A stretch of DNA of 64,000 nucleotides from Edaphobacter flagellatus. Its GTDB lineage: Bacteria > Acidobacteriota > Terriglobia > Terriglobales > Acidobacteriaceae. Shown here one piece after another: positions 1 through 64,000 of the stretch (position 1 is the first letter of the stretch; each line of letters starts with the position of its first letter). The notes under the pieces are model-generated. The model had not been told where the DNA came from and did not search any database. It saw nothing but the letters and a program-made list of their open reading frames with translations. The position numbers and the translations under genes are program-made. The DNA is taken from NCBI RefSeq assembly GCF_025264665.1, contig NZ_CP073697.1, positions 4,381,628 through 4,445,627 of the forward strand, read 5' to 3'.

Positions 1-2
1 TC

Positions 3-40
3 GAATACTTTGCACAAATATGGTCGGGTGGGGACCGTGG
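3..40. repeat. Dispersed intergenic repeat, left copy
   Basis: On the complementary strand this reads GGTCCCCACCC, a short CC-rich stretch, then TTTGTGCAAAGTATTC. The same order of blocks occurs on the plus strand at 11088-11122, including a 16-base exact match. The element lies outside any gene. It is probably one copy of a multi-copy intergenic repeat of this genome; its full length is cut by the window edge. Confidence 0.45.
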
Positions 41-77
41 CGCTGTGATATTTCCAGCAAGTAGAATTCATAACTAT

Positions 78-689
78 ATGGCCTTCTCGCTGGAGAAAGG
101 GACCTTTGACGCGCTCGTCTTCGACTGCGATGGAACGCTGGTCGACAGCGCCCCTGCGCACCTCTACTCCATCCAGCAGGCGCTCGCTCCGCTCGGCCTG
201 ACCATGAGTCCCGAATGGTACAAGCAGCGTACGGGACTCGGCCCCGACGACCTGCTTGACGCCTACGAGTCCGACTTCAAGGTCGCATCTCTTATTCGTT
301 CCGATTACTACCAACGCGTGAATGAAGCGTATCTTGCGAACCTGAACCTCATCCAGGAGATTAAGATTGTCGCCGACGTAGCCCGCAAGTGGTTCGGGCA
401 GGTTCCCATGGCCGTCGCTTCCAACGGGGTCTTCAAAAACGTCGAAGCCACCCTCATTGAAACCCGCCTGCGGCCGCTCTTCTACACCATTGTCACCGCC
501 AGCGATGTCGCCCGGCCAAAGCCCGCGCCGGATGTCTACATGGAGGCTGCACGCCGCATGCGTGTCAAGCCTGACCGAGTGATCGTGTTCGAGGACTCAG
601 ACGAAGGGCTTCATGCCGCCCAGAGCGCCGGAATGCGCAGCATCGACATCCGCACCGTCTGGTCCCGGGACCTCAGCTCGTCCTGCTAG
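78..689 (+). CDS. HAD-superfamily hydrolase (phosphatase / beta-phosphoglucomutase-like)
   Basis: A 203-residue cytoplasmic HAD phosphatase or phosphomutase. Motif I is FDCDGTLVDS, with nucleophile Asp16 and acid/base Asp18; motif II is the Ser of VASNGV, motif III the Lys of RPKPAPDVY and motif IV the acidic pair of VFEDSDEG. A helical cap follows motif I, as in subfamily IA. The ATG at 78 is preferred to the upstream ATG at 45 because the extra 11 residues match no part of the fold. The gene converges on the TlpA gene and their stop codons overlap. The substrate cannot be read from the sequence; a small sugar phosphate is likely. Confidence 0.85.
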   Translation: MAFSLEKGTFDALVFDCDGTLVDSAPAHLYSIQQALAPLGLTMSPEWYKQRTGLGPDDLLDAYESDFKVASLIRSDYYQRVNEAYLANLNLIQEIKIVADVARKWFGQVPMAVASNGVFKNVEATLIETRLRPLFYTIVTASDVARPKPAPDVYMEAARRMRVKPDRVIVFEDSDEGLHAAQSAGMRSIDIRTVWSRDLSSSC

Positions 690-1174
690 AGCTTCGACAG
701 GTATTCCATGATTTCGGGACTGGTCCAGTTCTGCGCAGAGACAAATTTGCGCCGAAGCATCCCTTGGCGATCGATCACATACGTCTCTGGAATCTGAGAC
801 GTGCCGTAGAGATCCTGAACCTTGAGCGAAGGGTCTCGAACCGTCAGCAGATCGACGTGATATTTCGTCAGGAATCGCTTGTAGGCAGCGGGATCTTCAT
901 CACGGCTGATTGCCACAACAGTCACCTGAGGCATGCGGCGCTGTAACTCCATCAAAGTGGGGAGTTCATCGATGCACGGTGCGCACCACGTCGCCCAGAA
1001 GTTCACCAGAACAATCTTGCCCCTGAGTTTGGACAGGTCGGCAGACTGCGTCCCATCACTGATAGAAAAGTTGGGCGCAAGGGAATTGACCTTTTCGGGA
1101 TGCTGCCCGCGGTCACAGCCACTGAATCCGAAACTGAACAACAACGCCAGACCGACGACCGCTTTCCGCACCAT
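686..1174 (-). CDS. TlpA-like thioredoxin-fold lipoprotein
   Basis: A 162-residue exported thiol-disulfide protein. The N-terminus is a short lipoprotein signal ending GFSGC, with Cys20 as the likely lipidated residue. A thioredoxin-like domain follows with the redox motif WCAPC at 63-67 and the AhpC/TSA-type stretch KIVLVNFWAT before it. The ATG at 1174 has an AGGAG four bases upstream, so the longer reading frame to 1261 is not used. Family members reduce or isomerise disulfides in the periplasm, often for cytochrome c maturation; no cytochrome gene is nearby, so the partner is unknown. Confidence 0.85.
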   Translation of the reverse strand: MVRKAVVGLALLFSFGFSGCDRGQHPEKVNSLAPNFSISDGTQSADLSKLRGKIVLVNFWATWCAPCIDELPTLMELQRRMPQVTVVAISRDEDPAAYKRFLTKYHVDLLTVRDPSLKVQDLYGTSQIPETYVIDRQGMLRRKFVSAQNWTSPEIMEYLSKL

Positions 1175-1202
1175 ACGCTCCTGATTTCTATAATACGAAG
1201 TC

Positions 1203-2282
1203 GTGACCCAGAACGCTGGACAAGACAGCCTCTCACCGGAGATTGAGCTTTCCGTCATCATTCCGGCGCGGAACGAGGAAGCTTCGCTTCCCGCCTGCCT
1301 GACCTCGCTGGTGAGTCAGTCCGAACTTGGCTTCGAGCTCGGACGTCATTGGGAGCTGATCGTTGTTAACGACGCCTCGACCGACCAAACTCGCGCTATC
1401 GCCTCAAACTTCGCGGCAAAGCACGCTGGCCTGATCGTCCTCGATGCTCCACCACTGGACGCAAGCTCTCGCGGAGGCTTTACCGGCAAGACGAATGCCT
1501 GCTGGGCCGCCGCGCAGATCGCTCGTGGCGCATGGCTGCTATTTACAGACGCCGACACGATTCATGAAACGAACGACCTCTCGCGCTCCATCCGCGAGGC
1601 CGAACGCCATCACGTCGAACTGCTCTCCTACTCACCGCGACAGATTGTTGCCGGATTCGCGCAGCGCGCATTGATGCCACTCGTATTCTCTGAGCTGGCC
1701 AGCGTTTATCGCATGAAAGAGGTCAACGATCCGGAACGCCGCATCGCCGCAGCTAACGGCCAGTTCCTGCTGGTTAAGAGCGAAACCTACTTTGCGGTCG
1801 GAGGCCACCGAGCCGTCGGCGGTGACGTGCTGGAAGACGTTGCCCTTGCGCGAAACTTTAAGCGCAACCGTCATCCTATTCGGTTCCGCTACGCTCCTGA
1901 GGCGGTCGCAACGCGGATGTATCGTTCGACCAGCGATATGATTGAAGGCTGGACGAAGAATCTAGCTTTACTATTCCCGCAGCCCTTGTATCTCGCTGGG
2001 TGGCGTGTTTTGGATTTTTTACTATTTTTCGGCCTGCCAGCACTAGCGCTTGGAGTTCCATGGCTCGTCTCCTGGCAACGAGGAGCGCTGCTTCTCATCT
2101 GGGCTCGAACATTATGGCGTTTTTATAGCCGTGTGGCGCGTTCGAACTTCCCGGCCTTTGATGTAGGGCTTTCAATCCTCGGAATACCGCTGTTTGTCTA
2201 TCTTCTAATCCGCAGTACGATGCAGCATCGCCTGCGTCGATCCGTTGAATGGAAAGGCAGAAGCTACAAGACAAGCCGATAG
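1203..2282 (+). CDS. Family 2 glycosyltransferase, membrane-associated
   Basis: A 359-residue GT-A glycosyltransferase starting at GTG. The Rossmann-like start SVIIPARNEE, the nucleotide-sugar loop VVNDASTDQT and the DXD-type metal site FTDADT are all present, and the acceptor-side acidic motif appears as VLEDVALA. Two or three hydrophobic segments near residues 265-345 would tether it to the inner membrane. The architecture resembles HpnB/CrtQ-type transferases that modify lipids or hopanoids, but no hopanoid or carotenoid gene is next to it. The start lies 28 bases from the divergent TlpA start, so the two promoter regions overlap. Confidence 0.8.
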   Translation: MTQNAGQDSLSPEIELSVIIPARNEEASLPACLTSLVSQSELGFELGRHWELIVVNDASTDQTRAIASNFAAKHAGLIVLDAPPLDASSRGGFTGKTNACWAAAQIARGAWLLFTDADTIHETNDLSRSIREAERHHVELLSYSPRQIVAGFAQRALMPLVFSELASVYRMKEVNDPERRIAAANGQFLLVKSETYFAVGGHRAVGGDVLEDVALARNFKRNRHPIRFRYAPEAVATRMYRSTSDMIEGWTKNLALLFPQPLYLAGWRVLDFLLFFGLPALALGVPWLVSWQRGALLLIWARTLWRFYSRVARSNFPAFDVGLSILGIPLFVYLLIRSTMQHRLRRSVEWKGRSYKTSR

Positions 2283-2334
2283 GAATGAATGCATCCGAGA
2301 ATGGTGTAGATACGTCAAAATAAAGAGAGTAAAG

Positions 2335-2748
2335 ATGATCTTCCTTACCCGCAAAGCAGAATTCTCCTCCGCGCACTACTACTGGATCGACAACTGGTCT
2401 GAAGAAGAGAATCAGCGCGTCTTCGGCAAGTGCGCGAACCGTAACGGTCACGGACACAACTACACACTGGAGGTTACTGTCGCGGGCGAGGTCGATCCAG
2501 TCTCTGGCTTTGTCGTCGATCTGAAACAGCTGAAAGACATCCTCGAGCACGAGGTCGTTAGCGTCTACGACCATCGTCACCTGAATCTCGAAGTGCCGGA
2601 GTTTCGCACTGTGGTTCCTACTACCGAGAACATTGCAATCGCGATCTGGAAGAGACTGGAAGGCAAGATACCGAATGCAAGGCTGCATCGCGTTCGGGTG
2701 TACGAGATGCCCGATCTCTTCGCTGACTTTTACGGAGAACACGCATGA
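2335..2748 (+). CDS. 6-pyruvoyl-tetrahydropterin synthase / QueD family protein, first copy
   Basis: A 137-residue T-fold enzyme acting on dihydroneopterin triphosphate. Zinc ligands are His14 (FSSAH), His39 and His41 (NGHGHNY), and the catalytic Cys33 lies in FGKCANRN. The DHRHLN and PTTEN stretches complete the active site. The spacing C-x5-H-G-H is that of eukaryote-type PTPS rather than of classical QueD. The ATG at 2335 follows a purine-rich AAAGAGAG. It overlaps the next paralogue by ATGA and is followed by folE, so it probably handles the FolE product, making 6-pyruvoyltetrahydropterin or 6-carboxytetrahydropterin (queuosine). No queC, queE or queF is visible. Confidence 0.85.
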   Translation: MIFLTRKAEFSSAHYYWIDNWSEEENQRVFGKCANRNGHGHNYTLEVTVAGEVDPVSGFVVDLKQLKDILEHEVVSVYDHRHLNLEVPEFRTVVPTTENIAIAIWKRLEGKIPNARLHRVRVYEMPDLFADFYGEHA

Positions 2749-3173
2749 AGGCCTATCTCTCGCGTCGCTATCACTTTAGCGCTTCACATCGTCTGCATAC
2801 CGATGCCTATGATGAGGCGCGCAATCGTGAGCTCTTCGGAAAATGCAATAATCCACATGGCCACGGTCACAACTATACGGTTCAGGTGACTTTGAGCGGC
2901 CCGGTGGATCCTATAACGGGGATGGTTTGCAATCTTGGCGATCTCGACGCCTTTGCGCGTACACACCTGTTGGACCGTTTCGATCACACCAATCTCAACA
3001 TGCTGCCATGTTTTGCGAATCGTGTCTCAACAACGGAGAATCTATCTAAAGAGATATATCGAATCTTCTCAGAGTTTGCGCTGGCGCATTTAGAGAATGT
3101 TCACGTCGAGGAAACCAGTAATAACTCGTTTGACTATGCAGGCAGCCGGATGCCTTGGAATGGCACCTTGTAG
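2745..3173 (+). CDS. 6-pyruvoyl-tetrahydropterin synthase / QueD family protein, second copy
   Basis: A 142-residue paralogue of the preceding gene, with its start codon inside the upstream stop (ATGA), which indicates translational coupling. Zinc ligands are His15, His40 and His42 and the catalytic Cys is Cys34 (FGKCNNPHGHGHNY). Both active sites therefore appear intact. The two proteins differ clearly outside the motifs, so this is not a recent duplication. With folE 33 bases downstream, the three genes form a pterin operon. Which paralogue serves queuosine and which a tetrahydropterin cofactor cannot be decided from sequence alone. Confidence 0.85.
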   Translation: MKAYLSRRYHFSASHRLHTDAYDEARNRELFGKCNNPHGHGHNYTVQVTLSGPVDPITGMVCNLGDLDAFARTHLLDRFDHTNLNMLPCFANRVSTTENLSKEIYRIFSEFALAHLENVHVEETSNNSFDYAGSRMPWNGTL

Positions 3174-3206
3174 TTGCTGACAGATATATAGAAAGGCCCC
3201 ATCGAT

Positions 3207-3815
3207 ATGGCCCGCACGAATAGCACTTTAGACACAACATCGCTTTCCGAGTTTTCTACGCAAGACCTCTATCGCGAAATTCTCACTCGCGTCGGCGAAG
3301 ACCCGAATCGCGACGGGCTTCTGCGCACGCCTGAGCGCATGGAAAAGGCGATGGCTTTCCTGACGCGTGGCTACAAAATGGACGTGACCGAGGTGCTGCA
3401 CGGTGCTCTCTTCGATGTCGATTACGACGAGATGGTGATCGTCAAGGACATTGAGTTTTTCTCTATGTGCGAGCACCATCTGTTGCCTTTTTTCGGTAAA
3501 GCTCACATTGCCTACGTTCCTAACGGAAAGGTGATCGGTCTGAGCAAGATTCCGCGCCTGGTCGATGTCTTCTCGCGCCGATTGCAGGTGCAGGAGCGGT
3601 TGACACGGCAGATCGGCGAAGCAATTACCGAGGCGATTAATCCGCAGGGAGTTGCCATCATTATGGAAGCGCAGCACCTTTGCATGATGATGCGCGGTGT
3701 AGAGAAACAGCACTCCCTTACGGTGACCTCGGCAATGTTAGGCGTCTTTAAGACCCAGCTTCAGACGCGCAATGAGTTCCTCTCGCTGGTGCGACGCAAC
3801 GGAAGTTCTATTTAG
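3207..3815 (+). CDS. folE: GTP cyclohydrolase I (type IA)
   Basis: A 202-residue enzyme converting GTP to 7,8-dihydroneopterin triphosphate, the entry step of folate, queuosine and biopterin synthesis. The zinc site is seen as CEHHLLPF (Cys88, His91) and the Cys of [11 protein letters not shown] (Cys159). The family signatures [13 protein letters not shown] and [11 protein letters not shown] are complete. The length is typical of bacterial FolE. It is the third gene of the operon with the two PTPS-like genes, which would consume its product. Confidence 0.97.
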
Positions 3816-3835
3816 CCAGTAAACTAATTGATGGG

Positions 3836-4708
3836 ATGAATGGACTTTTAGTGGTTGATAAACGTGCCGGTGTGACGTCGCATGATGTTGTGGCGATCGT
3901 ACGGCGGGCTACAGGGGAGCGCTCTATCGGGCATCTGGGTACTCTGGACCCGATGGCGACAGGAGTTTTACCTCTTCTGCTTGGGAAGTACACACGGCTG
4001 GCGCAGTTTTTCAATTCATCAGAAAAGAGCTACGACGGTACGATACGTTTCGGCTTTGCGACGAATACCTTCGATGCCGAAGGCGAAGCTGTTGCGGAAC
4101 ATAAACCGCTAACGCATTCGCTCGCAGAATTACGCGAACTTGCAACCTGCTTTCACGGGGAGATTGACCAGATTCCGCCCGTTTTCTCCGCAAAGAAGAT
4201 TCAGGGAGTGCCTGCCCACAAGCTGGCGCGTGCTGGAGTGGAGGTTCCGGTAAAAGCGGCTCGTATTACGATTCACAACTTTGAGCTTCTCTCGCTCGAA
4301 GGAGAAGAAGCGAATTTTTCCATGTGTGTCTCTGCCGGTGGCTATGTACGTTCAGTTGCTCATGAGCTGGGCCAGTTGGCTGGCTGCGGCGCGCATCTTT
4401 CGGCGCTGCGAAGAACCAAGGCGGGTCACTTTGCTTTAGCCCAGGCAATAACCGTCGACGAGCTGAAATCACTAACGGTTGCTGCGATTGAGGCACGGCT
4501 GCCGCATCCACGGACACTTCTTCCTGAAATGCCTAGTATTACTGTGGACGACCAGACAGCAGGAAGGCTTCGCAATGGGATGCAGGTAAATCTGCCTGAC
4601 TTTTCTCAGGCACCGTTGGTCAAGATCTTCACGAGCCCGGTCGATCTGCTGGCTATAGGGCGCCGTGTTGCTGGCACACTGATGCAGCCTATCGTCGTGA
4701 TGGGTTAG
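3836..4708 (+). CDS. truB: tRNA pseudouridine(55) synthase
   Basis: A 290-residue enzyme forming pseudouridine 55 in the T-loop of tRNAs. The catalytic Asp38 lies in HLGTLDPMATGVLPL. The KSYDGTIRFG and PPVFSAKKIQGVPAHKLAR segments are standard TruB signatures. Start 3836 is 20 bases after folE, so it may be read from the same transcript. An in-frame start just upstream is not available because the ATG at 3831 is in another frame. The stop overlaps the stop of the convergent SGNH hydrolase by two bases. Confidence 0.95.
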   Translation: MNGLLVVDKRAGVTSHDVVAIVRRATGERSIGHLGTLDPMATGVLPLLLGKYTRLAQFFNSSEKSYDGTIRFGFATNTFDAEGEAVAEHKPLTHSLAELRELATCFHGEIDQIPPVFSAKKIQGVPAHKLARAGVEVPVKAARITIHNFELLSLEGEEANFSMCVSAGGYVRSVAHELGQLAGCGAHLSALRRTKAGHFALAQAITVDELKSLTVAAIEARLPHPRTLLPEMPSITVDDQTAGRLRNGMQVNLPDFSQAPLVKIFTSPVDLLAIGRRVAGTLMQPIVVMG

Positions 4709-5430
4709 CGACTCTTCTTAAGCTGGGGCTGGATCAGCGAGTAAACATTCTGCGCGACTACTTTGTTGCCTTGTGCTGTGGCATGCGTACGGTCGGCCTG
4801 CATCATGCCGTCAACGCCGAATACGCCTTTGAGCAGGAAGGGAAGCATCGGAATGCGATACTGCCGGGCCAGCAGTGTGTAGGTTTCGTTGAACTGTTGA
4901 ATGTAGTCGGGACCGTAGTCAGGCGGCAGAGTGATTCCAGCGAGCACCACCTTTGTGCCGCTACTGGTAATCGTGGAGACAATCTTGTCGAGATTCGCGC
5001 GAGTGTCAGCAATTCGCAGACCGCGTAGCCCATCATTGCCGCCAAATTCCACTACAACAAGCACTGGTTTCATTGCGAGCACAGACGGCAGGCGTTCAAC
5101 CCCATCTTTTGTTGTGTTGCCGCTGATACCAGCATTGACCACCTTGTACGAATAGCCCTTGCTGTCCAGATCGGATTGCAGGTAATCGGGATAAGCCTGC
5201 CCGGCCTCTGTGCCGTAGCCTGCTGTCAGGCTGTCGCCAAAACAGACGATACGAGGCCGGGGATCGCTTTTAAGGGAATCTTCCGTCGATGGCGAAACTT
5301 CAACAGGTACAGCATCGTTCTTCTTAGTAGCAGGACTGGTGGGTGCGGGCTCCGGGGAGGTCGTCGATCGGCAACCGCTCAACGAAATCAGAAGAACCGC
5401 TAGTATAGGAACAATTGCGACTCGCCGCAT
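4705..5430 (-). CDS. SGNH/GDSL esterase lipoprotein (TesA-like)
   Basis: A 241-residue exported esterase of the TesA / arylesterase group. It starts with a lipoprotein signal, LLISLSGC, placing Cys20 at the mature N-terminus, followed by a Pro/Thr/Ser-rich linker. The catalytic blocks are FGDSLTAGYG (Ser67), GGNDGLRG (Asn) and DRTHATAQG (Asp/His). The start at 5430 fits the signal peptide; the open frame continues to 5607 only by chance. It is divergent from the ABC ATPase and permease below, the order of tesA and ybbA-ybbP in E. coli, which supports a role in lipid or lysophospholipid turnover at the envelope. Confidence 0.88.
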   Translation of the reverse strand: MRRVAIVPILAVLLISLSGCRSTTSPEPAPTSPATKKNDAVPVEVSPSTEDSLKSDPRPRIVCFGDSLTAGYGTEAGQAYPDYLQSDLDSKGYSYKVVNAGISGNTTKDGVERLPSVLAMKPVLVVVEFGGNDGLRGLRIADTRANLDKIVSTITSSGTKVVLAGITLPPDYGPDYIQQFNETYTLLARQYRIPMLPFLLKGVFGVDGMMQADRTHATAQGNKVVAQNVYSLIQPQLKKSR

Positions 5431-5485
5431 ACATATGAATCTATCAAGACTGGACATGTTCGATAGAAACAGGCTGGAGGGAAAA

Positions 5486-6208
5486 GTGACGGAGCCCGCG
5501 GTGATCGTCGTCGACGGTTTGCGTAAATCCATTCGTAACGGTACGCGCAACGTAGATATTCTGAAGGGAATCAGCTTTGAGGTACCGCGTGGGCAGTTTA
5601 TTGCCATTATGGGGGCATCAGGAAGCGGAAAATCTACACTACTGGGCCTGCTGGCTGGCCTTGATAGCCCCAGCGCAGGCGATGTGAAGCTGAACGGTAC
5701 AGCAATCTCTTATTTGCCCGAAGACAAGCTGGCCAAGGTGCGTGGACGCACGATTGGGTTTGTCTTTCAGTCGTATCAACTTGTGCCTACGCTGACCGCG
5801 CTTGAAAATGTCCTTCTTCCTTATGAGCTGAATGCAGATGGCAGCGCTGACGCCGGGCTGCAGCGGGCACGCGAACTTCTCGTCAATGTGGGGCTGAGTG
5901 ATCGCATGGACCATTATCCGGTTCAGCTTTCGGGCGGTGAGCAGCAGCGTGTCGCGCTTGCCAGGGCGTTCATCCTGCGGCCGCCTATCGTATTGGCCGA
6001 CGAGCCTACGGGCAACCTCGATACGACAAACGGCGCTCATGTGCTGGAGTTGCTGCTGAATCTGAATCGCAGCGAAGGAACGACGCTGGTTTTGGTTACC
6101 CACGATCCTGTGCTCGCTGAATATGCGGATCGTCGCATCGTGTTGCGTGATGGCCTGGTTGTTTCAGACGAATTGACGGAGAAGCCTTCTCCAGAACTGG
6201 TTCGCTAG
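5486..6208 (+). CDS. ABC transporter ATP-binding protein (LolD/YbbA type)
   Basis: A 240-residue ATPase of the MacB/LolD/YbbA group. Walker A is GASGSGKST (43-51 from the GTG), the Q-loop is VFQSYQL, the signature is LSGGEQQR and Walker B is ADEPTGNLD. The GTG at 5486 has GGAGG four to eight bases upstream and is preferred; ATGs at 5435 and 5456 lack such a site and would run close to the divergent start at 5430. The permease begins two bases after its stop. Members of this group drive extraction or mechanical work on lipids or lipoproteins rather than classical import. Confidence 0.9.
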
Positions 6209-6210
6209 TA

Positions 6211-8793
6211 ATGTCCTCTCTTTCCTATCGCACGGCGCTGAAGATTGCACGGCATGAGCTGCGCGCCTCCAGGGGCAAGTTCTTCTTCGTCGTTCTATCA
6301 ATTGCTATCGGCGTGGGCGCGTTGACGGGCGTGCGTGGATTTTCATCGTCGTTTCGATCCGCACTGCTCGACCGTGCGCGTTCGATTATGGCCGCCGACC
6401 TATCTGCTCGTATGTTCCAGCAACCGACGCCAGCTGAACAAAAGGGGCTCGATGCCATCGAAGCAGAGTCGATTGAGATAACGCCGGTGACGGAATTGCT
6501 CTCGATGGCAAGCGCCGCCAAAACGCTCGATCCGTTGCTGGTCTCACTCAAGGCCGTTGATCCGCAGAAATATCCTTTTTATGGAGACGTGCAGCTTCAG
6601 CCGGCCGGCAAACTGAAAGATGTTCTGACGGCGGATTCCGTGGTAGTGGCGGACGATCTGCTGGTGCGTCTGCGTTTGAACATCGGCGACTCGCTGAAGA
6701 TCGGCAATCGCATCTTCCGCATAGCTGCCGTTGTGGTGAACGAGCCGGATCGGCTCTCAGGAAATTTTGCCGCTGGCCCACGCGTATTCATCTCGCGTGA
6801 AGGACTCGATGCAAGCGGTTTGCTGGCTCCGGGTAGCCATGCCGGGCAGCGTTATTTGTTCCGCGTACCCAAGCCTGTGAACGGAGCGCCGATTTCAGAC
6901 TCTGCTGTTGCGCAGTTGAAGGACCGTCTGGAAAAGCTGCTGCCTGAGGCGCAGGTGATCGACTATCGCGAGACGAATCCGGCGCTGACGCAGGGACTGG
7001 ACCGCGCAACCAGCCTTTTGTCGTTGATGAGCCTTGTCGCGCTCGTGCTTGGCGCCGTCGGCGTTGCTATGGCGATGCGTGCGCATCTCGAACAGCGGCT
7101 GGACACGATTGCGATCATGAAAGCAGTCGGCGCCAGTTCTGGCGAGATCATGCGTATCTATCTTATCCAGACGCTACTTCTCGGCGTGTTAGGGGCCGTG
7201 CTGGGTATTGCTGTAGGAACCGGCGTGCAGGTCGCCTTTCCATATGTCCTTGGCAAAATGCTGGATGTGCAGACGAGCGTTCATCTTCAGGTGCGGACAA
7301 TTTTAACCGGGTTCGCTGCAGGCATTCTCACGACACTTTTGTTTACACTGCCTCCGCTTCTTGACATTCGTTCTGTACGACCTGTGCTGATCTTCCGGCG
7401 TGCTGTTGAGGAAAGTGCCGATCCATTTGTCACAGCCTTCTTTCGAAAGGTGATAAAGAATGCGGCGCAGATTCTTGCCATCGTTCTAATACTGGCTGGA
7501 CTGGCGGTGATTGCAACAACGTTGTCCGATTCGGCTATTGTCGGACAGGTCTTCTCTCTTGGTTTGGTTGCCGTGCTTTTAGTTCTTCTGGGGGCATGTG
7601 CGCTGTTGCTTGCTGGTTTGCGTTGGTTTCTCGCGCGCACGCGGCTCAGCCTGCCTTCAGCTATCCGGCACGGCCTGGCGAATCTGTATCGCCCCGGCAA
7701 TCCGTCAGCAGCTCTACTGGCTGCGGTTGGCATGGGGGTGATGCAGATCATGGCGGTCTTTCTTGTGCAGCAGGCTGTCGTACGCGAGTTGCATATCTCC
7801 AGTGCGCCCAATCTGCCGAATGTTTTTCTGATCGACATTACGCCAGGAGAAGTTGACGGCGTGAAGATGATGTTGAAAAGGCAGTCGGCAGTTACAGCCG
7901 AACCGGAATTGCTTCCTGTCGTCTCGTCACGGATTATCGCGCTTGATGGTGTTCCGGCGAATCAGGCAAAGCTGAAAAATTTTCCCCGGCGGATGTTGCA
8001 GAGCATCTCGCTGACATCGTTTCCGGCAGCTCCGGCAGGGACGACGGTTACGAGCGGCAGGTGGTGGAAGGCGGATGAGACGGCCCCGGTTGTTGCTATT
8101 GGTCAGAGGCAGGCCGAGCGTCTGGGAGTAAAAGTCGGCTCGAAGGTGACCTTCGCGGCACAGGACTCGCAGATCACAGCAACAGTTGTTGCGCTTATAA
8201 AGAACGATGGACAGCACACTTATGCTCGTGCCGAGTTCGTCATGCCTCCAGCAGTTCTTAAAGGACTGCCTGTGGTGTGGTACGGAGGCGTACATGTCGA
8301 TCCGAATCGCGTGGGTGAGGTGCAGCGCGCGCTATACAAGAGCTATCCGACGATTACTGTCATCAACGTTGCGCAGGCGCTGGAAACAGTTCGTTCAATC
8401 GTCATTCAGATCACGTACGTCATTCAGTTTTTGGCAGCATTTAGTGTTTTCGCGGGCATTGTGATTCTTGCCAGCGCGATTGCCGGAACGCGCTATCGCA
8501 GGATTCGCGAGGTCGTCGTTTTGAAGGCTCTGGGAGCTACACGAATGAGGATCGGCACCGTATTTTCCGTAGAGTTTGCCGTCCTTGGCCTTGTCGCAGG
8601 CGTGGTAGGAGTTGGTTTTGCCAACCTGATTGCTCGAACGCTGCTGGACAGAATGACTGTTCCGTATCAGTTTCATTGGAGCTGGACTGTCGCAGCTCTG
8701 CTGGCTACGTCAGCGATTACGGTATTTACAGGATGGGCAGCGAGCTTTCGTGTACTGGGCCAGAAGCCTCTTGAAGTGCTGCGAGAAGAGTGA
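6211..8793 (+). CDS. FtsX-family ABC permease (YbbP-like)
   Basis: An 860-residue inner-membrane permease partner of the preceding ATPase, starting two bases after its stop. An N-terminal membrane segment (FFFVVLSIAIGVGALTGV) is followed by a periplasmic MacB-type domain, a four-segment FtsX domain around residues 270-410, and a further membrane segment group near 410-475 and 505-525. A second periplasmic domain and a C-terminal FtsX domain (about 720-850) complete a duplicated layout, which is that of YbbP and distinguishes it from the single-domain LolC/E. The gene ends the operon; galK begins 64 bases on. Confidence 0.88.
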   Translation: MSSLSYRTALKIARHELRASRGKFFFVVLSIAIGVGALTGVRGFSSSFRSALLDRARSIMAADLSARMFQQPTPAEQKGLDAIEAESIEITPVTELLSMASAAKTLDPLLVSLKAVDPQKYPFYGDVQLQPAGKLKDVLTADSVVVADDLLVRLRLNIGDSLKIGNRIFRIAAVVVNEPDRLSGNFAAGPRVFISREGLDASGLLAPGSHAGQRYLFRVPKPVNGAPISDSAVAQLKDRLEKLLPEAQVIDYRETNPALTQGLDRATSLLSLMSLVALVLGAVGVAMAMRAHLEQRLDTIAIMKAVGASSGEIMRIYLIQTLLLGVLGAVLGIAVGTGVQVAFPYVLGKMLDVQTSVHLQVRTILTGFAAGILTTLLFTLPPLLDIRSVRPVLIFRRAVEESADPFVTAFFRKVIKNAAQILAIVLILAGLAVIATTLSDSAIVGQVFSLGLVAVLLVLLGACALLLAGLRWFLARTRLSLPSAIRHGLANLYRPGNPSAALLAAVGMGVMQIMAVFLVQQAVVRELHISSAPNLPNVFLIDITPGEVDGVKMMLKRQSAVTAEPELLPVVSSRIIALDGVPANQAKLKNFPRRMLQSISLTSFPAAPAGTTVTSGRWWKADETAPVVAIGQRQAERLGVKVGSKVTFAAQDSQITATVVALIKNDGQHTYARAEFVMPPAVLKGLPVVWYGGVHVDPNRVGEVQRALYKSYPTITVINVAQALETVRSIVIQITYVIQFLAAFSVFAGIVILASAIAGTRYRRIREVVVLKALGATRMRIGTVFSVEFAVLGLVAGVVGVGFANLIARTLLDRMTVPYQFHWSWTVAALLATSAITVFTGWAASFRVLGQKPLEVLREE

Positions 8794-8857
8794 CGTGTTG
8801 GATAGGCAGCGTTGTACGATGGATTGTGATCTGTAATCTATGCGTTTGGTGTTGTGA

Positions 8858-10033
8858 ATGACGGCTGTCGAAGGCAGGGTGCGTGAAGCGCATCGAAAAC
8901 GGTTCGAACAAGAAGGCAAAATCTATTCTGCGCCCGCGCGAGTCAATCTGATTGGCGAGCATACGGATTACACAGGCGGCCTGGTGATGCCGATGGCGAT
9001 CGGTTTTCACACTGTAGCTGCGATCAGTCCGCGCCAGGATGGCCGCGCTATTTTTTCTTCTGCCAATTACGGCGAGGTGCGTGAGTTCGATATTGCTTCG
9101 TTGGACAAGCAGCCGACGCGTCACTGGAGCGACTATCCGGCTGGGGTTGTGTGGAGCTTGAAGCAATCGGCCCTGACACCCGCTGGCTTCGATATGAGCC
9201 TTGAAGGTGATGTTCCGCTTGGCGCCGGACTCAGTTCATCGGCTTCGGTCGAGGTTGCGGTTGCGGTTGCGATTCTTTCGCAGATGGGACGAAAGCTTCC
9301 GCTTGAGGAGTTGGCTCCATTGTGTCGACGTGCTGAGAATGAATATGTTGGCGCGAAGAGCGGCATCATGGACCAGTTCATCGTAGCCGGAGGTGTTGAG
9401 CATCGCGCGATGATGCTGGATTGCCGCTCGCTCGAATATGATCTGCTGCCATTACCGGAAGAGGTTTGCATTGTGATTGCCAACTCGATGGTGAGGCACT
9501 CCGTGGCGACCGGCGATTATGGCAATCGGCGCGACGAGGTGGAAGCAGGACAGGCAGTGCTGCGCCGCGAGAAGCCAGGAATTGAGCTTCTGCGCGATGC
9601 GACGCTTGCTGATCTTGTGGCTTGTCGCGACAAGATGTCTCCGGAAAGCTTTGCCAGGTGCAAGCACATCATTACAGAGAACGCGCGCGTTCTGGCTGCA
9701 CGTGAAGCTCTGCTAGCGAGCGATATGAAGCGGTTCGGCGAATTGATGGTAGAGGCGCATGCAAGCATGCGCGATGATTTTGCGGCCAGTTGCGCCGAGG
9801 TCGATATGCTGGTCGAGATTGCTAACCGGCAGCAGGGCTGTTTTGGTGCGAGGATCACGGGTGGTGGTTTCGGCGGCTGTACGGTGAATGTTGTGAAGGC
9901 CGAGCTGGCGGATGCGTTTGTGGAGCAGGTGAAGCAGGAGTACGAGCGGGCGGTGGGCATCAAGGCGGATTGTTTTATTTCGTCGCCTTCGGACGGCGCG
10001 CTTGCTTTGGCGGCAAAGGGTGGTGCTGCATGA
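8858..10033 (+). CDS. galK: Galactokinase
   Basis: A 391-residue GHMP kinase phosphorylating galactose at C1 (Leloir pathway). The galactokinase signature [12 protein letters not shown] spans 30-41, the ATP-binding GHMP motif is [13 protein letters not shown], and the C-terminal motif is [14 protein letters not shown]. The length is typical. It overlaps galT by ATGA and so is translationally coupled to it. No galE or mutarotase is nearby in this window. Confidence 0.96.
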
Positions 10034-11085
10034 GTTCGTTGAATCCGCAACTGAATCCGCTGGCGCAGCAGAATCCGCATCGCCGGTTCAATCCGCTGAA
10101 GCGGGAATGGGTGCTGGTTTCGCCTCATCGGACACAGAGGCCGTGGCAAGGGCAAGTGGAGAAGCCTGCGCAGGCTTTAGTTGCGAGCTACGATCCGGAA
10201 TGCTATCTCTGCCCGGGGAATAAGCGCGCTGGCGGGCTGCAGACGGACAAGTATACGAGCACGTATGTGTTTGAGAACGACTTTGCGGCGCTCAAGCCGG
10301 ATGCTCCGCGTTTTCGCGAGGACGAGGGCGGTCAGGGCTTACTGATCGCCGAGGGGGAGAGCGGTGTCTGTCGCGTGATCTGTTTTTCGCCGCGGCACGA
10401 TCTGACGCTGGCGAAGATGGAGGTCGCAGACATCCGCAAGGTGGTCGATCTTTGGGATGCGCAGATGCGGGAGCTTGGCGGCCGCGATGACATCCGCTAC
10501 GTTCAGGTCTTCGAGAATCGCGGCGCGATGATGGGAGCGAGCAATCCGCATCCGCATGGTCAGATCTGGGCGAGCCGTTCGGTGCCGAATGAAGCGGTTG
10601 TGGAGCAGGCGGCGCAGGCGGTCTATCTGAAGGAACATGGATGCTGTCTGTTGTGTGCGTATCGCAAGCTTGAGGTAAAGCTGGGCGAGCGAGTGATTGC
10701 ATCGAACGGCAGCTTTGTGGCGGTGGTGCCTTTCTGGGCGGTGTGGCCGTTTGAGGTGATGATTCTACCGGTCCGGCATGTTGCGGATCTTGAGGCGCTG
10801 ACTGCGGCTGAGCGGGACGATCTGGCTGCGATGTTGAAGCTGGTGACTTCGACGTACGACAAGGTTTTCGACGCTCCGTTTCCTTACTCGATGGGGCTGC
10901 ATCCGCAGCCGTTCGATGGAGAGGAGCATCCGGAGTGGCACTTTCATCTGCACTTTTATCCGCCGCTGCTGCGGTCGGCGACGGTGCGGAAGTTCATGGT
11001 GGGTTTTGAGCTGCTGGGCTCGCCACAGCGGGATATTACGCCGGAGTCTGCGGCGGAGACGCTGCGGGTGGCCAAGGAGAAGTAG
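10030..11085 (+). CDS. galT: Galactose-1-phosphate uridylyltransferase
   Basis: A 351-residue HIT-superfamily enzyme exchanging galactose-1-phosphate with UDP-glucose. The catalytic segment is NPHPHGQIW, with the second His of HPH as the uridylylated residue, and the downstream [13 protein letters not shown] motif matches GalT. Cys pairs CYLC and CCLLC could bind zinc. The ATG at 10030 shares bases with the galK stop, and the open frame upstream of it lies inside galK. It is the last gene of the galKT pair; a repeat-rich gap follows. Confidence 0.96.
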
Positions 11086-11631
11086 TCCCCATCCCCCCCG
11101 TACGTTTTTGTGCAAAGTATTCATTGCACATGGTTTATAGGTGTAGTGTCTAACTTGTTCCGAATGAATATTTTAGGTGTAAAGTATTCATTCGTAATAG
11201 TTTAGGGGCGCATTTCGATAGCCAAACAAGCATTTGAGGATCGTACCCGCGAGGAGCGATCCGAATCGTCATCTGGACTTAATAGGAATGATTTAAGTAT
11301 ACCGGATGGGGTGAAACTCATCGGCAGATGGATGTTATTGAAATCGCGGCGGTTTATGCGATTCACCCCTTGACAGGATTTTTGTTGAAAACAGTTGGGT
11401 GGCTTTGAGCAAGAAATGACCTCACGGACTAAAACCCTTTCTCTTCGCGAATATGCGCTGCACGGCTGAGGGCGTGCTCTTAACAGAACCAAGATTCTTT
11501 TGAGAAGGCGGGAATGTTGTGCGGATAAGACTCCTGCAAAAACAGGAGTCATGCCGAAGGACACAACCTCTCTGAGAAATATGCAGAGCGGGGCTGCTGA
11601 ATGGAATTACATGGAGACCAGGAGCGTGGTG
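11086..11631. other. Intergenic region with repeats and a hairpin, no gene seen
   Basis: This gap of about 550 bases between galT and the YncE/phosphoesterase gene has no credible reading frame. Its first 110 bases hold repeat blocks (11088-11122 and two inverted repeats). A perfect hairpin GACTCCTG / CAGGAGTC lies at 11529-11550 with a six-base loop, 80 bases before the next start, and could be a leader structure. No clear promoter was recognised. Confidence 0.6.
11088..11200 (+). repeat. Dispersed intergenic repeat with two inverted repeats
   Basis: The block starts GTCCCCATCCC and continues to TTTGTGCAAAGTATTC, matching the window's left end in inverted orientation. Within it, TGTGCAA (11109-11115) and TTGCACA (11124-11130) form an inverted repeat around eight bases. 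CGAATGAATA (11161-11170) and TATTCATTCG (11185-11194) form a perfect ten-base one around 14 bases. The 12-mer AAAGTATTCATT occurs at 11114 and 11181. It may be a multi-copy repeat or a regulator-binding cluster. Confidence 0.5.
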
Positions 11632-14484
11632 ATGGCAATTAGGAAGGTAAGTCCGCTGGTATGGGTGGCAGCGGCTCTGGTGGTTGCGGGTGGTGCGGCA
11701 CGTGGATGGGCACAAGAGGGGCAGAAGGCGATCGATCTGCCGACAAGCAAGCAGCTTCTGCCTCCGGCTCCAGGTGATCCTCAGAGATTGAACAGCCTTC
11801 CACTATCGATAGCTGTCTCTCCAGACAAGCGCTATGTGGTGACGGTGAATGCCGGGTACGGCACGTATGAATCCAGATACATGCAGTCGCTGGCGGTGCT
11901 GGATACACAGACGGGGAAGGTGGAGGACTTTCCTGATGACTGGACGGTGGTGGGAGCGAAGCAGACGCTTTACTCAGGGTTAGCGTTCAGCGGAGATGGC
12001 AGGCACATCTATGCGAGCCTTGGTTCGGAGACGGACCCTGAGGGCGGCAGCGAAAAGAAGATTGGCAGCGGCATCATCGTATATGGATTTCATGATGGGA
12101 AGATTGCCCGTGAGAAGTTTCTGAAGATTCCGATGCAGCAGCTTGCTGCGGGGCGGAAGACTTCGCTGATCGATGGCAAGGAAGGGGACAAGGGGATTCC
12201 GTTTCCGGCAGCCATTGCGGTGATCGGTAAGCCGGGAGCGGAGCAGTTGCTGGTGGCCGGCAATCTGACCGACGATGTGTGGCTGATGGACGCGTCGACG
12301 GGCGTGATCGAGAAGCGGTTCGATCTGGCGGAGACGAACGCGGTGCCGAGCGTGTATCCGGTGGGGCTGGCTGTGACTGCAGACCAGACGAGGGCATTTG
12401 TAGCGTTGTGGAATGCGTCGGAGGTGGTGGAGCTGAATCTGCAGAAGGGAACGGTGGGGCGCAAACTGGCTCTGCTGAAGCCGAAGAGCGCGATTGCTGC
12501 GGGTACGCATCCGTATGCGCTGGAGATCGCTCCCAATGGCAGGGTGCTGTATGTTGCGCTGGCGAACCGTGATGCGGTGGCTGCGGTGGGGATCGACAAG
12601 GGGCAGTTTGCGGTAAAGGGATACTTCGATACACGGTTGCCGGGGCAGAGCTACTTTGGTGCAGAGCCGGATGCGCTTGCGGTTTCGGCCGACGGCAAGA
12701 GGTTGTATGTGGGCAATCAGGCGACGGACGCCGTGGCAGTAATGGACACGACGAAGCTGACGGCCAAGACGGCGACGAAGGGCATGGTGGAGCCGGTGGG
12801 TTTTCTGCCCACGGAGTGGATGCCGACGGCGATGACGATGGTGGACGGCAAGCTGTATGTTGCGACGGCGAAGGGGAAGGGCACGGGGCCGAATAATTTT
12901 CCGCAGCGTGTGACGGAGGAGACGAAGGCGAAGTACGGGAAGTCGAAGTCGACTTACATTGGCACGCTGATCTATGGTTCGGTGGCGACGCTGGATGTGG
13001 CGGCGATGGAGAAGGAGCTTCCGAAGTGGACGGCGGAGGTGCTGGAGTCGAATCGGATGAAGGCGGCGGAGGAGAAGATCCGATTTCATGATGGCTCGGA
13101 TAGCCGCATCAAGCATGTGATTTACATCATCAAGGAGAACCGCACGTACGACCAGGTTTTTGGCGATCTGGAGCAGGATGGCAAGCGGGTGGGGAACGGC
13201 GATGCGAGCCTGACGATGTACGGCAAGGACATTACTCCGAACCAGCATGCGCTGGCGCTGCGGTTTGGTGTGATGGACAACTTTTATGACTCGGGTGAGG
13301 TGTCGGGCGACGGGCATGTGTGGTCGACGGCGGCGATTGGTACGGATTATCTGGAGCGCTCGTGGGAGCAGGATTATCGCGGCTCGCAGAGGACGTATGA
13401 CTTTGAGGGTGTGGTTGCGGATGGGTATCCATTGCTGCAGAACATTCCGGATGTGAATGAACCATGGAGCGGCTATCTGTGGGGCAATCTGTCGCGGCAT
13501 GGAAAGACGTATTACCACTTTGGCGAGTACATCTCGTCGACGTTCTGCGACGTGAAGAAGAGCGGCAGCTCGCAGGAGGGCCCGCTGCTGGAAGGGCTGA
13601 AGTGCGCGCGGCCTGCGATCAAGCCGGGTGAGGCGATTCCTGCCCAATGGGGCGGCGGCGTGAACAAGTGGCCGTGGGCGATTCCGATGATCGCAAAGAA
13701 TATTGCGACGAAGCCGGAACTGGTGGGGCATTTCGCGGAGGAGGCCCCGGACTTCAATCTGCGGATTCCGGAGCAGATTCGCGCGGAGATCTTTATGCGC
13801 CATCTGAATACGTGGGCTGCGGATCGCAAGGCTGGCAAAGATACGATGCCGAACTTCATTCTGCTGAGGATGGGCAACGATCATACGGCGGGGACGACTC
13901 CGGGAGGGCCGACGCCAAAGTCGTCGGTTGCGGATAACGATCTGGCGATTGGACGTATCGTCGATGCGGTTTCGCATTCGGCGTACTGGGATGACACGGC
14001 GTTATTCATTCTGGAGGACGATGCACAGAATGGCGCAGACCACGTGGATGCGCATCGGAGCCTGGCGCTGGTGGTAAGCAAGTATGCTCCGAAGCAGGCG
14101 GATGGCGGGGCGTTTGTGGACAGCCGGTTCTATTCGACGGTGAGCATGATTCGGACGATGGAGACGCTGCTGGGCTTGCCGCCGATGAACAATAACGACG
14201 CGTTCAGCTCGATGATGAGCCCGCTGTTTACGGGTGCGGGCGATCAGGCCCCGTTTGTGGCGGACTATACGAATCGCGATAACGGGTTGATCTATACGGC
14301 GAACGAGAAGACGGCGGCGGGGGCGCGGGAGTCGGAGAAGATGGACTTCACGCATGCGGACCGGGCGAATGCACAGAAGCTAAACGTTATCCTATGGAAG
14401 GATGCGATGGGTGGTGCGAAGCCCGTGCCGCAGATGCTTCTGGAGAAGAGGAAGAAGGCAAAGAAGGATGACGATGACGACTAG
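11632..14484 (+). CDS. Exported YncE-like beta-propeller / phosphoesterase fusion protein
   Basis: A 950-residue exported two-domain protein. After a signal peptide, the first half has YncE/YVTN-type propeller repeats such as IAVSPDKRYVVTVN, LEIAPNGRVLYVALAN and LAVSADGKRLYVGN. The second half (about 500-930) is a phosphoesterase of the alkaline-phosphatase/phospholipase C superfamily, with IIKENRTYDQVFGD, SGEVSGDGHVW, GNDHTAG and ILEDDAQNGADHVDAHR as probable metal and active-site blocks. The ATG at 11632 has AGGAG eight bases upstream. Its 3' end overlaps manA by 11 bases. The substrate is unknown; phosphodiesters or phospholipids are possible. The C-terminus ends in a Lys/Asp-rich tail. 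Confidence 0.82.
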   Translation: MAIRKVSPLVWVAAALVVAGGAARGWAQEGQKAIDLPTSKQLLPPAPGDPQRLNSLPLSIAVSPDKRYVVTVNAGYGTYESRYMQSLAVLDTQTGKVEDFPDDWTVVGAKQTLYSGLAFSGDGRHIYASLGSETDPEGGSEKKIGSGIIVYGFHDGKIAREKFLKIPMQQLAAGRKTSLIDGKEGDKGIPFPAAIAVIGKPGAEQLLVAGNLTDDVWLMDASTGVIEKRFDLAETNAVPSVYPVGLAVTADQTRAFVALWNASEVVELNLQKGTVGRKLALLKPKSAIAAGTHPYALEIAPNGRVLYVALANRDAVAAVGIDKGQFAVKGYFDTRLPGQSYFGAEPDALAVSADGKRLYVGNQATDAVAVMDTTKLTAKTATKGMVEPVGFLPTEWMPTAMTMVDGKLYVATAKGKGTGPNNFPQRVTEETKAKYGKSKSTYIGTLIYGSVATLDVAAMEKELPKWTAEVLESNRMKAAEEKIRFHDGSDSRIKHVIYIIKENRTYDQVFGDLEQDGKRVGNGDASLTMYGKDITPNQHALALRFGVMDNFYDSGEVSGDGHVWSTAAIGTDYLERSWEQDYRGSQRTYDFEGVVADGYPLLQNIPDVNEPWSGYLWGNLSRHGKTYYHFGEYISSTFCDVKKSGSSQEGPLLEGLKCARPAIKPGEAIPAQWGGGVNKWPWAIPMIAKNIATKPELVGHFAEEAPDFNLRIPEQIRAEIFMRHLNTWAADRKAGKDTMPNFILLRMGNDHTAGTTPGGPTPKSSVADNDLAIGRIVDAVSHSAYWDDTALFILEDDAQNGADHVDAHRSLALVVSKYAPKQADGGAFVDSRFYSTVSMIRTMETLLGLPPMNNNDAFSSMMSPLFTGAGDQAPFVADYTNRDNGLIYTANEKTAAGARESEKMDFTHADRANAQKLNVILWKDAMGGAKPVPQMLLEKRKKAKKDDDDD

Positions 14485-15388
14485 TGTTGCGCCGTTTCGG
14501 TTGAAGCCGTGGTTTAGCCCTCGGCCGTGGGGAAGGAAAAGTCTGAAGCCGTGGTATGAGGACACGGGCACGACGGAGCTGGTGGGTGAGGCGTGGCTGA
14601 CGGGTCCGCAGTGCGTGGTGGAAGAGGGAGATCTTGAAGGTAAGACGCTGGAGTCGCTCTCACCGAAGCTGGGGGGTGAGTTTCCTCTGCTGGTGAAGCT
14701 GCTGTTTCCAAATGAGAAGCTGTCGGTGCAGGTGCATCCGGATGATGCGCAAGCGCAGGCGGCTGGTGAGGCTCGCGGGAAGACGGAGTGCTGGTATGTG
14801 CTGGAGGCAGAGCCGGGGGCTTCGGTGATGCTGGGGCTGAAGCCGGGTGTCACCACAGAGCAGCTGGCGGCTTCGGTTGCGGATAAAACGATGGAATCGC
14901 TTGTGGAGAAGGTTCCGGTGTCGGTGGGCGATATGTTGTTTGTCGATGCAGGCACGGTGCATGCGATTGGGCCGGGTGTGGTGCTGCTGGAGACGCAGCA
15001 GACGAGCGATGTAACGTATCGGCTGTATGACTATGGGCGACCGCGGGAGCTTCATCTGGAGCAGGGGCTGAAGGTGATTCGTCCGAAGACGGAGGCGGGT
15101 AAGGTGGCTCCGCGACAGATGGATGGGTTCACGCGGCTGATCGAGAAGAAGTACTTCACGGTGGATCGGTTCGATCTGGGGGAGATGGAAGAGCGTCCGA
15201 TCACGCTGGCAGGGCCGGCGTGCCTGGTGGGGATCAAGGGGAATGTCTGGGTGATCACTCCGGGAGAAGAGATCGAGCTGGAGCCGGGGAAGGCCGTAGT
15301 GATTCCTGAGGGTACGGGCGAAGTGATCGTGGAAGCGGAGAAAGCTGCCAGTTTTGTGCGTTGTGTGGCTCCGCCGCGTGCTTCGTAG
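14474..15388 (+). CDS. manA: Mannose-6-phosphate isomerase, class I
   Basis: A 304-residue cupin isomerase interconverting mannose-6-phosphate and fructose-6-phosphate. The zinc-site segments are SVQVHPDDAQA and GTVHAIGPG, and the family hallmark TSDVTYRLYDYGRP is present. The protein is shorter than enterobacterial ManA and resembles the compact form common in Firmicutes and acidobacteria. The ATG at 14474 has AGAAGG six bases upstream and lies inside the 3' end of the preceding gene, so the two are coupled. It ends before a bidirectional terminator. Its product feeds pgi nearby. Confidence 0.9.
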   Translation: MTTSVAPFRLKPWFSPRPWGRKSLKPWYEDTGTTELVGEAWLTGPQCVVEEGDLEGKTLESLSPKLGGEFPLLVKLLFPNEKLSVQVHPDDAQAQAAGEARGKTECWYVLEAEPGASVMLGLKPGVTTEQLAASVADKTMESLVEKVPVSVGDMLFVDAGTVHAIGPGVVLLETQQTSDVTYRLYDYGRPRELHLEQGLKVIRPKTEAGKVAPRQMDGFTRLIEKKYFTVDRFDLGEMEERPITLAGPACLVGIKGNVWVITPGEEIELEPGKAVVIPEGTGEVIVEAEKAASFVRCVAPPRAS

Positions 15389-15400
15389 AAGTTCGTAGCA

Positions 15401-15446
15401 GAATAAAAAAGCCCCACGCCTCCATAGGAGATGTGGGGCTTCGATT
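15401..15446. terminator. Bidirectional terminator between manA and the IclR gene
   Basis: GCCCCAC (15411-15417) pairs with GTGGGGC (15433-15439), with an inner CTCC/GGAG pairing. An A-tract precedes it and a T-rich stretch follows, so it can end transcripts from both convergent genes. Confidence 0.85.
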
Positions 15447-15458
15447 TTGTGTGAGCGG

Positions 15459-16316
15459 CTAGCGGAGAAAGACGGCCAGCTCGTTTGCTGCTGCTCGTAG
15501 ATGCGGGAGGAAGCGTGTCTGCATCTCGAGGGTAGAGATGCGGGGGGCGTTCCCGCTCAGGTTGATGGTGGCGACGGCGCGTCCGTTGGGAGCGAAGACA
15601 GGGACGGCGAGTGAGCGGAGGCCGACCTCGTACTCCTGATCGCAGAGCGCGTAGCCGTTGCGACGGGTATTGCGAAGAAGGAGACGCAGCTTTTCAACCG
15701 AGGTTACGGTGCGCGTGGTGAAGGGGGTAAGGGCGACGCGAGCGAGGTACGCCTCGAGCTGGTCGGCGGGCAGGTAGGCGAGCAGGATGCGTCCCATGCT
15801 GGTGCAATAGGCAGGCAGGCGGCTGCCGATATGGAGGTCGACGGCCATGACGCGGTTGACGGTGGAGCGGGCGACGTAGACGATGTCGTCGCCGTCGAGA
15901 GTGGCCAGAGAGAAGGACTCGCGGAGCTGCGCGGACATGCGCTCCAGGATGGGCTGTGCGGCCGAGGAGAGCGTGTTGGAGGCGGTGTAGGTATGCGAGA
16001 GGGTGAGCATACGCGGGCGCAGGGAGTAGCGCGAGCCGTCCTCGGCTCCGGCGAAGCCAAGCTTGGTGAGGGTGTAGAGACAGCGGCGAACGGCGGCGCG
16101 GGAGAGTCCGGTGCGCACGCTGAGCTGCGAGATGGTCATCTGCGGGTTCTGTTGCGTAAAGGCCTGAATGACAATGAGGCCGCGCGCAAGCGAGGTCATG
16201 AAGTTGGGGTCGCCGGTGAAGACGTCGAGGGAGGACGCAGGTGTTGGCTTGGTTGCAGCAGGCGGCGCAGCGGGAGGAGGAGTTGCAGCGGCCGTAGGAC
16301 GAGTGGCTAGGCTCAT
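15459..16316 (-). CDS. IclR-family transcriptional regulator
   Basis: A 285-residue DNA-binding repressor or activator. After an Ala/Pro/Thr-rich leader, a winged helix-turn-helix is seen in QMTISQLSVRTGLSRAAVRR, followed by an IclR effector domain (about 120-280) with GDDIVYVARS, CTSMGRILLAYL and GLRSLAVPV. The pattern is closest to the PcaU/PobR/PcaR group that responds to aromatic acids, but no aromatic degradation gene is visible, and the neighbours are manA and pgi. The ATG at 16316 has GGAAAGGGA upstream. It may also autoregulate from the 475-base gap before pgi. Confidence 0.88.
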   Translation of the reverse strand: MSLATRPTAAATPPPAAPPAATKPTPASSLDVFTGDPNFMTSLARGLIVIQAFTQQNPQMTISQLSVRTGLSRAAVRRCLYTLTKLGFAGAEDGSRYSLRPRMLTLSHTYTASNTLSSAAQPILERMSAQLRESFSLATLDGDDIVYVARSTVNRVMAVDLHIGSRLPAYCTSMGRILLAYLPADQLEAYLARVALTPFTTRTVTSVEKLRLLLRNTRRNGYALCDQEYEVGLRSLAVPVFAPNGRAVATINLSGNAPRISTLEMQTRFLPHLRAAANELAVFLR

Positions 16317-16791
16317 GAGTCCCTTTCCTGGGCGGCTGCCGCACGACACAAAAGTGGGGCGATAGCCGATCTACACATACGATAAACGCACGATTTTGTT
16401 TGATGCAACAATTCCGTGCATGTTGAGCGATAATCGCCCTTTGTTGATTGAGGAATGATACTGAGAACTTCGCGCTTGTTTCCCGAGAGTCATCCTGGCA
16501 AAAAATGAGAGGTTTCGTCGTCGCACTCCGTTCGCTCGGAATGACGGTTTTAGGGAGAATCTTGCCAAGGGTTGGATAGCTTGATGTCTTAGAGGAACAG
16601 CAATGTGTTTCGAGAAACTTTTCGGCGCGGAAGTTGGTCTGCGTTCAAGCCCACGACATACTTCGGCTCTACACTAGAACTGATTTGCATCGATCCAAAG
16701 TTGGTTAAGTCTCTATCTGCAGTCCAAATGATTTTTGGTAGGGGCCAGTGATGGAGAGTAAAGAGGAAGTCGAAAAAGGAGAAACGAACGT
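16317..16791. other. Divergent intergenic region between the IclR gene and pgi
   Basis: No gene is seen here. The IclR-proximal part is AT-rich and is where its promoter and operator would be expected. The middle holds the GTCAT...ATGAC repeat (16489-16545). The pgi-proximal end has the purine-rich AAAAAGGAGAAACG that provides the pgi ribosome binding site. Confidence 0.6.
16489..16545. repeat. Intergenic repeat bounded by GTCAT and ATGAC
   Basis: The 57-base element begins GTCATCCTGG and ends GCTCGGAATGAC, so its ends are short inverted repeats. From memory, elements of the form GTCATCCTGA...CGGAATGAC are frequent between genes of Acidobacteriaceae. It is non-coding here. Genome-wide copies would confirm it. 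Confidence 0.45.
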
Positions 16792-18426
16792 ATGACGGCA
16801 ATAAAGACAGTACCCCTGATGGAGCGCGCGGCCTGGAAGGCTTTGAAGAGCCATGCTGATCAGATTCGTGGCAGGCATCTGCGTGAGTTGTTTGCAGAGG
16901 ATTCGGGGCGCGGCGAGCGGCTGACTCTTGAGGCCGCGGGGCTGTTCGTCGACTACTCGAAGAACCGGATTACGGACGAGACGCTTCGGCTGCTGGTGGC
17001 TCTGGCCGAGGAGTCGGGACTGAAGGCTCGTACGGAGGCGATGTTTACCGGAGAGAAGATCAACATCACGGAAAACCGCGCTGTGCTGCACGTTGCATTG
17101 CGTGCGCCGAAAACGGAGAAGATCTTCGTTGATGGCGAGGATGTTGTTCCGGGTGTTCATGAGGTGCTGGACAAGATGGCGGGGTTCGCCAATCGCATTC
17201 GCAGTGGCGAATGGAAGGGTCATACGGGCAAGCGGATCAAGAATGTCGTGAACATCGGCATTGGTGGTTCGGACCTGGGGCCGGTGATGGCATATGAGGC
17301 GCTGAAGTATTATTCGGACCGCAACCTGACGTTCCGCTTTGTATCGAATGTGGATGGCACGGACTTTGCCGAGGCGGTGGTCGATCTCGATCCTGAAGAG
17401 ACGCTGTTCCTTGTGGCTTCGAAGACGTTCACGACGCTGGAGACGATGACGAATGCGCATACGGCGCGTGACTGGGCATTGCTGAAGCTGAAGGACGAGA
17501 AGGCGGTGGCGAAGCACTTCGTCGCTATCTCGACGAATGCGAAGGAAGTCGAGAAGTTCGGCATCGATACGGCGAACATGTTCGGTTTCTGGGACTGGGT
17601 CGGCGGACGCTACTCGATGGATTCGGCGATTGGGTTGTCGACGATGATTGCGATCGGGCCGGAGAACTTCAGCGAGCTGTTGGCGGGCTTTCATGCGATG
17701 GATGTGCACTTCAGAACGACGCCGATCGAGAAGAACATACCGGCGTTACTGGGGCTGCTGACAGTCTGGTATACGGAGTTCTTCGATGCGCAGACGCAGG
17801 CGGTGCTGCCGTATGAGCAGTATCTGAAGCGCTTTCCGGCGTATTTACAGCAGCTGACAATGGAGTCGAACGGCAAGCATGTGACGCTGGACGGGACGAC
17901 CGTGGATTATCAGACAGGGCCGATTTACTGGGGTGAGCCGGGAACGAATGGGCAGCACTCGTTCTATCAGCTGATCCACCAGGGAACACGCCTGATTCCC
18001 TGTGATTTTATTGGGTTTTCGAAGACGCTGAATCCACTGGGCCGGCACCACGACATGTTGATGGCCAATGTATTTGCTCAGGCTGAAGCCCTGGCTTATG
18101 GCAAGACGGCGGAGCAGGTGAAGGCTGAAGGGACGCCGGATTGGCTGGTTCCGCATCGCGTGTTTGAAGGGAATCGTCCTTCGAATACGATCCTTGCGGA
18201 GAAGTTGACGCCGAGGGTGCTTGGCTCACTGGTGGCGTTGTATGAGCATGCAGTGTTCACGCAGGGCGTGGTGTGGAACATCGATTCGTTCGACCAGTGG
18301 GGCGTGGAACTGGGCAAGGTGCTGGCGACGAAGATCCTGGGCGAGCTTGAGGCCAAGGACGAGCCGAAGCTGGCGCATGACAGCTCGACGACGAACCTGA
18401 TTCAACGGTATCGGAAGACGAAGTAG
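16792..18426 (+). CDS. pgi: Glucose-6-phosphate isomerase
   Basis: A 544-residue glycolytic and gluconeogenic isomerase of the long bacterial PGI type. The sugar-phosphate site is [16 protein letters not shown], and [13 protein letters not shown] and the C-terminal [17 protein letters not shown] are classic signatures with the catalytic Lys near the end. The ATG at 16792 is preceded by AAGGAG. The gene is followed by a strong terminator. With manA it links mannose- and galactose-derived carbon to fructose-6-phosphate. Confidence 0.97.
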
Positions 18427-18441
18427 GTTGGTGATGTCAGG

Positions 18442-18475
18442 AAGCCCCGGATGCGTCCGGGGCTTTTCTTTTTTG
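18442..18475 (+). terminator. Rho-independent terminator after pgi
   Basis: AGCCCCGGA (18443-18451) pairs with TCCGGGGCT (18456-18464) around a four-base loop and is followed by TTTTCTTTTTT. It lies 16 bases after the pgi stop. Confidence 0.92.
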
Positions 18476-18530
18476 ACTATTGAGGAGGAAAGGAAAGTAG
18501 ATTCCTCCGTTTCGCTATGGAATGACACGT

Positions 18531-19232
18531 CTAAATGTGTCTGAGTGCGGCGAGGACGTCGGTGGGTTCGGGGCGTACGCGGAAGTCGGCGTGAGCTTCG
18601 GCGAAGGTGATGATGTTCTGCTGATTGACGACAAAGGTGCCGGGCAGCGGAAGGCGCCAGCTTGCTTCAGTCGCGGTGTGATAGCTGAGCCCTGCATTGT
18701 TGAAAGGGATGTTGACGAGGATGGACTGGAAGTAGCGGCGCTGTTCAGCAGAGACGCTGTAAGCAAGGCCGAACTGGTTGGCGACTTCGGCACCGGGGTC
18801 GGAGAGGAGCGGGAAGCCGAGGTGATGCTGATCGAGCATGAAGTTGCTCTGGCGAGCGTTTTGTGGAGAGATGGCGACGAGGAGCGCGCCGCGGCTGCGC
18901 AGCTCGGGGTAGAGGTCGCGCCAGGTTTCAAGCTCGGTGACGCAGTAGGGGTCCCAGCGTCCGCGAAAGAATTTAACGACGAGCGAACCGAGAGCTAAAA
19001 GGTCAGCGGAGTGGACGAGTTTGCCGGTGGCTGCGTCGGTGAGCGAGAAGGACGGGGCAGGGGAGCCGGGCTTGAGAACGCGGTCTTCAATGCCGGTGGC
19101 GAAGAGCTCGGCGATGGCGCGCTCGGAGAAGGCGAGGCGCTCGGGCTGGACGAGAGCGCGGGTGTTTTGCGTGATGCGGTCGAGCTGGTCCTGCAGCGAT
19201 GTGTTGGGCGAGTTATTGAGCGAAGCAGCCAC
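18531..19232 (-). CDS. Peroxiredoxin-like (AhpC/TSA-fold) protein
   Basis: A 233-residue cytoplasmic protein with an N-terminal helical extension of about 50 residues and then a thioredoxin-fold AhpC/TSA domain (PAPSFSLTDAATGK onward). The active site reads FRGRWDPYCVTELE: Cys97 with the CxTE spacing of a peroxidatic cysteine, while the position that is Cys in many relatives (WCPYC) is Asp94. A one-cysteine mechanism or an external reductant is therefore likely. DPGAEVANQFGLAY and the C-terminal LPGTFVVNQ match the family. Its substrate is inferred to be a peroxide. Confidence 0.82.
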   Translation of the reverse strand: MAASLNNSPNTSLQDQLDRITQNTRALVQPERLAFSERAIAELFATGIEDRVLKPGSPAPSFSLTDAATGKLVHSADLLALGSLVVKFFRGRWDPYCVTELETWRDLYPELRSRGALLVAISPQNARQSNFMLDQHHLGFPLLSDPGAEVANQFGLAYSVSAEQRRYFQSILVNIPFNNAGLSYHTATEASWRLPLPGTFVVNQQNIITFAEAHADFRVRPEPTDVLAALRHI

Positions 19233-19276
19233 GACTCTATTATCGCAGCCGCTTCGCGGAAGAGGTGTGGATTGCG

Positions 19277-20191
19277 TTACATGCTTGAAGTAACGGCAGC
19301 TCCAGAGTGACAGGATGCTGCAGGAATCGAAGCTTTTACATGTTTTGCAGCTTGCCGGGATGCGTTGGGAGCAGCGATGGAGCTGTGAGTTGCAGGGAGA
19401 GATTTGAGCAGGGTGGTAAGGCGTTCGAATGCCTGATCGCGCGCGGTCTTGTTGGCGGGGTTGGTGTTGGCGGGGTCTTCGCCTGCGCGCATGAAGCCGT
19501 GGCCCGCGCCGTCGTAGGTGACGGGGTCGTACTTCTTGCCCGCGGCTTTCATGGACTCGGTGGTTGCGGGGATGGTGGCGTCGATGCGGGCATCGTTGCC
19601 CCCGTAGAAGCCGTAGACGGGCGCAGTGATAGAGGCGAATTCAGAGGGTGGCGGACCGTAGAAAACGAAGGCTGCGGCGAGGTCTTTGCGGTGCGTGGCG
19701 AAGGCGAAGGACTTGCCTCCTCCCCAGCAGAAGCCTGCGGTCACAAAGGTGCCGTTGGCCGAGGGAATCTTTTTGGCGTAGTCGGCGGCAGCGTCGAGGT
19801 CGGCATTGACCTGATCGGCGTTGAGGCCGGAGACGGCTTTGGTGGTGGCGTCCATGCTGGTGAAGGAGTCGGAGTTGCCGCCGTTGGGCCCGGCTCCGGA
19901 GAGCAGATCGGGCGCGACGACAATGTAGCCTGCGACAGCTAGTTCGTCGGCCATCTCCTTGGCCCAGTCGGAGAGGCCGAAGATCTCGTGGATGAGGATG
20001 ACGACGGGGACTTTTTTACTGACCTCGGGATAGACGACAAAAGCCTGCAGGGAACGGTCGCCGTGTTTGAGGGTGACGTATTCGCGATGACGAGGTGAGG
20101 CGTCGAGCCTGGACTTGGCCCACTGCTGAGCAGAGCAGGCGACGGAGGCGAGCAGAACGAGAGCAGCTGCAAGGAACGTTTGGCGGCGCAT
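19277..20191 (-). CDS. Exported dienelactone-hydrolase-family protein
   Basis: A 304-residue alpha/beta hydrolase with an N-terminal signal peptide (FLAAALVLLASVACSAQ). The nucleophile is Cys155 in GFCWGGG, as in dienelactone hydrolases; the acid is probably in DARIDATIP and the histidine in GAGHGFMRA. ILIHEIFGLSDW supplies the oxyanion region. The ATG at 20191 begins the signal peptide. An aromatic-degradation role is not supported by neighbours; many exported members cleave unknown esters. A poly-Ala/Pro-poor C-terminal tail beyond the hydrolase fold is low in recognisable features. Confidence 0.82.
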   Translation of the reverse strand: MRRQTFLAAALVLLASVACSAQQWAKSRLDASPRHREYVTLKHGDRSLQAFVVYPEVSKKVPVVILIHEIFGLSDWAKEMADELAVAGYIVVAPDLLSGAGPNGGNSDSFTSMDATTKAVSGLNADQVNADLDAAADYAKKIPSANGTFVTAGFCWGGGKSFAFATHRKDLAAAFVFYGPPPSEFASITAPVYGFYGGNDARIDATIPATTESMKAAGKKYDPVTYDGAGHGFMRAGEDPANTNPANKTARDQAFERLTTLLKSLPATHSSIAAPNASRQAAKHVKASIPAASCHSGAAVTSSM

Positions 20192-20270
20192 GGGCGCAAG
20201 TGTAGTCCGAAGAGATGACAGGAGCAAGACTCGTTGAGATCAGGATCGCACGCAGGAGCAAAGCGTTGCA

Positions 20271-22604
20271 TTACGAATGCCCGATTGCCTCGTCCGCAAA
20301 GCTTGCCCAGTCAAGTTGTTCGGTTCTGTTTGTGAGCAGGTCTCGAATCGCCTCGGCAGAGAGTGGAGGCGATATGAGATAGCCCTGCACCTCATTGCAC
20401 CCGCGCTCCTTCAGGTAGGAGGCCTGTGCGGCGGTCTCAACGCCTTCTGCCACGATGCCGACCTGCATGACATGAGCGATCCCAATGATGGCCCCGGTTA
20501 GCCTTGATTGCGGGTTCTCCTTGCCGATCTCGCGCACAAAGAGCCGGTCGATCTTGATCTTGTCGATGGGATAGCGAATCAGGTAGGCCAGTGCCGAATA
20601 CCCGATTCCAAAGTCGTCCAAGGCAATCGAAACGCCGAGCCGCTTCAGCGCCTCGAATGTTTTCAGCGTATCAGGCTGCGGAGTCAACAAGGCTCGCTCC
20701 GTGATCTCGAGTTCGATCAGCTTCGGAGAAACTCCTGCATGCTTCAACCAGCCTTCAAGCTTCTCGGCGAAGTCTGCTCTCGCTAATTGCCTTGGAGCTA
20801 CGTTTACGCTCATGCGAACGTTTGAAAGCCCCTCCGTCGCCCAGCGAGCCGTCTGCGCAATGGCACCCTGCAGGACCCAGTCGCCGATCTCAATGATGAG
20901 GTCGGATTGCTCGGCTATCGGGAAAAATTCTTCCGGCGAAATCTGCTCGCCTTCATGCGTCCAACGCAGCAGCGCCTCGACACCCGTGACCCGGCAAATC
21001 TTCAAATCCACCTGAGGTTGGAAGACCAGTTTCAGCTCGTCGCGTTCAATGGCATGCTGCAATGCATTTTCTCGATGCACTCTCTCGAGCAGCTGATCCA
21101 GCATCTCCGGGTGAAATACTTCTGTCTGCTGCGGCCCACGCCGCTTGGCTGCCGTCAGCGCGATATCTGCTTCCTGCAAGGTCGTTCTCCACGGCGTCTC
21201 GGGCTGGAGGAAGCTGATTCCAATATTCACCATTGCCTTGTGCTGATGCCCGTCAAACGATACAGATTCATCCAGCACGCGATGGATCGCTTCGGCATAT
21301 TCGCGGGCCTGTTCTCGTCCTTTATCTAATACAACCGCTGCCGAAAACTCATCGCCTTCAAACCGCGCCAAACACTCCACCACGGGGAGCACATCTTTCA
21401 GCCTGCGGGCGACGCTCAGCAGAAACAGGTCGCCGGCACGATGACCATATGTATCATTCACCTGCTTGAATGAATTGATGTCGATAAAGAAGACCCCTGT
21501 CTCTCTATCTCTGCCGCTTCGCTGCGAGAGATCTTCGAGGACCTCTTCGAAGTGCAGACGGTTTGGAAGCTCGGTCAGCCTGTCGTGATAGGCCACATAA
21601 CGCAGCTCGGCGGCTGCGTTTTCGTGCTCGGTTACATCGCGCGCAATCAAGGTCAGACTTCGATCGCCGGTAGTATCGTCGATCAGGACATCGTGATGCC
21701 ACTCGCACTGCAGCGCTGTTCCGGATTTGGTTACGTTTGTGTACAGCGACGATTGCGCGACTCCATTGGATAACGCGTCACGCCAATCCGACTGGGCTTG
21801 GTCTCTGCTTTCCGTGAGGAAGATCAGGTCGCTGATTTTTTTTCCGCCAGCGTCGTTTGGGCCGTAGCCAAACAGCTTTTCTGCCGCAGCATTCCACTCC
21901 TTGATGCAAAACTCGCGATCTACCTTGATTCTTGCCAGTGTCGATTGTTCAAACGAACGCTGATGGTCGCCGAGTAATCTGATTTCACGCGCATGCAATT
22001 CGTCTACGGCTCGACGGCTCTTTAAGACGCCTGCAACCAGAATGGCAAACCCGAACCCAATGGCTACAGGAAGCGGAATGACAGGAATGCGGGCAAGCGG
22101 CCCACGCAACGCATAAAACACCCAAAGCGAGGCACGCAGCCAAACAAAGATGGAGACGATCCGATCCACTCCGCTTCCGCGGAGCAGCTGATAGCCGAGG
22201 ACCCCGGAGCCGCAGGCTTCCAAGGCCACGTTGATACGAATGCTCGAATCAATATGCCCCGTTCCTGCCAGAGCGCAGGAAAGCAGTGCAGGAATCAGCC
22301 ACAGCCACCATGGCGCGCGGCGTTCAGAATGGACTTCTCCGAAATCCATAGCGGCTCTGAAAAAGCCGTAACTTGCCAGCGCAGTGGCCGCTGTTGCTAT
22401 CAGCTGCACCGCGATGGGTGGCAGCTGCTGTTTGAACAGCCACGGAGCAACGCACCATAATGCACTTGTTGATGCCAGTTCTGCCAGTGCAAACGATAAA
22501 AAGAAGCGCTGCCTGCCGTCGTTCCACCACAGCACCAGCAGTGCCGCTACAAAGAGCAGGTGGGGCACTGCGCTCGCAATCCAACTCCAAAGGTTCATGT
22601 CCAT
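20271..22604 (-). CDS. Membrane PAS-GGDEF-EAL protein, probable c-di-GMP phosphodiesterase
   Basis: A 777-residue signalling protein. About six hydrophobic segments fill residues 8-195, then a PAS domain (about 205-330), a GGDEF domain (335-500) and an EAL domain (510-765). The GGDEF signature is RFEGDEF (416-420), with Glu replacing the first Gly, so cyclase activity is doubtful. The EAL site looks complete: EALLRW at 543-548, SVNVAPRQL, ELEITER, DDFGIGYSAL, KIDRLFV, AEGVET and EVQGYL. It most likely hydrolyses c-di-GMP, perhaps with GTP binding to the GGDEF domain as a regulator. It is divergent from a canonical cyclase. Confidence 0.9.
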   Translation of the reverse strand: MDMNLWSWIASAVPHLLFVAALLVLWWNDGRQRFFLSFALAELASTSALWCVAPWLFKQQLPPIAVQLIATAATALASYGFFRAAMDFGEVHSERRAPWWLWLIPALLSCALAGTGHIDSSIRINVALEACGSGVLGYQLLRGSGVDRIVSIFVWLRASLWVFYALRGPLARIPVIPLPVAIGFGFAILVAGVLKSRRAVDELHAREIRLLGDHQRSFEQSTLARIKVDREFCIKEWNAAAEKLFGYGPNDAGGKKISDLIFLTESRDQAQSDWRDALSNGVAQSSLYTNVTKSGTALQCEWHHDVLIDDTTGDRSLTLIARDVTEHENAAAELRYVAYHDRLTELPNRLHFEEVLEDLSQRSGRDRETGVFFIDINSFKQVNDTYGHRAGDLFLLSVARRLKDVLPVVECLARFEGDEFSAAVVLDKGREQAREYAEAIHRVLDESVSFDGHQHKAMVNIGISFLQPETPWRTTLQEADIALTAAKRRGPQQTEVFHPEMLDQLLERVHRENALQHAIERDELKLVFQPQVDLKICRVTGVEALLRWTHEGEQISPEEFFPIAEQSDLIIEIGDWVLQGAIAQTARWATEGLSNVRMSVNVAPRQLARADFAEKLEGWLKHAGVSPKLIELEITERALLTPQPDTLKTFEALKRLGVSIALDDFGIGYSALAYLIRYPIDKIKIDRLFVREIGKENPQSRLTGAIIGIAHVMQVGIVAEGVETAAQASYLKERGCNEVQGYLISPPLSAEAIRDLLTNRTEQLDWASFADEAIGHS

Positions 22605-22724
22605 CTTGCAGAGTTACCCTGCCCTCCGGCACGCACTCATCGGACCCTTTACTGCAGAAGATGATCCTACCTCTCAACGTCCAACCATACCCAATCCCAA
22701 TTCGAAATTCCCTTGCACTCTAGT

Positions 22725-22754
22725 GGTAACCCGATAGAGGATGAGAGGGTTACC
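22725..22754. promoter_or_regulatory. Inverted repeat in the divergent c-di-GMP promoter region
   Basis: GGTAACCC (22725-22732) is mirrored by GGGTTACC (22747-22754) across 14 bases. It lies over the most upstream start of the diguanylate cyclase. It may be an operator, which would argue for the later TTG start at 22798. Confidence 0.35.
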
Positions 22755-23982
22755 CGTTACATTACAATGTCTACACCGCGTTCGCGAGGCTCCCCCTTTG
22801 GACATTCATACAGCACATATCGAGCATGTTGTGCTTCTAGCCCTCTATACATTGTTGGCTATTGCCAATTCATGGCTTTACAGGGGCATGAAGGGCGTAA
22901 ATGGGTTCTGTCTCTATAGTTTATTCACCCTGCTGGGGGCAGCAGCCGTGGCTTTGCGTGGGCAGATGCCCGATCCCATCTCGATCATCAGCGGAACAGT
23001 TTTTGTTTCGGTGGGTTATGCGTTCCTGTTCCTTGGCCTGAAGGACTTCTTCAACCTGAAGACGACCCAGGCTTATTTCCAGGGGCTTGTGATGCTGCTG
23101 ATGGCGGCGGCGATGGTGCAGTATGGCTGGATTGAGCCGGACACCAGCAAACGGCTGATCTTCTATAGTTTTTTCCTCTGCCTCCAGCAGATTCACATTA
23201 CGGTCCTGCTCTTTCGCAATCACGACCCGGCACTCCTGATTCCAACGCGTTCGATGGCGTTGATGGTGATCGCCCTTGCTCTCAGCAACTGCATACGTAT
23301 TGTCGGCGTTTCTGTCCATGGAGCGCCGCACAACTATCTCGATGCCGGACCTTTTCTTGCGTGGATACTTATTGCCAATTCGGCGCTTCAGGCTGGAATC
23401 ATGATCTCGTACGTATGGCTTACCGCGGCGATGCTTCGCGGCAAGCTTGAGGTTCAGGCGACGACAGATCCTCTTACTGGAGTACTTAATCGCCGTGGTA
23501 TTGAGATCGCAGCCGAACAACGCATTCTGGCATGTCTTAAAGATGGATCTCCTCTCTGCGCGATTGTCATCGACCTTGACGATTTCAAGAGCATCAATGA
23601 CTCCTATGGCCATCACTGCGGCGACGCTACATTGATTGCTGTGGCATCGTGCCTGCAGCGAGGTATACGTCCCACCGACCGGCTGGCCCGTATTGGTGGA
23701 GATGAGTTTGCTCTTCTTCTTCCGAATACACCTCACGACGAAGCGATCGCTATCGCCGAGCGCTTGCGATCCTCTATCGCTTCAACCGATGTCACGTATG
23801 GAGAGATACACACACGCGTCAGTGCAAGTTTCGGCCTTGCTCAACTGCAGCCAAACGATACGACGTGGGAGCAGCTTTTCCTTTGCTGCGACAAGCTTCT
23901 TTATGAAGAAAAGCGCTCTATCCCTGCTGCACCCTCGCGGAAAGATGTCCGAGGCTCTGAGCTTGGGTTGATGCCTTACTAA
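22741..23982 (+). CDS. Membrane diguanylate cyclase (GGDEF)
   Basis: A protein of up to 413 residues with six or seven hydrophobic segments (about 28-235) and a C-terminal GGDEF domain. The signature RIGGDEF is canonical (319-323), and RPTD (310-313) lies exactly five residues before it, the position of the product-inhibition I-site. It should make c-di-GMP with feedback control. The start is uncertain: ATG at 22741 lies within an inverted repeat and has no spaced ribosome site, while TTG at 22798, just before the membrane region, has GAGG nine bases upstream. It is divergent from the EAL protein, giving a make/break pair. Confidence 0.88.
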   Translation: MRGLPVTLQCLHRVREAPPLDIHTAHIEHVVLLALYTLLAIANSWLYRGMKGVNGFCLYSLFTLLGAAAVALRGQMPDPISIISGTVFVSVGYAFLFLGLKDFFNLKTTQAYFQGLVMLLMAAAMVQYGWIEPDTSKRLIFYSFFLCLQQIHITVLLFRNHDPALLIPTRSMALMVIALALSNCIRIVGVSVHGAPHNYLDAGPFLAWILIANSALQAGIMISYVWLTAAMLRGKLEVQATTDPLTGVLNRRGIEIAAEQRILACLKDGSPLCAIVIDLDDFKSINDSYGHHCGDATLIAVASCLQRGIRPTDRLARIGGDEFALLLPNTPHDEAIAIAERLRSSIASTDVTYGEIHTRVSASFGLAQLQPNDTTWEQLFLCCDKLLYEEKRSIPAAPSRKDVRGSELGLMPY

Positions 23983-24037
23983 CGACTTCAAATTTTGAGA
24001 GCCTATGCGATTCGACTCTGATCATAGAAATCTGACA

Positions 24038-25378
24038 ATGAAGTATTTCCTTATCCTTTTCTTTTTCGCCGGCCTTCCCCTAATTTCTGCGCAAAATTTT
24101 CCAGATGTGAAGCCGAGCCCTGCTCAGCTTCAGTGGCAGGACCTTGAGATTGGCGTCATTATTCATTTCTCGACCAACACCTTTCTAAACCGTGAGTGGG
24201 GTGATGGTACGGCTTCGCCCTCGACCTTCAATCCCGCCAACGTCGACACGGACCAATGGATGCAGGCGGCCAAAGCAGGAGGCGCAAGGTACGCTGTCCT
24301 GGTTGCAAAGCATCATGACGGGTTCGCCCTCTTCCCCAGCAAGCAGACCGACTACTCGGTAAAAGCCAGTCCATGGCTCAACGGTAAAGGTGATCTTGTT
24401 CGCCTCGCGTCTGATTCAGCACGCAAGGCCGGTCTTGGTTTTGGCGTCTATCTTTCGCCGTGGGATCGTCATGATGCGCGCTATCCCGATCCTGTGGCGT
24501 ACGACAAGTACTACCTGGCGCAGCTCACCGAACTTGCCAGCCACTATGGTCCGCTCACGGAGTTCTGGCTTGATGGCGCAGGTTCTGCAGGACGCACCTA
24601 CGACTTCGACAAGATTGTTCAGGAGCTGCGTACGTACCAGCCCAACACGCTGGTCTTCGCCGACGTTGCGCTTTACAAAAATGCTGACATTCGCTGGGTC
24701 GGCTCTGAAGATGGCACCGTGCCTTACGAGAACTGGAACGTGATTGACCGCACCGGTTATCTTCGCTGGCGGCCTATCGAAGCCGATACACCACTACGCA
24801 AGCTGCACTGGTTCTGGCACCCGAACGATGAGACATCGCTTCTTTCTGTTGAAGAGTTGCTCAAGATTTATACAAAGACTGTCGGGCGCGGCGCGCAATT
24901 GATGCTGGGGCTGGCGCCCGACAACACGGGAAAACTACCGGAGTCCGATGCTGCGCGTCTTCGTGAATTCGGTGAGGCGGTACAGCGTCTTTATGGGCCG
25001 GACAAAAATCTTGCCGTGAAAGCGGTTCATGCTGCAAGCGATCCTGCTTCTGCGGCGTTTGATAACGATCCTTCGACGTTCTGGTCTGCTCCTGAACGTC
25101 ACGCCACTCTTGAGCTTCGTTTCGACAAGCCTGTCACCTTCGATCGCACGGTTACGATGGAGTGGCTCAACGATGGGCAGCGAGTGCAGGAGTACAGTAT
25201 CGAGGCATGGCAGAATGGCGCGTGGAAACAGCTTGCTCACGCACAGGCTATCGGGCATAAAAAGATCGATATTTTTCCTGCTATCACAACGCAGCGTGTT
25301 CGCCTGAATCTGCTTTCAACTGTAGGTTCAGCTGGTATTCGCGAATTTCAGATCTTCAACGGAGCAAATAACAATTGA
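24038..25378 (+). CDS. Exported alpha-L-fucosidase (GH29)
   Basis: A 446-residue secreted glycosidase. A signal peptide (YFLILFFFAGLPLISAQ) leads into a GH29 barrel: FHFST-like IIHFSTNTF, VLVAKHHDGF (family hallmark) and the catalytic nucleophile Asp179 in TEFWLDGAG. The C-terminal 100 residues resemble the F5/8 (discoidin-like) beta-sandwich often attached to fucosidases. It presumably releases fucose from plant or microbial glycans in the periplasm or outside. The ATG at 24038 begins the signal peptide. No fucose catabolic genes are adjacent. Confidence 0.92.
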   Translation: MKYFLILFFFAGLPLISAQNFPDVKPSPAQLQWQDLEIGVIIHFSTNTFLNREWGDGTASPSTFNPANVDTDQWMQAAKAGGARYAVLVAKHHDGFALFPSKQTDYSVKASPWLNGKGDLVRLASDSARKAGLGFGVYLSPWDRHDARYPDPVAYDKYYLAQLTELASHYGPLTEFWLDGAGSAGRTYDFDKIVQELRTYQPNTLVFADVALYKNADIRWVGSEDGTVPYENWNVIDRTGYLRWRPIEADTPLRKLHWFWHPNDETSLLSVEELLKIYTKTVGRGAQLMLGLAPDNTGKLPESDAARLREFGEAVQRLYGPDKNLAVKAVHAASDPASAAFDNDPSTFWSAPERHATLELRFDKPVTFDRTVTMEWLNDGQRVQEYSIEAWQNGAWKQLAHAQAIGHKKIDIFPAITTQRVRLNLLSTVGSAGIREFQIFNGANNN

Positions 25379-25451
25379 GAGGTCTCAGGCTTCTCTTTAG
25401 CCTTGACACAGCATCCTATAGATAACGGCGACGTTTCGTCTTGATGGAGAG

Positions 25452-25598
25452 ATGATGGTCATACTACTCATCATTCTGATTCTTGTATTTGGCTTCGGCG
25501 GTTATCGTATGGGACCGGGCCTGGGCTACTACGGTGGCGGAACTCTTAGTCTGATCCTTACCATCGTTCTCGTCCTGCTTTTATTGAAGATTATCTGA
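25452..25598 (+). CDS. Small membrane protein, DUF3309-like
   Basis: A 48-residue protein not longer than two membrane stretches: an Ile/Leu-rich N-terminal half, a Gly/Tyr turn (YRMGPGLGYYGGG), and a Leu-rich C-terminal half ending LLLKII. The pattern matches DUF3309, a family of tiny bacterial inner-membrane proteins with no known role. Two consecutive ATGs are available; the second has GGAG at better spacing. The stop is three bases from the stop of the convergent HerA-like gene. Confidence 0.75.
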   Translation: MMVILLIILILVFGFGGYRMGPGLGYYGGGTLSLILTIVLVLLLLKII

Positions 25599-25601
25599 CG
25601 A

Positions 25602-27107
25602 TCATCGTCTCGATGACCCACCCAGCAGGGACCCTAGTACGCCGCGGATGAGTTGTCTTCCAACCGTGCTGCCCATGGAGCGCGCGGCGCTTTTCACCAT
25701 TGCTTGCACAACGGTGTCTCCGCGTCGTGAGCTGCCTCCGCCCAATGCGTTGCCAATTACCGTTCCGGCAGCTTCGATGCTTCCAAGCCATCCTGACTGG
25801 GATTCTCCTTGTGTTGGTCCCGCTCCATCGGCAGCTACTTTGCCTTTCAGCTTCTCGTAAGCCGATTCACGATCGATTGGCGTCTCGTACACTCCGGCGA
25901 TCACGGAGTTTTTGATGATGGCAGCGCGCTGTTCCGGCGTAATCGGCCCGATCTGGCTGTGTGGCGGACATACCATCGCTCGCTCCACCACACCGGGGAT
26001 CCCTTTCTCATCGAGAAAAGAAATCAGGGCCTCGCCTACGCCCAATTGCGTGATGACTTCTTCTACGTCCAACTTTGGGTTCGAGCGGAATGTCTGCGCT
26101 GCGGCTTTCACTGCTTTCTGGTCCTTCGGCGAAAACGCGCGCAGTGCGTGCTGTACACGATTACCAAGCTGACCCAGCACGGTGTCCGGCACATCAATCG
26201 GATTCTGGGTGACGAAGAAGACGCCCACGCCCTTCGAACGAATCAGACGCACAACCTGCTCGATGCGCGACTGCAGCACCGGCGGAAGATCGTTGAAGAG
26301 AAGATGCGCTTCGTCGAAGAAGAAGACCAGCTTCGGCTTTTCCGGGTCGCCGACTTCGGGGAGTTTTTCAAATAGCTCGCTCATCAGCCACAACAGAAAT
26401 GTCGCATAGAGCTGCGGCGACTGCAGTAGTTTATCGGCTGCAAGAATATTGACGATGCCTTTGCCGTTGGCGTCCGTCTGGATCAGATCCTCGATATTCA
26501 ACGCTGGCTCGCCGAAGAACAGGTCGCCGCCTTGCTGTCCTAACGCGACTAATCCGCGTTGAATCGCTCCAATGCTTGCGGCGGAGATATTGCCGTAGCT
26601 TGTCTGGTATTGCTTCGCATTCTCCGAAACGTGCTGCAGCATCGCCTGCAGGTCTTTCATATCCAGCAGCAGGAGGCCGTTGTCATCGGCGATCTTAAAG
26701 ACCAGCGTCAGCACGTCTGTCTGCGTATCGTTCAGATTGAGGATGCGGCTGAAGAGCAGAGGGCCCATCTCGCTTACCGTTGCGCGCACCGGATGTCCCT
26801 CTTTGCCGAAGACATCCCAGAACACCACGGGGCATCCGGAGAAGGTCCAGTCACCCAGGCCAAGCGACTTCACCCGCTCATCCAATTTGGGTGAGCTCTT
26901 ACCCGGCTGGCTAATTCCCGAGAGATCGCCCTTCACATCCGCAGCGAATACGGGAACGCCGATCGAGCTGAGCGCTTCGGCCATGACCTGCAACGTCACT
27001 GTTTTTCCCGTCCCTGTCGCTCCGGCTACCAGTCCATGGCGGTTGCTCATTCCAGGCAGAAGGTGGAGCTCTTCGGCCCCCTTGGCGATCATCGGCATTT
27101 CCATCAT
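25602..27107 (-). CDS. HerA-like ATPase (DUF853, YjgR family)
   Basis: A 501-residue P-loop ATPase of the HerA/FtsK superfamily. Walker A is AGATGTGKT (29-36), Walker B is [10 protein letters not shown], and [29 protein letters not shown] carries the sensor and arginine-finger region in several short blocks. The family is also annotated as DUF853 or YjgR; its cellular task is unknown, though relatives translocate DNA. The C-terminal 90 residues are Gly/Ala/Arg-rich and probably flexible. A GNAT gene lies 36 bases upstream on the same strand and may be co-transcribed. Confidence 0.9.
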
Positions 27108-27143
27108 CTCGGCACACTCTCCATCTCGTAACGTCTATTCAGA

Positions 27144-27692
27144 CTACAACGCGGCCTCTTTCACCATCCGCACAACCTCAATCTCTTCGCCTGCGCCTAC
27201 GGGAACCTGAACGCGGTCTACCTCGCGGTATCCTTTCAACGCGTATAGGGTGACCCCCGTTAGTGTGCTTCCCATTTCAAACCGGCGAAACCCGGCGTCT
27301 ACGGCGGCCTCTTCCGCAATGCGCAGAATCAGGCTTCCGAGTCCTTTGCGTGCAAACTTCGGGTGCACAAAGATTGCACGTACTTTTGCAGCGTCGGTTG
27401 CTGGATTCAGCAGCTCCGGCTCGATTCGCTCCATCTGGGCGTCTCCGCCATAGAGCGTTTTGCGCTTCGACCATCCACCGCAGCCAGCTATCTCGCCATC
27501 TTCAGCGAGGGCAACGTAGTAGGTTCCATCTGCGATCAGTTGGCTGTCGATGGTGAAGACGGTCTTCAACGAAGCCTCGATCTGACGAGGGGAGTAGTCT
27601 TCAGCTTGCAAACCACGCACCGATGCATCGATCAATGCACGGATTTTATCCATATCTTCTGGTGTTGCTTTTCGCAGATTAAACTCGGCCAT
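27144..27692 (-). CDS. GNAT-family N-acetyltransferase
   Basis: A 182-residue acetyltransferase. The acetyl-CoA site is seen as VRAIFVHPKFARKGLGSLIL, with motif A R/Q-x-x-G-x-G/A represented by RKGLGS, and motif B is LYALKGYREVD. It starts with the usual RKATPEDMDKI. The acceptor (amino acid, antibiotic, protein or small amine) cannot be told. It probably shares a transcript with the HerA-like gene 36 bases downstream. Confidence 0.88.
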   Translation of the reverse strand: MAEFNLRKATPEDMDKIRALIDASVRGLQAEDYSPRQIEASLKTVFTIDSQLIADGTYYVALAEDGEIAGCGGWSKRKTLYGGDAQMERIEPELLNPATDAAKVRAIFVHPKFARKGLGSLILRIAEEAAVDAGFRRFEMGSTLTGVTLYALKGYREVDRVQVPVGAGEEIEVVRMVKEAAL

Positions 27693-27861
27693 GCGTAAAG
27701 TATAAAAGCGCTGGCTCAGCCTTCAGGGCGTACGCTCAGTGTGCTGCGAGTGCGTGATCGATGCCTTCCTGCGTTGAGGGCACATTCTTTGATCCTGCGA
27801 GAAAAGTAAGGTCTTGAACGGCGAGAGGGGCGGCAGCGTGGCTGGCTTGAAGAACCATTGC

Positions 27862-28239
27862 TCAGCTCCGCGTTTCGTGGGTGAGGTGGGTTGTCTTGGT
27901 TTGCTGCGTTTTCTGGCGCAGGTTGGTGGAGGCGAGCTGGAGGCAGTAGAGGAGGAGTCCGGCGCGACGCGGGTCGATGTTGTTGGTGGCGATGCGGACG
28001 AGGAGCTCGCCGAGCGATTCCTCGATGTGGTCGTGGCTGGTGGGAGTGGAGAGCGCGAAGGTGCTGCGGCGGGCGATGCGCTCGTGCGGGCGAACGACGG
28101 GGCGGCGGGAGTCGTGGTGGAAGTAGCAGAACTGCTCGTCGCGCATGCGCGGGCTTCCGCAGCGGTGGTCGTCGGGGAAGACGTGGTGGCACTGGAATTG
28201 GTTGTCGGGCTGGTCGTTGTTGATGGTGGCTTCGTTCAT
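27862..28239 (-). CDS. Small Cys/His-rich protein, probable zinc binder
   Basis: A 125-residue protein of unknown function. Near the N-terminus it has CHHVFPDDHRCGSPRMRD and then CYFHH, giving Cys17, Cys27, Cys38 and His41/42, a plausible single zinc site. The pattern of Cys, Gly-Ser-Pro and Cys-Tyr-x-His resembles small Cys/His modules found in several copies in acidobacterial genomes. The rest is polar and Thr/Gln-rich. The ATG at 28239 has GGGGGA upstream, so the open frame further upstream is not used. It lies 430 bases beyond the end of the kinase operon and on the same strand. Confidence 0.65.
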   Translation of the reverse strand: MNEATINNDQPDNQFQCHHVFPDDHRCGSPRMRDEQFCYFHHDSRRPVVRPHERIARRSTFALSTPTSHDHIEESLGELLVRIATNNIDPRRAGLLLYCLQLASTNLRQKTQQTKTTHLTHETRS

Positions 28240-28344
28240 GGGTATCCCCCCTTGTTTTTTTGGCAAAATCTTCAAAGCAGAGAATTTAGGTCTGGACCTC
28301 GGGTGCACTTGGGGTGCCAAACCTGCGGATTAAGTTAAAAGGAA

Positions 28345-28372
28345 AAGCCCCGGCGTGTGCCGAGGCTTCTTT
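28345..28372 (-). terminator. Probable terminator downstream of the kinase operon
   Basis: AAGCCCCGGC (28345-28354) pairs with GCCGAGGCTT (28359-28368) with one mismatch and a GTGT loop. On the minus strand it is followed by TTTTCCTTTT; on the plus strand by CTTTT. It lies about 300 bases beyond the operon's last stop. Confidence 0.7.
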
Positions 28373-28584
28373 TGTATCTACTTCTATTTTAGAAAATCGA
28401 ACTAAATTGATCGGCGCTTTTGAGAGATTTATTTCGGGTGGGGAAGTGGTTTGGTTTGTTTTCGATGTGGGATTGAGTGCGGGTTTTACACAGATTTGGG
28501 GGCTTGACATGAATTTCGGGTGGTCCCGGTTTGGTTTCGGGGCGCAGATGCGGATTTGGCTTCCATTGACATCAAAGGCTTCGC

Positions 28585-28625
28585 TCGAATGCCCAATCAT
28601 GCCTTCCGCATGATTGGGCATTCGA
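28585..28625. other. Perfect 17-bp hairpin downstream of the kinase operon
   Basis: The arm TCGAATGCCCAATCATG (28585-28601) is mirrored exactly by CATGATTGGGCATTCGA (28609-28625), with the seven-base loop CCTTCCG. It lies 48 bases after the stop of the 383-residue gene. There is no T-tract on either side, so a classical terminator is not certain; a transcript-stabilising hairpin or a remnant of a mobile repeat is possible. Confidence 0.7.
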
Positions 28626-28672
28626 TGTGTTGGAGGGATTTTGATGTATGGGCCACCCGCCCTATTTATAAA

Positions 28673-29824
28673 CTACACAAAGGAAGATAACTCTTCAATT
28701 GCACGCAGCCACTCACGTGTCCACGAACCATCGTTTTTGCGTTCTTCAAAGATCATTCGAGGAGTCTCCTCAAGACTTGCCCAGTTTGAGTCTGCCGTGT
28801 TGATTAAGTCTTGAGCGGTGACGGACTTTAGTGTGAGCCGTTGTTCGACGTCTGCAAACCACCACAAATATTGTTTCCAGCTTAGAGCTAACCAAGGTTT
28901 GTTATTGGTAAACGCGTTGATTATGTCTGCCCCAAAAGGATTTCGTCTCGACGCTTCACTTAGCATGCCCCTCTGTTGAAGCCGTATAAGGTCGGATTGG
29001 CGAACAAGAGCCAACAAAGCCTCTTCGATCCAATAAGGTATTTGACCACCACCATCTTTCGGTTCGTCGAATCTTCCTAGCGTGAAGCGTCGGATATTGA
29101 AGAATTTTCCGGTTGCACAGGCAGTTGCACCAGCGGCCTTCCAGAGAAGGACATCAGTTGAACAAAATCCGACCAGAACTCGCATTCCTGCGGATTCGAG
29201 TTTCTCAATGACCTTCATAGCACCCTTCAATGCTTCCGTATCTTTCTGTTCCCTCCGAGGTTCAGTAGTGCTGTAGAAGACCAGATAAACTTCGTTGGTT
29301 TTGGCGCGGCTGAGAATGGAAGTGACGGTATTCGAATAGTTTGGGGTGCCGGTTTGTTCGAGGTCTACGATCGCTGTCATGATACTTCTGTGCGTCGATC
29401 CAGTCAGGCACTGAGTGAGATGGTCACTTGTGAGGACAACTTGCTCGTAATATGCGTCAGAAAAGGTTCGGGGAACCATAGCAGGTGAGCATATGGCATT
29501 TGGGGCCATTTTGAGAGCCGTTGATAATACCAAATCGGCTGTTTGCTTCCACCAGTCGAGGGCGCTTAGGTCTGCAGTATCGACATCTTTTGGGAAATAA
29601 GGCCAAGACGGAAGGCATCCCCTCTCACTGCGAGGGGAATATAGCTGGGGATCGAATATCACTTCGAAGCTAGTACGTTGCTTCTCTCGCGTTTTTTCGA
29701 CATATTTCAACATTTCATCCGAGGTCTGGTTAACCGGGCTCAATATCGAACCTTTGTAGGTGGCCAGATTCAGATCAAAGGTCAGGTTGGCCGAGTCGTT
29801 ACCCATTTGGTGATAAGTAGCCAT
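28673..29824 (-). CDS. Unknown protein of the kinase/nuclease cassette, possible TIM-barrel fold
   Basis: A 383-residue soluble protein not recognised as a known family. Repeating hydrophobic strands followed by helices (GSILSPVNQ; TSFEVIFDPQLY; DLVLST; IMTAIVDLE; EVYLVFYST; MRVLVGFCS then LLWKAAGATACATGKFF) suggest an alpha/beta barrel. The last of these recalls the phosphate-side strands of TIM-barrel enzymes such as tRNA-guanine transglycosylase relatives; this is inference only. The C-terminal third is helical and Trp-rich. It starts nine bases after the kinase stop with AGAGGG upstream, and is the third gene of the operon. No signal peptide or membrane segment is seen. Confidence 0.7.
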   Translation of the reverse strand: MATYHQMGNDSANLTFDLNLATYKGSILSPVNQTSDEMLKYVEKTREKQRTSFEVIFDPQLYSPRSERGCLPSWPYFPKDVDTADLSALDWWKQTADLVLSTALKMAPNAICSPAMVPRTFSDAYYEQVVLTSDHLTQCLTGSTHRSIMTAIVDLEQTGTPNYSNTVTSILSRAKTNEVYLVFYSTTEPRREQKDTEALKGAMKVIEKLESAGMRVLVGFCSTDVLLWKAAGATACATGKFFNIRRFTLGRFDEPKDGGGQIPYWIEEALLALVRQSDLIRLQQRGMLSEASRRNPFGADIINAFTNNKPWLALSWKQYLWWFADVEQRLTLKSVTAQDLINTADSNWASLEETPRMIFEERKNDGSWTREWLRAIEELSSFV

Positions 29825-29833
29825 ATAACCCTC

Positions 29834-30664
29834 TTACTGAGTTCGCCAAGCATCCCGAAGTTGGCTCGGCGTTCTAAAACGATCAATTGGGAATTGATTC
29901 ACCATCTTCCGGAGAGCAGGCAAATGCGATTCCACTGCAAATCGAAAAAACTGCGCCTGTGGGTCCGACCCGTCTGCAACTCGGTCTACACACTCATAAC
30001 CTGAGTCAAGATCGGTCGAATAAGGATGTTTGCGACCTTGAGCCATCGTGAGTGTTACTCCAAGAGCAAACTGATCTGACCTCCAGTCAATCATCTCCTT
30101 CCGATTATTAAGTTGTTCAGACGGAGCAAAAAGTGGTGTGCCTGGGCCCATCGATACCCATGTTTGAGTCAATGAAGAACGGGAAAGATCTCTAACGATA
30201 CCGAAGTCCACCACCACAGGTTGCCAAGATAACGAGGACCGAAACATGATGTTGTCAGGTTTTAAGTCACGATGAACTAGGTTGAGTTGATACAAGTGAT
30301 CGAGTACTTCGATCAGAGCCGCACCTACTTCTAGTGTTTGTTCTCTTGTTAGGGGTGTTGTTTTCACTCTGTCCGCGAGCGTGCCGCCTGCTATGTACTC
30401 CTCAATAAGACATGTGTATGTCGATGTACCCAAACTAAAGGTCTCAACGGATTCAAGCTGGGCGATATTCGGATGACTGCATCTAACTATGGCATCGATT
30501 TCACGTTCAGTTCTAGAGTGAGAGGATTTGTGTCCAATTACTTTTAAGGCCAGCGAGCGCGTTCCATCATCTACAAGAAAGGTCTCCTTAAATGCTCCTG
30601 CCCCAACCCGTTTACGAAAATGCAGACTTTTTTTTGCAGCGTAAGCCTTCGCTACGATTTCCAT
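29834..30664 (-). CDS. Hanks-type serine/threonine protein kinase
   Basis: A 276-residue soluble kinase consisting of the catalytic domain only. The glycine loop is VGAGAFKET (20-27), the ATP lysine Lys41 (ALKVI), the catalytic loop HRDLKPDN (131-138) and the metal loop DFG (153-155). GPGTPLFAPSEQ resembles the activation-segment APE motif, and DWRSDQFALGVTL is subdomain IX. It lacks the PASTA or other sensor domains of housekeeping kinases. It lies between a nuclease-like gene (12 bases upstream) and an unknown gene (9 bases downstream), so it probably acts on or with them. Confidence 0.9.
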   Translation of the reverse strand: MEIVAKAYAAKKSLHFRKRVGAGAFKETFLVDDGTRSLALKVIGHKSSHSRTEREIDAIVRCSHPNIAQLESVETFSLGTSTYTCLIEEYIAGGTLADRVKTTPLTREQTLEVGAALIEVLDHLYQLNLVHRDLKPDNIMFRSSLSWQPVVVDFGIVRDLSRSSLTQTWVSMGPGTPLFAPSEQLNNRKEMIDWRSDQFALGVTLTMAQGRKHPYSTDLDSGYECVDRVADGSDPQAQFFRFAVESHLPALRKMVNQFPIDRFRTPSQLRDAWRTQ

Positions 30665-30676
30665 GGGCGCTCACGT

Positions 30677-31084
30677 TCACACCGAAGCAAGACTTCTAGC
30701 CTGTGCAGTAATCCAAGGCTCTAGTGGCGGAGATGGATTGGGCGTGAATAGGATTTTTATTTGCCCACCTACAATACAGCAAATTCCCACTCCTCTTACT
30801 TCGAATTCATTCATAAATTTAAGGGCGAAGTTTGCTTTTGGTTCTGGCATGAGAATGTATGACTCTTCAGCGAAGCACGTGTTTCTGTAAGCTTGATCGA
30901 GGGCTTTACGCCAGTCGATAAGCTTTGCCTCAATTGCGATCGTGGAGTTGTCGGTCGTAATGACTACGTCGGTCTTACCGCGAGCGTAGAAAAATTCCTG
31001 AACAATACCTACTTCCCCCCACGGTGTTTCACCCGAACGCAGTAGGTCAACAAACGTCGCCACTAGTGTCGCTTCTGAACTCAT
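30677..31084 (-). CDS. PD-(D/E)XK nuclease-like protein
   Basis: A 135-residue protein with the arrangement of a restriction-endonuclease-like fold: a conserved Glu in IVQEFF, then GKTDVVI (Asp39), then IAIEAKL (Glu52-x-Lys54), then WRKALDQAYRN with Gln64 in the helix that often carries the fourth motif. ESYILMPEP would be the following strand. The size allows only the core fold. Whether it cuts DNA or only binds it is unknown. First gene of the three-gene operon; AGGA lies ten bases before the ATG. Its base composition is visibly richer in A/T than that of ffh next door. Confidence 0.72.
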   Translation of the reverse strand: MSSEATLVATFVDLLRSGETPWGEVGIVQEFFYARGKTDVVITTDNSTIAIEAKLIDWRKALDQAYRNTCFAEESYILMPEPKANFALKFMNEFEVRGVGICCIVGGQIKILFTPNPSPPLEPWITAQARSLASV

Positions 31085-31170
31085 GCTTAAAAGGTCCTAA
31101 CGCTCTTTTCGCCCAATTGTCCTTCAAAACTAGCTGTTCAGTACATCCATTTTCAGATGTACCTAGCTAG

Positions 31171-32556
<1,386 letters not shown>

Positions 32557-32600
32557 GACTGGTTTAAGTTTACCAGTGCGGAGCGGAAGATTTGACGGAG

Positions 32601-33899
32601 CTAGTTGACCTGGACGAGGGTTCCTCCCTTGACGAAGGTGATGACAAGGTCGACGAGGTGGGTATTGGGGTCAGAGAAGGCCTTATAGGTGGCTGAGTAA
32701 CCGTTGAGGGAGCGGAGCGCAGTGTTCTTGTTAAGGAAGGTGGTGAGGTAGTTGACGTCGTAGAAGTCGCCTGGGTTCATGCGCCATGCGGAATCGAATT
32801 CCTTGCGCTGGACGTCGGAGAGGCCTTCGGCTTTGACGGAGTGCAGGCGGTACTGCTCGCCGGGGACGACGTGGACGGTATAGGAGACGTGGTGCGTGGC
32901 TTTGTCGAGGGAGGCCGGGGCCTGCACTTTGACGTCCTGATAGCCCTTGGCGTAGTAGGCGCGGGCAAGCGTGGTGAGGCTTTGTTTGAGGGCGAGCTGC
33001 GAGGCGACGTCTTCAGGTTTGAGCTTGGCCTGCTTGTCGAAGTCGGCGGTGCTCATGACATCGGAGCCGGGCCAGGTGAGGCGGGAGAGATGATAGGGCT
33101 CGCCTTCGCTGACAGCGGCGGTGAGATCGAGGTTGATGGCGTCGGAGGTGACCTGCGGCGCGGAGTGCGTGTAATTCGTGACCGAGGCATTGAGATAGCC
33201 GTCGTTGCGATAGACGTCGGTGATGAGCGAGGTGATAGTGGACTCCGTAGTGAGCTGATCGAAGGGCTCGCCGGAGACTTTCTGGGCGACTTTGTCGAGC
33301 TTGGGCTGCAGAGCCGGAGATGTGGAAGCGAAGTGCAGTGTATGGACGCGGACTTCGGGGGAATCGATGAGGAATTTGACGGATGTCGGTGTGGCTCCGG
33401 CGCCGGGGGAGACGGGTATTGCGACGACGGTCGCGGTGACGCTTTTTTCGGCGAGCATGGCTTTGAGGGCGGCGACGACGCTGTCCTGCATGTTGCCTGC
33501 GGTTGGCACGGTGCCCTGGTAGAGAGGGACGCGGGTTTTAAGTGCAGCGGAAAGCTCTTCCGGAGTCCACCAGACGAAGTTGGCGAAGCGGGCAGGCAGA
33601 AGGTTGTCGTTGGGCATCATCTTGAGCGAGAAGACGAGGCCCGTGGATTGGGACGCGAACCGAATGTCGCTGAAGAGGCCGGTGTCGTTGAGTTTTTGTG
33701 CGGCGGCGTTGAGCTCGGTGACAGTGGAATTTGCGCCGGGCGTGAGATGCGTAAAGGCTAAGAGCTCGGCTTGGGAATAGGCAGGTGCTCCGGTGAAGGA
33801 GATGCTTTTGGGCAGGATGACGGTTTGGGCGTTCAGGCTGTTGGATACAGGCAGAAGGCAAAGGGCAAGTAGAGCAAGAAAACCAGTGGTCGGACGCAT
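32601..33899 (-). CDS. Exported multi-POTRA protein without a barrel
   Basis: A 432-residue exported protein. After a signal peptide (FLALLALCLLPVSNSLNAQ), at least three and probably four POTRA-like repeats are visible, each with a strand, a helix ending in a Gly-aromatic turn and a closing strand: AAQKLNDTGLFSDIRF, ITDVYRNDGYLNASV, LARAYYAKGYQDVKV and a last unit near 370-430. The repeats resemble BamA, TamA or FhaC periplasmic domains, yet the protein ends without a beta-barrel. It may be a scaffold in outer-membrane assembly. The ATG at 33899 begins the signal; ffh starts 44 bases after its stop. Confidence 0.72.
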   Translation of the reverse strand: MRPTTGFLALLALCLLPVSNSLNAQTVILPKSISFTGAPAYSQAELLAFTHLTPGANSTVTELNAAAQKLNDTGLFSDIRFASQSTGLVFSLKMMPNDNLLPARFANFVWWTPEELSAALKTRVPLYQGTVPTAGNMQDSVVAALKAMLAEKSVTATVVAIPVSPGAGATPTSVKFLIDSPEVRVHTLHFASTSPALQPKLDKVAQKVSGEPFDQLTTESTITSLITDVYRNDGYLNASVTNYTHSAPQVTSDAINLDLTAAVSEGEPYHLSRLTWPGSDVMSTADFDKQAKLKPEDVASQLALKQSLTTLARAYYAKGYQDVKVQAPASLDKATHHVSYTVHVVPGEQYRLHSVKAEGLSDVQRKEFDSAWRMNPGDFYDVNYLTTFLNKNTALRSLNGYSATYKAFSDPNTHLVDLVITFVKGGTLVQVN

Positions 33900-34116
33900 T
33901 GTGAGGAACAATATCGCAAAGAGTGCGGAGTGAAAAGAAGAAAGTTAAGGGCAAAGCGTGAGGCTTCTTATTTGTTGGGGGGATGATAGCTCGAAGTATC
34001 TCGATGCAGAATTTGCTGGTACCAATCAGGGGGTGTGTTGGATGGTTCGTAGCTTGGTGGGTACATCGAGTGGGTGTGGGGTCCGCGGTTCGGGTGGATG
34101 ACCGGATAATGAGGTC

Positions 34117-35067
34117 ATGCAGCAAAAGGGCCAGGTGGCGGGAAACGTTCAGATCGTGCGTGAGTATGCGACGTTTCTACGCGTGGAGAAGGGCATGCGT
34201 CCGGCGACGTGTGAGGCGTATCAGCGAGATATCGAGCAGTTTGCGGAACATGTCGAGGGGCGCGATGGCTTGCTGGTGACGGCTCAACAGCAAGACGTGA
34301 GCGGTTTTATGGAAGGGCTGCGCGGACACGGTGTGGAGTCACGATCGATTGCGCGGAAACTTAGCGCCTTGAAGGGCTTTTATCGCTGGCTGTTGATGGA
34401 CAAGCGGATTACGCATGATCCGACGGTGAATGTGGAGTCGCCATCGAGCTGGAAGATTCTGCCGAAGAGCCTTGCTGAGGGTGAGGTAGCGGAGATGTTG
34501 GAGCGTACGGGGGCTGCTGCTCATGTTGCAGATGCGGATGGCTTGTCGCTGCGCGATCACGCGATTCTGGAGCTGCTGTACGCAGGTGGGCTGCGTGTAT
34601 CGGAGATATGCGGTCTTCATGTGGAAGACCTGCAGCTCGACTCCGGGCGTGCTCTGGTGCGGGGCAAGGGCGACAAGGAGAGGATTGTTCCTCTGGGCCG
34701 GTCTGCGGTCGAGGCGCTGGAGCAGTATCTGAAGCTGGGGCGTCCTGAGCTTGTGCATGGAGCGATGCAGCGGGCGCTGTTTCTGAGTGTGCGCGGCAAG
34801 CCGCTGACGCGGCAGTGGGTATGGGAGATGGTGAGGGCGGCAGCGCCGAGGAGCAGCAAGGCGAGTCCGCACAAATTGCGACATAGTTGCGCGACGCACA
34901 TGGTGGAGCATGGCGCGGACCTGAGAAGTGTGCAGACTCTGTTGGGGCATGCAGACATTGCAACGACGCAGGTGTATACGCACGTGGCTCTGGGACGGTT
35001 GAAGCAGGTACATCGGATGCATCATCCGCGCGGCAAACGATATGGGGCGCGGGCGGCTGGAGAGTAA
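34117..35067 (+). CDS. Tyrosine recombinase, XerD/XerC-like
   Basis: A 316-residue site-specific recombinase with a SAM-like N-terminal domain (15-105) and a catalytic domain. Catalytic residues are Arg160 (GGLRVSE), Lys184 (GKGDKERIVP), His252 and Arg255 (HKLRHSCATH), His278 (LGHADIATTQ) and nucleophile Tyr287 (QVYTH). Such recombinases resolve chromosome dimers at dif. It is followed after three bases by a second recombinase, so the two probably form the XerC/XerD heterotetramer. GAGG precedes the ATG. No excisionase or phage genes are near, which argues against a mobile integrase. Confidence 0.9.
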   Translation: MQQKGQVAGNVQIVREYATFLRVEKGMRPATCEAYQRDIEQFAEHVEGRDGLLVTAQQQDVSGFMEGLRGHGVESRSIARKLSALKGFYRWLLMDKRITHDPTVNVESPSSWKILPKSLAEGEVAEMLERTGAAAHVADADGLSLRDHAILELLYAGGLRVSEICGLHVEDLQLDSGRALVRGKGDKERIVPLGRSAVEALEQYLKLGRPELVHGAMQRALFLSVRGKPLTRQWVWEMVRAAAPRSSKASPHKLRHSCATHMVEHGADLRSVQTLLGHADIATTQVYTHVALGRLKQVHRMHHPRGKRYGARAAGE

Positions 35068-35070
35068 CGA

Positions 35071-36063
35071 ATGCGCGAAGGCGGCGAGTTCGTCCAACTG
35101 GCAGAACGGTTTCTGGCGATGCTCGCGAATGAGCGCGGCGCGTCGGAGCATACGGTGCGTGCGTACGGACGCGAGGTGCGGAGCTTTGCTGCCTATCTGT
35201 CGGATAGCCTGGGCGAAGGTGGACAGATGGTGCAGGTGGAGCATCTGCACATCCGAGCGTATCTTGGCGTGTTATATGAGCGTGGTCTGACGAAGGCGAG
35301 TGCGGCACGGGCACTGGCTGCGGTGCGGAGTTGGTTCAAGTGGCTGGCCAAAGAGGGTGTGGTGGAGCAGAATCCGGCGCTGCTGGTGAGCACGCCGAAG
35401 CTGCCGAAGCATCTGCCGCGTGTGCCGAGTGCGGAAGAGGTGAATCGCGTACTGAACTCACTGGAAGAGACTCCTTTGGCGGCAAAGAGCAAAAAAGCGA
35501 AAAAGGATTCTGATGACGGCGATGCCGTTGCGTGGCCGGAGCGCGACCGTGTGATCTTTGAGCTGCTGTATGGATGCGGCATTCGTAATTCAGAGCTGGT
35601 GGGCCTGAATGTGGATAGCGTGAAGTGGGGCGATGACGCCATCCTTGTTCGTGGTAAGGGGCGAAAGGAGAGGCTGGTTCCGTTGGGCGATGAGGCAGCG
35701 GTTGCGCTGCGTGCATATCTGCCAGCGCGCGAGGCTCGGCTGATAGCGGCTGGCAAGGGCGCGAAGGTACATGAAGGGCCTCTGTTGACGAACCTGCGTA
35801 TGCGCGGGGATTGCAGGCTGACGACGCGCAGTGTGGGCAGGATTGTGAAGGCGATTGCTCTAAGCCGCGGGCTTCCGGCAGATGTTCATCCGCATACGCT
35901 GCGTCATGCTTTTGGCACGCACATGCTGGAAGAAGGGGCAGACCTTCGCGCAATTCAGGAGATGCTGGGACACGAGAGGCTGTCGACTACGCAGCGCTAT
36001 ACGCAGCTGACGGTGGGACAGGTTCAGAGGGTGTATGACGAGACGCATCCTCGCGCGAAGTAG
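35071..36063 (+). CDS. Tyrosine recombinase, XerC/XerD-like
   Basis: A 330-residue recombinase, partner of the preceding one. Catalytic residues: Arg172 (CGIRNSE), Lys196 ([10 protein letters not shown]), His275 and Arg278 ([11 protein letters not shown]), His301 ([10 protein letters not shown]) and Tyr310 (QRYTQ). A charged insert rich in Lys and Asp (about 138-150) lies between the two domains, lengthening it relative to XerD. The last 77 bases overlap the 3' end of the convergent histidine kinase. It is the second gene of a two-gene unit. Confidence 0.9.
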
Positions 36064-37291
36064 GAGAAGAGGGTGCGACATCGATGGGCAGCGTCTTAGC
36101 CGTGGCGGCCGAATCAGACGCCGTCTGAGTTACGTGCGGGTCAAGTAGCGGGAAAAAGATAGAAAAGACGGTGCCATGATGCGCCGCATTCTGGCTGCTT
36201 CTGACTGCAATGCGGCCTTTGTGGCGGGAGATGATCTGCTGCGTGACCCAAAGGCCGAGGCCGGTTCCGGAGGAGCCTTTCGTGGTGTAGAAGGGCTCGA
36301 AGAGAAGACGGAGGGTCTGCGCGGACATTCCGCTTCCGGTGTCGGCGACGGTAAGGCGAATGCCTGAAATTCCGGTAGCGGGGTGAGTCGATGGGCGGAT
36401 GCGAATCTGGAGATTTCCCTTTGGCTCCATGGAGTCGAGGGCGTTGCTGATGAGATTGACGAGAACCTGGCGCAGCTCACCCTGCTGGCAGAAGAGTGCT
36501 GGAGTTGGGCGGTAGCTGGTCTTGACGTTGATCTCGGCGAGGAGCAGACGGCCTGCGTGGAGCGAGATGGCGCTGTCGATAATCTCGTTCAACTGGGTCT
36601 TTGCCGGGCCATGCGTGCCGCGGAAGAAGCCGAGGGTCTGCGACGCAATCGTAGAAACGCGTACGAGCTCATGTTGCGCAAGCGTGAGGTATTCACGAGA
36701 CTGCGGAGAGAGGTCCTCTTGCTGGAGGAGATAGAGCAGATTCGTGATGGCCTCCAGCGGATTATTGATCTCATGGGCAATGCTGGCGGCCATGCGTCCT
36801 GCAAGGGCGAGCTTGTCTGCGTTGCGGAGGGACTGTTCAGCCTGGCGTGCGCTGGTGATATCGCGCGCGACCTTGGAAGCGCCGATGATATTTCCGGCAG
36901 TGTCATAGATGGGCGAGACGGAAAGGGAGACGATGATCTCGGAGCCGTCTTTATGAAGACGCGTGGTTTCGTAGTGATCGACGAGCTGACCATGACGAAT
37001 CTGTTCAAGGATCGAGGGAGTGTCTTTCGCGGTCTGGGAGCTGAGGATCGAGGTGGCGTTGCCGAGAATCTCGCCGGCTTTATAACCGAATATCCGTTCG
37101 GCGGCCTTATTCCAACTGGTGATGAGGCCTTCGAGGGTGCAGCTGTAAATGGCGTCGTCAGAGCTCTCGACGATGGCCGCAAGGAAAGAGGAGAGCTGAC
37201 TTTTGGTCTTGAACGCTGCAACTTTTTGCGATGAGGCGACGGGCGTCGGCCTTTGAGACGTTTTGCGCGTTGACGGGTCCAGAGCAGGCAC
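35987..37291 (-). CDS. Soluble PAS-domain sensor histidine kinase
   Basis: A 434-residue kinase without membrane segments. A PAS domain (about 35-150, [16 protein letters not shown] through VARDIT) senses a cytoplasmic signal; the phosphorylated His173 is in [12 protein letters not shown], and the ATPase domain has [10 protein letters not shown] (N box), DTGSGM (G1) and GTGLGL (G2). The start is GTG. The last 60 residues are Ser/Pro/Ala-rich and beyond the catalytic domain. Their coding DNA overlaps xerC on the other strand. No response regulator is adjacent on this strand; the NtrC-type regulator at 38 kb is the closest. Confidence 0.9.
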
Positions 37292-37405
37292 AGTAGGTAA
37301 AATCTTCCCCTTCTAATGAAAGTAGGATGCAGATTTTTCTGTAAAGGCTAGATGGAGGTTGAAATAGCGGAAATATTTTTGGCTTGAAAGGTTCCTATCT
37401 TGGAA

Positions 37406-37732
37406 CTAGTAGCGGGGGACGGAGGGGTCAATGAAGCGGGACCAGCGGTCGATGCCTCCGGCAAGCGACTGGACATGGTCAAACCCCTGATTCCGGAGCC
37501 ACATGGTGACCGAGAGGGAGCGGGCGCCGTGGTGGCAGAGCACGACGATGGGCTTATCTGGGTCGAGCTCCTGATGGGCGCGTGAAGTGATCTCTCCCAT
37601 GGGCATAGAGATAGCGCCAGGCAGGCTGGCGGTGTGCACCTCCCAGGGTTCACGAACGTCTAACAGTAGGGGAGCATCTGGCAGTTGACGCAGAGCTGCA
37701 TAGGCTTCAGCCGATATTTCAGGGTCAAGCAT
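37406..37732 (-). CDS. Rhodanese-like sulfurtransferase
   Basis: A 108-residue single-domain rhodanese. The active-site cysteine Cys66 lies in VVLCHHGARS, and LLLDVREPWEV and GGIDRW are the other signatures. It can carry a persulfide and may supply sulfur or detoxify. It lies between two signalling systems on the opposite strand from the sigma-54 regulator and appears to be a single-gene unit. No ribosome site stands out before the ATG. Confidence 0.9.
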   Translation of the reverse strand: MLDPEISAEAYAALRQLPDAPLLLDVREPWEVHTASLPGAISMPMGEITSRAHQELDPDKPIVVLCHHGARSLSVTMWLRNQGFDHVQSLAGGIDRWSRFIDPSVPRY

Positions 37733-37956
37733 GTATTAAGAATAACTTGAGAGCGATTCGCTTTGTTTGCGGATGAGCTGTGGGGCGCATAAGAGCAGGG
37801 TTGCAGTCCAAATGAATGCAAGAAGATAGCGGGTTTGCGGATGAGGGTGTCTTGGAAGAGTCCCCTGGAGATTACACTTTAATGTGGGTAGGCATCTAAG
37901 GGAAAACCGGCCTTTCATTGATTTGGCTCCGTTGCAGCAAGAAAGCAGGAGAGGTG

Positions 37957-39420
37957 TTGGAAAAAGTTCTAATAGTCGAAGACGAGATTCATGCGCGTAC
38001 CGGTCTGACCGAGCTGATCGAGAGCTGGGGATACACGGCAGAAGGCGCGGCAGATGGGGTAGAGGGGCTGGAGAAGGTAATCTCCTGGAAGCCCGCGATC
38101 GTGGTAACCGATCTGAAGATGCCCCGGATGGATGGGATGGAGCTGCTGGGCCGGATCGCCGAGCTTCCGGATCGTGTGGCCGTGGTGATGATGACGGCGC
38201 AGGGCTCGATTGAGTCGGCGGTCGAGGCCATGCGGCTGGGGGCGTATGACTACGTACCCAAGCCGGTAGAGCCGATGCGTCTGCGGACGATTCTGCAGAA
38301 CGCAAGCCTGCAGCACGATACGGATATCGACACGGAGTTTGAGGCGAAGAAGCGCAGGCAGCGCGATACAGGCATGCTGGGTCCGCTGGTGGGTACGTCG
38401 CAGAAGATGAAGTCGATCTTCTCGCTGATTGAGCGTGTGGCTCCCTCGAATGTGAGCGTTCTGGTGACGGGCGAGAGCGGGACCGGCAAAGAGTTGGTAG
38501 CGCGGGCGCTGCATGAACTCAGCTCCCGGCGCAATAAGCCGTTTGTGGCAGTGAACTGCGCTGCGATTCCTGAAACTCTGATTGAGAGCGAGATCTTCGG
38601 TCACGAGAAGGGGGCCTTTACCGGCGCATTGGAGCGCAGGGCAGGGTGCTTTGAGCTGGCCGAAGAGGGAACTCTGCTGCTGGACGAGATTGGCGAAATG
38701 CCGGCGCCGACGCAGGCCAAGCTGCTGCGTGTGCTGGAGGACAGGAAGCTGCGCCGGTTGGGTAGCAAAATGGAGACGCCTGTGGATGTTCGCGTTGTTG
38801 CCGCGACGAATAAGGACCCCGAGGCTGCTGTGGCATCGGGCGAGTTACGCGGCGATCTGTACTACCGACTGAATGTCTTCAATATTCAGATGCCTCCGCT
38901 GCGCGATCACACCGAAGATATTGAAGCGATTGCCAAGAAGATGATCACCGACATGAACGATCGGCACAACTGCACGGTGACGGGGATCAAGGACAGCCTG
39001 CTGAAGAAGCTTGAGAGCTACATGTGGCCAGGCAATGTTCGCGAGCTTCGCAATACGATCGAGCGTGCGACGATTCTGGCAGGATCGGGACAGCTGGGCC
39101 TGGAGCATCTGCCACCTCATTTTGGGGAGCCGGGGTTTGCTCCGGTGCTGACGAAGAGCGGCCGTTTTGCGGTGCCGGAGAGTATCTCGGACAGTGGAAC
39201 AGTGCGTTTGAGTGCAGTGGACAAGTATCTGGAGGACCAGAATACGGTTCGCGTCGAGGTTGGAACAACGGTGGATGAGGCGGAGCGTCAGCTGATTCTG
39301 AAGACGCTGATGTCGACCCACAACAACAAGACCAAGGCGGCAGAGATACTTGGAATCAGTTCGAAGACACTGCAGAACAAGCTGAAGGAATACTCGAATA
39401 ATTCTGCTCTGGTGGAATAG
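37957..39420 (+). CDS. NtrC-family sigma-54-dependent response regulator
   Basis: A 487-residue activator with a receiver domain (Asp52 in VTDLKMPRMDG), an AAA+ domain (Walker A GESGTGKE at 172-179, the sigma-54 contact loop GAFTGA at 219-224, Walker B LLLDEIGEM) and a C-terminal Fis-type helix-turn-helix (NNKTKAAEILGISSKTLQNK). It switches on sigma-54 promoters when phosphorylated. No ATG fits: TTG at 37957 has AGGAG five bases upstream and puts the frame at MEKVLIVEDE. The histidine kinase gene begins two bases after its stop and is the likely phosphodonor. Confidence 0.93.
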   Translation: MEKVLIVEDEIHARTGLTELIESWGYTAEGAADGVEGLEKVISWKPAIVVTDLKMPRMDGMELLGRIAELPDRVAVVMMTAQGSIESAVEAMRLGAYDYVPKPVEPMRLRTILQNASLQHDTDIDTEFEAKKRRQRDTGMLGPLVGTSQKMKSIFSLIERVAPSNVSVLVTGESGTGKELVARALHELSSRRNKPFVAVNCAAIPETLIESEIFGHEKGAFTGALERRAGCFELAEEGTLLLDEIGEMPAPTQAKLLRVLEDRKLRRLGSKMETPVDVRVVAATNKDPEAAVASGELRGDLYYRLNVFNIQMPPLRDHTEDIEAIAKKMITDMNDRHNCTVTGIKDSLLKKLESYMWPGNVRELRNTIERATILAGSGQLGLEHLPPHFGEPGFAPVLTKSGRFAVPESISDSGTVRLSAVDKYLEDQNTVRVEVGTTVDEAERQLILKTLMSTHNNKTKAAEILGISSKTLQNKLKEYSNNSALVE

Positions 39421-39422
39421 CA

Positions 39423-41357
39423 ATGCGCCTGAAGACGAAGCTGGTGGTATCGGCTACCGGGCTTACGTTTGCGATCGTAGTGGTGCTGTCGACTCTGTTT
39501 GTAGGTGAACTGCTGAGGCAGAGGATCGAACAGACGGCGGCCGCTAACGATGTGCTGGCGCATGAGGTTGTGCTGATGACGCGGCAGGCCGTAGAGACGG
39601 GCCTGCGCGCGAATCCGCCATCGAACCAAACCGAAGAGGCGCTGAACAATGCAGTCAAGGATGCGCTGCTGAACCATCTGCCGTTGAGCGACGTGATGAA
39701 TGCGATTATTCGCTACTCGCCAACAGTGCAGGATGTGAGCGTCGTGGATGCGCATGGCACGATCCTCGTCAGCACGGACCCGGATACAGTGAATCAGCCA
39801 ATAGGTTCGAGGAGCAGCCTGGAGAAGCTGCAGACCGGGAGCATCGCTTATCAGATACGACAGGTCTTCGGAAAGCCGCATGTCCTGGATACGGTGCAGA
39901 CGCTGGACAGAAATCAGCAGCCGTTTCTGGTGGTTCATGTCGGCGTGCGTTCGACGTTTTTGAAGAATGCGTATGAGCCCTGGCTGCGTGCGGCGGCGTT
40001 GTTCGCATTGCTGGCGGCACTGGCGGCGATGATGTTTGCCGCCCTGCTGGCGAATCTGGCCCTACAACCGATTGAGCAGATTTCTAAGCAGCTGGAGAAG
40101 CTGGCTCCTACCGATAGCGAAAGTACGGCGCAGCCGTCTCCAAAGAGCGGAGACAGCGATGCGATGCTGCGTGTCTCGCAGACGATTGATCGTCTGGGCG
40201 AACAGATGCGTACGAAAGAGGCTGGCTACACGGCGCTGCAGGCCAACCTGAATCAGATGCTCGATACACTGCGCGACGGCGTGCTGATGTTTACGTCAGA
40301 CCATCGCGCCGTGATGGTGTCGGATGCGGTCGCATATTTCCTGAATCGGTCAGAGGGCGAGCTCGTCGGCAAGCAGCTGGAGGAGATCTTCGAGCCAGAT
40401 ACTGCTCTGGGTGCAGCGGTGTTGAATGCTTTTGCCAGCGGCCATCAGGTGAGTGCAGAGACGGTGACGCTGGAAGACGATCGCCAGGTCCAGATTTCGC
40501 TGGACAGGATCGATGATGGTCTGGGCGGCGGCAATATGGGAACGCTGCTGACGCTGCGTGATATCGAGTCGATGATGCAGCTGGGACAGGAGCTGGAGAT
40601 TGCCCGTCGTCTTGCTGCGATCGGAAGACTGACGGCCGGCGTGGGCCACGAGGTAAAGAACCCGATCAATGCGATGGTGGTGCATCTGGAGCTGCTGCGC
40701 AGCAAGCTGGCAGCTGCGGGGCCGGAGGTTTCTGGCGCACAGCGGCACGTGGATATTCTTGCCAACGAGATGCAGCGGTTGGATCGCGTGGTGCAGACGC
40801 TCGCAGATTTTTCGCGGCCGATGGAATTGACGCTGCGTGAGCAGGATCTGCGCAAAGTAATCAGCGGGGTTGTGGAGCTTGCTGCAGCCGAGATGCAGGA
40901 GAACGGGGTTCGTGTGGCCGTCGATACGCCACGCGAGCCATTGATGGTGCGCATCGATGCGGAGCTGGTGCGGCAGGCATTGTTGAATCTTCTGTTGAAT
41001 GCGATGCAGGCGATGCCGGATGGCGGCACGGTACGCATTACAATCCATCGTGACCATCAATTTGCTGTCGTGGAGATAGCAGACGAAGGCGTCGGTATCG
41101 CGGCGGATGTTCTGCCGCGCATCTTTGAACTTTATTTCACAACCAAAGCGAAGGGCAGCGGCATCGGTCTGGCGCTGACTTACCGTATCCTTCAAATACA
41201 CGGTGGCGCGTTGGATGTACGGTCCAATCCCGACCCTGCTGCACCGGATCGGGGAACGACGTTTACGCTGCGACTGCCGATGGCGGCAGGAACGTCAGCA
41301 GAGACACGGAAGGCCGCGACTGGAACCAGCCGCAGAGCCGTAGGAGAGCACGTTTAA
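39423..41357 (+). CDS. Membrane sensor histidine kinase (NtrY/ZraS-like)
   Basis: A 644-residue kinase. Two membrane segments (about 8-30 and 190-214) bracket a periplasmic sensor region with a PAS-like fold (DVSVVDAHGTILVSTDP). A HAMP linker, a cytoplasmic PAS domain (about 270-385), the dimerisation helix with His409 (AGVGHEVKNPI) and an ATPase domain with LLNLLLNAMQAMPDG, DEGVGI and KGSGIGLALTY follow. It is transcribed with the NtrC-type regulator and overlaps the next gene by one base (TAATG). The sensed signal is unknown. Confidence 0.93.
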   Translation: MRLKTKLVVSATGLTFAIVVVLSTLFVGELLRQRIEQTAAANDVLAHEVVLMTRQAVETGLRANPPSNQTEEALNNAVKDALLNHLPLSDVMNAIIRYSPTVQDVSVVDAHGTILVSTDPDTVNQPIGSRSSLEKLQTGSIAYQIRQVFGKPHVLDTVQTLDRNQQPFLVVHVGVRSTFLKNAYEPWLRAAALFALLAALAAMMFAALLANLALQPIEQISKQLEKLAPTDSESTAQPSPKSGDSDAMLRVSQTIDRLGEQMRTKEAGYTALQANLNQMLDTLRDGVLMFTSDHRAVMVSDAVAYFLNRSEGELVGKQLEEIFEPDTALGAAVLNAFASGHQVSAETVTLEDDRQVQISLDRIDDGLGGGNMGTLLTLRDIESMMQLGQELEIARRLAAIGRLTAGVGHEVKNPINAMVVHLELLRSKLAAAGPEVSGAQRHVDILANEMQRLDRVVQTLADFSRPMELTLREQDLRKVISGVVELAAAEMQENGVRVAVDTPREPLMVRIDAELVRQALLNLLLNAMQAMPDGGTVRITIHRDHQFAVVEIADEGVGIAADVLPRIFELYFTTKAKGSGIGLALTYRILQIHGGALDVRSNPDPAAPDRGTTFTLRLPMAAGTSAETRKAATGTSRRAVGEHV

Positions 41358-41923
41358 TGCAGCACGGCACGAAATTTCGAGGAATGCCAGCCATCGCGGT
41401 CTGCGCAGGCCTGTTGCTGGGAGTAACCGGCTGCCGTCATAAGACGGTGGCTCCGCCGTTGCCGCAGATTACCCAGCCGGTCAATCTGGATACGCCTGTC
41501 GATCCGGACAAGCCAAAGATGATTGAGCCTGTGGAAGTGAAACTGCCGCCGGTGCCGACAGCTTCGGCGATGGGGAAGATTAAGCGCGAGCGGCGTAAGA
41601 AGCCGCAGCAGATCGTGGTTGCGCCTCCACCGCCAGCTCCTACGGAGACGGCAGCAGCACCGGCTGTTGCGATTGGCGCATTGTCTTCAGGAGGCGATGC
41701 CAGCCCGAGAGCTGCGCAGGACGCGGCAGGTCTGATTGCAGCCAACGAGCGACGCCTGAATGCTCTTTCGGCACAAAAAGTGGAAGAGCAGAAGGCGCAG
41801 ATCAGCAAGGTAAGAAATTTTCAGAAGCAGGCGCAGGATGCGTTGAGTTCAAACGATACCGAGGGCGCCAAGACTCTGGCGACGAAGGCGAAGCTGCTGC
41901 TGGACGATATCGAGAAGATGTAA
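41357..41923 (+). CDS. Hypothetical lipoprotein of the sigma-54 two-component operon
   Basis: A 188-residue lipoprotein of unknown function. The signal ends LLGVTGC, followed by a Pro-rich stretch (about 30-105) and a C-terminal helix rich in Ala, Gln and Lys (LIAANERRLNALSAQKVEEQ onward) that may form a coiled coil. The start shares a base with the kinase stop, so it is coupled to it and could be a periplasmic accessory to the sensor or a target structural protein. A terminator follows directly. Confidence 0.75.
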   Translation: MQHGTKFRGMPAIAVCAGLLLGVTGCRHKTVAPPLPQITQPVNLDTPVDPDKPKMIEPVEVKLPPVPTASAMGKIKRERRKKPQQIVVAPPPPAPTETAAAPAVAIGALSSGGDASPRAAQDAAGLIAANERRLNALSAQKVEEQKAQISKVRNFQKQAQDALSSNDTEGAKTLATKAKLLLDDIEKM

Positions 41924-41935
41924 AGTTTGCAAAAC

Positions 41936-41972
41936 AGAAGCGGCAGAACATTTGTTCTGCCGCTTTCTTGTT
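41936..41972. terminator. Bidirectional terminator between the lipoprotein gene and secA
   Basis: AAGCGGCAGAAC (41938-41949) pairs perfectly with GTTCTGCCGCTT (41954-41965). It is followed by TCTTGTTG and preceded by AAAACAG, so it can serve both convergent genes. Confidence 0.9.
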
Positions 41973-41988
41973 GTGATCCATCTGGCAT

Positions 41989-45054
<3,066 letters not shown>

Positions 45055-45233
45055 AACCTGTGTCCTTCATGGGGGCGCATTTCCACCCGATACCAGTGTA
45101 AATGGTTCTGGTGCACGTTGGGGCGAGGAGGGGTGCGCCGGGCGGAATCGTTGCGCTGAGCATTTCAGCAGCAGCGCGGCTGACACCTGACGGTGATCTC
45201 GGCTACTCTCGGTGATAGAGGAGAATTTTACAG
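45055..45233. other. Divergent promoter region between secA and the exported RidA gene
   Basis: About 180 bases without a gene. Near its right end AGAGGAGAATTTTACAG supplies the ribosome site for the RidA gene. No further element was recognised. Confidence 0.4.
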
Positions 45234-45737
45234 ATGCGGAAGATCCTTTTGTCGGCAGCACTGATTGCAGCAACGATGAGCTCAGCGGCGTTCGCGCAGA
45301 GCGGAGCGGTGAAGCGGGTTGGCGATGCGAAGTCGCTGTTCAGCTCGGCCGTGTGGGTAGGAGATACGTTGTATCTGTCGGGTACGATGGCCCCCGTGGA
45401 CTACCAACCAGACAAGGCCAAGGGAACGCCTGCCGGATACAACGGCGATACGAAAGCCCAGGCGATCGGCGCACTGAAAGCGATTGAGAAGCAGTTGCAG
45501 TCGCAGGGTCTTGGGCTTGGAGACATCGTCCAGATGCAGGCCTACCTGACGGGCGACCCTGCGAAGGGCGGAGAGATGGACGTGGAAGGCTGGAATGAGG
45601 CTTACAAGCAGTTCTTCGGCACGGCCGAGCAGCCCAATAAGCCGGTCCGGGCCACGGTGCAGGTTGCCAAGCTGGTGCTGCCTACCGGCCGCATCGAGAT
45701 CATGGTGATTGCTGCAAAGCCGCATTCAGCAAAGTAA
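45234..45737 (+). CDS. Exported RidA (YjgF/YER057c/UK114) family protein
   Basis: A 167-residue RidA-fold protein with a signal peptide (KILLSAALIAATMSSAAFAQ), which most cytoplasmic RidA proteins lack. The fold signatures include SSAVWVGDTLYLSGT, the central helices ALKAIEKQLQSQGL, and the C-terminal PVRATVQVAKLVLP, where the Arg usually holds the imine substrate. Canonical RidA hydrolyses reactive enamines from PLP enzymes; an exported form must have another job. AGGAG is upstream of the ATG. A terminator follows that overlaps the next gene's end. Confidence 0.88.
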   Translation: MRKILLSAALIAATMSSAAFAQSGAVKRVGDAKSLFSSAVWVGDTLYLSGTMAPVDYQPDKAKGTPAGYNGDTKAQAIGALKAIEKQLQSQGLGLGDIVQMQAYLTGDPAKGGEMDVEGWNEAYKQFFGTAEQPNKPVRATVQVAKLVLPTGRIEIMVIAAKPHSAK

Positions 45738-45754
45738 GCCAGCGAGTCAAGCAA

Positions 45755-45790
45755 AGATGGGCGGCCCTTAGTGGCCGCCCATTTGTTCTG
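45755..45790. terminator. Terminator overlapping the 3' end of the exporter gene
   Basis: ATGGGCGGCC (45757-45766) pairs with GGCCGCCCAT (45773-45782) around six bases, followed by TTGTTCT. The right arm encodes the last residues of the exporter on the other strand, so it can end the RidA transcript from the plus side. Confidence 0.8.
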
Positions 45791-47381
45791 GATCGGGTTT
45801 TGCGCGTTTTTCCGGCAGGCGCATCACGAAGGGAAGCGGCACCAGACAAAGGATGATAACGGAGAGCACGAAGAAGGCATTTTTGTAACTCAGCATGGAT
45901 GCCTGGCGAAGCATCTCCTGGTAGGCGCGGCCGACGGCGAGTTGCGAGGCAGCCGCCGCGGAGACGCCTTGTGTGATGAGATGTTGCCTGACCGCGTCAA
46001 TGTAGAGACGGAACTGGGGACTTCCTTGAATAACATTCGCGGCCAGAGCTGACTGATGAACCTGTGCCGTGCGGGCGATGAAGGTCGTCAACAACGCAGT
46101 GCCTACGCTGCCGCCAAGGTTGCGGGCAAAGTTCGAAAGACTGGAGATCTGGTTCGTCTTGTTGGCTGGAACGCCCACGTAGTTCAGTGTGCTGATAGGA
46201 ATAAAGATGAATGGCAGCCCAACGACCTGCAACATGCGCCATAAAGTGACGGTGCCGTAGCTGGTATTCAGGTCAAGGCGCGTGAGGTTGTAGATGCCCA
46301 CAGCCGTTGCGACGTAGCCGAGCGCGACCATCACGCGCGGATCGCCTTTGCCCAGCGTGCGCCCGGCGACGGCCATCATGATCATCATGACGAAGCCTGC
46401 TGGCGAAAGCACCATGCCTGCGCGTTCGGCGGTATAGCCCAGAAGCACTTGAAGGTACTGCGGAATGAGCACGGTCGAACCGAACAGCACCATGCCCAGA
46501 ATGAGCTGCAGGAAGACCGCAGTGCCGAAGTTGCGGTTCTTAAGCAATTTGAGATCGACGATGGGGTGGGAGTGGTTCCACTCCCAGATGGCGAAGACGA
46601 TGAGGAGCACAGCCGCAAGTGAGGCGAAGGTGACGATCATCGGCGAGCCAAACCAATCCTTCTCCTGACCTTTGTCGAGCGTGAACTCAAGAAAGCCGAC
46701 GCCTGCTGCGACGAGGCCAAGGCCGAAGAAGTCCACTTTCTCGTTGCGTGCCTCTTTCATGCGAGCCTTCAGGTGCGGCGGGTCTTCCACCATGCGGTTC
46801 GATAGATAGAGCGAGAGCAGGCCGATAGGAAGGTTGATGAAGAAGATCCAGTGCCAGTTGAAGTTGTCGGTAATCCAGCCACCGAGCGTTGGCCCGATAG
46901 CGGGAGCGACGACGACGGCCATGCCATAAACGGCGAAGGCCTGCCCGCGCTTCTCGATAGGGAAAGTGTCGGCGAGGATGGCCTGTTCGCTGGGAGCGAG
47001 TCCGCCTCCGCCAGCGCCTTGTAGAATGCGCGCAAAGACGAGGAAGGGAAGCGATTGTGCGACGCCGCAGAGCAGCGAGCAGACGGTAAAGAGCAGCACG
47101 CAGCTCATGTAGAAGCGCTTGCGCCCGAAACGGTTCGACAGCCAGCCTGAGATGGGAAGCACGATAGCGCTGGAGACCAGATAGCTGGTCAGCACCCACG
47201 TCGCTTCCTCCTGGCTGGCACCAAGCGTTCCCGCAATGTGAGGAAGCGCAACGTTGGCGATGGAGGTATCGAGAACCTCCATGAAGGTGGCAAGCGTCAC
47301 CGTCAGCGCCACAGCCCAGGGATTATGGCTGGGCTTCCAGAGAGCTGGAGTGAGCGCCGGGGATGTTGCCGTCGATGCCAT
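45768..47381 (-). CDS. MFS drug exporter, DHA2/EmrB family
   Basis: A 537-residue inner-membrane proton antiporter with 14 hydrophobic segments. TATFMEVLDTSIANVALPHI carries the family hallmark in its first segment, GWLSNRFGRKRFY the motif A loop, and GAGGGGLAPSEQAIL motif C. Such pumps expel hydrophobic drugs, usually with an EmrA-like adaptor, which is absent here. The ATG at 47381 has AGGAG six bases upstream and lies within a double operator, so the divergent MarR protein 33 bases away should control it. Confidence 0.92.
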   Translation of the reverse strand: MASTATSPALTPALWKPSHNPWAVALTVTLATFMEVLDTSIANVALPHIAGTLGASQEEATWVLTSYLVSSAIVLPISGWLSNRFGRKRFYMSCVLLFTVCSLLCGVAQSLPFLVFARILQGAGGGGLAPSEQAILADTFPIEKRGQAFAVYGMAVVVAPAIGPTLGGWITDNFNWHWIFFINLPIGLLSLYLSNRMVEDPPHLKARMKEARNEKVDFFGLGLVAAGVGFLEFTLDKGQEKDWFGSPMIVTFASLAAVLLIVFAIWEWNHSHPIVDLKLLKNRNFGTAVFLQLILGMVLFGSTVLIPQYLQVLLGYTAERAGMVLSPAGFVMMIMMAVAGRTLGKGDPRVMVALGYVATAVGIYNLTRLDLNTSYGTVTLWRMLQVVGLPFIFIPISTLNYVGVPANKTNQISSLSNFARNLGGSVGTALLTTFIARTAQVHQSALAANVIQGSPQFRLYIDAVRQHLITQGVSAAAASQLAVGRAYQEMLRQASMLSYKNAFFVLSVIILCLVPLPFVMRLPEKRAKPDPEQMGGH

Positions 47382-47417
47382 ATCAGTCTCCTGATATGAT
47401 ATCAGGAGACTGATATG
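47379..47417. promoter_or_regulatory. Double MarR operator containing both start codons
   Basis: The 39 bases form a perfect palindrome around position 47398, with 19-base arms. Each arm is itself a dyad: ATATCAG-TCTC-CTGATAT (47380-47397) and ATATCAG-GAGA-CTGATAT (47399-47416), the size of a MarR site. The two ATGs and both AGGAG ribosome sites lie inside, so a bound repressor would cover promoters or starts of both divergent genes. Confidence 0.9.
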
Positions 47418-47870
47418 GTTGCTGGAAAAACAAAACGTCAGACGGAGACTCGATCGGCTGCGCAAAAGATGAAGCGCATCCTCATCCACCTTCGCGGGCA
47501 GATGGATGAGCAGCTCCGTCCGCAGGGTGTCACCATAGCCCAGTTGCAGATGCTGAAGATGATCCAGAAGGAACCAGGCGTCTCAGGGGCTGGTTTGGCG
47601 CGGGCCTGTTTCATCACGCCGCAGTCGGCTCAGGCGTTGCTGAAGAGCCTTGAAGAGGATGGCTGGATCAGGCGCGAGAAGGATAAGGTCAACGATCGCA
47701 TTCGCATCGCGAGCATTACGCCGAGTGGAGAGAAGCTGCTTGCAGAGGCGGAGAGCGCCGCTCTCGTCATTGAAAACAAAATCTGGCGCGGTATCCCGGA
47801 TAGTTCAGTAAAAACGTTGAATGAAATTCTGGCGCAGTGTCTTGAGAATCTGGGTCTTGATGCCGAGTAG
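47415..47870 (+). CDS. MarR-family transcriptional regulator
   Basis: A 151-residue winged-helix dimer. The N-terminal helices start at about residue 15 (AAQKMKRILIHL), the DNA-recognition part is GVSGAGLARACFITPQSAQALL, and the wing is REKDKVNDRIRIASITPSG. It is divergent from the EmrB-type exporter with 33 bases between the start codons, all of which are operator. The standard model is repression of both genes, relieved by a phenolic or drug ligand. The next gene on the other strand ends 12 bases on. Confidence 0.93.
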   Translation: MVAGKTKRQTETRSAAQKMKRILIHLRGQMDEQLRPQGVTIAQLQMLKMIQKEPGVSGAGLARACFITPQSAQALLKSLEEDGWIRREKDKVNDRIRIASITPSGEKLLAEAESAALVIENKIWRGIPDSSVKTLNEILAQCLENLGLDAE

Positions 47871-47881
47871 CTATGCTCTGG

Positions 47882-48652
47882 CTATTTGGCGTTATGAAAG
47901 ATTGCCTGATTGATATCGGGCCAGAATTCCTTGAAGACGAAGGTTCCGGCATCGATTCCGATATTCAATCCCCAGCGCTGCGCAGTATTGCCGAACGTGC
48001 GCTGGCTTTGCGGATAGTACAGATTGGAGAGGCCAGCGGCGGCTCCTGAGCCGATCACCTCGCCGGCATTAAAGGTTGGCTTACCGCTGTCGGAGCGAGT
48101 CACCACAACGCGCTCCAGCGAATATTTCGTCCGCTTGAGAAAGCCTCCATTCCCAAGCGTGTAGTAGCGCGTATCTTCATGCGCAATGGCCGGAACGATG
48201 AATTCTACCGCGTAGTTCTCGATGGTCTGATCGACGAAGGCATGCCAGTAGTAGCGACCGTAAGCCGCGCCGCCCGAGTGAAACTCCGGCACCGAGTTGA
48301 CCCCAAGCGAATAGCCCGCGAGTACAGATGGAAGGACAAAAGAGGAGTAGTCGAAGCTGTCCTGCGATGCCGTAATGAACTTCTCTTTAACCGATTGAGG
48401 CGGCAGCTTTGTATTGGCACTCACGGCGCGGAAGTTGGGAATAATGCCAAGGATGCGTTTGGTCTGCTGACCATCCTGTACCTGGCCATTATCGGGACCG
48501 GTGGACTGACCAGGAAGAGCCCCGGCTGGGCTGACACCCGGAGCATCGGGCAAAGTGGCCATCGCGAGATTCTGCGCGTGCAGACGGGCTTGACTGAGAC
48601 AAAGACTAAGTACGACACCGGCCAGGAGCGCGAAGCGCAGAGGTTTATTCAT
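47882..48652 (-). CDS. Acidobacterial exported protein of unknown function
   Basis: A 256-residue protein with a signal peptide (LLAGVVLSLCLSQARLHAQ) and a Pro/Gly-rich linker. The C-terminal 170 residues have repeated Gly/aromatic segments such as GGAAYGRYYWHAFVDQ, IAHEDTRYYTLGNGG and AAAGLSNLYYPQ, but no membrane segment long enough for an inner-membrane protein. I recall such proteins in several copies in acidobacterial genomes without a known role; an outer-membrane link is possible. The ATG at 48652 starts the signal. It converges on the MarR gene. Confidence 0.65.
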   Translation of the reverse strand: MNKPLRFALLAGVVLSLCLSQARLHAQNLAMATLPDAPGVSPAGALPGQSTGPDNGQVQDGQQTKRILGIIPNFRAVSANTKLPPQSVKEKFITASQDSFDYSSFVLPSVLAGYSLGVNSVPEFHSGGAAYGRYYWHAFVDQTIENYAVEFIVPAIAHEDTRYYTLGNGGFLKRTKYSLERVVVTRSDSGKPTFNAGEVIGSGAAAGLSNLYYPQSQRTFGNTAQRWGLNIGIDAGTFVFKEFWPDINQAIFHNAK

Positions 48653-48741
48653 AGGGAAACACGCATCTGTATACATAGACGCTATAGTAGTGATGTTCGT
48701 TACGGCGCTTTGGTTTCATTTGTTCCGGTGCTTTTCGCGCG

Positions 48742-49518
48742 CTATGCCTTGATTGCCTTGAAGCGCAGCCTTACATAGTCAGCGATCCAATTGCCGTCGT
48801 GATCACGCAAAATAGGCTCGAGCAGAGCAACAGTGCGCGTGATCACCTTTGTCCGTTCGTCCGCCTCAATCTGCTGCAGTACACCGTTGCGGAAAGTCCT
48901 CAGCCACGCTTCCATGCCTTTGGAAAGCGGAGTCGGGCGCGGAATCAGCTCGATGCATTCGATTGTGAAACCGGCTTGTTCAAGCAGGCGGCGGTAAACC
49001 GCAGGCGAAGGATAGAAGGAGGCCGCAGCCGTCTCTGTATCGATGCCATAAGGTTCAAAGACGGCGGATAAGGCCGTGCGAATGGCGGCGATGTTGCCCT
49101 GGCCTCCCATCTCGGCGATGAAGCGGCCTCCGGGAGTAAGTGCTCGATAAATACAGCCAAGCAACGCAGGATGCCTATCCTGCGAAAGCCAATGCAGTGC
49201 GGCATTCGAAAAGACAGCCTCGAACTGTTGAGCGTAGAGAAGTGCATCCGCACTGTGCATCTCGACATCCAGCCCGCGCGCACGTGCAGCTTCGAGCATC
49301 GCCGGAGAATTGTCGACGCCTGTAACGATGGCCCCACTGGCTGCCAGCTGCGCGGTAAGAGCACCATCGCCGCAACCGATATCGAGGATGCGTTCTCCTG
49401 GCTGAGGATGCAGAAGGGCGACAACTTCCTTCGCAAGATCTGCAACGAAACGCCCGTTGATGGCATAGTCAGTCGTATTCCACTGTTGCGCGAGTGTCTT
49501 TGGCTCGAGGGTTTCCAT
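48742..49518 (-). CDS. SAM-dependent methyltransferase (Tam-like)
   Basis: A 258-residue class I methyltransferase. Motif I is ILDIGCGDGALTAQL, motif II the acidic GVDNSPAMLEAARARG, and FSNAALHWLSQDRHP with the later FIAEMGGQGN resembles trans-aconitate 2-methyltransferase. The ATG at 49518 matches the family start (TLAQQWNTTDYAINGRFV follows); the longer frame to 49617 does not. The true substrate is unknown; it could be any small acid or lipid precursor. Confidence 0.82.
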   Translation of the reverse strand: METLEPKTLAQQWNTTDYAINGRFVADLAKEVVALLHPQPGERILDIGCGDGALTAQLAASGAIVTGVDNSPAMLEAARARGLDVEMHSADALLYAQQFEAVFSNAALHWLSQDRHPALLGCIYRALTPGGRFIAEMGGQGNIAAIRTALSAVFEPYGIDTETAAASFYPSPAVYRRLLEQAGFTIECIELIPRPTPLSKGMEAWLRTFRNGVLQQIEADERTKVITRTVALLEPILRDHDGNWIADYVRLRFKAIKA

Positions 49519-49725
49519 ATTTCTATTATGGCGCGCCTGCAACGTCTCGAATTTATTCGTCATTCGGAAGCGATGATTGAGTGCTTCTGGAGTGATGACA
49601 CGCGGTATCCGCCGCAAGTCAAAGCAGATGCTAACAAGTGTTTTGATGAATTGCCGATAACTAAATCCAAGGTGATCTCAGCACTCAAATGAACGATAAA
49701 TTTATGACGCATCAGGCGCTCAAAC

Positions 49726-50391
49726 TCAGGCGTTGAACAGCTTCCAATGCCCTTCGGATACGACTTCGACTATGCCGTCGGTCACTTTGATCGCAGTCTG
49801 ATCGTCAATTGCATACGACGGCACGGGAATCGTGGCGGCCAATTTTTCCAGATTGGCTAAAGAGTTCTCTGGGAACTGCTCCTGATCCAGATGCGGATGA
49901 ATCGCGAAATCAACCAGTCCCAGCGCTTTGTCGCTATCAGTTGGCAGAGTATGGCCGTCATGGGTCGTTCCGTACCGAGTCATCACCATACTCCCGGCAC
50001 TCAACCCTACGTAGACTGTCTTCCGCAGCAGCGACGGCAACAGATCCGCCAGTCCGGAATGCCGCATCCAATACGTGAGGTACTGGCAATCGCCCCCTCC
50101 GACCAGCAGGGCGTCGGCATCCTGCAGCATGGGAACCCAATAATCTTTCTTGATGCTGGGCAGCGCAGTGAGCTCCAGCACGCCGAGCGACTTCCAGCCC
50201 AGGTCGCAAAAGGGATCACCAAGTAGTCCGCGTATGACTCTGCTTGCTATGTCAGGACCATCGGGCAAGGCGTATATCGCGGTAGGGATAAAAAGAGCGC
50301 TCGCTTCGGCAACCGGTTTGCCTAGCAGTTCGACCAGTGCATCTTGAATGCTCGCGTTGCTGATACCGGCAGAAGTGAGAAGAAGTCTCAT
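49726..50391 (-). CDS. Peptidase S51-type (PepE/cyanophycinase-like) protein
   Basis: A 221-residue class I glutamine-amidotransferase-fold protein. The nucleophile is Ser131 in YVGLSAGSM, and LLVGGGDCQYLTYW is the preceding substrate-side motif of the PepE family. The histidine may be His166 region (IHPHLDQEQF). PepE releases N-terminal Asp from dipeptides; this one may do likewise or process another small peptide. The gene is followed upstream by a long empty region that holds the Abi-like gene. Confidence 0.82.
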   Translation of the reverse strand: MRLLLTSAGISNASIQDALVELLGKPVAEASALFIPTAIYALPDGPDIASRVIRGLLGDPFCDLGWKSLGVLELTALPSIKKDYWVPMLQDADALLVGGGDCQYLTYWMRHSGLADLLPSLLRKTVYVGLSAGSMVMTRYGTTHDGHTLPTDSDKALGLVDFAIHPHLDQEQFPENSLANLEKLAATIPVPSYAIDDQTAIKVTDGIVEVVSEGHWKLFNA

Positions 50392-50986
50392 AGTTCGTGT
50401 CCATCATCATACTGAGCTCGAATGAAGAGTCACTCTACCCATTCTTCGTGAGAAATAGCCATGCGCCTATCGAGAGAGGCGAACGCAGCAGGTAGGTTTA
50501 TGGGGGCTAGTAAGGTGTGGGGATAGACTGGGCCGAACTTGTAATGGAGGGCTACCTCGATCTGGGTATCTCGCTGCGGCCGGGTATAGCGGAGGTAGAC
50601 GGCGAAGCGCCACCTGCATAATCTTCCCAAATTGGGTGTATTGAGCTAGCTTGAACTAGCGGTGGCGATGATTAGACAGAGTATGCAGAGAGAGGGAAAG
50701 GGAGGCTTATAGGACCCTATTGGGTAAGTTGACCCCAGATTGACCCTTGATATGGCTAATTGGTTGCGGGGGCCTGCAATGCCTCGAATTTGCTGTGGAT
50801 GAGGTTTCGTCGGGAGGTTGTTCGCCATGTGGCATAGCTGTATCAGTCAGGAATCAAAGCCTTTATACAAAATATGAATGCCGCCCGAAGGCGGCATCCG
50901 ATTACCCTGGGCACATATCGACGGAGCGACAGGGGTTCACCAAGGTTTACTGAGCCAGTATAGCACCGTTCGATACCATGGAGTAG
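50392..50986. other. Non-coding gap before the Abi-like gene
   Basis: About 600 bases without a supported gene; the three short frames of 60-68 residues lack ribosome sites and coding bias. A hairpin ATGCCGCC / GGCGGCAT with the stable CGAA loop lies at 50878-50897; on the minus strand it is followed by TCATATTTT. The stretch looks like decayed or acquired DNA, but no remnant of an integrase or IS was recognised. Confidence 0.5.
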
Positions 50987-51658
50987 ATGCCACCATTTGA
51001 ATATTCAGCGGCGAACCTGAACGAGATTGAAAGAACGCTGTCTCGTGATCGCCTCCGGCCCTATCACGTAAGCGTAGGCGGAAACATTGAACTGGCCGTT
51101 CGGCTCTATGAACAAAATACCCTTCTCTCGGAATCCCTCTACGGCATCTTGCAGGGGCTGGAAGTCGCATTCCGCAACACAATCCACTCTCAACTTGCGG
51201 CAGATTATGGCCGGACTGAGTGGTATGACACGCTGAAATTGGAGCCGGAGCAGGGTGCGATGTTGCGGAAAGCGAAAGAGACCTTAAATAAGGAAGGAAA
51301 GTCCCTTGATGCAGGTCGGGTTGTTGCCGAACTATCCTTTGGTTTTTGGACAGGTTTGACCGGACCCAAGTATGACGTGCTGTGGCGGAATCACCTAGTC
51401 AAAATTTTCCCTCACCGCCCTGTTCAACGCGCTCATGTCCAGGCCCGGCTGAATAGCATCCGCAAGCTACGCAATCGGGTGGCTCATCATGAACCAATAC
51501 TGAGCCGTCCTTTGCAGAAGGACGTGAATCAGATCCTTGACCTGATTTCATGGATGAGTCCGGTTACGGCCCGGTGGGCGCGCAGCAATAGTTCTTTCGA
51601 TGAGCGGTATGCGAGATACCGACAGATCTTTCCATTGAGTAGTGGCATACGGCCATGA
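50987..51658 (+). CDS. Abi-like (abortive infection) HEPN protein
   Basis: A 223-residue protein of the Abi_2 / AbiD-AbiF type. The N-terminal part has LYGILQGLEVAFRNTIHSQL, typical of the family, and the C-terminal part carries the HEPN ribonuclease motif R-N-x3-H as RNRVAH (162-167) in LRNRVAHHEP. Such proteins stop phage growth by cleaving RNA when triggered. It stands alone in a region with no other genes, without a visible antitoxin or sensor. The ATG at 50987 is the only likely start; sequence before it has no strong ribosome site. Confidence 0.78.
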   Translation: MPPFEYSAANLNEIERTLSRDRLRPYHVSVGGNIELAVRLYEQNTLLSESLYGILQGLEVAFRNTIHSQLAADYGRTEWYDTLKLEPEQGAMLRKAKETLNKEGKSLDAGRVVAELSFGFWTGLTGPKYDVLWRNHLVKIFPHRPVQRAHVQARLNSIRKLRNRVAHHEPILSRPLQKDVNQILDLISWMSPVTARWARSNSSFDERYARYRQIFPLSSGIRP

Positions 51659-51900
51659 CTCCGCCTCATCCCATCACTTGCATGACCGCCTCTGGGTTGC
51701 TTCGAGTGGACGACCTGCATCAGGCCGGCTAGTCCGACCCTCTGGCTTGGCTCTGGAGGAAGGGGAGACGCCAACAGCACGGCGTCTCCCAGAGAGCCGT
51801 TCCATGTCCGTGATCTTCGCGGACATGGAACGGAATACCGATAAGCAGACCGCTGCTCATACCTATGGATTGCTGGTGTTCCCCGTAAAGCTGTAGCAAC
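51659..51900. other. Hairpin-rich stretch after the Abi-like gene
   Basis: The 240 bases contain no convincing gene (an 84-residue frame is rejected) and two consecutive strong hairpins at 51751-51834. It ends at the stop of the efflux adaptor gene on the other strand. It may hold terminators for both sides or a structured RNA. Confidence 0.55.
51751..51834. other. Two tandem perfect hairpins
   Basis: Hairpin 1: GGGAGACGCC (51763-51772) with GGCGTCTCCC (51782-51791), extended with bulges by CTCTGG / CAGAG. Hairpin 2: CCGTTCCATGTCCG (51798-51811) with CGGACATGGAACGG (51821-51834), 14 perfect pairs and a nine-base loop. No T-tract follows either one. They are seven bases apart at most. Confidence 0.7.
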
Positions 51901-52986
51901 CTACTTTAACAATGTTCCCTCACGAATCTCGTCCGAAGCCCGCTTGACTACCTTTTGGTCGGCGGCAATTTGACCTTGGATAGAAACATTCTCGCCGACC
52001 GCCGGTCCTTTTCGCACATTAACCCAACGTGCTCTACCATTGACCGAAGTAATAACGAAAGTTCGTTCGGTCGTCGTCGCGACGCTTGTGGCAGGAACAA
52101 AGAGAAGATTCTCTCCAGCGCCAACCGGCCAATCAACCGTTGGGTACATACCAGGAGCCAGGCTTCCGTCTTTGTTGTACACATCGAGTTCAACCATCAT
52201 TGCTCGGCTCTGTTGATCAAGAGCGTTAGGGATTCGCGCGACCTTCGCCGCATAGCTTCTTCCCGGATGCGCTGGAACATGGAACACTGCCGACATCCCT
52301 TTTGAGACAGAGCCGGTATAGGTCTCAGGAACAGGAACAATCAATCTCAAATGAGCGACCTGCTGAAGTTTGAGCATCGGGGTATGGCCGCCATCAATCA
52401 GCATTCCAGGATTTACGAAACGGTCAGTAATCATTCCATCAAACGGAGCGGTCACACGGAGATAAGATTCCATCGCCTGACTCGCCTGAAGATGTTCTTT
52501 CGCGGTTTTTACTGCGGCCTTTCGACTATCCGCTAATGCCTGTGCCGCATCCTTCTGCTTCTGGGCCTGCAACAGTTCATTCCCCGCCACGGCCCCCGGC
52601 GTCTTGGCTGCTTCCTGCAACTTTGCCGCGGTGCTTTCTGCGGCGGCGGCCTGAGCTTCGGCTTGCGCAACTTCGGCTTCCGCCTGATGAAGATTCGCTT
52701 CCGAAACTGCCGTCTGGGAGTTGATTTCTGGGGCCGAAAGCTGGACGAGCAACTGTCCTTTATGAACCAAGCTGCCCCGGTCAACCAACACCTTCTCTAC
52801 ATACCCAGGGGAGCGGGCTTCAATGTCCGTCTGTAGAAATGGAGCAAGCTCCGCAGTCAGAGGAACCGTTCGAGCAGACGAACGGCTCTCCACTTTCACC
52901 ATCTCCACATGCGCAGAGCTTTGGGAGAAAGCGGGCAACCAGCACACCATTGGAAAGAGCAGACAGATGCGTTTATGAATGGACAT
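51901..52986 (-). CDS. RND efflux periplasmic adaptor (membrane fusion protein)
   Basis: A 361-residue HlyD-type adaptor linking the RND pump to the TolC-like channel. After a signal peptide, a lipoyl/barrel-sandwich half (IEARSPGYVEKVLVDRGSLV) is followed by a long Ala/Gln/Glu-rich coiled-coil hairpin (about 90-165), the second lipoyl half (LRVTAPFDGMITDRFVNPG), and beta-barrel and proximal domains. It has no lipobox Cys at the signal end. The ATG at 52986 overlaps the end of the RND gene by 14 bases, so it is last in the operon and coupled. Confidence 0.9.
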   Translation of the reverse strand: MSIHKRICLLFPMVCWLPAFSQSSAHVEMVKVESRSSARTVPLTAELAPFLQTDIEARSPGYVEKVLVDRGSLVHKGQLLVQLSAPEINSQTAVSEANLHQAEAEVAQAEAQAAAAESTAAKLQEAAKTPGAVAGNELLQAQKQKDAAQALADSRKAAVKTAKEHLQASQAMESYLRVTAPFDGMITDRFVNPGMLIDGGHTPMLKLQQVAHLRLIVPVPETYTGSVSKGMSAVFHVPAHPGRSYAAKVARIPNALDQQSRAMMVELDVYNKDGSLAPGMYPTVDWPVGAGENLLFVPATSVATTTERTFVITSVNGRARWVNVRKGPAVGENVSIQGQIAADQKVVKRASDEIREGTLLK

Positions 52987-55900
52987 AGTATCGACTCGAT
53001 GGATCTTCGGGATTGAGTGAATTCGATGTGGTGGATGCTTTGCGTTGCAACAGCGCATAGACAGCGGGGAGAACGGTGAGGGTCGTCAATGTAGAGAAGA
53101 TGAGTCCGCCAATTACAGCCCTGCCCAGCGGAGCCGATTGCGCGCTTCCTTCTCCAAAGCCAATTGCCATCGGAATCATGCCGCAGATCATGGCAGTCGC
53201 CGTCATGAGAATCGCCCGGATGCGGCTTGTAGCTCCGGTCCGAGTCGCAGTCTCGACATCTTCGTTCTGGTGTCTCGCTTGTTCCGCAAAGCTGACAAGG
53301 AGAATCGAGTTTGCGACAGAAATGCCGACTGCCATGATTGATCCCATAAAGGACTGGATGTTGAGCGTGGTTCCTGTGAAGAGCAACATCAGGACCACGC
53401 CGCAGAGCACACCAGGAATGGTCGAGAGAATGGCGAGGGGTAGCCGAAGTGACTGGAAGTTTGCCATTAGCAGCAGGAAGATTGTGGCGATGGCGAGTAG
53501 AAGTCCAGTGCTAAGGCCCGATATGGTCTCTTCAAGAGCGGGTATCTGCCCTCGCACTGCAACAGCCGAGCCCTTTGGAGCCGCCGGGAGATTCTTCAGG
53601 GCAGACGCGATGCGCTTCTGAGCTTCGCCGAGAGGAATACCATGCAGATTTGCCGTCACACTCACGATCCGTTGTCCACTCAAACGTTCAATCATCTCGG
53701 GCATGGTTCCGTATTCAAGTTTGGCAACTTGGTCGAGCTGCGGTTGGCTCTGTCCATCACGCATCAACGGCAAGGTAGAAAGCGCGCCGAGACCCTGCAT
53801 TCGGTTTGAAGGAAGTTGCACCTGGATTTGGAATGCATTGCCCGTCCTGGGATCACGCCAGTAGTTGGGCGCCGTGAATCGAGAGGAACCTGTAGCGGGC
53901 GTCAAAGAGTTCGTCACATCTGCCATCGTCAGTCCGAACTGCCCCGCGTAATCGCGGTTTACCGTCACTTCGACGGTCGGATAAAGATGAGGCTGAACGA
54001 CAGAGACATCCCGGAGGAAATCGAGCTTATGAAGCTCGGCTTCGACCTTTGCGAGATACGTGTAGTCCTGTTCGATGTCTACGCCTTGTACATCAATTTG
54101 GATTGGCGTAGGCGATCCGAAGCTCATCACCTGCGAGATGATGTCCCCTGCCTCGAATGCTACTGTCAGCTTCGGCATCTCCTTGCGGAACGCAGCGCGA
54201 AGGTCTTCTCGTAACCGTTCATCCTCGGGGTGCCCAGGACGAAGCTGAACCTGCACCAGAGCCTCTTCCGGGCCGCTGGTGAAGAGATGAACGAGATTCA
54301 CCGGATAGCTTGACGGTTGAACACCGATGTAGTCAGAGGTGATCTCGACGTTATCTTTGCCGACTGTCTTGCGGATCAAGTCAAGAGCCTGCATCACCAT
54401 AGGCTCTGTCTCTTCTATCCTTGTCCCGATGGGCGCTTTCAGCCGCATTCGCAGGACAGGTCCATTGGAGTCTGGAAATATCTCACTCCCGATGCGAGGC
54501 GCAACCAGGATAAGGATCAGCGCAGTCACGGCGAAGTAGCCCAGGATGACGGGCCAGCGACGATCCAGCACAAAGTTTAGGTACCGCTCGTAGTGCGTTC
54601 TCAACTTGCCGAAGCCGCCTTCTCGCGCTTCTACCTTATGCGACTCCTTCATGATCCACGTTGCGAAGACCGGAACCAGACTGCTCGACAGAAAATAGGA
54701 AGCGACCATCGCAAAGCCGACCGCCAGGGACAGCGGGACGAAGAGTTGCCGCCCCACTCCATTCATGAAGAAGGATGGGACGAACACCGCCAGAACGCAA
54801 AGCATCGAGAGCAAACGTGCCAGCACGGTGCGCCGACAGGCTTCGAGAACAGCTCTCGCCCGAGAGACACCGGGCAGGAGTTGCGTATGAATGTTTTCGA
54901 CTTCGACCGTTGCCTCGTCCACGAGGACCCCGACCGCCAGTGCCAGCCCTCCGAGAGTCATGATGTTGATCGTCTGGCCTGTAGCCCACAGGAGGAGTAC
55001 CGCTGCAAAGAGAGCGAATGGGATATTCGCCACCACGATCAGAGCACCACGCCAGTCTCTCAAGAACAACAGGACAACTAATCCGGTCAAAATCGCACCG
55101 AGTGCCGCCTCTCTGACGAGGCCAGTGATCGCGTTCGACACATACCCCGATTGATCGAAGGCAAGCTGCACATCGACATCATCCGGCATGACTTTTTTGA
55201 AACTGGGAATCGCCGCTTTGACAGCCTGAATGACCGCCAGAGTAGATGCGTCCGACCGCTTTGTGACCGGGATATACACCGTGCGGCGTCCATCGACATG
55301 AGCGTACGCCGTGACGATATCCGTCCCATTCTCGATGGTTCCGATGTCGCGCAGATAGATGTTCGCGCCGGAGCGGGGATGAATCGGAGCAGCCATCAAA
55401 TCGTTCAGCTCAGGCCCCAATGTCGAGTTCGTCCGCACGATACGGTTCAGCGTTCCGTCGTAGAGATTGCCGGAGGGCGATACGACCGTGCCGCCGGTCA
55501 CTGCTGCAATCGCTTGCTCGGGTGAGACCCCGTACTGCTTGAGCTTGTCGGGATCAAGCGTGACGACAATCGTGCGCTGGTTGCCGCCAAAGGGCGGAGG
55601 CGCAGAGACACCGGGCAGGGTAGCGAATAATGGGCGCACCTGATTCAGCGCAATGTTTTGCAGTTCGCCTTGCGTGTGACTATTGCTCGTGAATAAGAGA
55701 AGACCAACGGCAACACTCCCAGGATCGAAGCGTGTGATGAAGGGTGGTACCGTGCCGGGCGGCATGAAGGCTCGGGCACGATTTACATAGCCTACCGTCT
55801 CCGCCATCGCCTGCTGCATGTTCGTACCTTCACGGAAGGTCAGCTTCATCAGGGCAGCACCCTGAACACTCTTGCTATCGACCGACTGGATGCCTGTGAT

Positions 55901-56119
55901 GTAGAGGAAGTGGTACTCGTAGTAGTAGGTAAGGAACCCTTCCATCTGCGCGGGCGTCATGCCTCCGTATGGCTGGGCGACATAGATCACGGGATTTCCC
56001 ACCTCGGGAAAGATGTCCATGCGCATCCTTCCAACCGCCATAAAGAACCCGGCGATAATTACGATCAACGCCACAATCACGGTGAGGGGACGACTCAGAG
56101 CTGCGAGGACGAAACGCAT
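52973..56119 (-). CDS. RND-family efflux transporter
   Basis: A 1048-residue inner-membrane pump of the AcrB/CusA superfamily with 12 membrane segments and two large periplasmic loops. The first segment is LTVIVALIVIIAGFFMAVGR. In the fourth-segment region the proton-relay pair is written VGVLVDEATVEVENIH, that is Asp-Glu where AcrB has Asp-Asp. It carries neither the Met clusters nor the labelled motifs of CusA, so a drug or solvent substrate (HAE1) is more likely than a metal. It lies between the TolC-type gene and the adaptor. Confidence 0.9.
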   Translation of the reverse strand: MRFVLAALSRPLTVIVALIVIIAGFFMAVGRMRMDIFPEVGNPVIYVAQPYGGMTPAQMEGFLTYYYEYHFLYITGIQSVDSKSVQGAALMKLTFREGTNMQQAMAETVGYVNRARAFMPPGTVPPFITRFDPGSVAVGLLLFTSNSHTQGELQNIALNQVRPLFATLPGVSAPPPFGGNQRTIVVTLDPDKLKQYGVSPEQAIAAVTGGTVVSPSGNLYDGTLNRIVRTNSTLGPELNDLMAAPIHPRSGANIYLRDIGTIENGTDIVTAYAHVDGRRTVYIPVTKRSDASTLAVIQAVKAAIPSFKKVMPDDVDVQLAFDQSGYVSNAITGLVREAALGAILTGLVVLLFLRDWRGALIVVANIPFALFAAVLLLWATGQTINIMTLGGLALAVGVLVDEATVEVENIHTQLLPGVSRARAVLEACRRTVLARLLSMLCVLAVFVPSFFMNGVGRQLFVPLSLAVGFAMVASYFLSSSLVPVFATWIMKESHKVEAREGGFGKLRTHYERYLNFVLDRRWPVILGYFAVTALILILVAPRIGSEIFPDSNGPVLRMRLKAPIGTRIEETEPMVMQALDLIRKTVGKDNVEITSDYIGVQPSSYPVNLVHLFTSGPEEALVQVQLRPGHPEDERLREDLRAAFRKEMPKLTVAFEAGDIISQVMSFGSPTPIQIDVQGVDIEQDYTYLAKVEAELHKLDFLRDVSVVQPHLYPTVEVTVNRDYAGQFGLTMADVTNSLTPATGSSRFTAPNYWRDPRTGNAFQIQVQLPSNRMQGLGALSTLPLMRDGQSQPQLDQVAKLEYGTMPEMIERLSGQRIVSVTANLHGIPLGEAQKRIASALKNLPAAPKGSAVAVRGQIPALEETISGLSTGLLLAIATIFLLLMANFQSLRLPLAILSTIPGVLCGVVLMLLFTGTTLNIQSFMGSIMAVGISVANSILLVSFAEQARHQNEDVETATRTGATSRIRAILMTATAMICGMIPMAIGFGEGSAQSAPLGRAVIGGLIFSTLTTLTVLPAVYALLQRKASTTSNSLNPEDPSSRYYVHS

Positions 56120-56137
56120 GTCAAATGACCACCTGAA

Positions 56138-57583
56138 CTACTGAGCTGCCTGAAGAAAAGGTTGAAGATCGCCACGGACTGCCTGCAATTGAAGAAATGC
56201 GCGCCAGACATTCAGGCGCGCAATCGAATCGTCCATCTCTGCCTGCACCAGTAGCCGTTGTGCCTGCGCCACATCGTCAATAGAGGTTAGACCCGCTTTG
56301 TAGCGAGCTGTGGCTTGAGCAAGCGCAGTTCGAGCAGCAGCAACCTGGATGGGAGTATTCTTCGCAACGCTGCGCATCGCTCGCAAGCCAGCCCGTGCCT
56401 GGGCAAACTGTTCCTGAAGTTGCCGTCCTACCAAAGTCTCGCGAGATTGCTCGGCCTTCAAAGTGGCAGCCTGAGAAGCTTCACGAGCATGGATGCCGGC
56501 AAAGTCGAGAAAGCCAAAAGTGACGTTCAAGCCGACTGCGTAGTTTCCAACAGTAGGAGCAAGGCCGTTGGCTCCGCCCAGTCGCTGCCCGTTTGTTTCA
56601 GCTCCAGTGCCGCGACCGTAACCGGCTGCCTCCAGATTGAACTGAGGCACCCAGCTTCGGTCAGTAGCGCGAAGCTCCGAAGCTGACTGAGAAACGACTG
56701 CATGTTGTTCCAACATTGCAGGAGTGTTCTCCGGATGAAATACTGCGTCGTCCTCGGCTCCAGCAGGGATCTCCCCAAGAAGATGAGCAGAGTTAAGTGG
56801 TCGCGCTATGTCATCCGGCTTCGACAGAAATTTCGCAAGAGTCGCTTGGCCCATCTCGACCGCTTCCGTGGCGAGAGCCAATTGAGTGTTCGCGGCCGCC
56901 TTCTCAGCTTCAATCCGCGATTCGTCAGCACCGGGACGTAGCTCCGCAGTCGTAAGCGCATGGATGCTCTTCCGCAAGGTCTCCCAGTTGTCGACAGCGA
57001 CTTGAGCGGCATTCTCAGTCTGATGCGCTGCAAGAACCGTCAGGAACGCATCCGCGGCCGCGCTTGAGACCTCAAGCTGGCTTCTCTGTACATACGCATT
57101 CGCCCGGTCGCGTGCTGCTGCCGCGGATTCCACCTTGGCGTGGCGCAGGCCAAAGTCGAATGGCTGCCAATTGACCAAAAGCCCAGTAGCGCTTCCCCAA
57201 ACGGAACCGCCATTGTTGGTTCCAATGACGGGCCCGGACATGCTCGGCAGGATGCTCTGGGGGAGCAGCGTACCGAAGACGTTGTTTCGTGTTGCCCTGT
57301 TCACCGCTACAATCCCATCAAGGCGTGGAAGGTAGGAGGTCCTTGCCAACCAAATATTTGCCACTGCCGCGTTAAGCTCCTGCTCGGAGACATGGATCGC
57401 GGGATAGTTCTGCTGTGCATCCTGAATGACTTGAACGATCGTGAGATCAGGGGTTACGACGGGAGTAGCTGGGACCGGCGATTGGGCCAGGACCGCAGCA
57501 GAGGCGCTGGCTACGAGGAAGCAGCCGACACCAATCCCTCGAATCCGGCTGGCATATCGAATGAGTGGACTATTTGCCTTCAA
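56138..57583 (-). CDS. TolC-family outer-membrane efflux channel
   Basis: A 481-residue outer-membrane factor. After a signal peptide (GIGVGCFLVASASAAVLAQ), two repeated helical hairpin units appear, with duplicated segments such as AVANIWLARTSYLPRLDG and LRATDRSWVPQFNLEAAG and the closing ARYKAGLTSIDDVAQAQRLL. These are typical of NodT/TolC channels. The start overlaps the PadR gene by 14 bases and the RND gene follows 18 bases after its stop, so regulator, channel, pump and adaptor form one operon. Confidence 0.9.
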   Translation of the reverse strand: MKANSPLIRYASRIRGIGVGCFLVASASAAVLAQSPVPATPVVTPDLTIVQVIQDAQQNYPAIHVSEQELNAAVANIWLARTSYLPRLDGIVAVNRATRNNVFGTLLPQSILPSMSGPVIGTNNGGSVWGSATGLLVNWQPFDFGLRHAKVESAAAARDRANAYVQRSQLEVSSAAADAFLTVLAAHQTENAAQVAVDNWETLRKSIHALTTAELRPGADESRIEAEKAAANTQLALATEAVEMGQATLAKFLSKPDDIARPLNSAHLLGEIPAGAEDDAVFHPENTPAMLEQHAVVSQSASELRATDRSWVPQFNLEAAGYGRGTGAETNGQRLGGANGLAPTVGNYAVGLNVTFGFLDFAGIHAREASQAATLKAEQSRETLVGRQLQEQFAQARAGLRAMRSVAKNTPIQVAAARTALAQATARYKAGLTSIDDVAQAQRLLVQAEMDDSIARLNVWRAFLQLQAVRGDLQPFLQAAQ

Positions 57584-57875
57584 TCAGCTCTCCAAAAAGC
57601 TCGCGGACTCGGAGCTTAGCTGTCTTGAGCGCACGGCGGCCGGAAGCTGTGATCTTGTAGAGGCGGCGAGCTGTTCTACCGGACCGTTCTTCCTCTGACT
57701 TCAGATAGCCGCGCTTTTCTAAGCCATGCAGGATCGGATAAAGGGTTCCGGGACTGATCTTGTACCCATGCCGGGCAAGCTCCTCCGCCATGCCCGCCCC
57801 AAAGATCGCCTCATGTTCCGCATGATGAAGAATATGAAGACGGATCATGCCGGAGTAAAGATCGCGGTTATCCAT
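57570..57875 (-). CDS. PadR-family transcriptional regulator
   Basis: A 101-residue winged-helix regulator. The family start MIRLHILHHAEHEAIFGAGM is followed by the recognition part ISPGTLYPILHGLEKRGYLK and the wing RRLYKITASGRRAL. The ATG at 57875 has AAGGA in front; a GTG 12 bases upstream is less likely. It is the first gene of the TolC-RND-adaptor operon and probably represses its own operon from the inverted repeat upstream, with release by a pump substrate. Confidence 0.9.
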   Translation of the reverse strand: MDNRDLYSGMIRLHILHHAEHEAIFGAGMAEELARHGYKISPGTLYPILHGLEKRGYLKSEEERSGRTARRLYKITASGRRALKTAKLRVRELFGELIEGK

Positions 57876-57886
57876 ATCGTCCTTCA

Positions 57887-57916
57887 CTATCGAACCTCGT
57901 TATCGAGATACGATAG
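57887..57916. promoter_or_regulatory. Candidate operator of the PadR efflux operon
   Basis: CTATCG (57887-57892) is mirrored by CGATAG (57911-57916) across 18 bases, with TATCG/CGATA cores recurring about every ten bases between them. It lies 12-40 bases before the PadR start, where a self-repressing operator is expected. The rest of the 270-base gap to the VIT gene shows nothing else recognisable. Confidence 0.45.
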
Positions 57917-58156
57917 CATGTGAAACCTTAAGCCAACATGAATTCGAGAGAGCGATATGCTAATTCTGTGAAACGCCTCATCAAATTCGGGACGCCGATG
58001 CAACAATGTTGAGGCATCCATGCAGTGGGCCAAGCCGAATGCGGTTACAGATTGAGGCCCATTCTCTACGCCACATATCGAGCTTCTGCCCGTCAAGCTT
58101 TGAGACCTGATGCGAAAGAAAGGTCTGCTGTTCCGGCACTTCACATCCGTTAGAGA

Positions 58157-58867
58157 ATGGAGATAGCAAATATGGTTCGAGGGTACGAGGAACGCCATCG
58201 CACAGAGCGCGTTGGATGGCTACGAGCCGCTGTGCTTGGCGCCAACGACGGGATTCTCTCGACGTCAAGTCTGGTGCTTGGAGTGGCTGCTGCCAATGGC
58301 ACACATCGCAGCGTCGTGGTTGCCGGCATTGCAGCCTTGTCCGCGGGGGCGATGTCGATGGCCGCCGGAGAATATGTGTCTGTGCACTCGCAGGCAGACA
58401 CTGAGGCGGCCGACCTTGCGCTTGAGCGCGAAGAACTTAGAACAGACGATCTGGGTGAGCGCAAAGAGTTGGCGGCCATCTACGTCGCTCGCGGTCTCGA
58501 TCCATCGCTCGCGAAACAGGTCGCTGAACAGTTGATGGCACATGATGCGCTCGGCGCGCATGCTCGCGACGAATTGGGAATATCAACAGCCCTCGCTGCG
58601 CGTCCGATTCAAGCGGCTTTGTCTTCAGCTGCCAGCTTTGCAGTCGGAGCAGCGCTGCCACTCGCGGCCGCGATGATCGCACCGCAACCCCTTTTAAGCC
58701 CCATCGTGGCAATTGCTTCCCTGATTTTTCTGGCGTTGCTTGGAGCATTGGCCGCATCTGCAGGTGGCGCAAGCATGATCAAAGGTGCCATGCGCGTAAC
58801 CTTCTGGGGAGCACTGGCTATGGCAGTTACCGCAGGCGCCGGAGCGCTCTTTGGAGCAACTCCATAG
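58157..58867 (+). CDS. VIT1/CCC1-family membrane protein
   Basis: A 236-residue membrane protein of the vacuolar iron transporter family. Typical features are RAAVLGANDGILSTSSLVLGV in the first membrane segment, SAGAMSMAAGEYVSVHSQADTE leading to the cytoplasmic helical part with Glu-rich sequence, and three C-terminal segments. Homologues export iron or manganese. Start choice is open: ATG at 58157 or ATG at 58172, the latter with GGAG nine bases upstream. It is divergent from the PadR operon. Confidence 0.88.
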   Translation: MEIANMVRGYEERHRTERVGWLRAAVLGANDGILSTSSLVLGVAAANGTHRSVVVAGIAALSAGAMSMAAGEYVSVHSQADTEAADLALEREELRTDDLGERKELAAIYVARGLDPSLAKQVAEQLMAHDALGAHARDELGISTALAARPIQAALSSAASFAVGAALPLAAAMIAPQPLLSPIVAIASLIFLALLGALAASAGGASMIKGAMRVTFWGALAMAVTAGAGALFGATP

Positions 58868-59055
58868 AACGGAGGGCCTCATTGAGGGGTCAAGGTGAAC
58901 GGTTCTGTAGCCACGTAGGTTTAGCCAACCACTCTTCGCGGCTCGGAGTTAGAGCGTGTGTCTGCGGCTTCTAACATGTATGCACCGTCTGCTGACAGTT
59001 GGAACAATCGATAAAGACGTACACAATTCAAAAGCCTGAAGAATGACTTTTGCCG
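58868..59055. other. Convergent gap after the VIT gene
   Basis: The 190 bases lie between the stops of the VIT and VWFA genes. No gene, clear terminator hairpin or repeat was recognised. Confidence 0.4.
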
Positions 59056-60033
59056 TTAAGGTTTGTGCGTGATACCGGACGAGGATTGCCTCGAGCGATA
59101 GCCGGGCCGGGTATAGACAGTCAGCTTGCCATGTCCTGAAGCCTTCGTCTCAACCTTGACGGTATGGTACCCGCCATTGGACGCTTGCGGCGAGTGGTAC
59201 GCAATAGCGTACTGATTGCGGATATTGCGGGCAACTTCGGCGGCGACGGAATCAATATCCTTCAGCGAGTTGGGGAAGAAGGATATTCCACCTGTCTCGC
59301 TGGAGAGTGCCTGCAGGTCGCGTTTTGCATGCCGTGACCTGTCGTCGCCAAAGAGCAGACCAATGGAGTAGATAATCGGCCCCTGCATGTCCTGAACGCG
59401 ATGGATGGCATTATCCAGAGTGAGCTTCGAGGCGTTGTCATCCCCATCGGTGATCACGATCAGTACCTTTCTGGGACGTGTCGCAGACCGCTCCATCTTG
59501 TCGGCGGCGGTCACAACTGTGTCGTAGAGTGCGGTGCCACCGGACAGACTGAGATGCGAAAGTCCCTTCTGTAATTGATTGAGATCTGAGGTGAAGTCCT
59601 GGTCGAGATAAGCCTGGTCGGAAAAGTTGATCACAAAGGATTCGTCTTGTGGATTTGAAGCTTTTACCAGATCAAGCGCGGCAGCAGCAACGGCAGCTCG
59701 CTTGGTGCTCATCGAACCCGAGTTATCGACCAGCAAGCCAATCGAAACGGGAGTGTCCTGGTGCTGGAGGGAGATCACTTTCTGGAGAGCTTTGTCCTCG
59801 AAGACCTTGAAGTCGCTTTTGGTCAGGTCGTTGACGAGTTCCCCTTTGCTGTCCAGAACAGTGCAGTTCAAAACGACTTCTTCCGCGTCAACATGAAGCG
59901 TGTAGGCGTCTGAGGAGCCAGGCCTGGGCGGCTGGACCTGCGTGATCCCTGCGGTGTTCTGCGCCCCTGCCGAGAGTGAACCTGACATCAGAATCACAAA
60001 GACTGCCGTCAGAGTGGAAAGACGCTTCACCAT
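59056..60033 (-). CDS. Exported VWFA-domain protein (acidobacterial type)
   Basis: A 325-residue exported protein. A signal peptide is followed by a short beta region (LHVDAEEVVLNCTVLDSKGE, then LTKSDFKVFED) typical of the acidobacterial VWFA family (TIGR03436-like) and then a von Willebrand A domain with the metal site DNSGSMS (103-109), the Thr in SGGTALYD and the Asp in VITDGDD. Such proteins are abundant in this phylum but have no assigned function; adhesion or protein assembly is possible. The next upstream gene overlaps its start by seven bases. Confidence 0.85.
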   Translation of the reverse strand: MVKRLSTLTAVFVILMSGSLSAGAQNTAGITQVQPPRPGSSDAYTLHVDAEEVVLNCTVLDSKGELVNDLTKSDFKVFEDKALQKVISLQHQDTPVSIGLLVDNSGSMSTKRAAVAAAALDLVKASNPQDESFVINFSDQAYLDQDFTSDLNQLQKGLSHLSLSGGTALYDTVVTAADKMERSATRPRKVLIVITDGDDNASKLTLDNAIHRVQDMQGPIIYSIGLLFGDDRSRHAKRDLQALSSETGGISFFPNSLKDIDSVAAEVARNIRNQYAIAYHSPQASNGGYHTVKVETKASGHGKLTVYTRPGYRSRQSSSGITHKP

Positions 60034-61406
60034 GGCGCTCCGGCACTTGCACCGGGCATGGGCAGCGATGTTCTGTTGCCGAAGCCAATCTCCATGACTG
60101 TATCTTTCGGGAAGACGATGTTACGACCCATCCCAAGAAAGTTGCTGTAAATAGAGCGGCCTCCTCCGTAGGCGCTCATGAGGATGCCGTAAGTGTGAGA
60201 GCGAAAGGTGAGGCCAACAACCAGACCGATGAGCTTGAATCCAACCGCACCACCGGCGGCAGGAGCTGCATCTCCGACGTCGTCCCGTCCGCCGCTTCCA
60301 ATGAGGGCGAGCCCGACAGAGGCTCCGGTAGAGAGATACCGGGTCTTCGAGTCAGTCGATTTAGTGCCGCCCTCGGAATCGAGCTGGGCGTTATCCGCAG
60401 AGTCAGACTGTATGCCCTGAAGTCTGGTATCCACGGTCTGAACCGTTCCATTCGGCAGGACGACTTCGCGGAAAGTAATGCGTAGCTGTCCGTTGCGATG
60501 CAAGTGGCGTGCTGGTCGCACCTGGAGAACAGTGCCGCGAAGGTGAGTTCCGGCGGGAAGGATGAGATGCCCCTGGTCGATGAGCGGCTGTGAGAGTTCA
60601 GCTTCTACGTCGGTGCTCTTCAGGGTAGTCGCCGAATTCAGCGGAGTCAGCAGGACGGCGTGTACAAGGCTTCCGGGTGGAGGTGTCGTCCCTATGGAAG
60701 AAAGAATATCGGAGGAAACGGATTCACTGCCAAAGTCGAGCGGTTGCGAAAGCTCCGCGGTGTAAAGCGTTCCGGCGTCGATGTACTGCGGATGGACCGG
60801 AAGCCTGGCGACGGCATAGCGCGTCACGAGATGCATCTTGCCGGGCGACTCCACCTGTTTCATGGCACTGTTCCACTGTGCCCGGGCCTGATCTATCTTT
60901 TGGGCGGCGGCATCCTTCACAGCGTTCTTTTTGTGCTCATCGGCGGATACGAGCCGGATCACCTGCCCAGAGCCGGGAACGATGGTCGCATGCAGGTCGA
61001 CATGGCGGCCATCGGGCAGGATGAGTTCGTCGAAGGTAACGGAGAGTTTATGAGATGGGGTGAAATCAGCGTTTAGCGCGCTCAGCGCTAGTACACGGCC
61101 TGGAACGGGATCAATCGCCGAGATTCGACCTGTCGTTGCTGTGCCAATAGGAATGACAAGGTGATCGAAGACATAGACGGGCTGCATGACCCGCCCGGTG
61201 ATGGGCTGGCCGACTTTCCGGACACGCGCTTCCTTGTCGAGGGCGATCTGCAGTGGAGTGCCGTCGGGAACCGTCAGAGCAACGACGCGGGCTTCGGATG
61301 GCTGCTGTAGAGAGGGCTGAAGTACGGGTGTTACCGTCTGTGCAAATGCGTGACTGGTGATGGCGATCGCAGACAGGAGCGCCGAGAAGATACGACCTGA
61401 CATCAT
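60027..61406 (-). CDS. Exported protein with VirB10/TrbI-like repeats
   Basis: A 459-residue exported protein of unknown function. Two similar halves carry a Gly-bounded pattern reminiscent of VirB10/TrbI barrels: HLVIPIGTATTGRISAIDP with LSVTFDELILPDGRHVDL, and HLILPAGTHLRGTVLQVRP with LRITFREVVLPNGTVQTV. A Gly/Ala-rich segment near residues 370-415 could be a membrane or flexible stretch. ATGs at 61406 and 61403 fit a signal peptide (IFSALLSAIAITSHAFAQ). It is upstream of and overlapping the VWFA gene, so the two are coupled. No other secretion genes are present, so a conjugation role is not supported. Confidence 0.6.
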   Translation of the reverse strand: MMSGRIFSALLSAIAITSHAFAQTVTPVLQPSLQQPSEARVVALTVPDGTPLQIALDKEARVRKVGQPITGRVMQPVYVFDHLVIPIGTATTGRISAIDPVPGRVLALSALNADFTPSHKLSVTFDELILPDGRHVDLHATIVPGSGQVIRLVSADEHKKNAVKDAAAQKIDQARAQWNSAMKQVESPGKMHLVTRYAVARLPVHPQYIDAGTLYTAELSQPLDFGSESVSSDILSSIGTTPPPGSLVHAVLLTPLNSATTLKSTDVEAELSQPLIDQGHLILPAGTHLRGTVLQVRPARHLHRNGQLRITFREVVLPNGTVQTVDTRLQGIQSDSADNAQLDSEGGTKSTDSKTRYLSTGASVGLALIGSGGRDDVGDAAPAAGGAVGFKLIGLVVGLTFRSHTYGILMSAYGGGRSIYSNFLGMGRNIVFPKDTVMEIGFGNRTSLPMPGASAGAPW

Positions 61407-61704
61407 TCGGGGATAGACCTCAACATGCGGGAGATCAGCGTCTGCTACCAACTTGTATGCCTCACCCTGAAGCGTGTAGTCTTGGCTATTCACTTTTCAA
61501 TAGACTTTCGCAGAGCATCAATGGATCACGCAGAAATGCCAAATGAACAAATCGTCATCCGGTCCGCGCAACCCGATCCACAATTCGGATCGAGATCGCC
61601 AACCGATACTGTTTCGATAAGCCTTGTGCTCACAGAGCGACTGCCGGCGGCGATGTTGAGCACGACGGCGACAGTCACTCGAGTTATAGAACTCCCACAG
61701 CACG
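61407..61704. other. Gap between the VirB10-like gene and the TonB receptor
   Basis: The 298 bases hold the promoter for the VirB10-like/VWFA pair and the end of the receptor. A plus-strand frame of 102 residues crosses it but overlaps the receptor's 3' end and has no ribosome site. No terminator was seen. Confidence 0.4.
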
Positions 61705-64000
61705 CTAACTGCGCGGAGCAACGCCGAGGTTGACTGTGATGCTGAAGCTGCGTCCTGGGGTAAGTCCAAGCGAGTCGCCTGCATTGGGGGTGAAGTTGGC
61801 TCCTTTGGTCGCGGGGCTGACGCTGACAATATTTCTCACGTCGAAGAGGTTGTTGATTCCGAAGCGGACCTTCGTGCCCGCGAGGCGCGAATCGCCCGGT
61901 GCGGTGTAGTTAAGGAAGAGGTTGGTGGCGCTGAATGGATCAATGGGTACAACTTGGTTGAAAGTGCCGTTATCGTTCCACATGGGCCCCACCCGCTTAT
62001 CGAAGATGCCAAAGTCCATTCCCTTACGGCTGTAGGTGAGGCCGAAGGCTTCTGTGTTGGCCGGTGTGTTGGCGACCCACCTCTGATAATTGATGTTAGT
62101 TGCGCCATTTACGGTCCGGCTCACGTACTTGGCGACACCATAGGTTCCGTTCACATAAAGGTTAAGACCGTGTGCGAGAGCGATGTTCGTTTCCCCTTCA
62201 ATGCCTTGCGTGACGGAATCGCCCGAGGAGAAGAACTGCGTTCCACTCTGGATGTTGGGATCGGCGATTGCCGTGTAGGAATTGCCGAAGTGCACGTGAT
62301 AGTAGTCGAAATCAAAGGTTATTCGGCGGAGTTTGATTACGGTACCTGTCTGGAGCGTGAGCGCAAAGCTCGGCTTGGGCAGAGTAGTGACGGTGCCCGC
62401 CTGGTCGAAGACGCTGGACGGTGGAATCACCGAACCGGTGCCAACCTGACCGTAGACGGACCAGTTCTCGCGGATGCGATAGTTCGCATCGCCTGAGGGC
62501 AGATAGGAGTTATAGCCAGCCGAGCTGTAGCGCGCCGTGAAGGGAACCTTCGTCACCGGATCAACGCTGCCGATGGTTTTCCCGTTATCTGCGTACTGCG
62601 TCAAATCCTGGTTGTAGTGCGCATACTTGAAGCCCCCGGAGACAGTAAGCTTCGTCGTGGGGTGATACTCATACTCCGCGAACGGTTGATAGGAGTTGGT
62701 CCAGAAGCGTTCGTGGAAGTTTGGCAGCACGGAATCGGTGCCGTTCAAAGGGTTCTGCGGAATCTGATAACGATCGGTAGCGGCCCACTCATACCACATA
62801 CCGGCGCGAAAGATGCCGTACTTTGATACCTCGCTGATCGTCGTGATCTCGCCATACTTACGATAGCTGTTAAGTTTGTCCGTGCCGCAGGGATACACTC
62901 CCGAGGAATTTGCTGCGCAACCCGACGCCGAAATTGTGCCTGTTTGCGTATTGGTGTAGTTCTGATGGTTGTTATAGGAGTAGGTATAGCCCTTGGTATC
63001 GATATACCAACTGTGACCGATGTCGGATTTATAGCCGACATACTCGAAGTCCGTGGGTAGCACGTACCAGTTGTACTTGTAGTAGGCTGCGGAGGTTGGG
63101 TCGTTATTCAGTAGATAGTTATAGCCAATGCTGCTCACCTGGCTGCGTAGCGGGCCTTTGAAGTTGGGCGTGTTGGTGTTGAGGTGGATCACGCCGGCAA
63201 AGCCCGTGAGGATGCGCGTGTCGGAGATCCTGTACTCGTACTTGAGCGAGCCCGCATTGCGTTCCTGGTAGTTGTAGGTTTGAAATCCGTCGGAGCTTAG
63301 ATGGTGCACATCGATCAGCAGGCGCATCTTGTGGCCGGGACCAAACTTGCCTGTGGTGAATAGACCGTCCACGAGCAGGGTGTTGAATGACCCGTACGAT
63401 ACGCCGCCAGCAATGTTCATGCGCTCAGGCAGTGGCTTCGATAGCAGATTGATGGAGCCGCCGAAGGGGGTGGGGCCAACCGTGGACGCTGTTCCGGGAC
63501 TGCGGTCGAAATCCACACCGCCGAGCCATTGCGATGGGAAGAACGACCAGGAGTGATGCGTGGGACTGTTAGTGTCCTCGAAGGGGATACCGTCGAAGGT
63601 AATGTCGTAATTACCGTCGGAAAAACCTCTGAAGTAGCTCTTGGAGTCACCGAGGCCGATGCCGTTGGAGTTGACGCTGAAAGTACCGGGGGCCATCTGC
63701 GTTGTCTCGCTGTAGTCGGCGACGGGAGACAGATAGTTGTTGATATACCGCTCATTGACTTCAGTGCGAGCAGAACGAGCATCAAGACGCGCGTCCAACG
63801 GAGCCTGCTGTGCGGCTAGCGAATTCGAGGCTTCGGCTTCGACCACAACCTGCTCGCTGACGCCGCTGATGTTGAGAACCAACGGCAGATCGACCGACTC
63901 ACTGGTGACAACAACGCCGGTGCGCTGCAGGGTCGCGAAGCCGGGGGCGTCTGCGTCGATTTCATAAGTACCGGCGGGAAGATCGAGACTGAAGCGGCCT
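61705..64000 (-). CDS. TonB-dependent receptor, 5' end outside the window
   Basis: The last 765 residues of an outer-membrane receptor; the gene runs past the right edge. The visible N-terminal part is the end of a carboxypeptidase-regulatory-like beta-sandwich (LPAGTYEIDADAPGFAT, then VVVTSESVDLPLVLNISG), followed by a plug domain (NGIGLGDSKSYFRGFSDGNYDITFDGIPFEDTN in part) and a 22-strand-type barrel ending at FSITVNLGVAPR. Family members import siderophores, cobalamin or glycans. The ligand cannot be told; no TonB, SusD or transport partner is in view. Confidence 0.92.
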   Translation of the reverse strand, partial: GRFSLDLPAGTYEIDADAPGFATLQRTGVVVTSESVDLPLVLNISGVSEQVVVEAEASNSLAAQQAPLDARLDARSARTEVNERYINNYLSPVADYSETTQMAPGTFSVNSNGIGLGDSKSYFRGFSDGNYDITFDGIPFEDTNSPTHHSWSFFPSQWLGGVDFDRSPGTASTVGPTPFGGSINLLSKPLPERMNIAGGVSYGSFNTLLVDGLFTTGKFGPGHKMRLLIDVHHLSSDGFQTYNYQERNAGSLKYEYRISDTRILTGFAGVIHLNTNTPNFKGPLRSQVSSIGYNYLLNNDPTSAAYYKYNWYVLPTDFEYVGYKSDIGHSWYIDTKGYTYSYNNHQNYTNTQTGTISASGCAANSSGVYPCGTDKLNSYRKYGEITTISEVSKYGIFRAGMWYEWAATDRYQIPQNPLNGTDSVLPNFHERFWTNSYQPFAEYEYHPTTKLTVSGGFKYAHYNQDLTQYADNGKTIGSVDPVTKVPFTARYSSAGYNSYLPSGDANYRIRENWSVYGQVGTGSVIPPSSVFDQAGTVTTLPKPSFALTLQTGTVIKLRRITFDFDYYHVHFGNSYTAIADPNIQSGTQFFSSGDSVTQGIEGETNIALAHGLNLYVNGTYGVAKYVSRTVNGATNINYQRWVANTPANTEAFGLTYSRKGMDFGIFDKRVGPMWNDNGTFNQVVPIDPFSATNLFLNYTAPGDSRLAGTKVRFGINNLFDVRNIVSVSPATKGANFTPNAGDSLGLTPGRSFSITVNLGVAPRS

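Follow-up and report, generated by a model that had tools for sequence, protein, structure and literature searches.

Introduction

Defence kinases of the PD-T4-6 and Stk2 type act as single genes, and the Dpd system, to our knowledge, includes no kinase. According to its description (PMC11341870), the kinase-kinase-phosphatase module KKP exerts an anti-phage effect and is found in P4 satellites, in Mu-like prophages, and near transposons. In PglW of type 2 BREX and in some DndF proteins, as outlined in two reports (PMC12839542, PMC10853773), a nuclease and a Ser/Thr kinase are joined within one component.

Here, we describe a trio of genes located after ffh in a 64,000-nucleotide stretch of the Edaphobacter flagellatus genome (contig NZ_CP073697.1; hereafter the window), encoding a nuclease-fold protein (NUC), a kinase (KIN), and a barrel protein (BAR). 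The trio is a real, conserved, mobile three-gene system that includes an unnamed protein family.

Results

Organization and composition of the trio

Table 1. Features of the cassette, in window coordinates
Feature	Coordinates	Strand	Description
NUC	30677..31084	minus	135 aa; PD-(D/E)XK nuclease-fold; E30, D39, E52-A-K54, Q64
KIN	29834..30664	minus	276 aa; stand-alone Hanks-type Ser/Thr kinase; K41, E55, H131-R-D133, D153-F-G155
BAR	28673..29824	minus	383 aa; TIM-barrel, tRNA-guanine transglycosylase-like fold (predicted)
Inverted repeat	28585..28625	.	18-nt perfect arms, 5-nt loop, 47 bases past BAR stop

The ORF coordinates bear out the initial annotation of three genes on one strand, separated by gaps of 12 and 9 bases, and the cassette is A/T-richer than the flanking ffh, as had been noted (G+C 47.6% at 29001–31000 vs. 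61.1% at 31001–33000, which holds ffh). The inverted repeat beyond BAR has a folding z of −5.2 and no T-run, and its 16-nt core has no other exact copy in the genome; possibly it marks the 3′ end of the transcript, as a terminator lacking a T-run, or serves as a recombination site. A 7-nt inverted repeat (GTACATC/GATGTAC; 31141–31162), spotted by eye in the interval that separates NUC from ffh, is a possible operator of the cassette. A scan for promoters and terminators gave counts inside the range of shuffles. Two tandem tyrosine-recombinase-like genes at 34117–36063 (316 and 330 aa) resemble XerC/XerD by eye.

Conservation of the kinase and nuclease proteins

KIN is the only member of the trio with a convincing Pfam match (Pkinase, PF00069; 9e-28), and its description as a bare Hanks kinase stands: the VAIK Lys, helix-C Glu, HRD, and DFG motifs are all present. 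Across 43 aligned rows, two of which are halves of the split gene in L012, the catalytic residues are retained at K41 (40 rows), E55 (42), H131 (41), D133 (42), and D153 and G155 (42); the exceptions are gaps, save one Arg at position 131. The best PADLOC match for KIN is mad6, followed by PD-T4-6 models, and KIN matches PglW in its kinase region only (positions 517–770 of a 1403-position model).

The PD-(D/E)XK residues initially proposed for NUC (D39, E52, K54) do not vary across the 34 aligned rows, one of which is the row from the window, and E30 and Q64 are likewise conserved in this alignment. The predicted structure has the fold of the PD-(D/E)XK superfamily, with the alpha-beta-beta-beta-alpha-beta core present. 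Sequence searches were less informative. The window NUC matches no Pfam family above cut-off, NERD is not among the Pfam families listed for it, and a PDB sequence search returned nothing credible; among the 34 rows, PDDEXK_9 and HSDR_N each match two (best 0.0051 and 0.052, respectively), and the sole match in PADLOC-DB 2.0.0 (2023) is PDC-S26 at 0.047. The 135-aa NUC could be a non-catalytic binder. Distant NUCs (L030, L032–L040, L043; 11 of 34 rows) carry an insert of ~70–80 residues that separates the catalytic D from E-x-K, and some versions of this insert score weakly as helix-turn-helix.

Co-occurrence and co-divergence

The comparison set of 52 loci comprises 42 genome-contig, six whole-genome (besides the window's own), two plasmid, and two viral-contig loci; within it, L046 repeats L015, and L041 and L042 are identical over 20.7 kb. 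The BAR matches L051, L052, and L053 (E 9e-9, 1.3e-7, and 2e-4) were judged spurious, with neither KIN nor NUC adjoining, and were excluded from the count.

NUC is present, and all three genes occur together, in 47 of the 52 loci, a recurrence beyond chance that excludes the adverse outcome foreseen at first, in which homologues of the three never co-occur. KIN adjoins BAR, in the same orientation, in 51 of the 52 loci; the remaining locus (L026) is cut at the contig end. As for the loci without NUC, L010, L024, and L026 are all cut where this gene would sit; the contig of L031 stops ~150 bases past BAR, on the side where its tree neighbours have NUC; and in L005, the kinase is shortened. Gene order is conserved in part: in 36 of 47 loci, NUC comes before KIN in the same orientation, whereas in the other 11 (L011, L032–L038, L045, L050, L057), including one member of the close clade (L011), it is found past BAR and in the opposite orientation. 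Linkage therefore outlasts rearrangement, and distant members keep the three-gene association.

Pairwise protein distances correlate at r 0.87–0.95 across 33 loci, where none of 2000 permutations equalled the observed value of any pair, and at r 0.75–0.80 inside the close clade of 22 loci, again reached by 0 of 2000 permutations; both sets of correlations retain the contribution of shared ancestry. This analysis left out L012, L028, L029, and L036 (split or cut genes), L040–L042 (near-copies), and L011, L015, and L045–L050 (one gene or the locus missing from the ORF tiling). The BAR tree spans 15 phylum-level groups, several of them intermixed, although such mixing alone is no proof of transfer.

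Patchy distribution and the site after ffh

Among 61 genomes of relatives, BAR occurs in two, the window's own and, in a distant version, G035; a search of the phylum matched BAR in nine of 297 genomes, six of them genuine. In 15 of 15 ffh loci from the same genus (L119–L133; flanks of up to 1.5 kb, one of only 0.2 kb), similarity to the window ends at most 36 bases past the end of ffh. The longer ffh regions of G010, G012, and G002 contain no match to the cassette; window genes at 25.5–27.7 kb are kept in all three and those at 24.1–25.4 kb in two, and the ORFs inspected in G010 and G012 reveal other genes after ffh. The cassette occupies a post-ffh site that is variable among relatives. Searches of plasmids returned one record each for the L035 BAR and the window BAR; a phage collection queried with the L035 BAR gave no match, and neither did E. 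coli genomes with the L035 cassette DNA.

Mobile-element and defence-gene neighbourhoods

Mobile or defence genes were recognized in 11 contexts of the 52 loci (14 when the near-copies L039, L040, and L042 are counted), a selection made by eye and set against no matched control. Psu is encoded upstream of the cassette in L035 (Silvania), with a phosphatase and an HNH endonuclease downstream, and in the viral contig L057, a pair of Psu-like genes is accompanied by a primase gene and one for a type I-B reverse transcriptase; we read this contig as a P4-like satellite. In P4-like satellites, the psu-int site is a known anti-phage reservoir (PMC9122126). The L057 reverse transcriptase (3–1049; PADLOC 6e-113) shares its contig with the cassette, so that this element carries a second candidate defence unit.

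TniB together with TniQ or TnsA-like genes is found in L038 (Vibrio metschnikovii), L017 (Burkholderia arboris), and L025 (Chitiniphilus). In the viral contig L056, the cassette sits amid endolysin, portal, head, and tail genes of an element that we take to be Mu-like. L054, a plasmid from a haloarchaeon, carries a DrmMI/type IIG-like gene, and L055 is plasmid pPNAP03; L009 (Rubrobacter) carries an integrase and methylases, and L023 a large RM enzyme. A relaxase and AbiEi/AbiEii lie within 10 kb of the cassette in L041, from marine flavobacteria.

The records of L041 and L042, labelled Maribacter sp. 4G9 and Euzebyella saccharophila, are 100% identical over 20,699 bases, a stretch that carries a large methylase-helicase-like gene along with the relaxase and AbiE pair; this identity would reflect either a mobile element that moved very recently or mislabelled or contaminated records.

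Among the 13 loci in which ORFs were inspected, L021 (Undibacterium terreum), L027, and L033 had no recognizable mobile or defence genes. In a tally of the nearest 118 of 277 neighbouring genes (170 aa or longer, no more than 6.5 kb away; Pfam and PADLOC), none of the 25 PADLOC families listed matched more than two.

The folds of two of the proteins would also suit a function outside defence, in stress, DNA repair, or the maintenance of a mobile element, with KIN tuning a repair nuclease: the top fold match for NUC, SPO1766, has no known function, EndoMS, a mismatch endonuclease, is near, and the nearest folds to BAR are tRNA housekeeping enzymes. However, the trio is missing from nearly all close relatives searched while being spread across phyla and mobile elements, and some loci neighbour retron-type reverse transcriptase, AbiE, or RM genes; a role of this kind appears improbable.

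A metallophosphatase as an occasional fourth gene

In L035, L038, and L057, the gene next to NUC encodes a metallophosphatase. These proteins match one another at E 1e-54 to 1e-119, and that of L035 matches PF00149; another metallophosphatase follows BAR in L054. Because a phosphatase and a kinase are found in one unit, a reversible phosphorylation switch would be the simplest reading. The same four loci would also suit a toxin-antitoxin arrangement resembling KKP, in which KIN is a toxin that phosphorylates host proteins on infection and is restrained by BAR, NUC, or the phosphatase; KKP occupies similar niches (PMC11341870). Yet phosphatase queries across the loci drew no response beyond these four, and the active site of NUC, invariant in all 34 rows, would be needless in a passive antitoxin, so that we consider this arrangement unlikely.

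BAR, a barrel protein lacking transglycosylase motifs

The suggestion that the 383-residue protein is an alpha/beta barrel is supported by its predicted structure (AF2 pLDDT 95.3) and by fold search. In structure comparison, tRNA-guanine transglycosylase (TGT) entries take ranks 1–24, consistent with a TIM barrel of the TGT type; by Foldseek's own E-value order, PdxJ comes first and TGT entries appear at ranks 7 and 15. The fold is also related to that of DpdA (PDB 7ui4). Identity to the TGT structures is 6–9%, and the predicted fold is the one basis for any role assigned here to BAR.

Homologues of BAR number 556 at E 0.001 or better. A conserved pocket is evident in 71 or 72 of 72 aligned rows (G8, S29-P30, D58-P59-x-x-Y62-x-P64, G239, N243, R245, F247). 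BAR has no Pfam or NCBIfam match above cut-off and no match in PADLOC-DB 2.0.0 (2023), and no Pfam domains were found in the 120 homologues listed of the 556. PDB sequence searches yielded nothing credible (best E 0.033, to CutA, for the BAR profile). A BFVD search gave two matches with E of at most 0.001, neither informative, and phage proteins annotated as TGTs ranked 11th and 28th. A profile link between BAR and TGT was tried and rejected: when aligned by hhalign with 20 TGTs from the phylum, BAR gave a local probability of 0.3 (percent scale), compared with 0.6 and 0.1 for the controls PdxJ and DHDPS.

The motif DSGG[FY]Q and the zinc motif C.C..C are each present in 20 of 20 TGTs vs. 0 of 72 BAR rows, and GG[LF]..GE is likewise found in 0 of 72. 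Position 237, which we take from an alignment by eye to be the expected site of the TGT nucleophilic Asp, is Ala in 63 of the 72 rows, Thr in seven, and Ser and Cys in one each. The absence of all three motifs, the prevalence of Ala at this presumed nucleophile site, the lack of any deazaguanine-synthesis or DpdB-like gene recognized among the ORFs viewed by eye, and an intact kinase left unexplained leave little likelihood for a Dpd-like modification-restriction system, in which BAR would exchange or alter a base of host DNA or tRNA, NUC would cut unmarked (or marked) nucleic acid, and KIN would only regulate.

Discussion

A trio shared by distant bacteria and archaea, at times on viruses, plasmids, or transposons, suggests an anti-virus defence unit, and a defence function of some kind is probable. 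The initial annotation of a possible defence system stands as regards its parts and their unity; the role itself draws on mobile and defence neighbourhoods at some loci, a sample lacking a matched control. Its further suggestion, that the unit senses nucleic-acid modification, gains some weight from the predicted TGT/DpdA-like fold of BAR.

We propose that BAR would recognize or act on some feature of a base or nucleotide in nucleic acid that is invading or has been altered by infection, and that KIN would relay this signal by phosphorylating BAR, NUC, or both. Phosphorylation would then free NUC to cut DNA, either the invader's or, in abortive infection, the host's; the metallophosphatase, where present, may reset the switch. 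Such a relay would account for the retention of all three active sites or pockets, for a variable gene order with near-constant membership, and for the phosphatase that joins some loci. We consider the chances evenly balanced that the trio is a horizontally moving three-gene (sometimes four-gene) cassette against phages or other mobile elements that works through a relay of BAR, KIN, and NUC; the specific assignment of steps, with BAR sensing, KIN phosphorylating, and NUC cutting, has an even chance at best.

The trio is possibly a mobile defence cassette of a new class. More tentative, and to our minds somewhat doubtful, is the wider reading of a bacterial and archaeal immune class based on phosphorylation-gated restriction, in which a TGT-fold protein devoid of TGT motifs reads or excises foreign or damaged bases and a kinase, with or without a phosphatase, gates a PD-(D/E)XK nuclease. 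If the defence reading is correct, a widespread cassette has been missed by Pfam (for the 120 listed of 556 BAR homologues) and by PADLOC 2023, and the tRNA-guanine transglycosylase fold is used beyond its known base exchange. Protein phosphorylation would be tied to DNA cleavage through three small separable proteins, so that what the kinases of immune loci phosphorylate, and how an effector is triggered, would be directly testable.

Comparison with known systems

A literature search found the trio nowhere described, though an unnamed entry in some large-scale prediction is possible. In the available part of the DefensePredictor study (PMC13092281), a metallophosphatase and a HipA-type kinase are among the validated systems, and the trio is unnamed.

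PglZ, BrxC, and PglX, components of BREX and Pgl, were not recognized by eye among the ORFs at 24000–36000. In contrast to PglW and DndF, the trio consists of separate small proteins, with a TGT-fold protein alongside. It resembles Dpd in combining a TGT-fold protein with a nuclease in one unit, but BAR is without the TGT motifs, and inspection of locus ORFs by eye revealed none of the partners of DpdA (DpdB/DpdC and restriction proteins); from the tRNA-guanine transglycosylases themselves (PF01702), BAR differs in its low identity, its missing zinc motif, and the failure of a profile match. KIN shares the Hanks kinase domain of PD-T4-6 and Stk2; unlike these, it is almost constantly linked to NUC and BAR.

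With KKP (PMC11341870), the trio shares a stand-alone Ser/Thr kinase, at times a phosphatase, a small mobile operon, and similar niches. However, KKP combines two kinases (CSD, FHA) with a PP2C phosphatase, whereas the trio has one 276-aa kinase with kinase-type Pfam matches only; the window trio includes no phosphatase, and the four loci elsewhere that have a phosphatase carry a metallophosphatase instead of PP2C. NUC and BAR, without counterpart in KKP, set the trio apart from that module.
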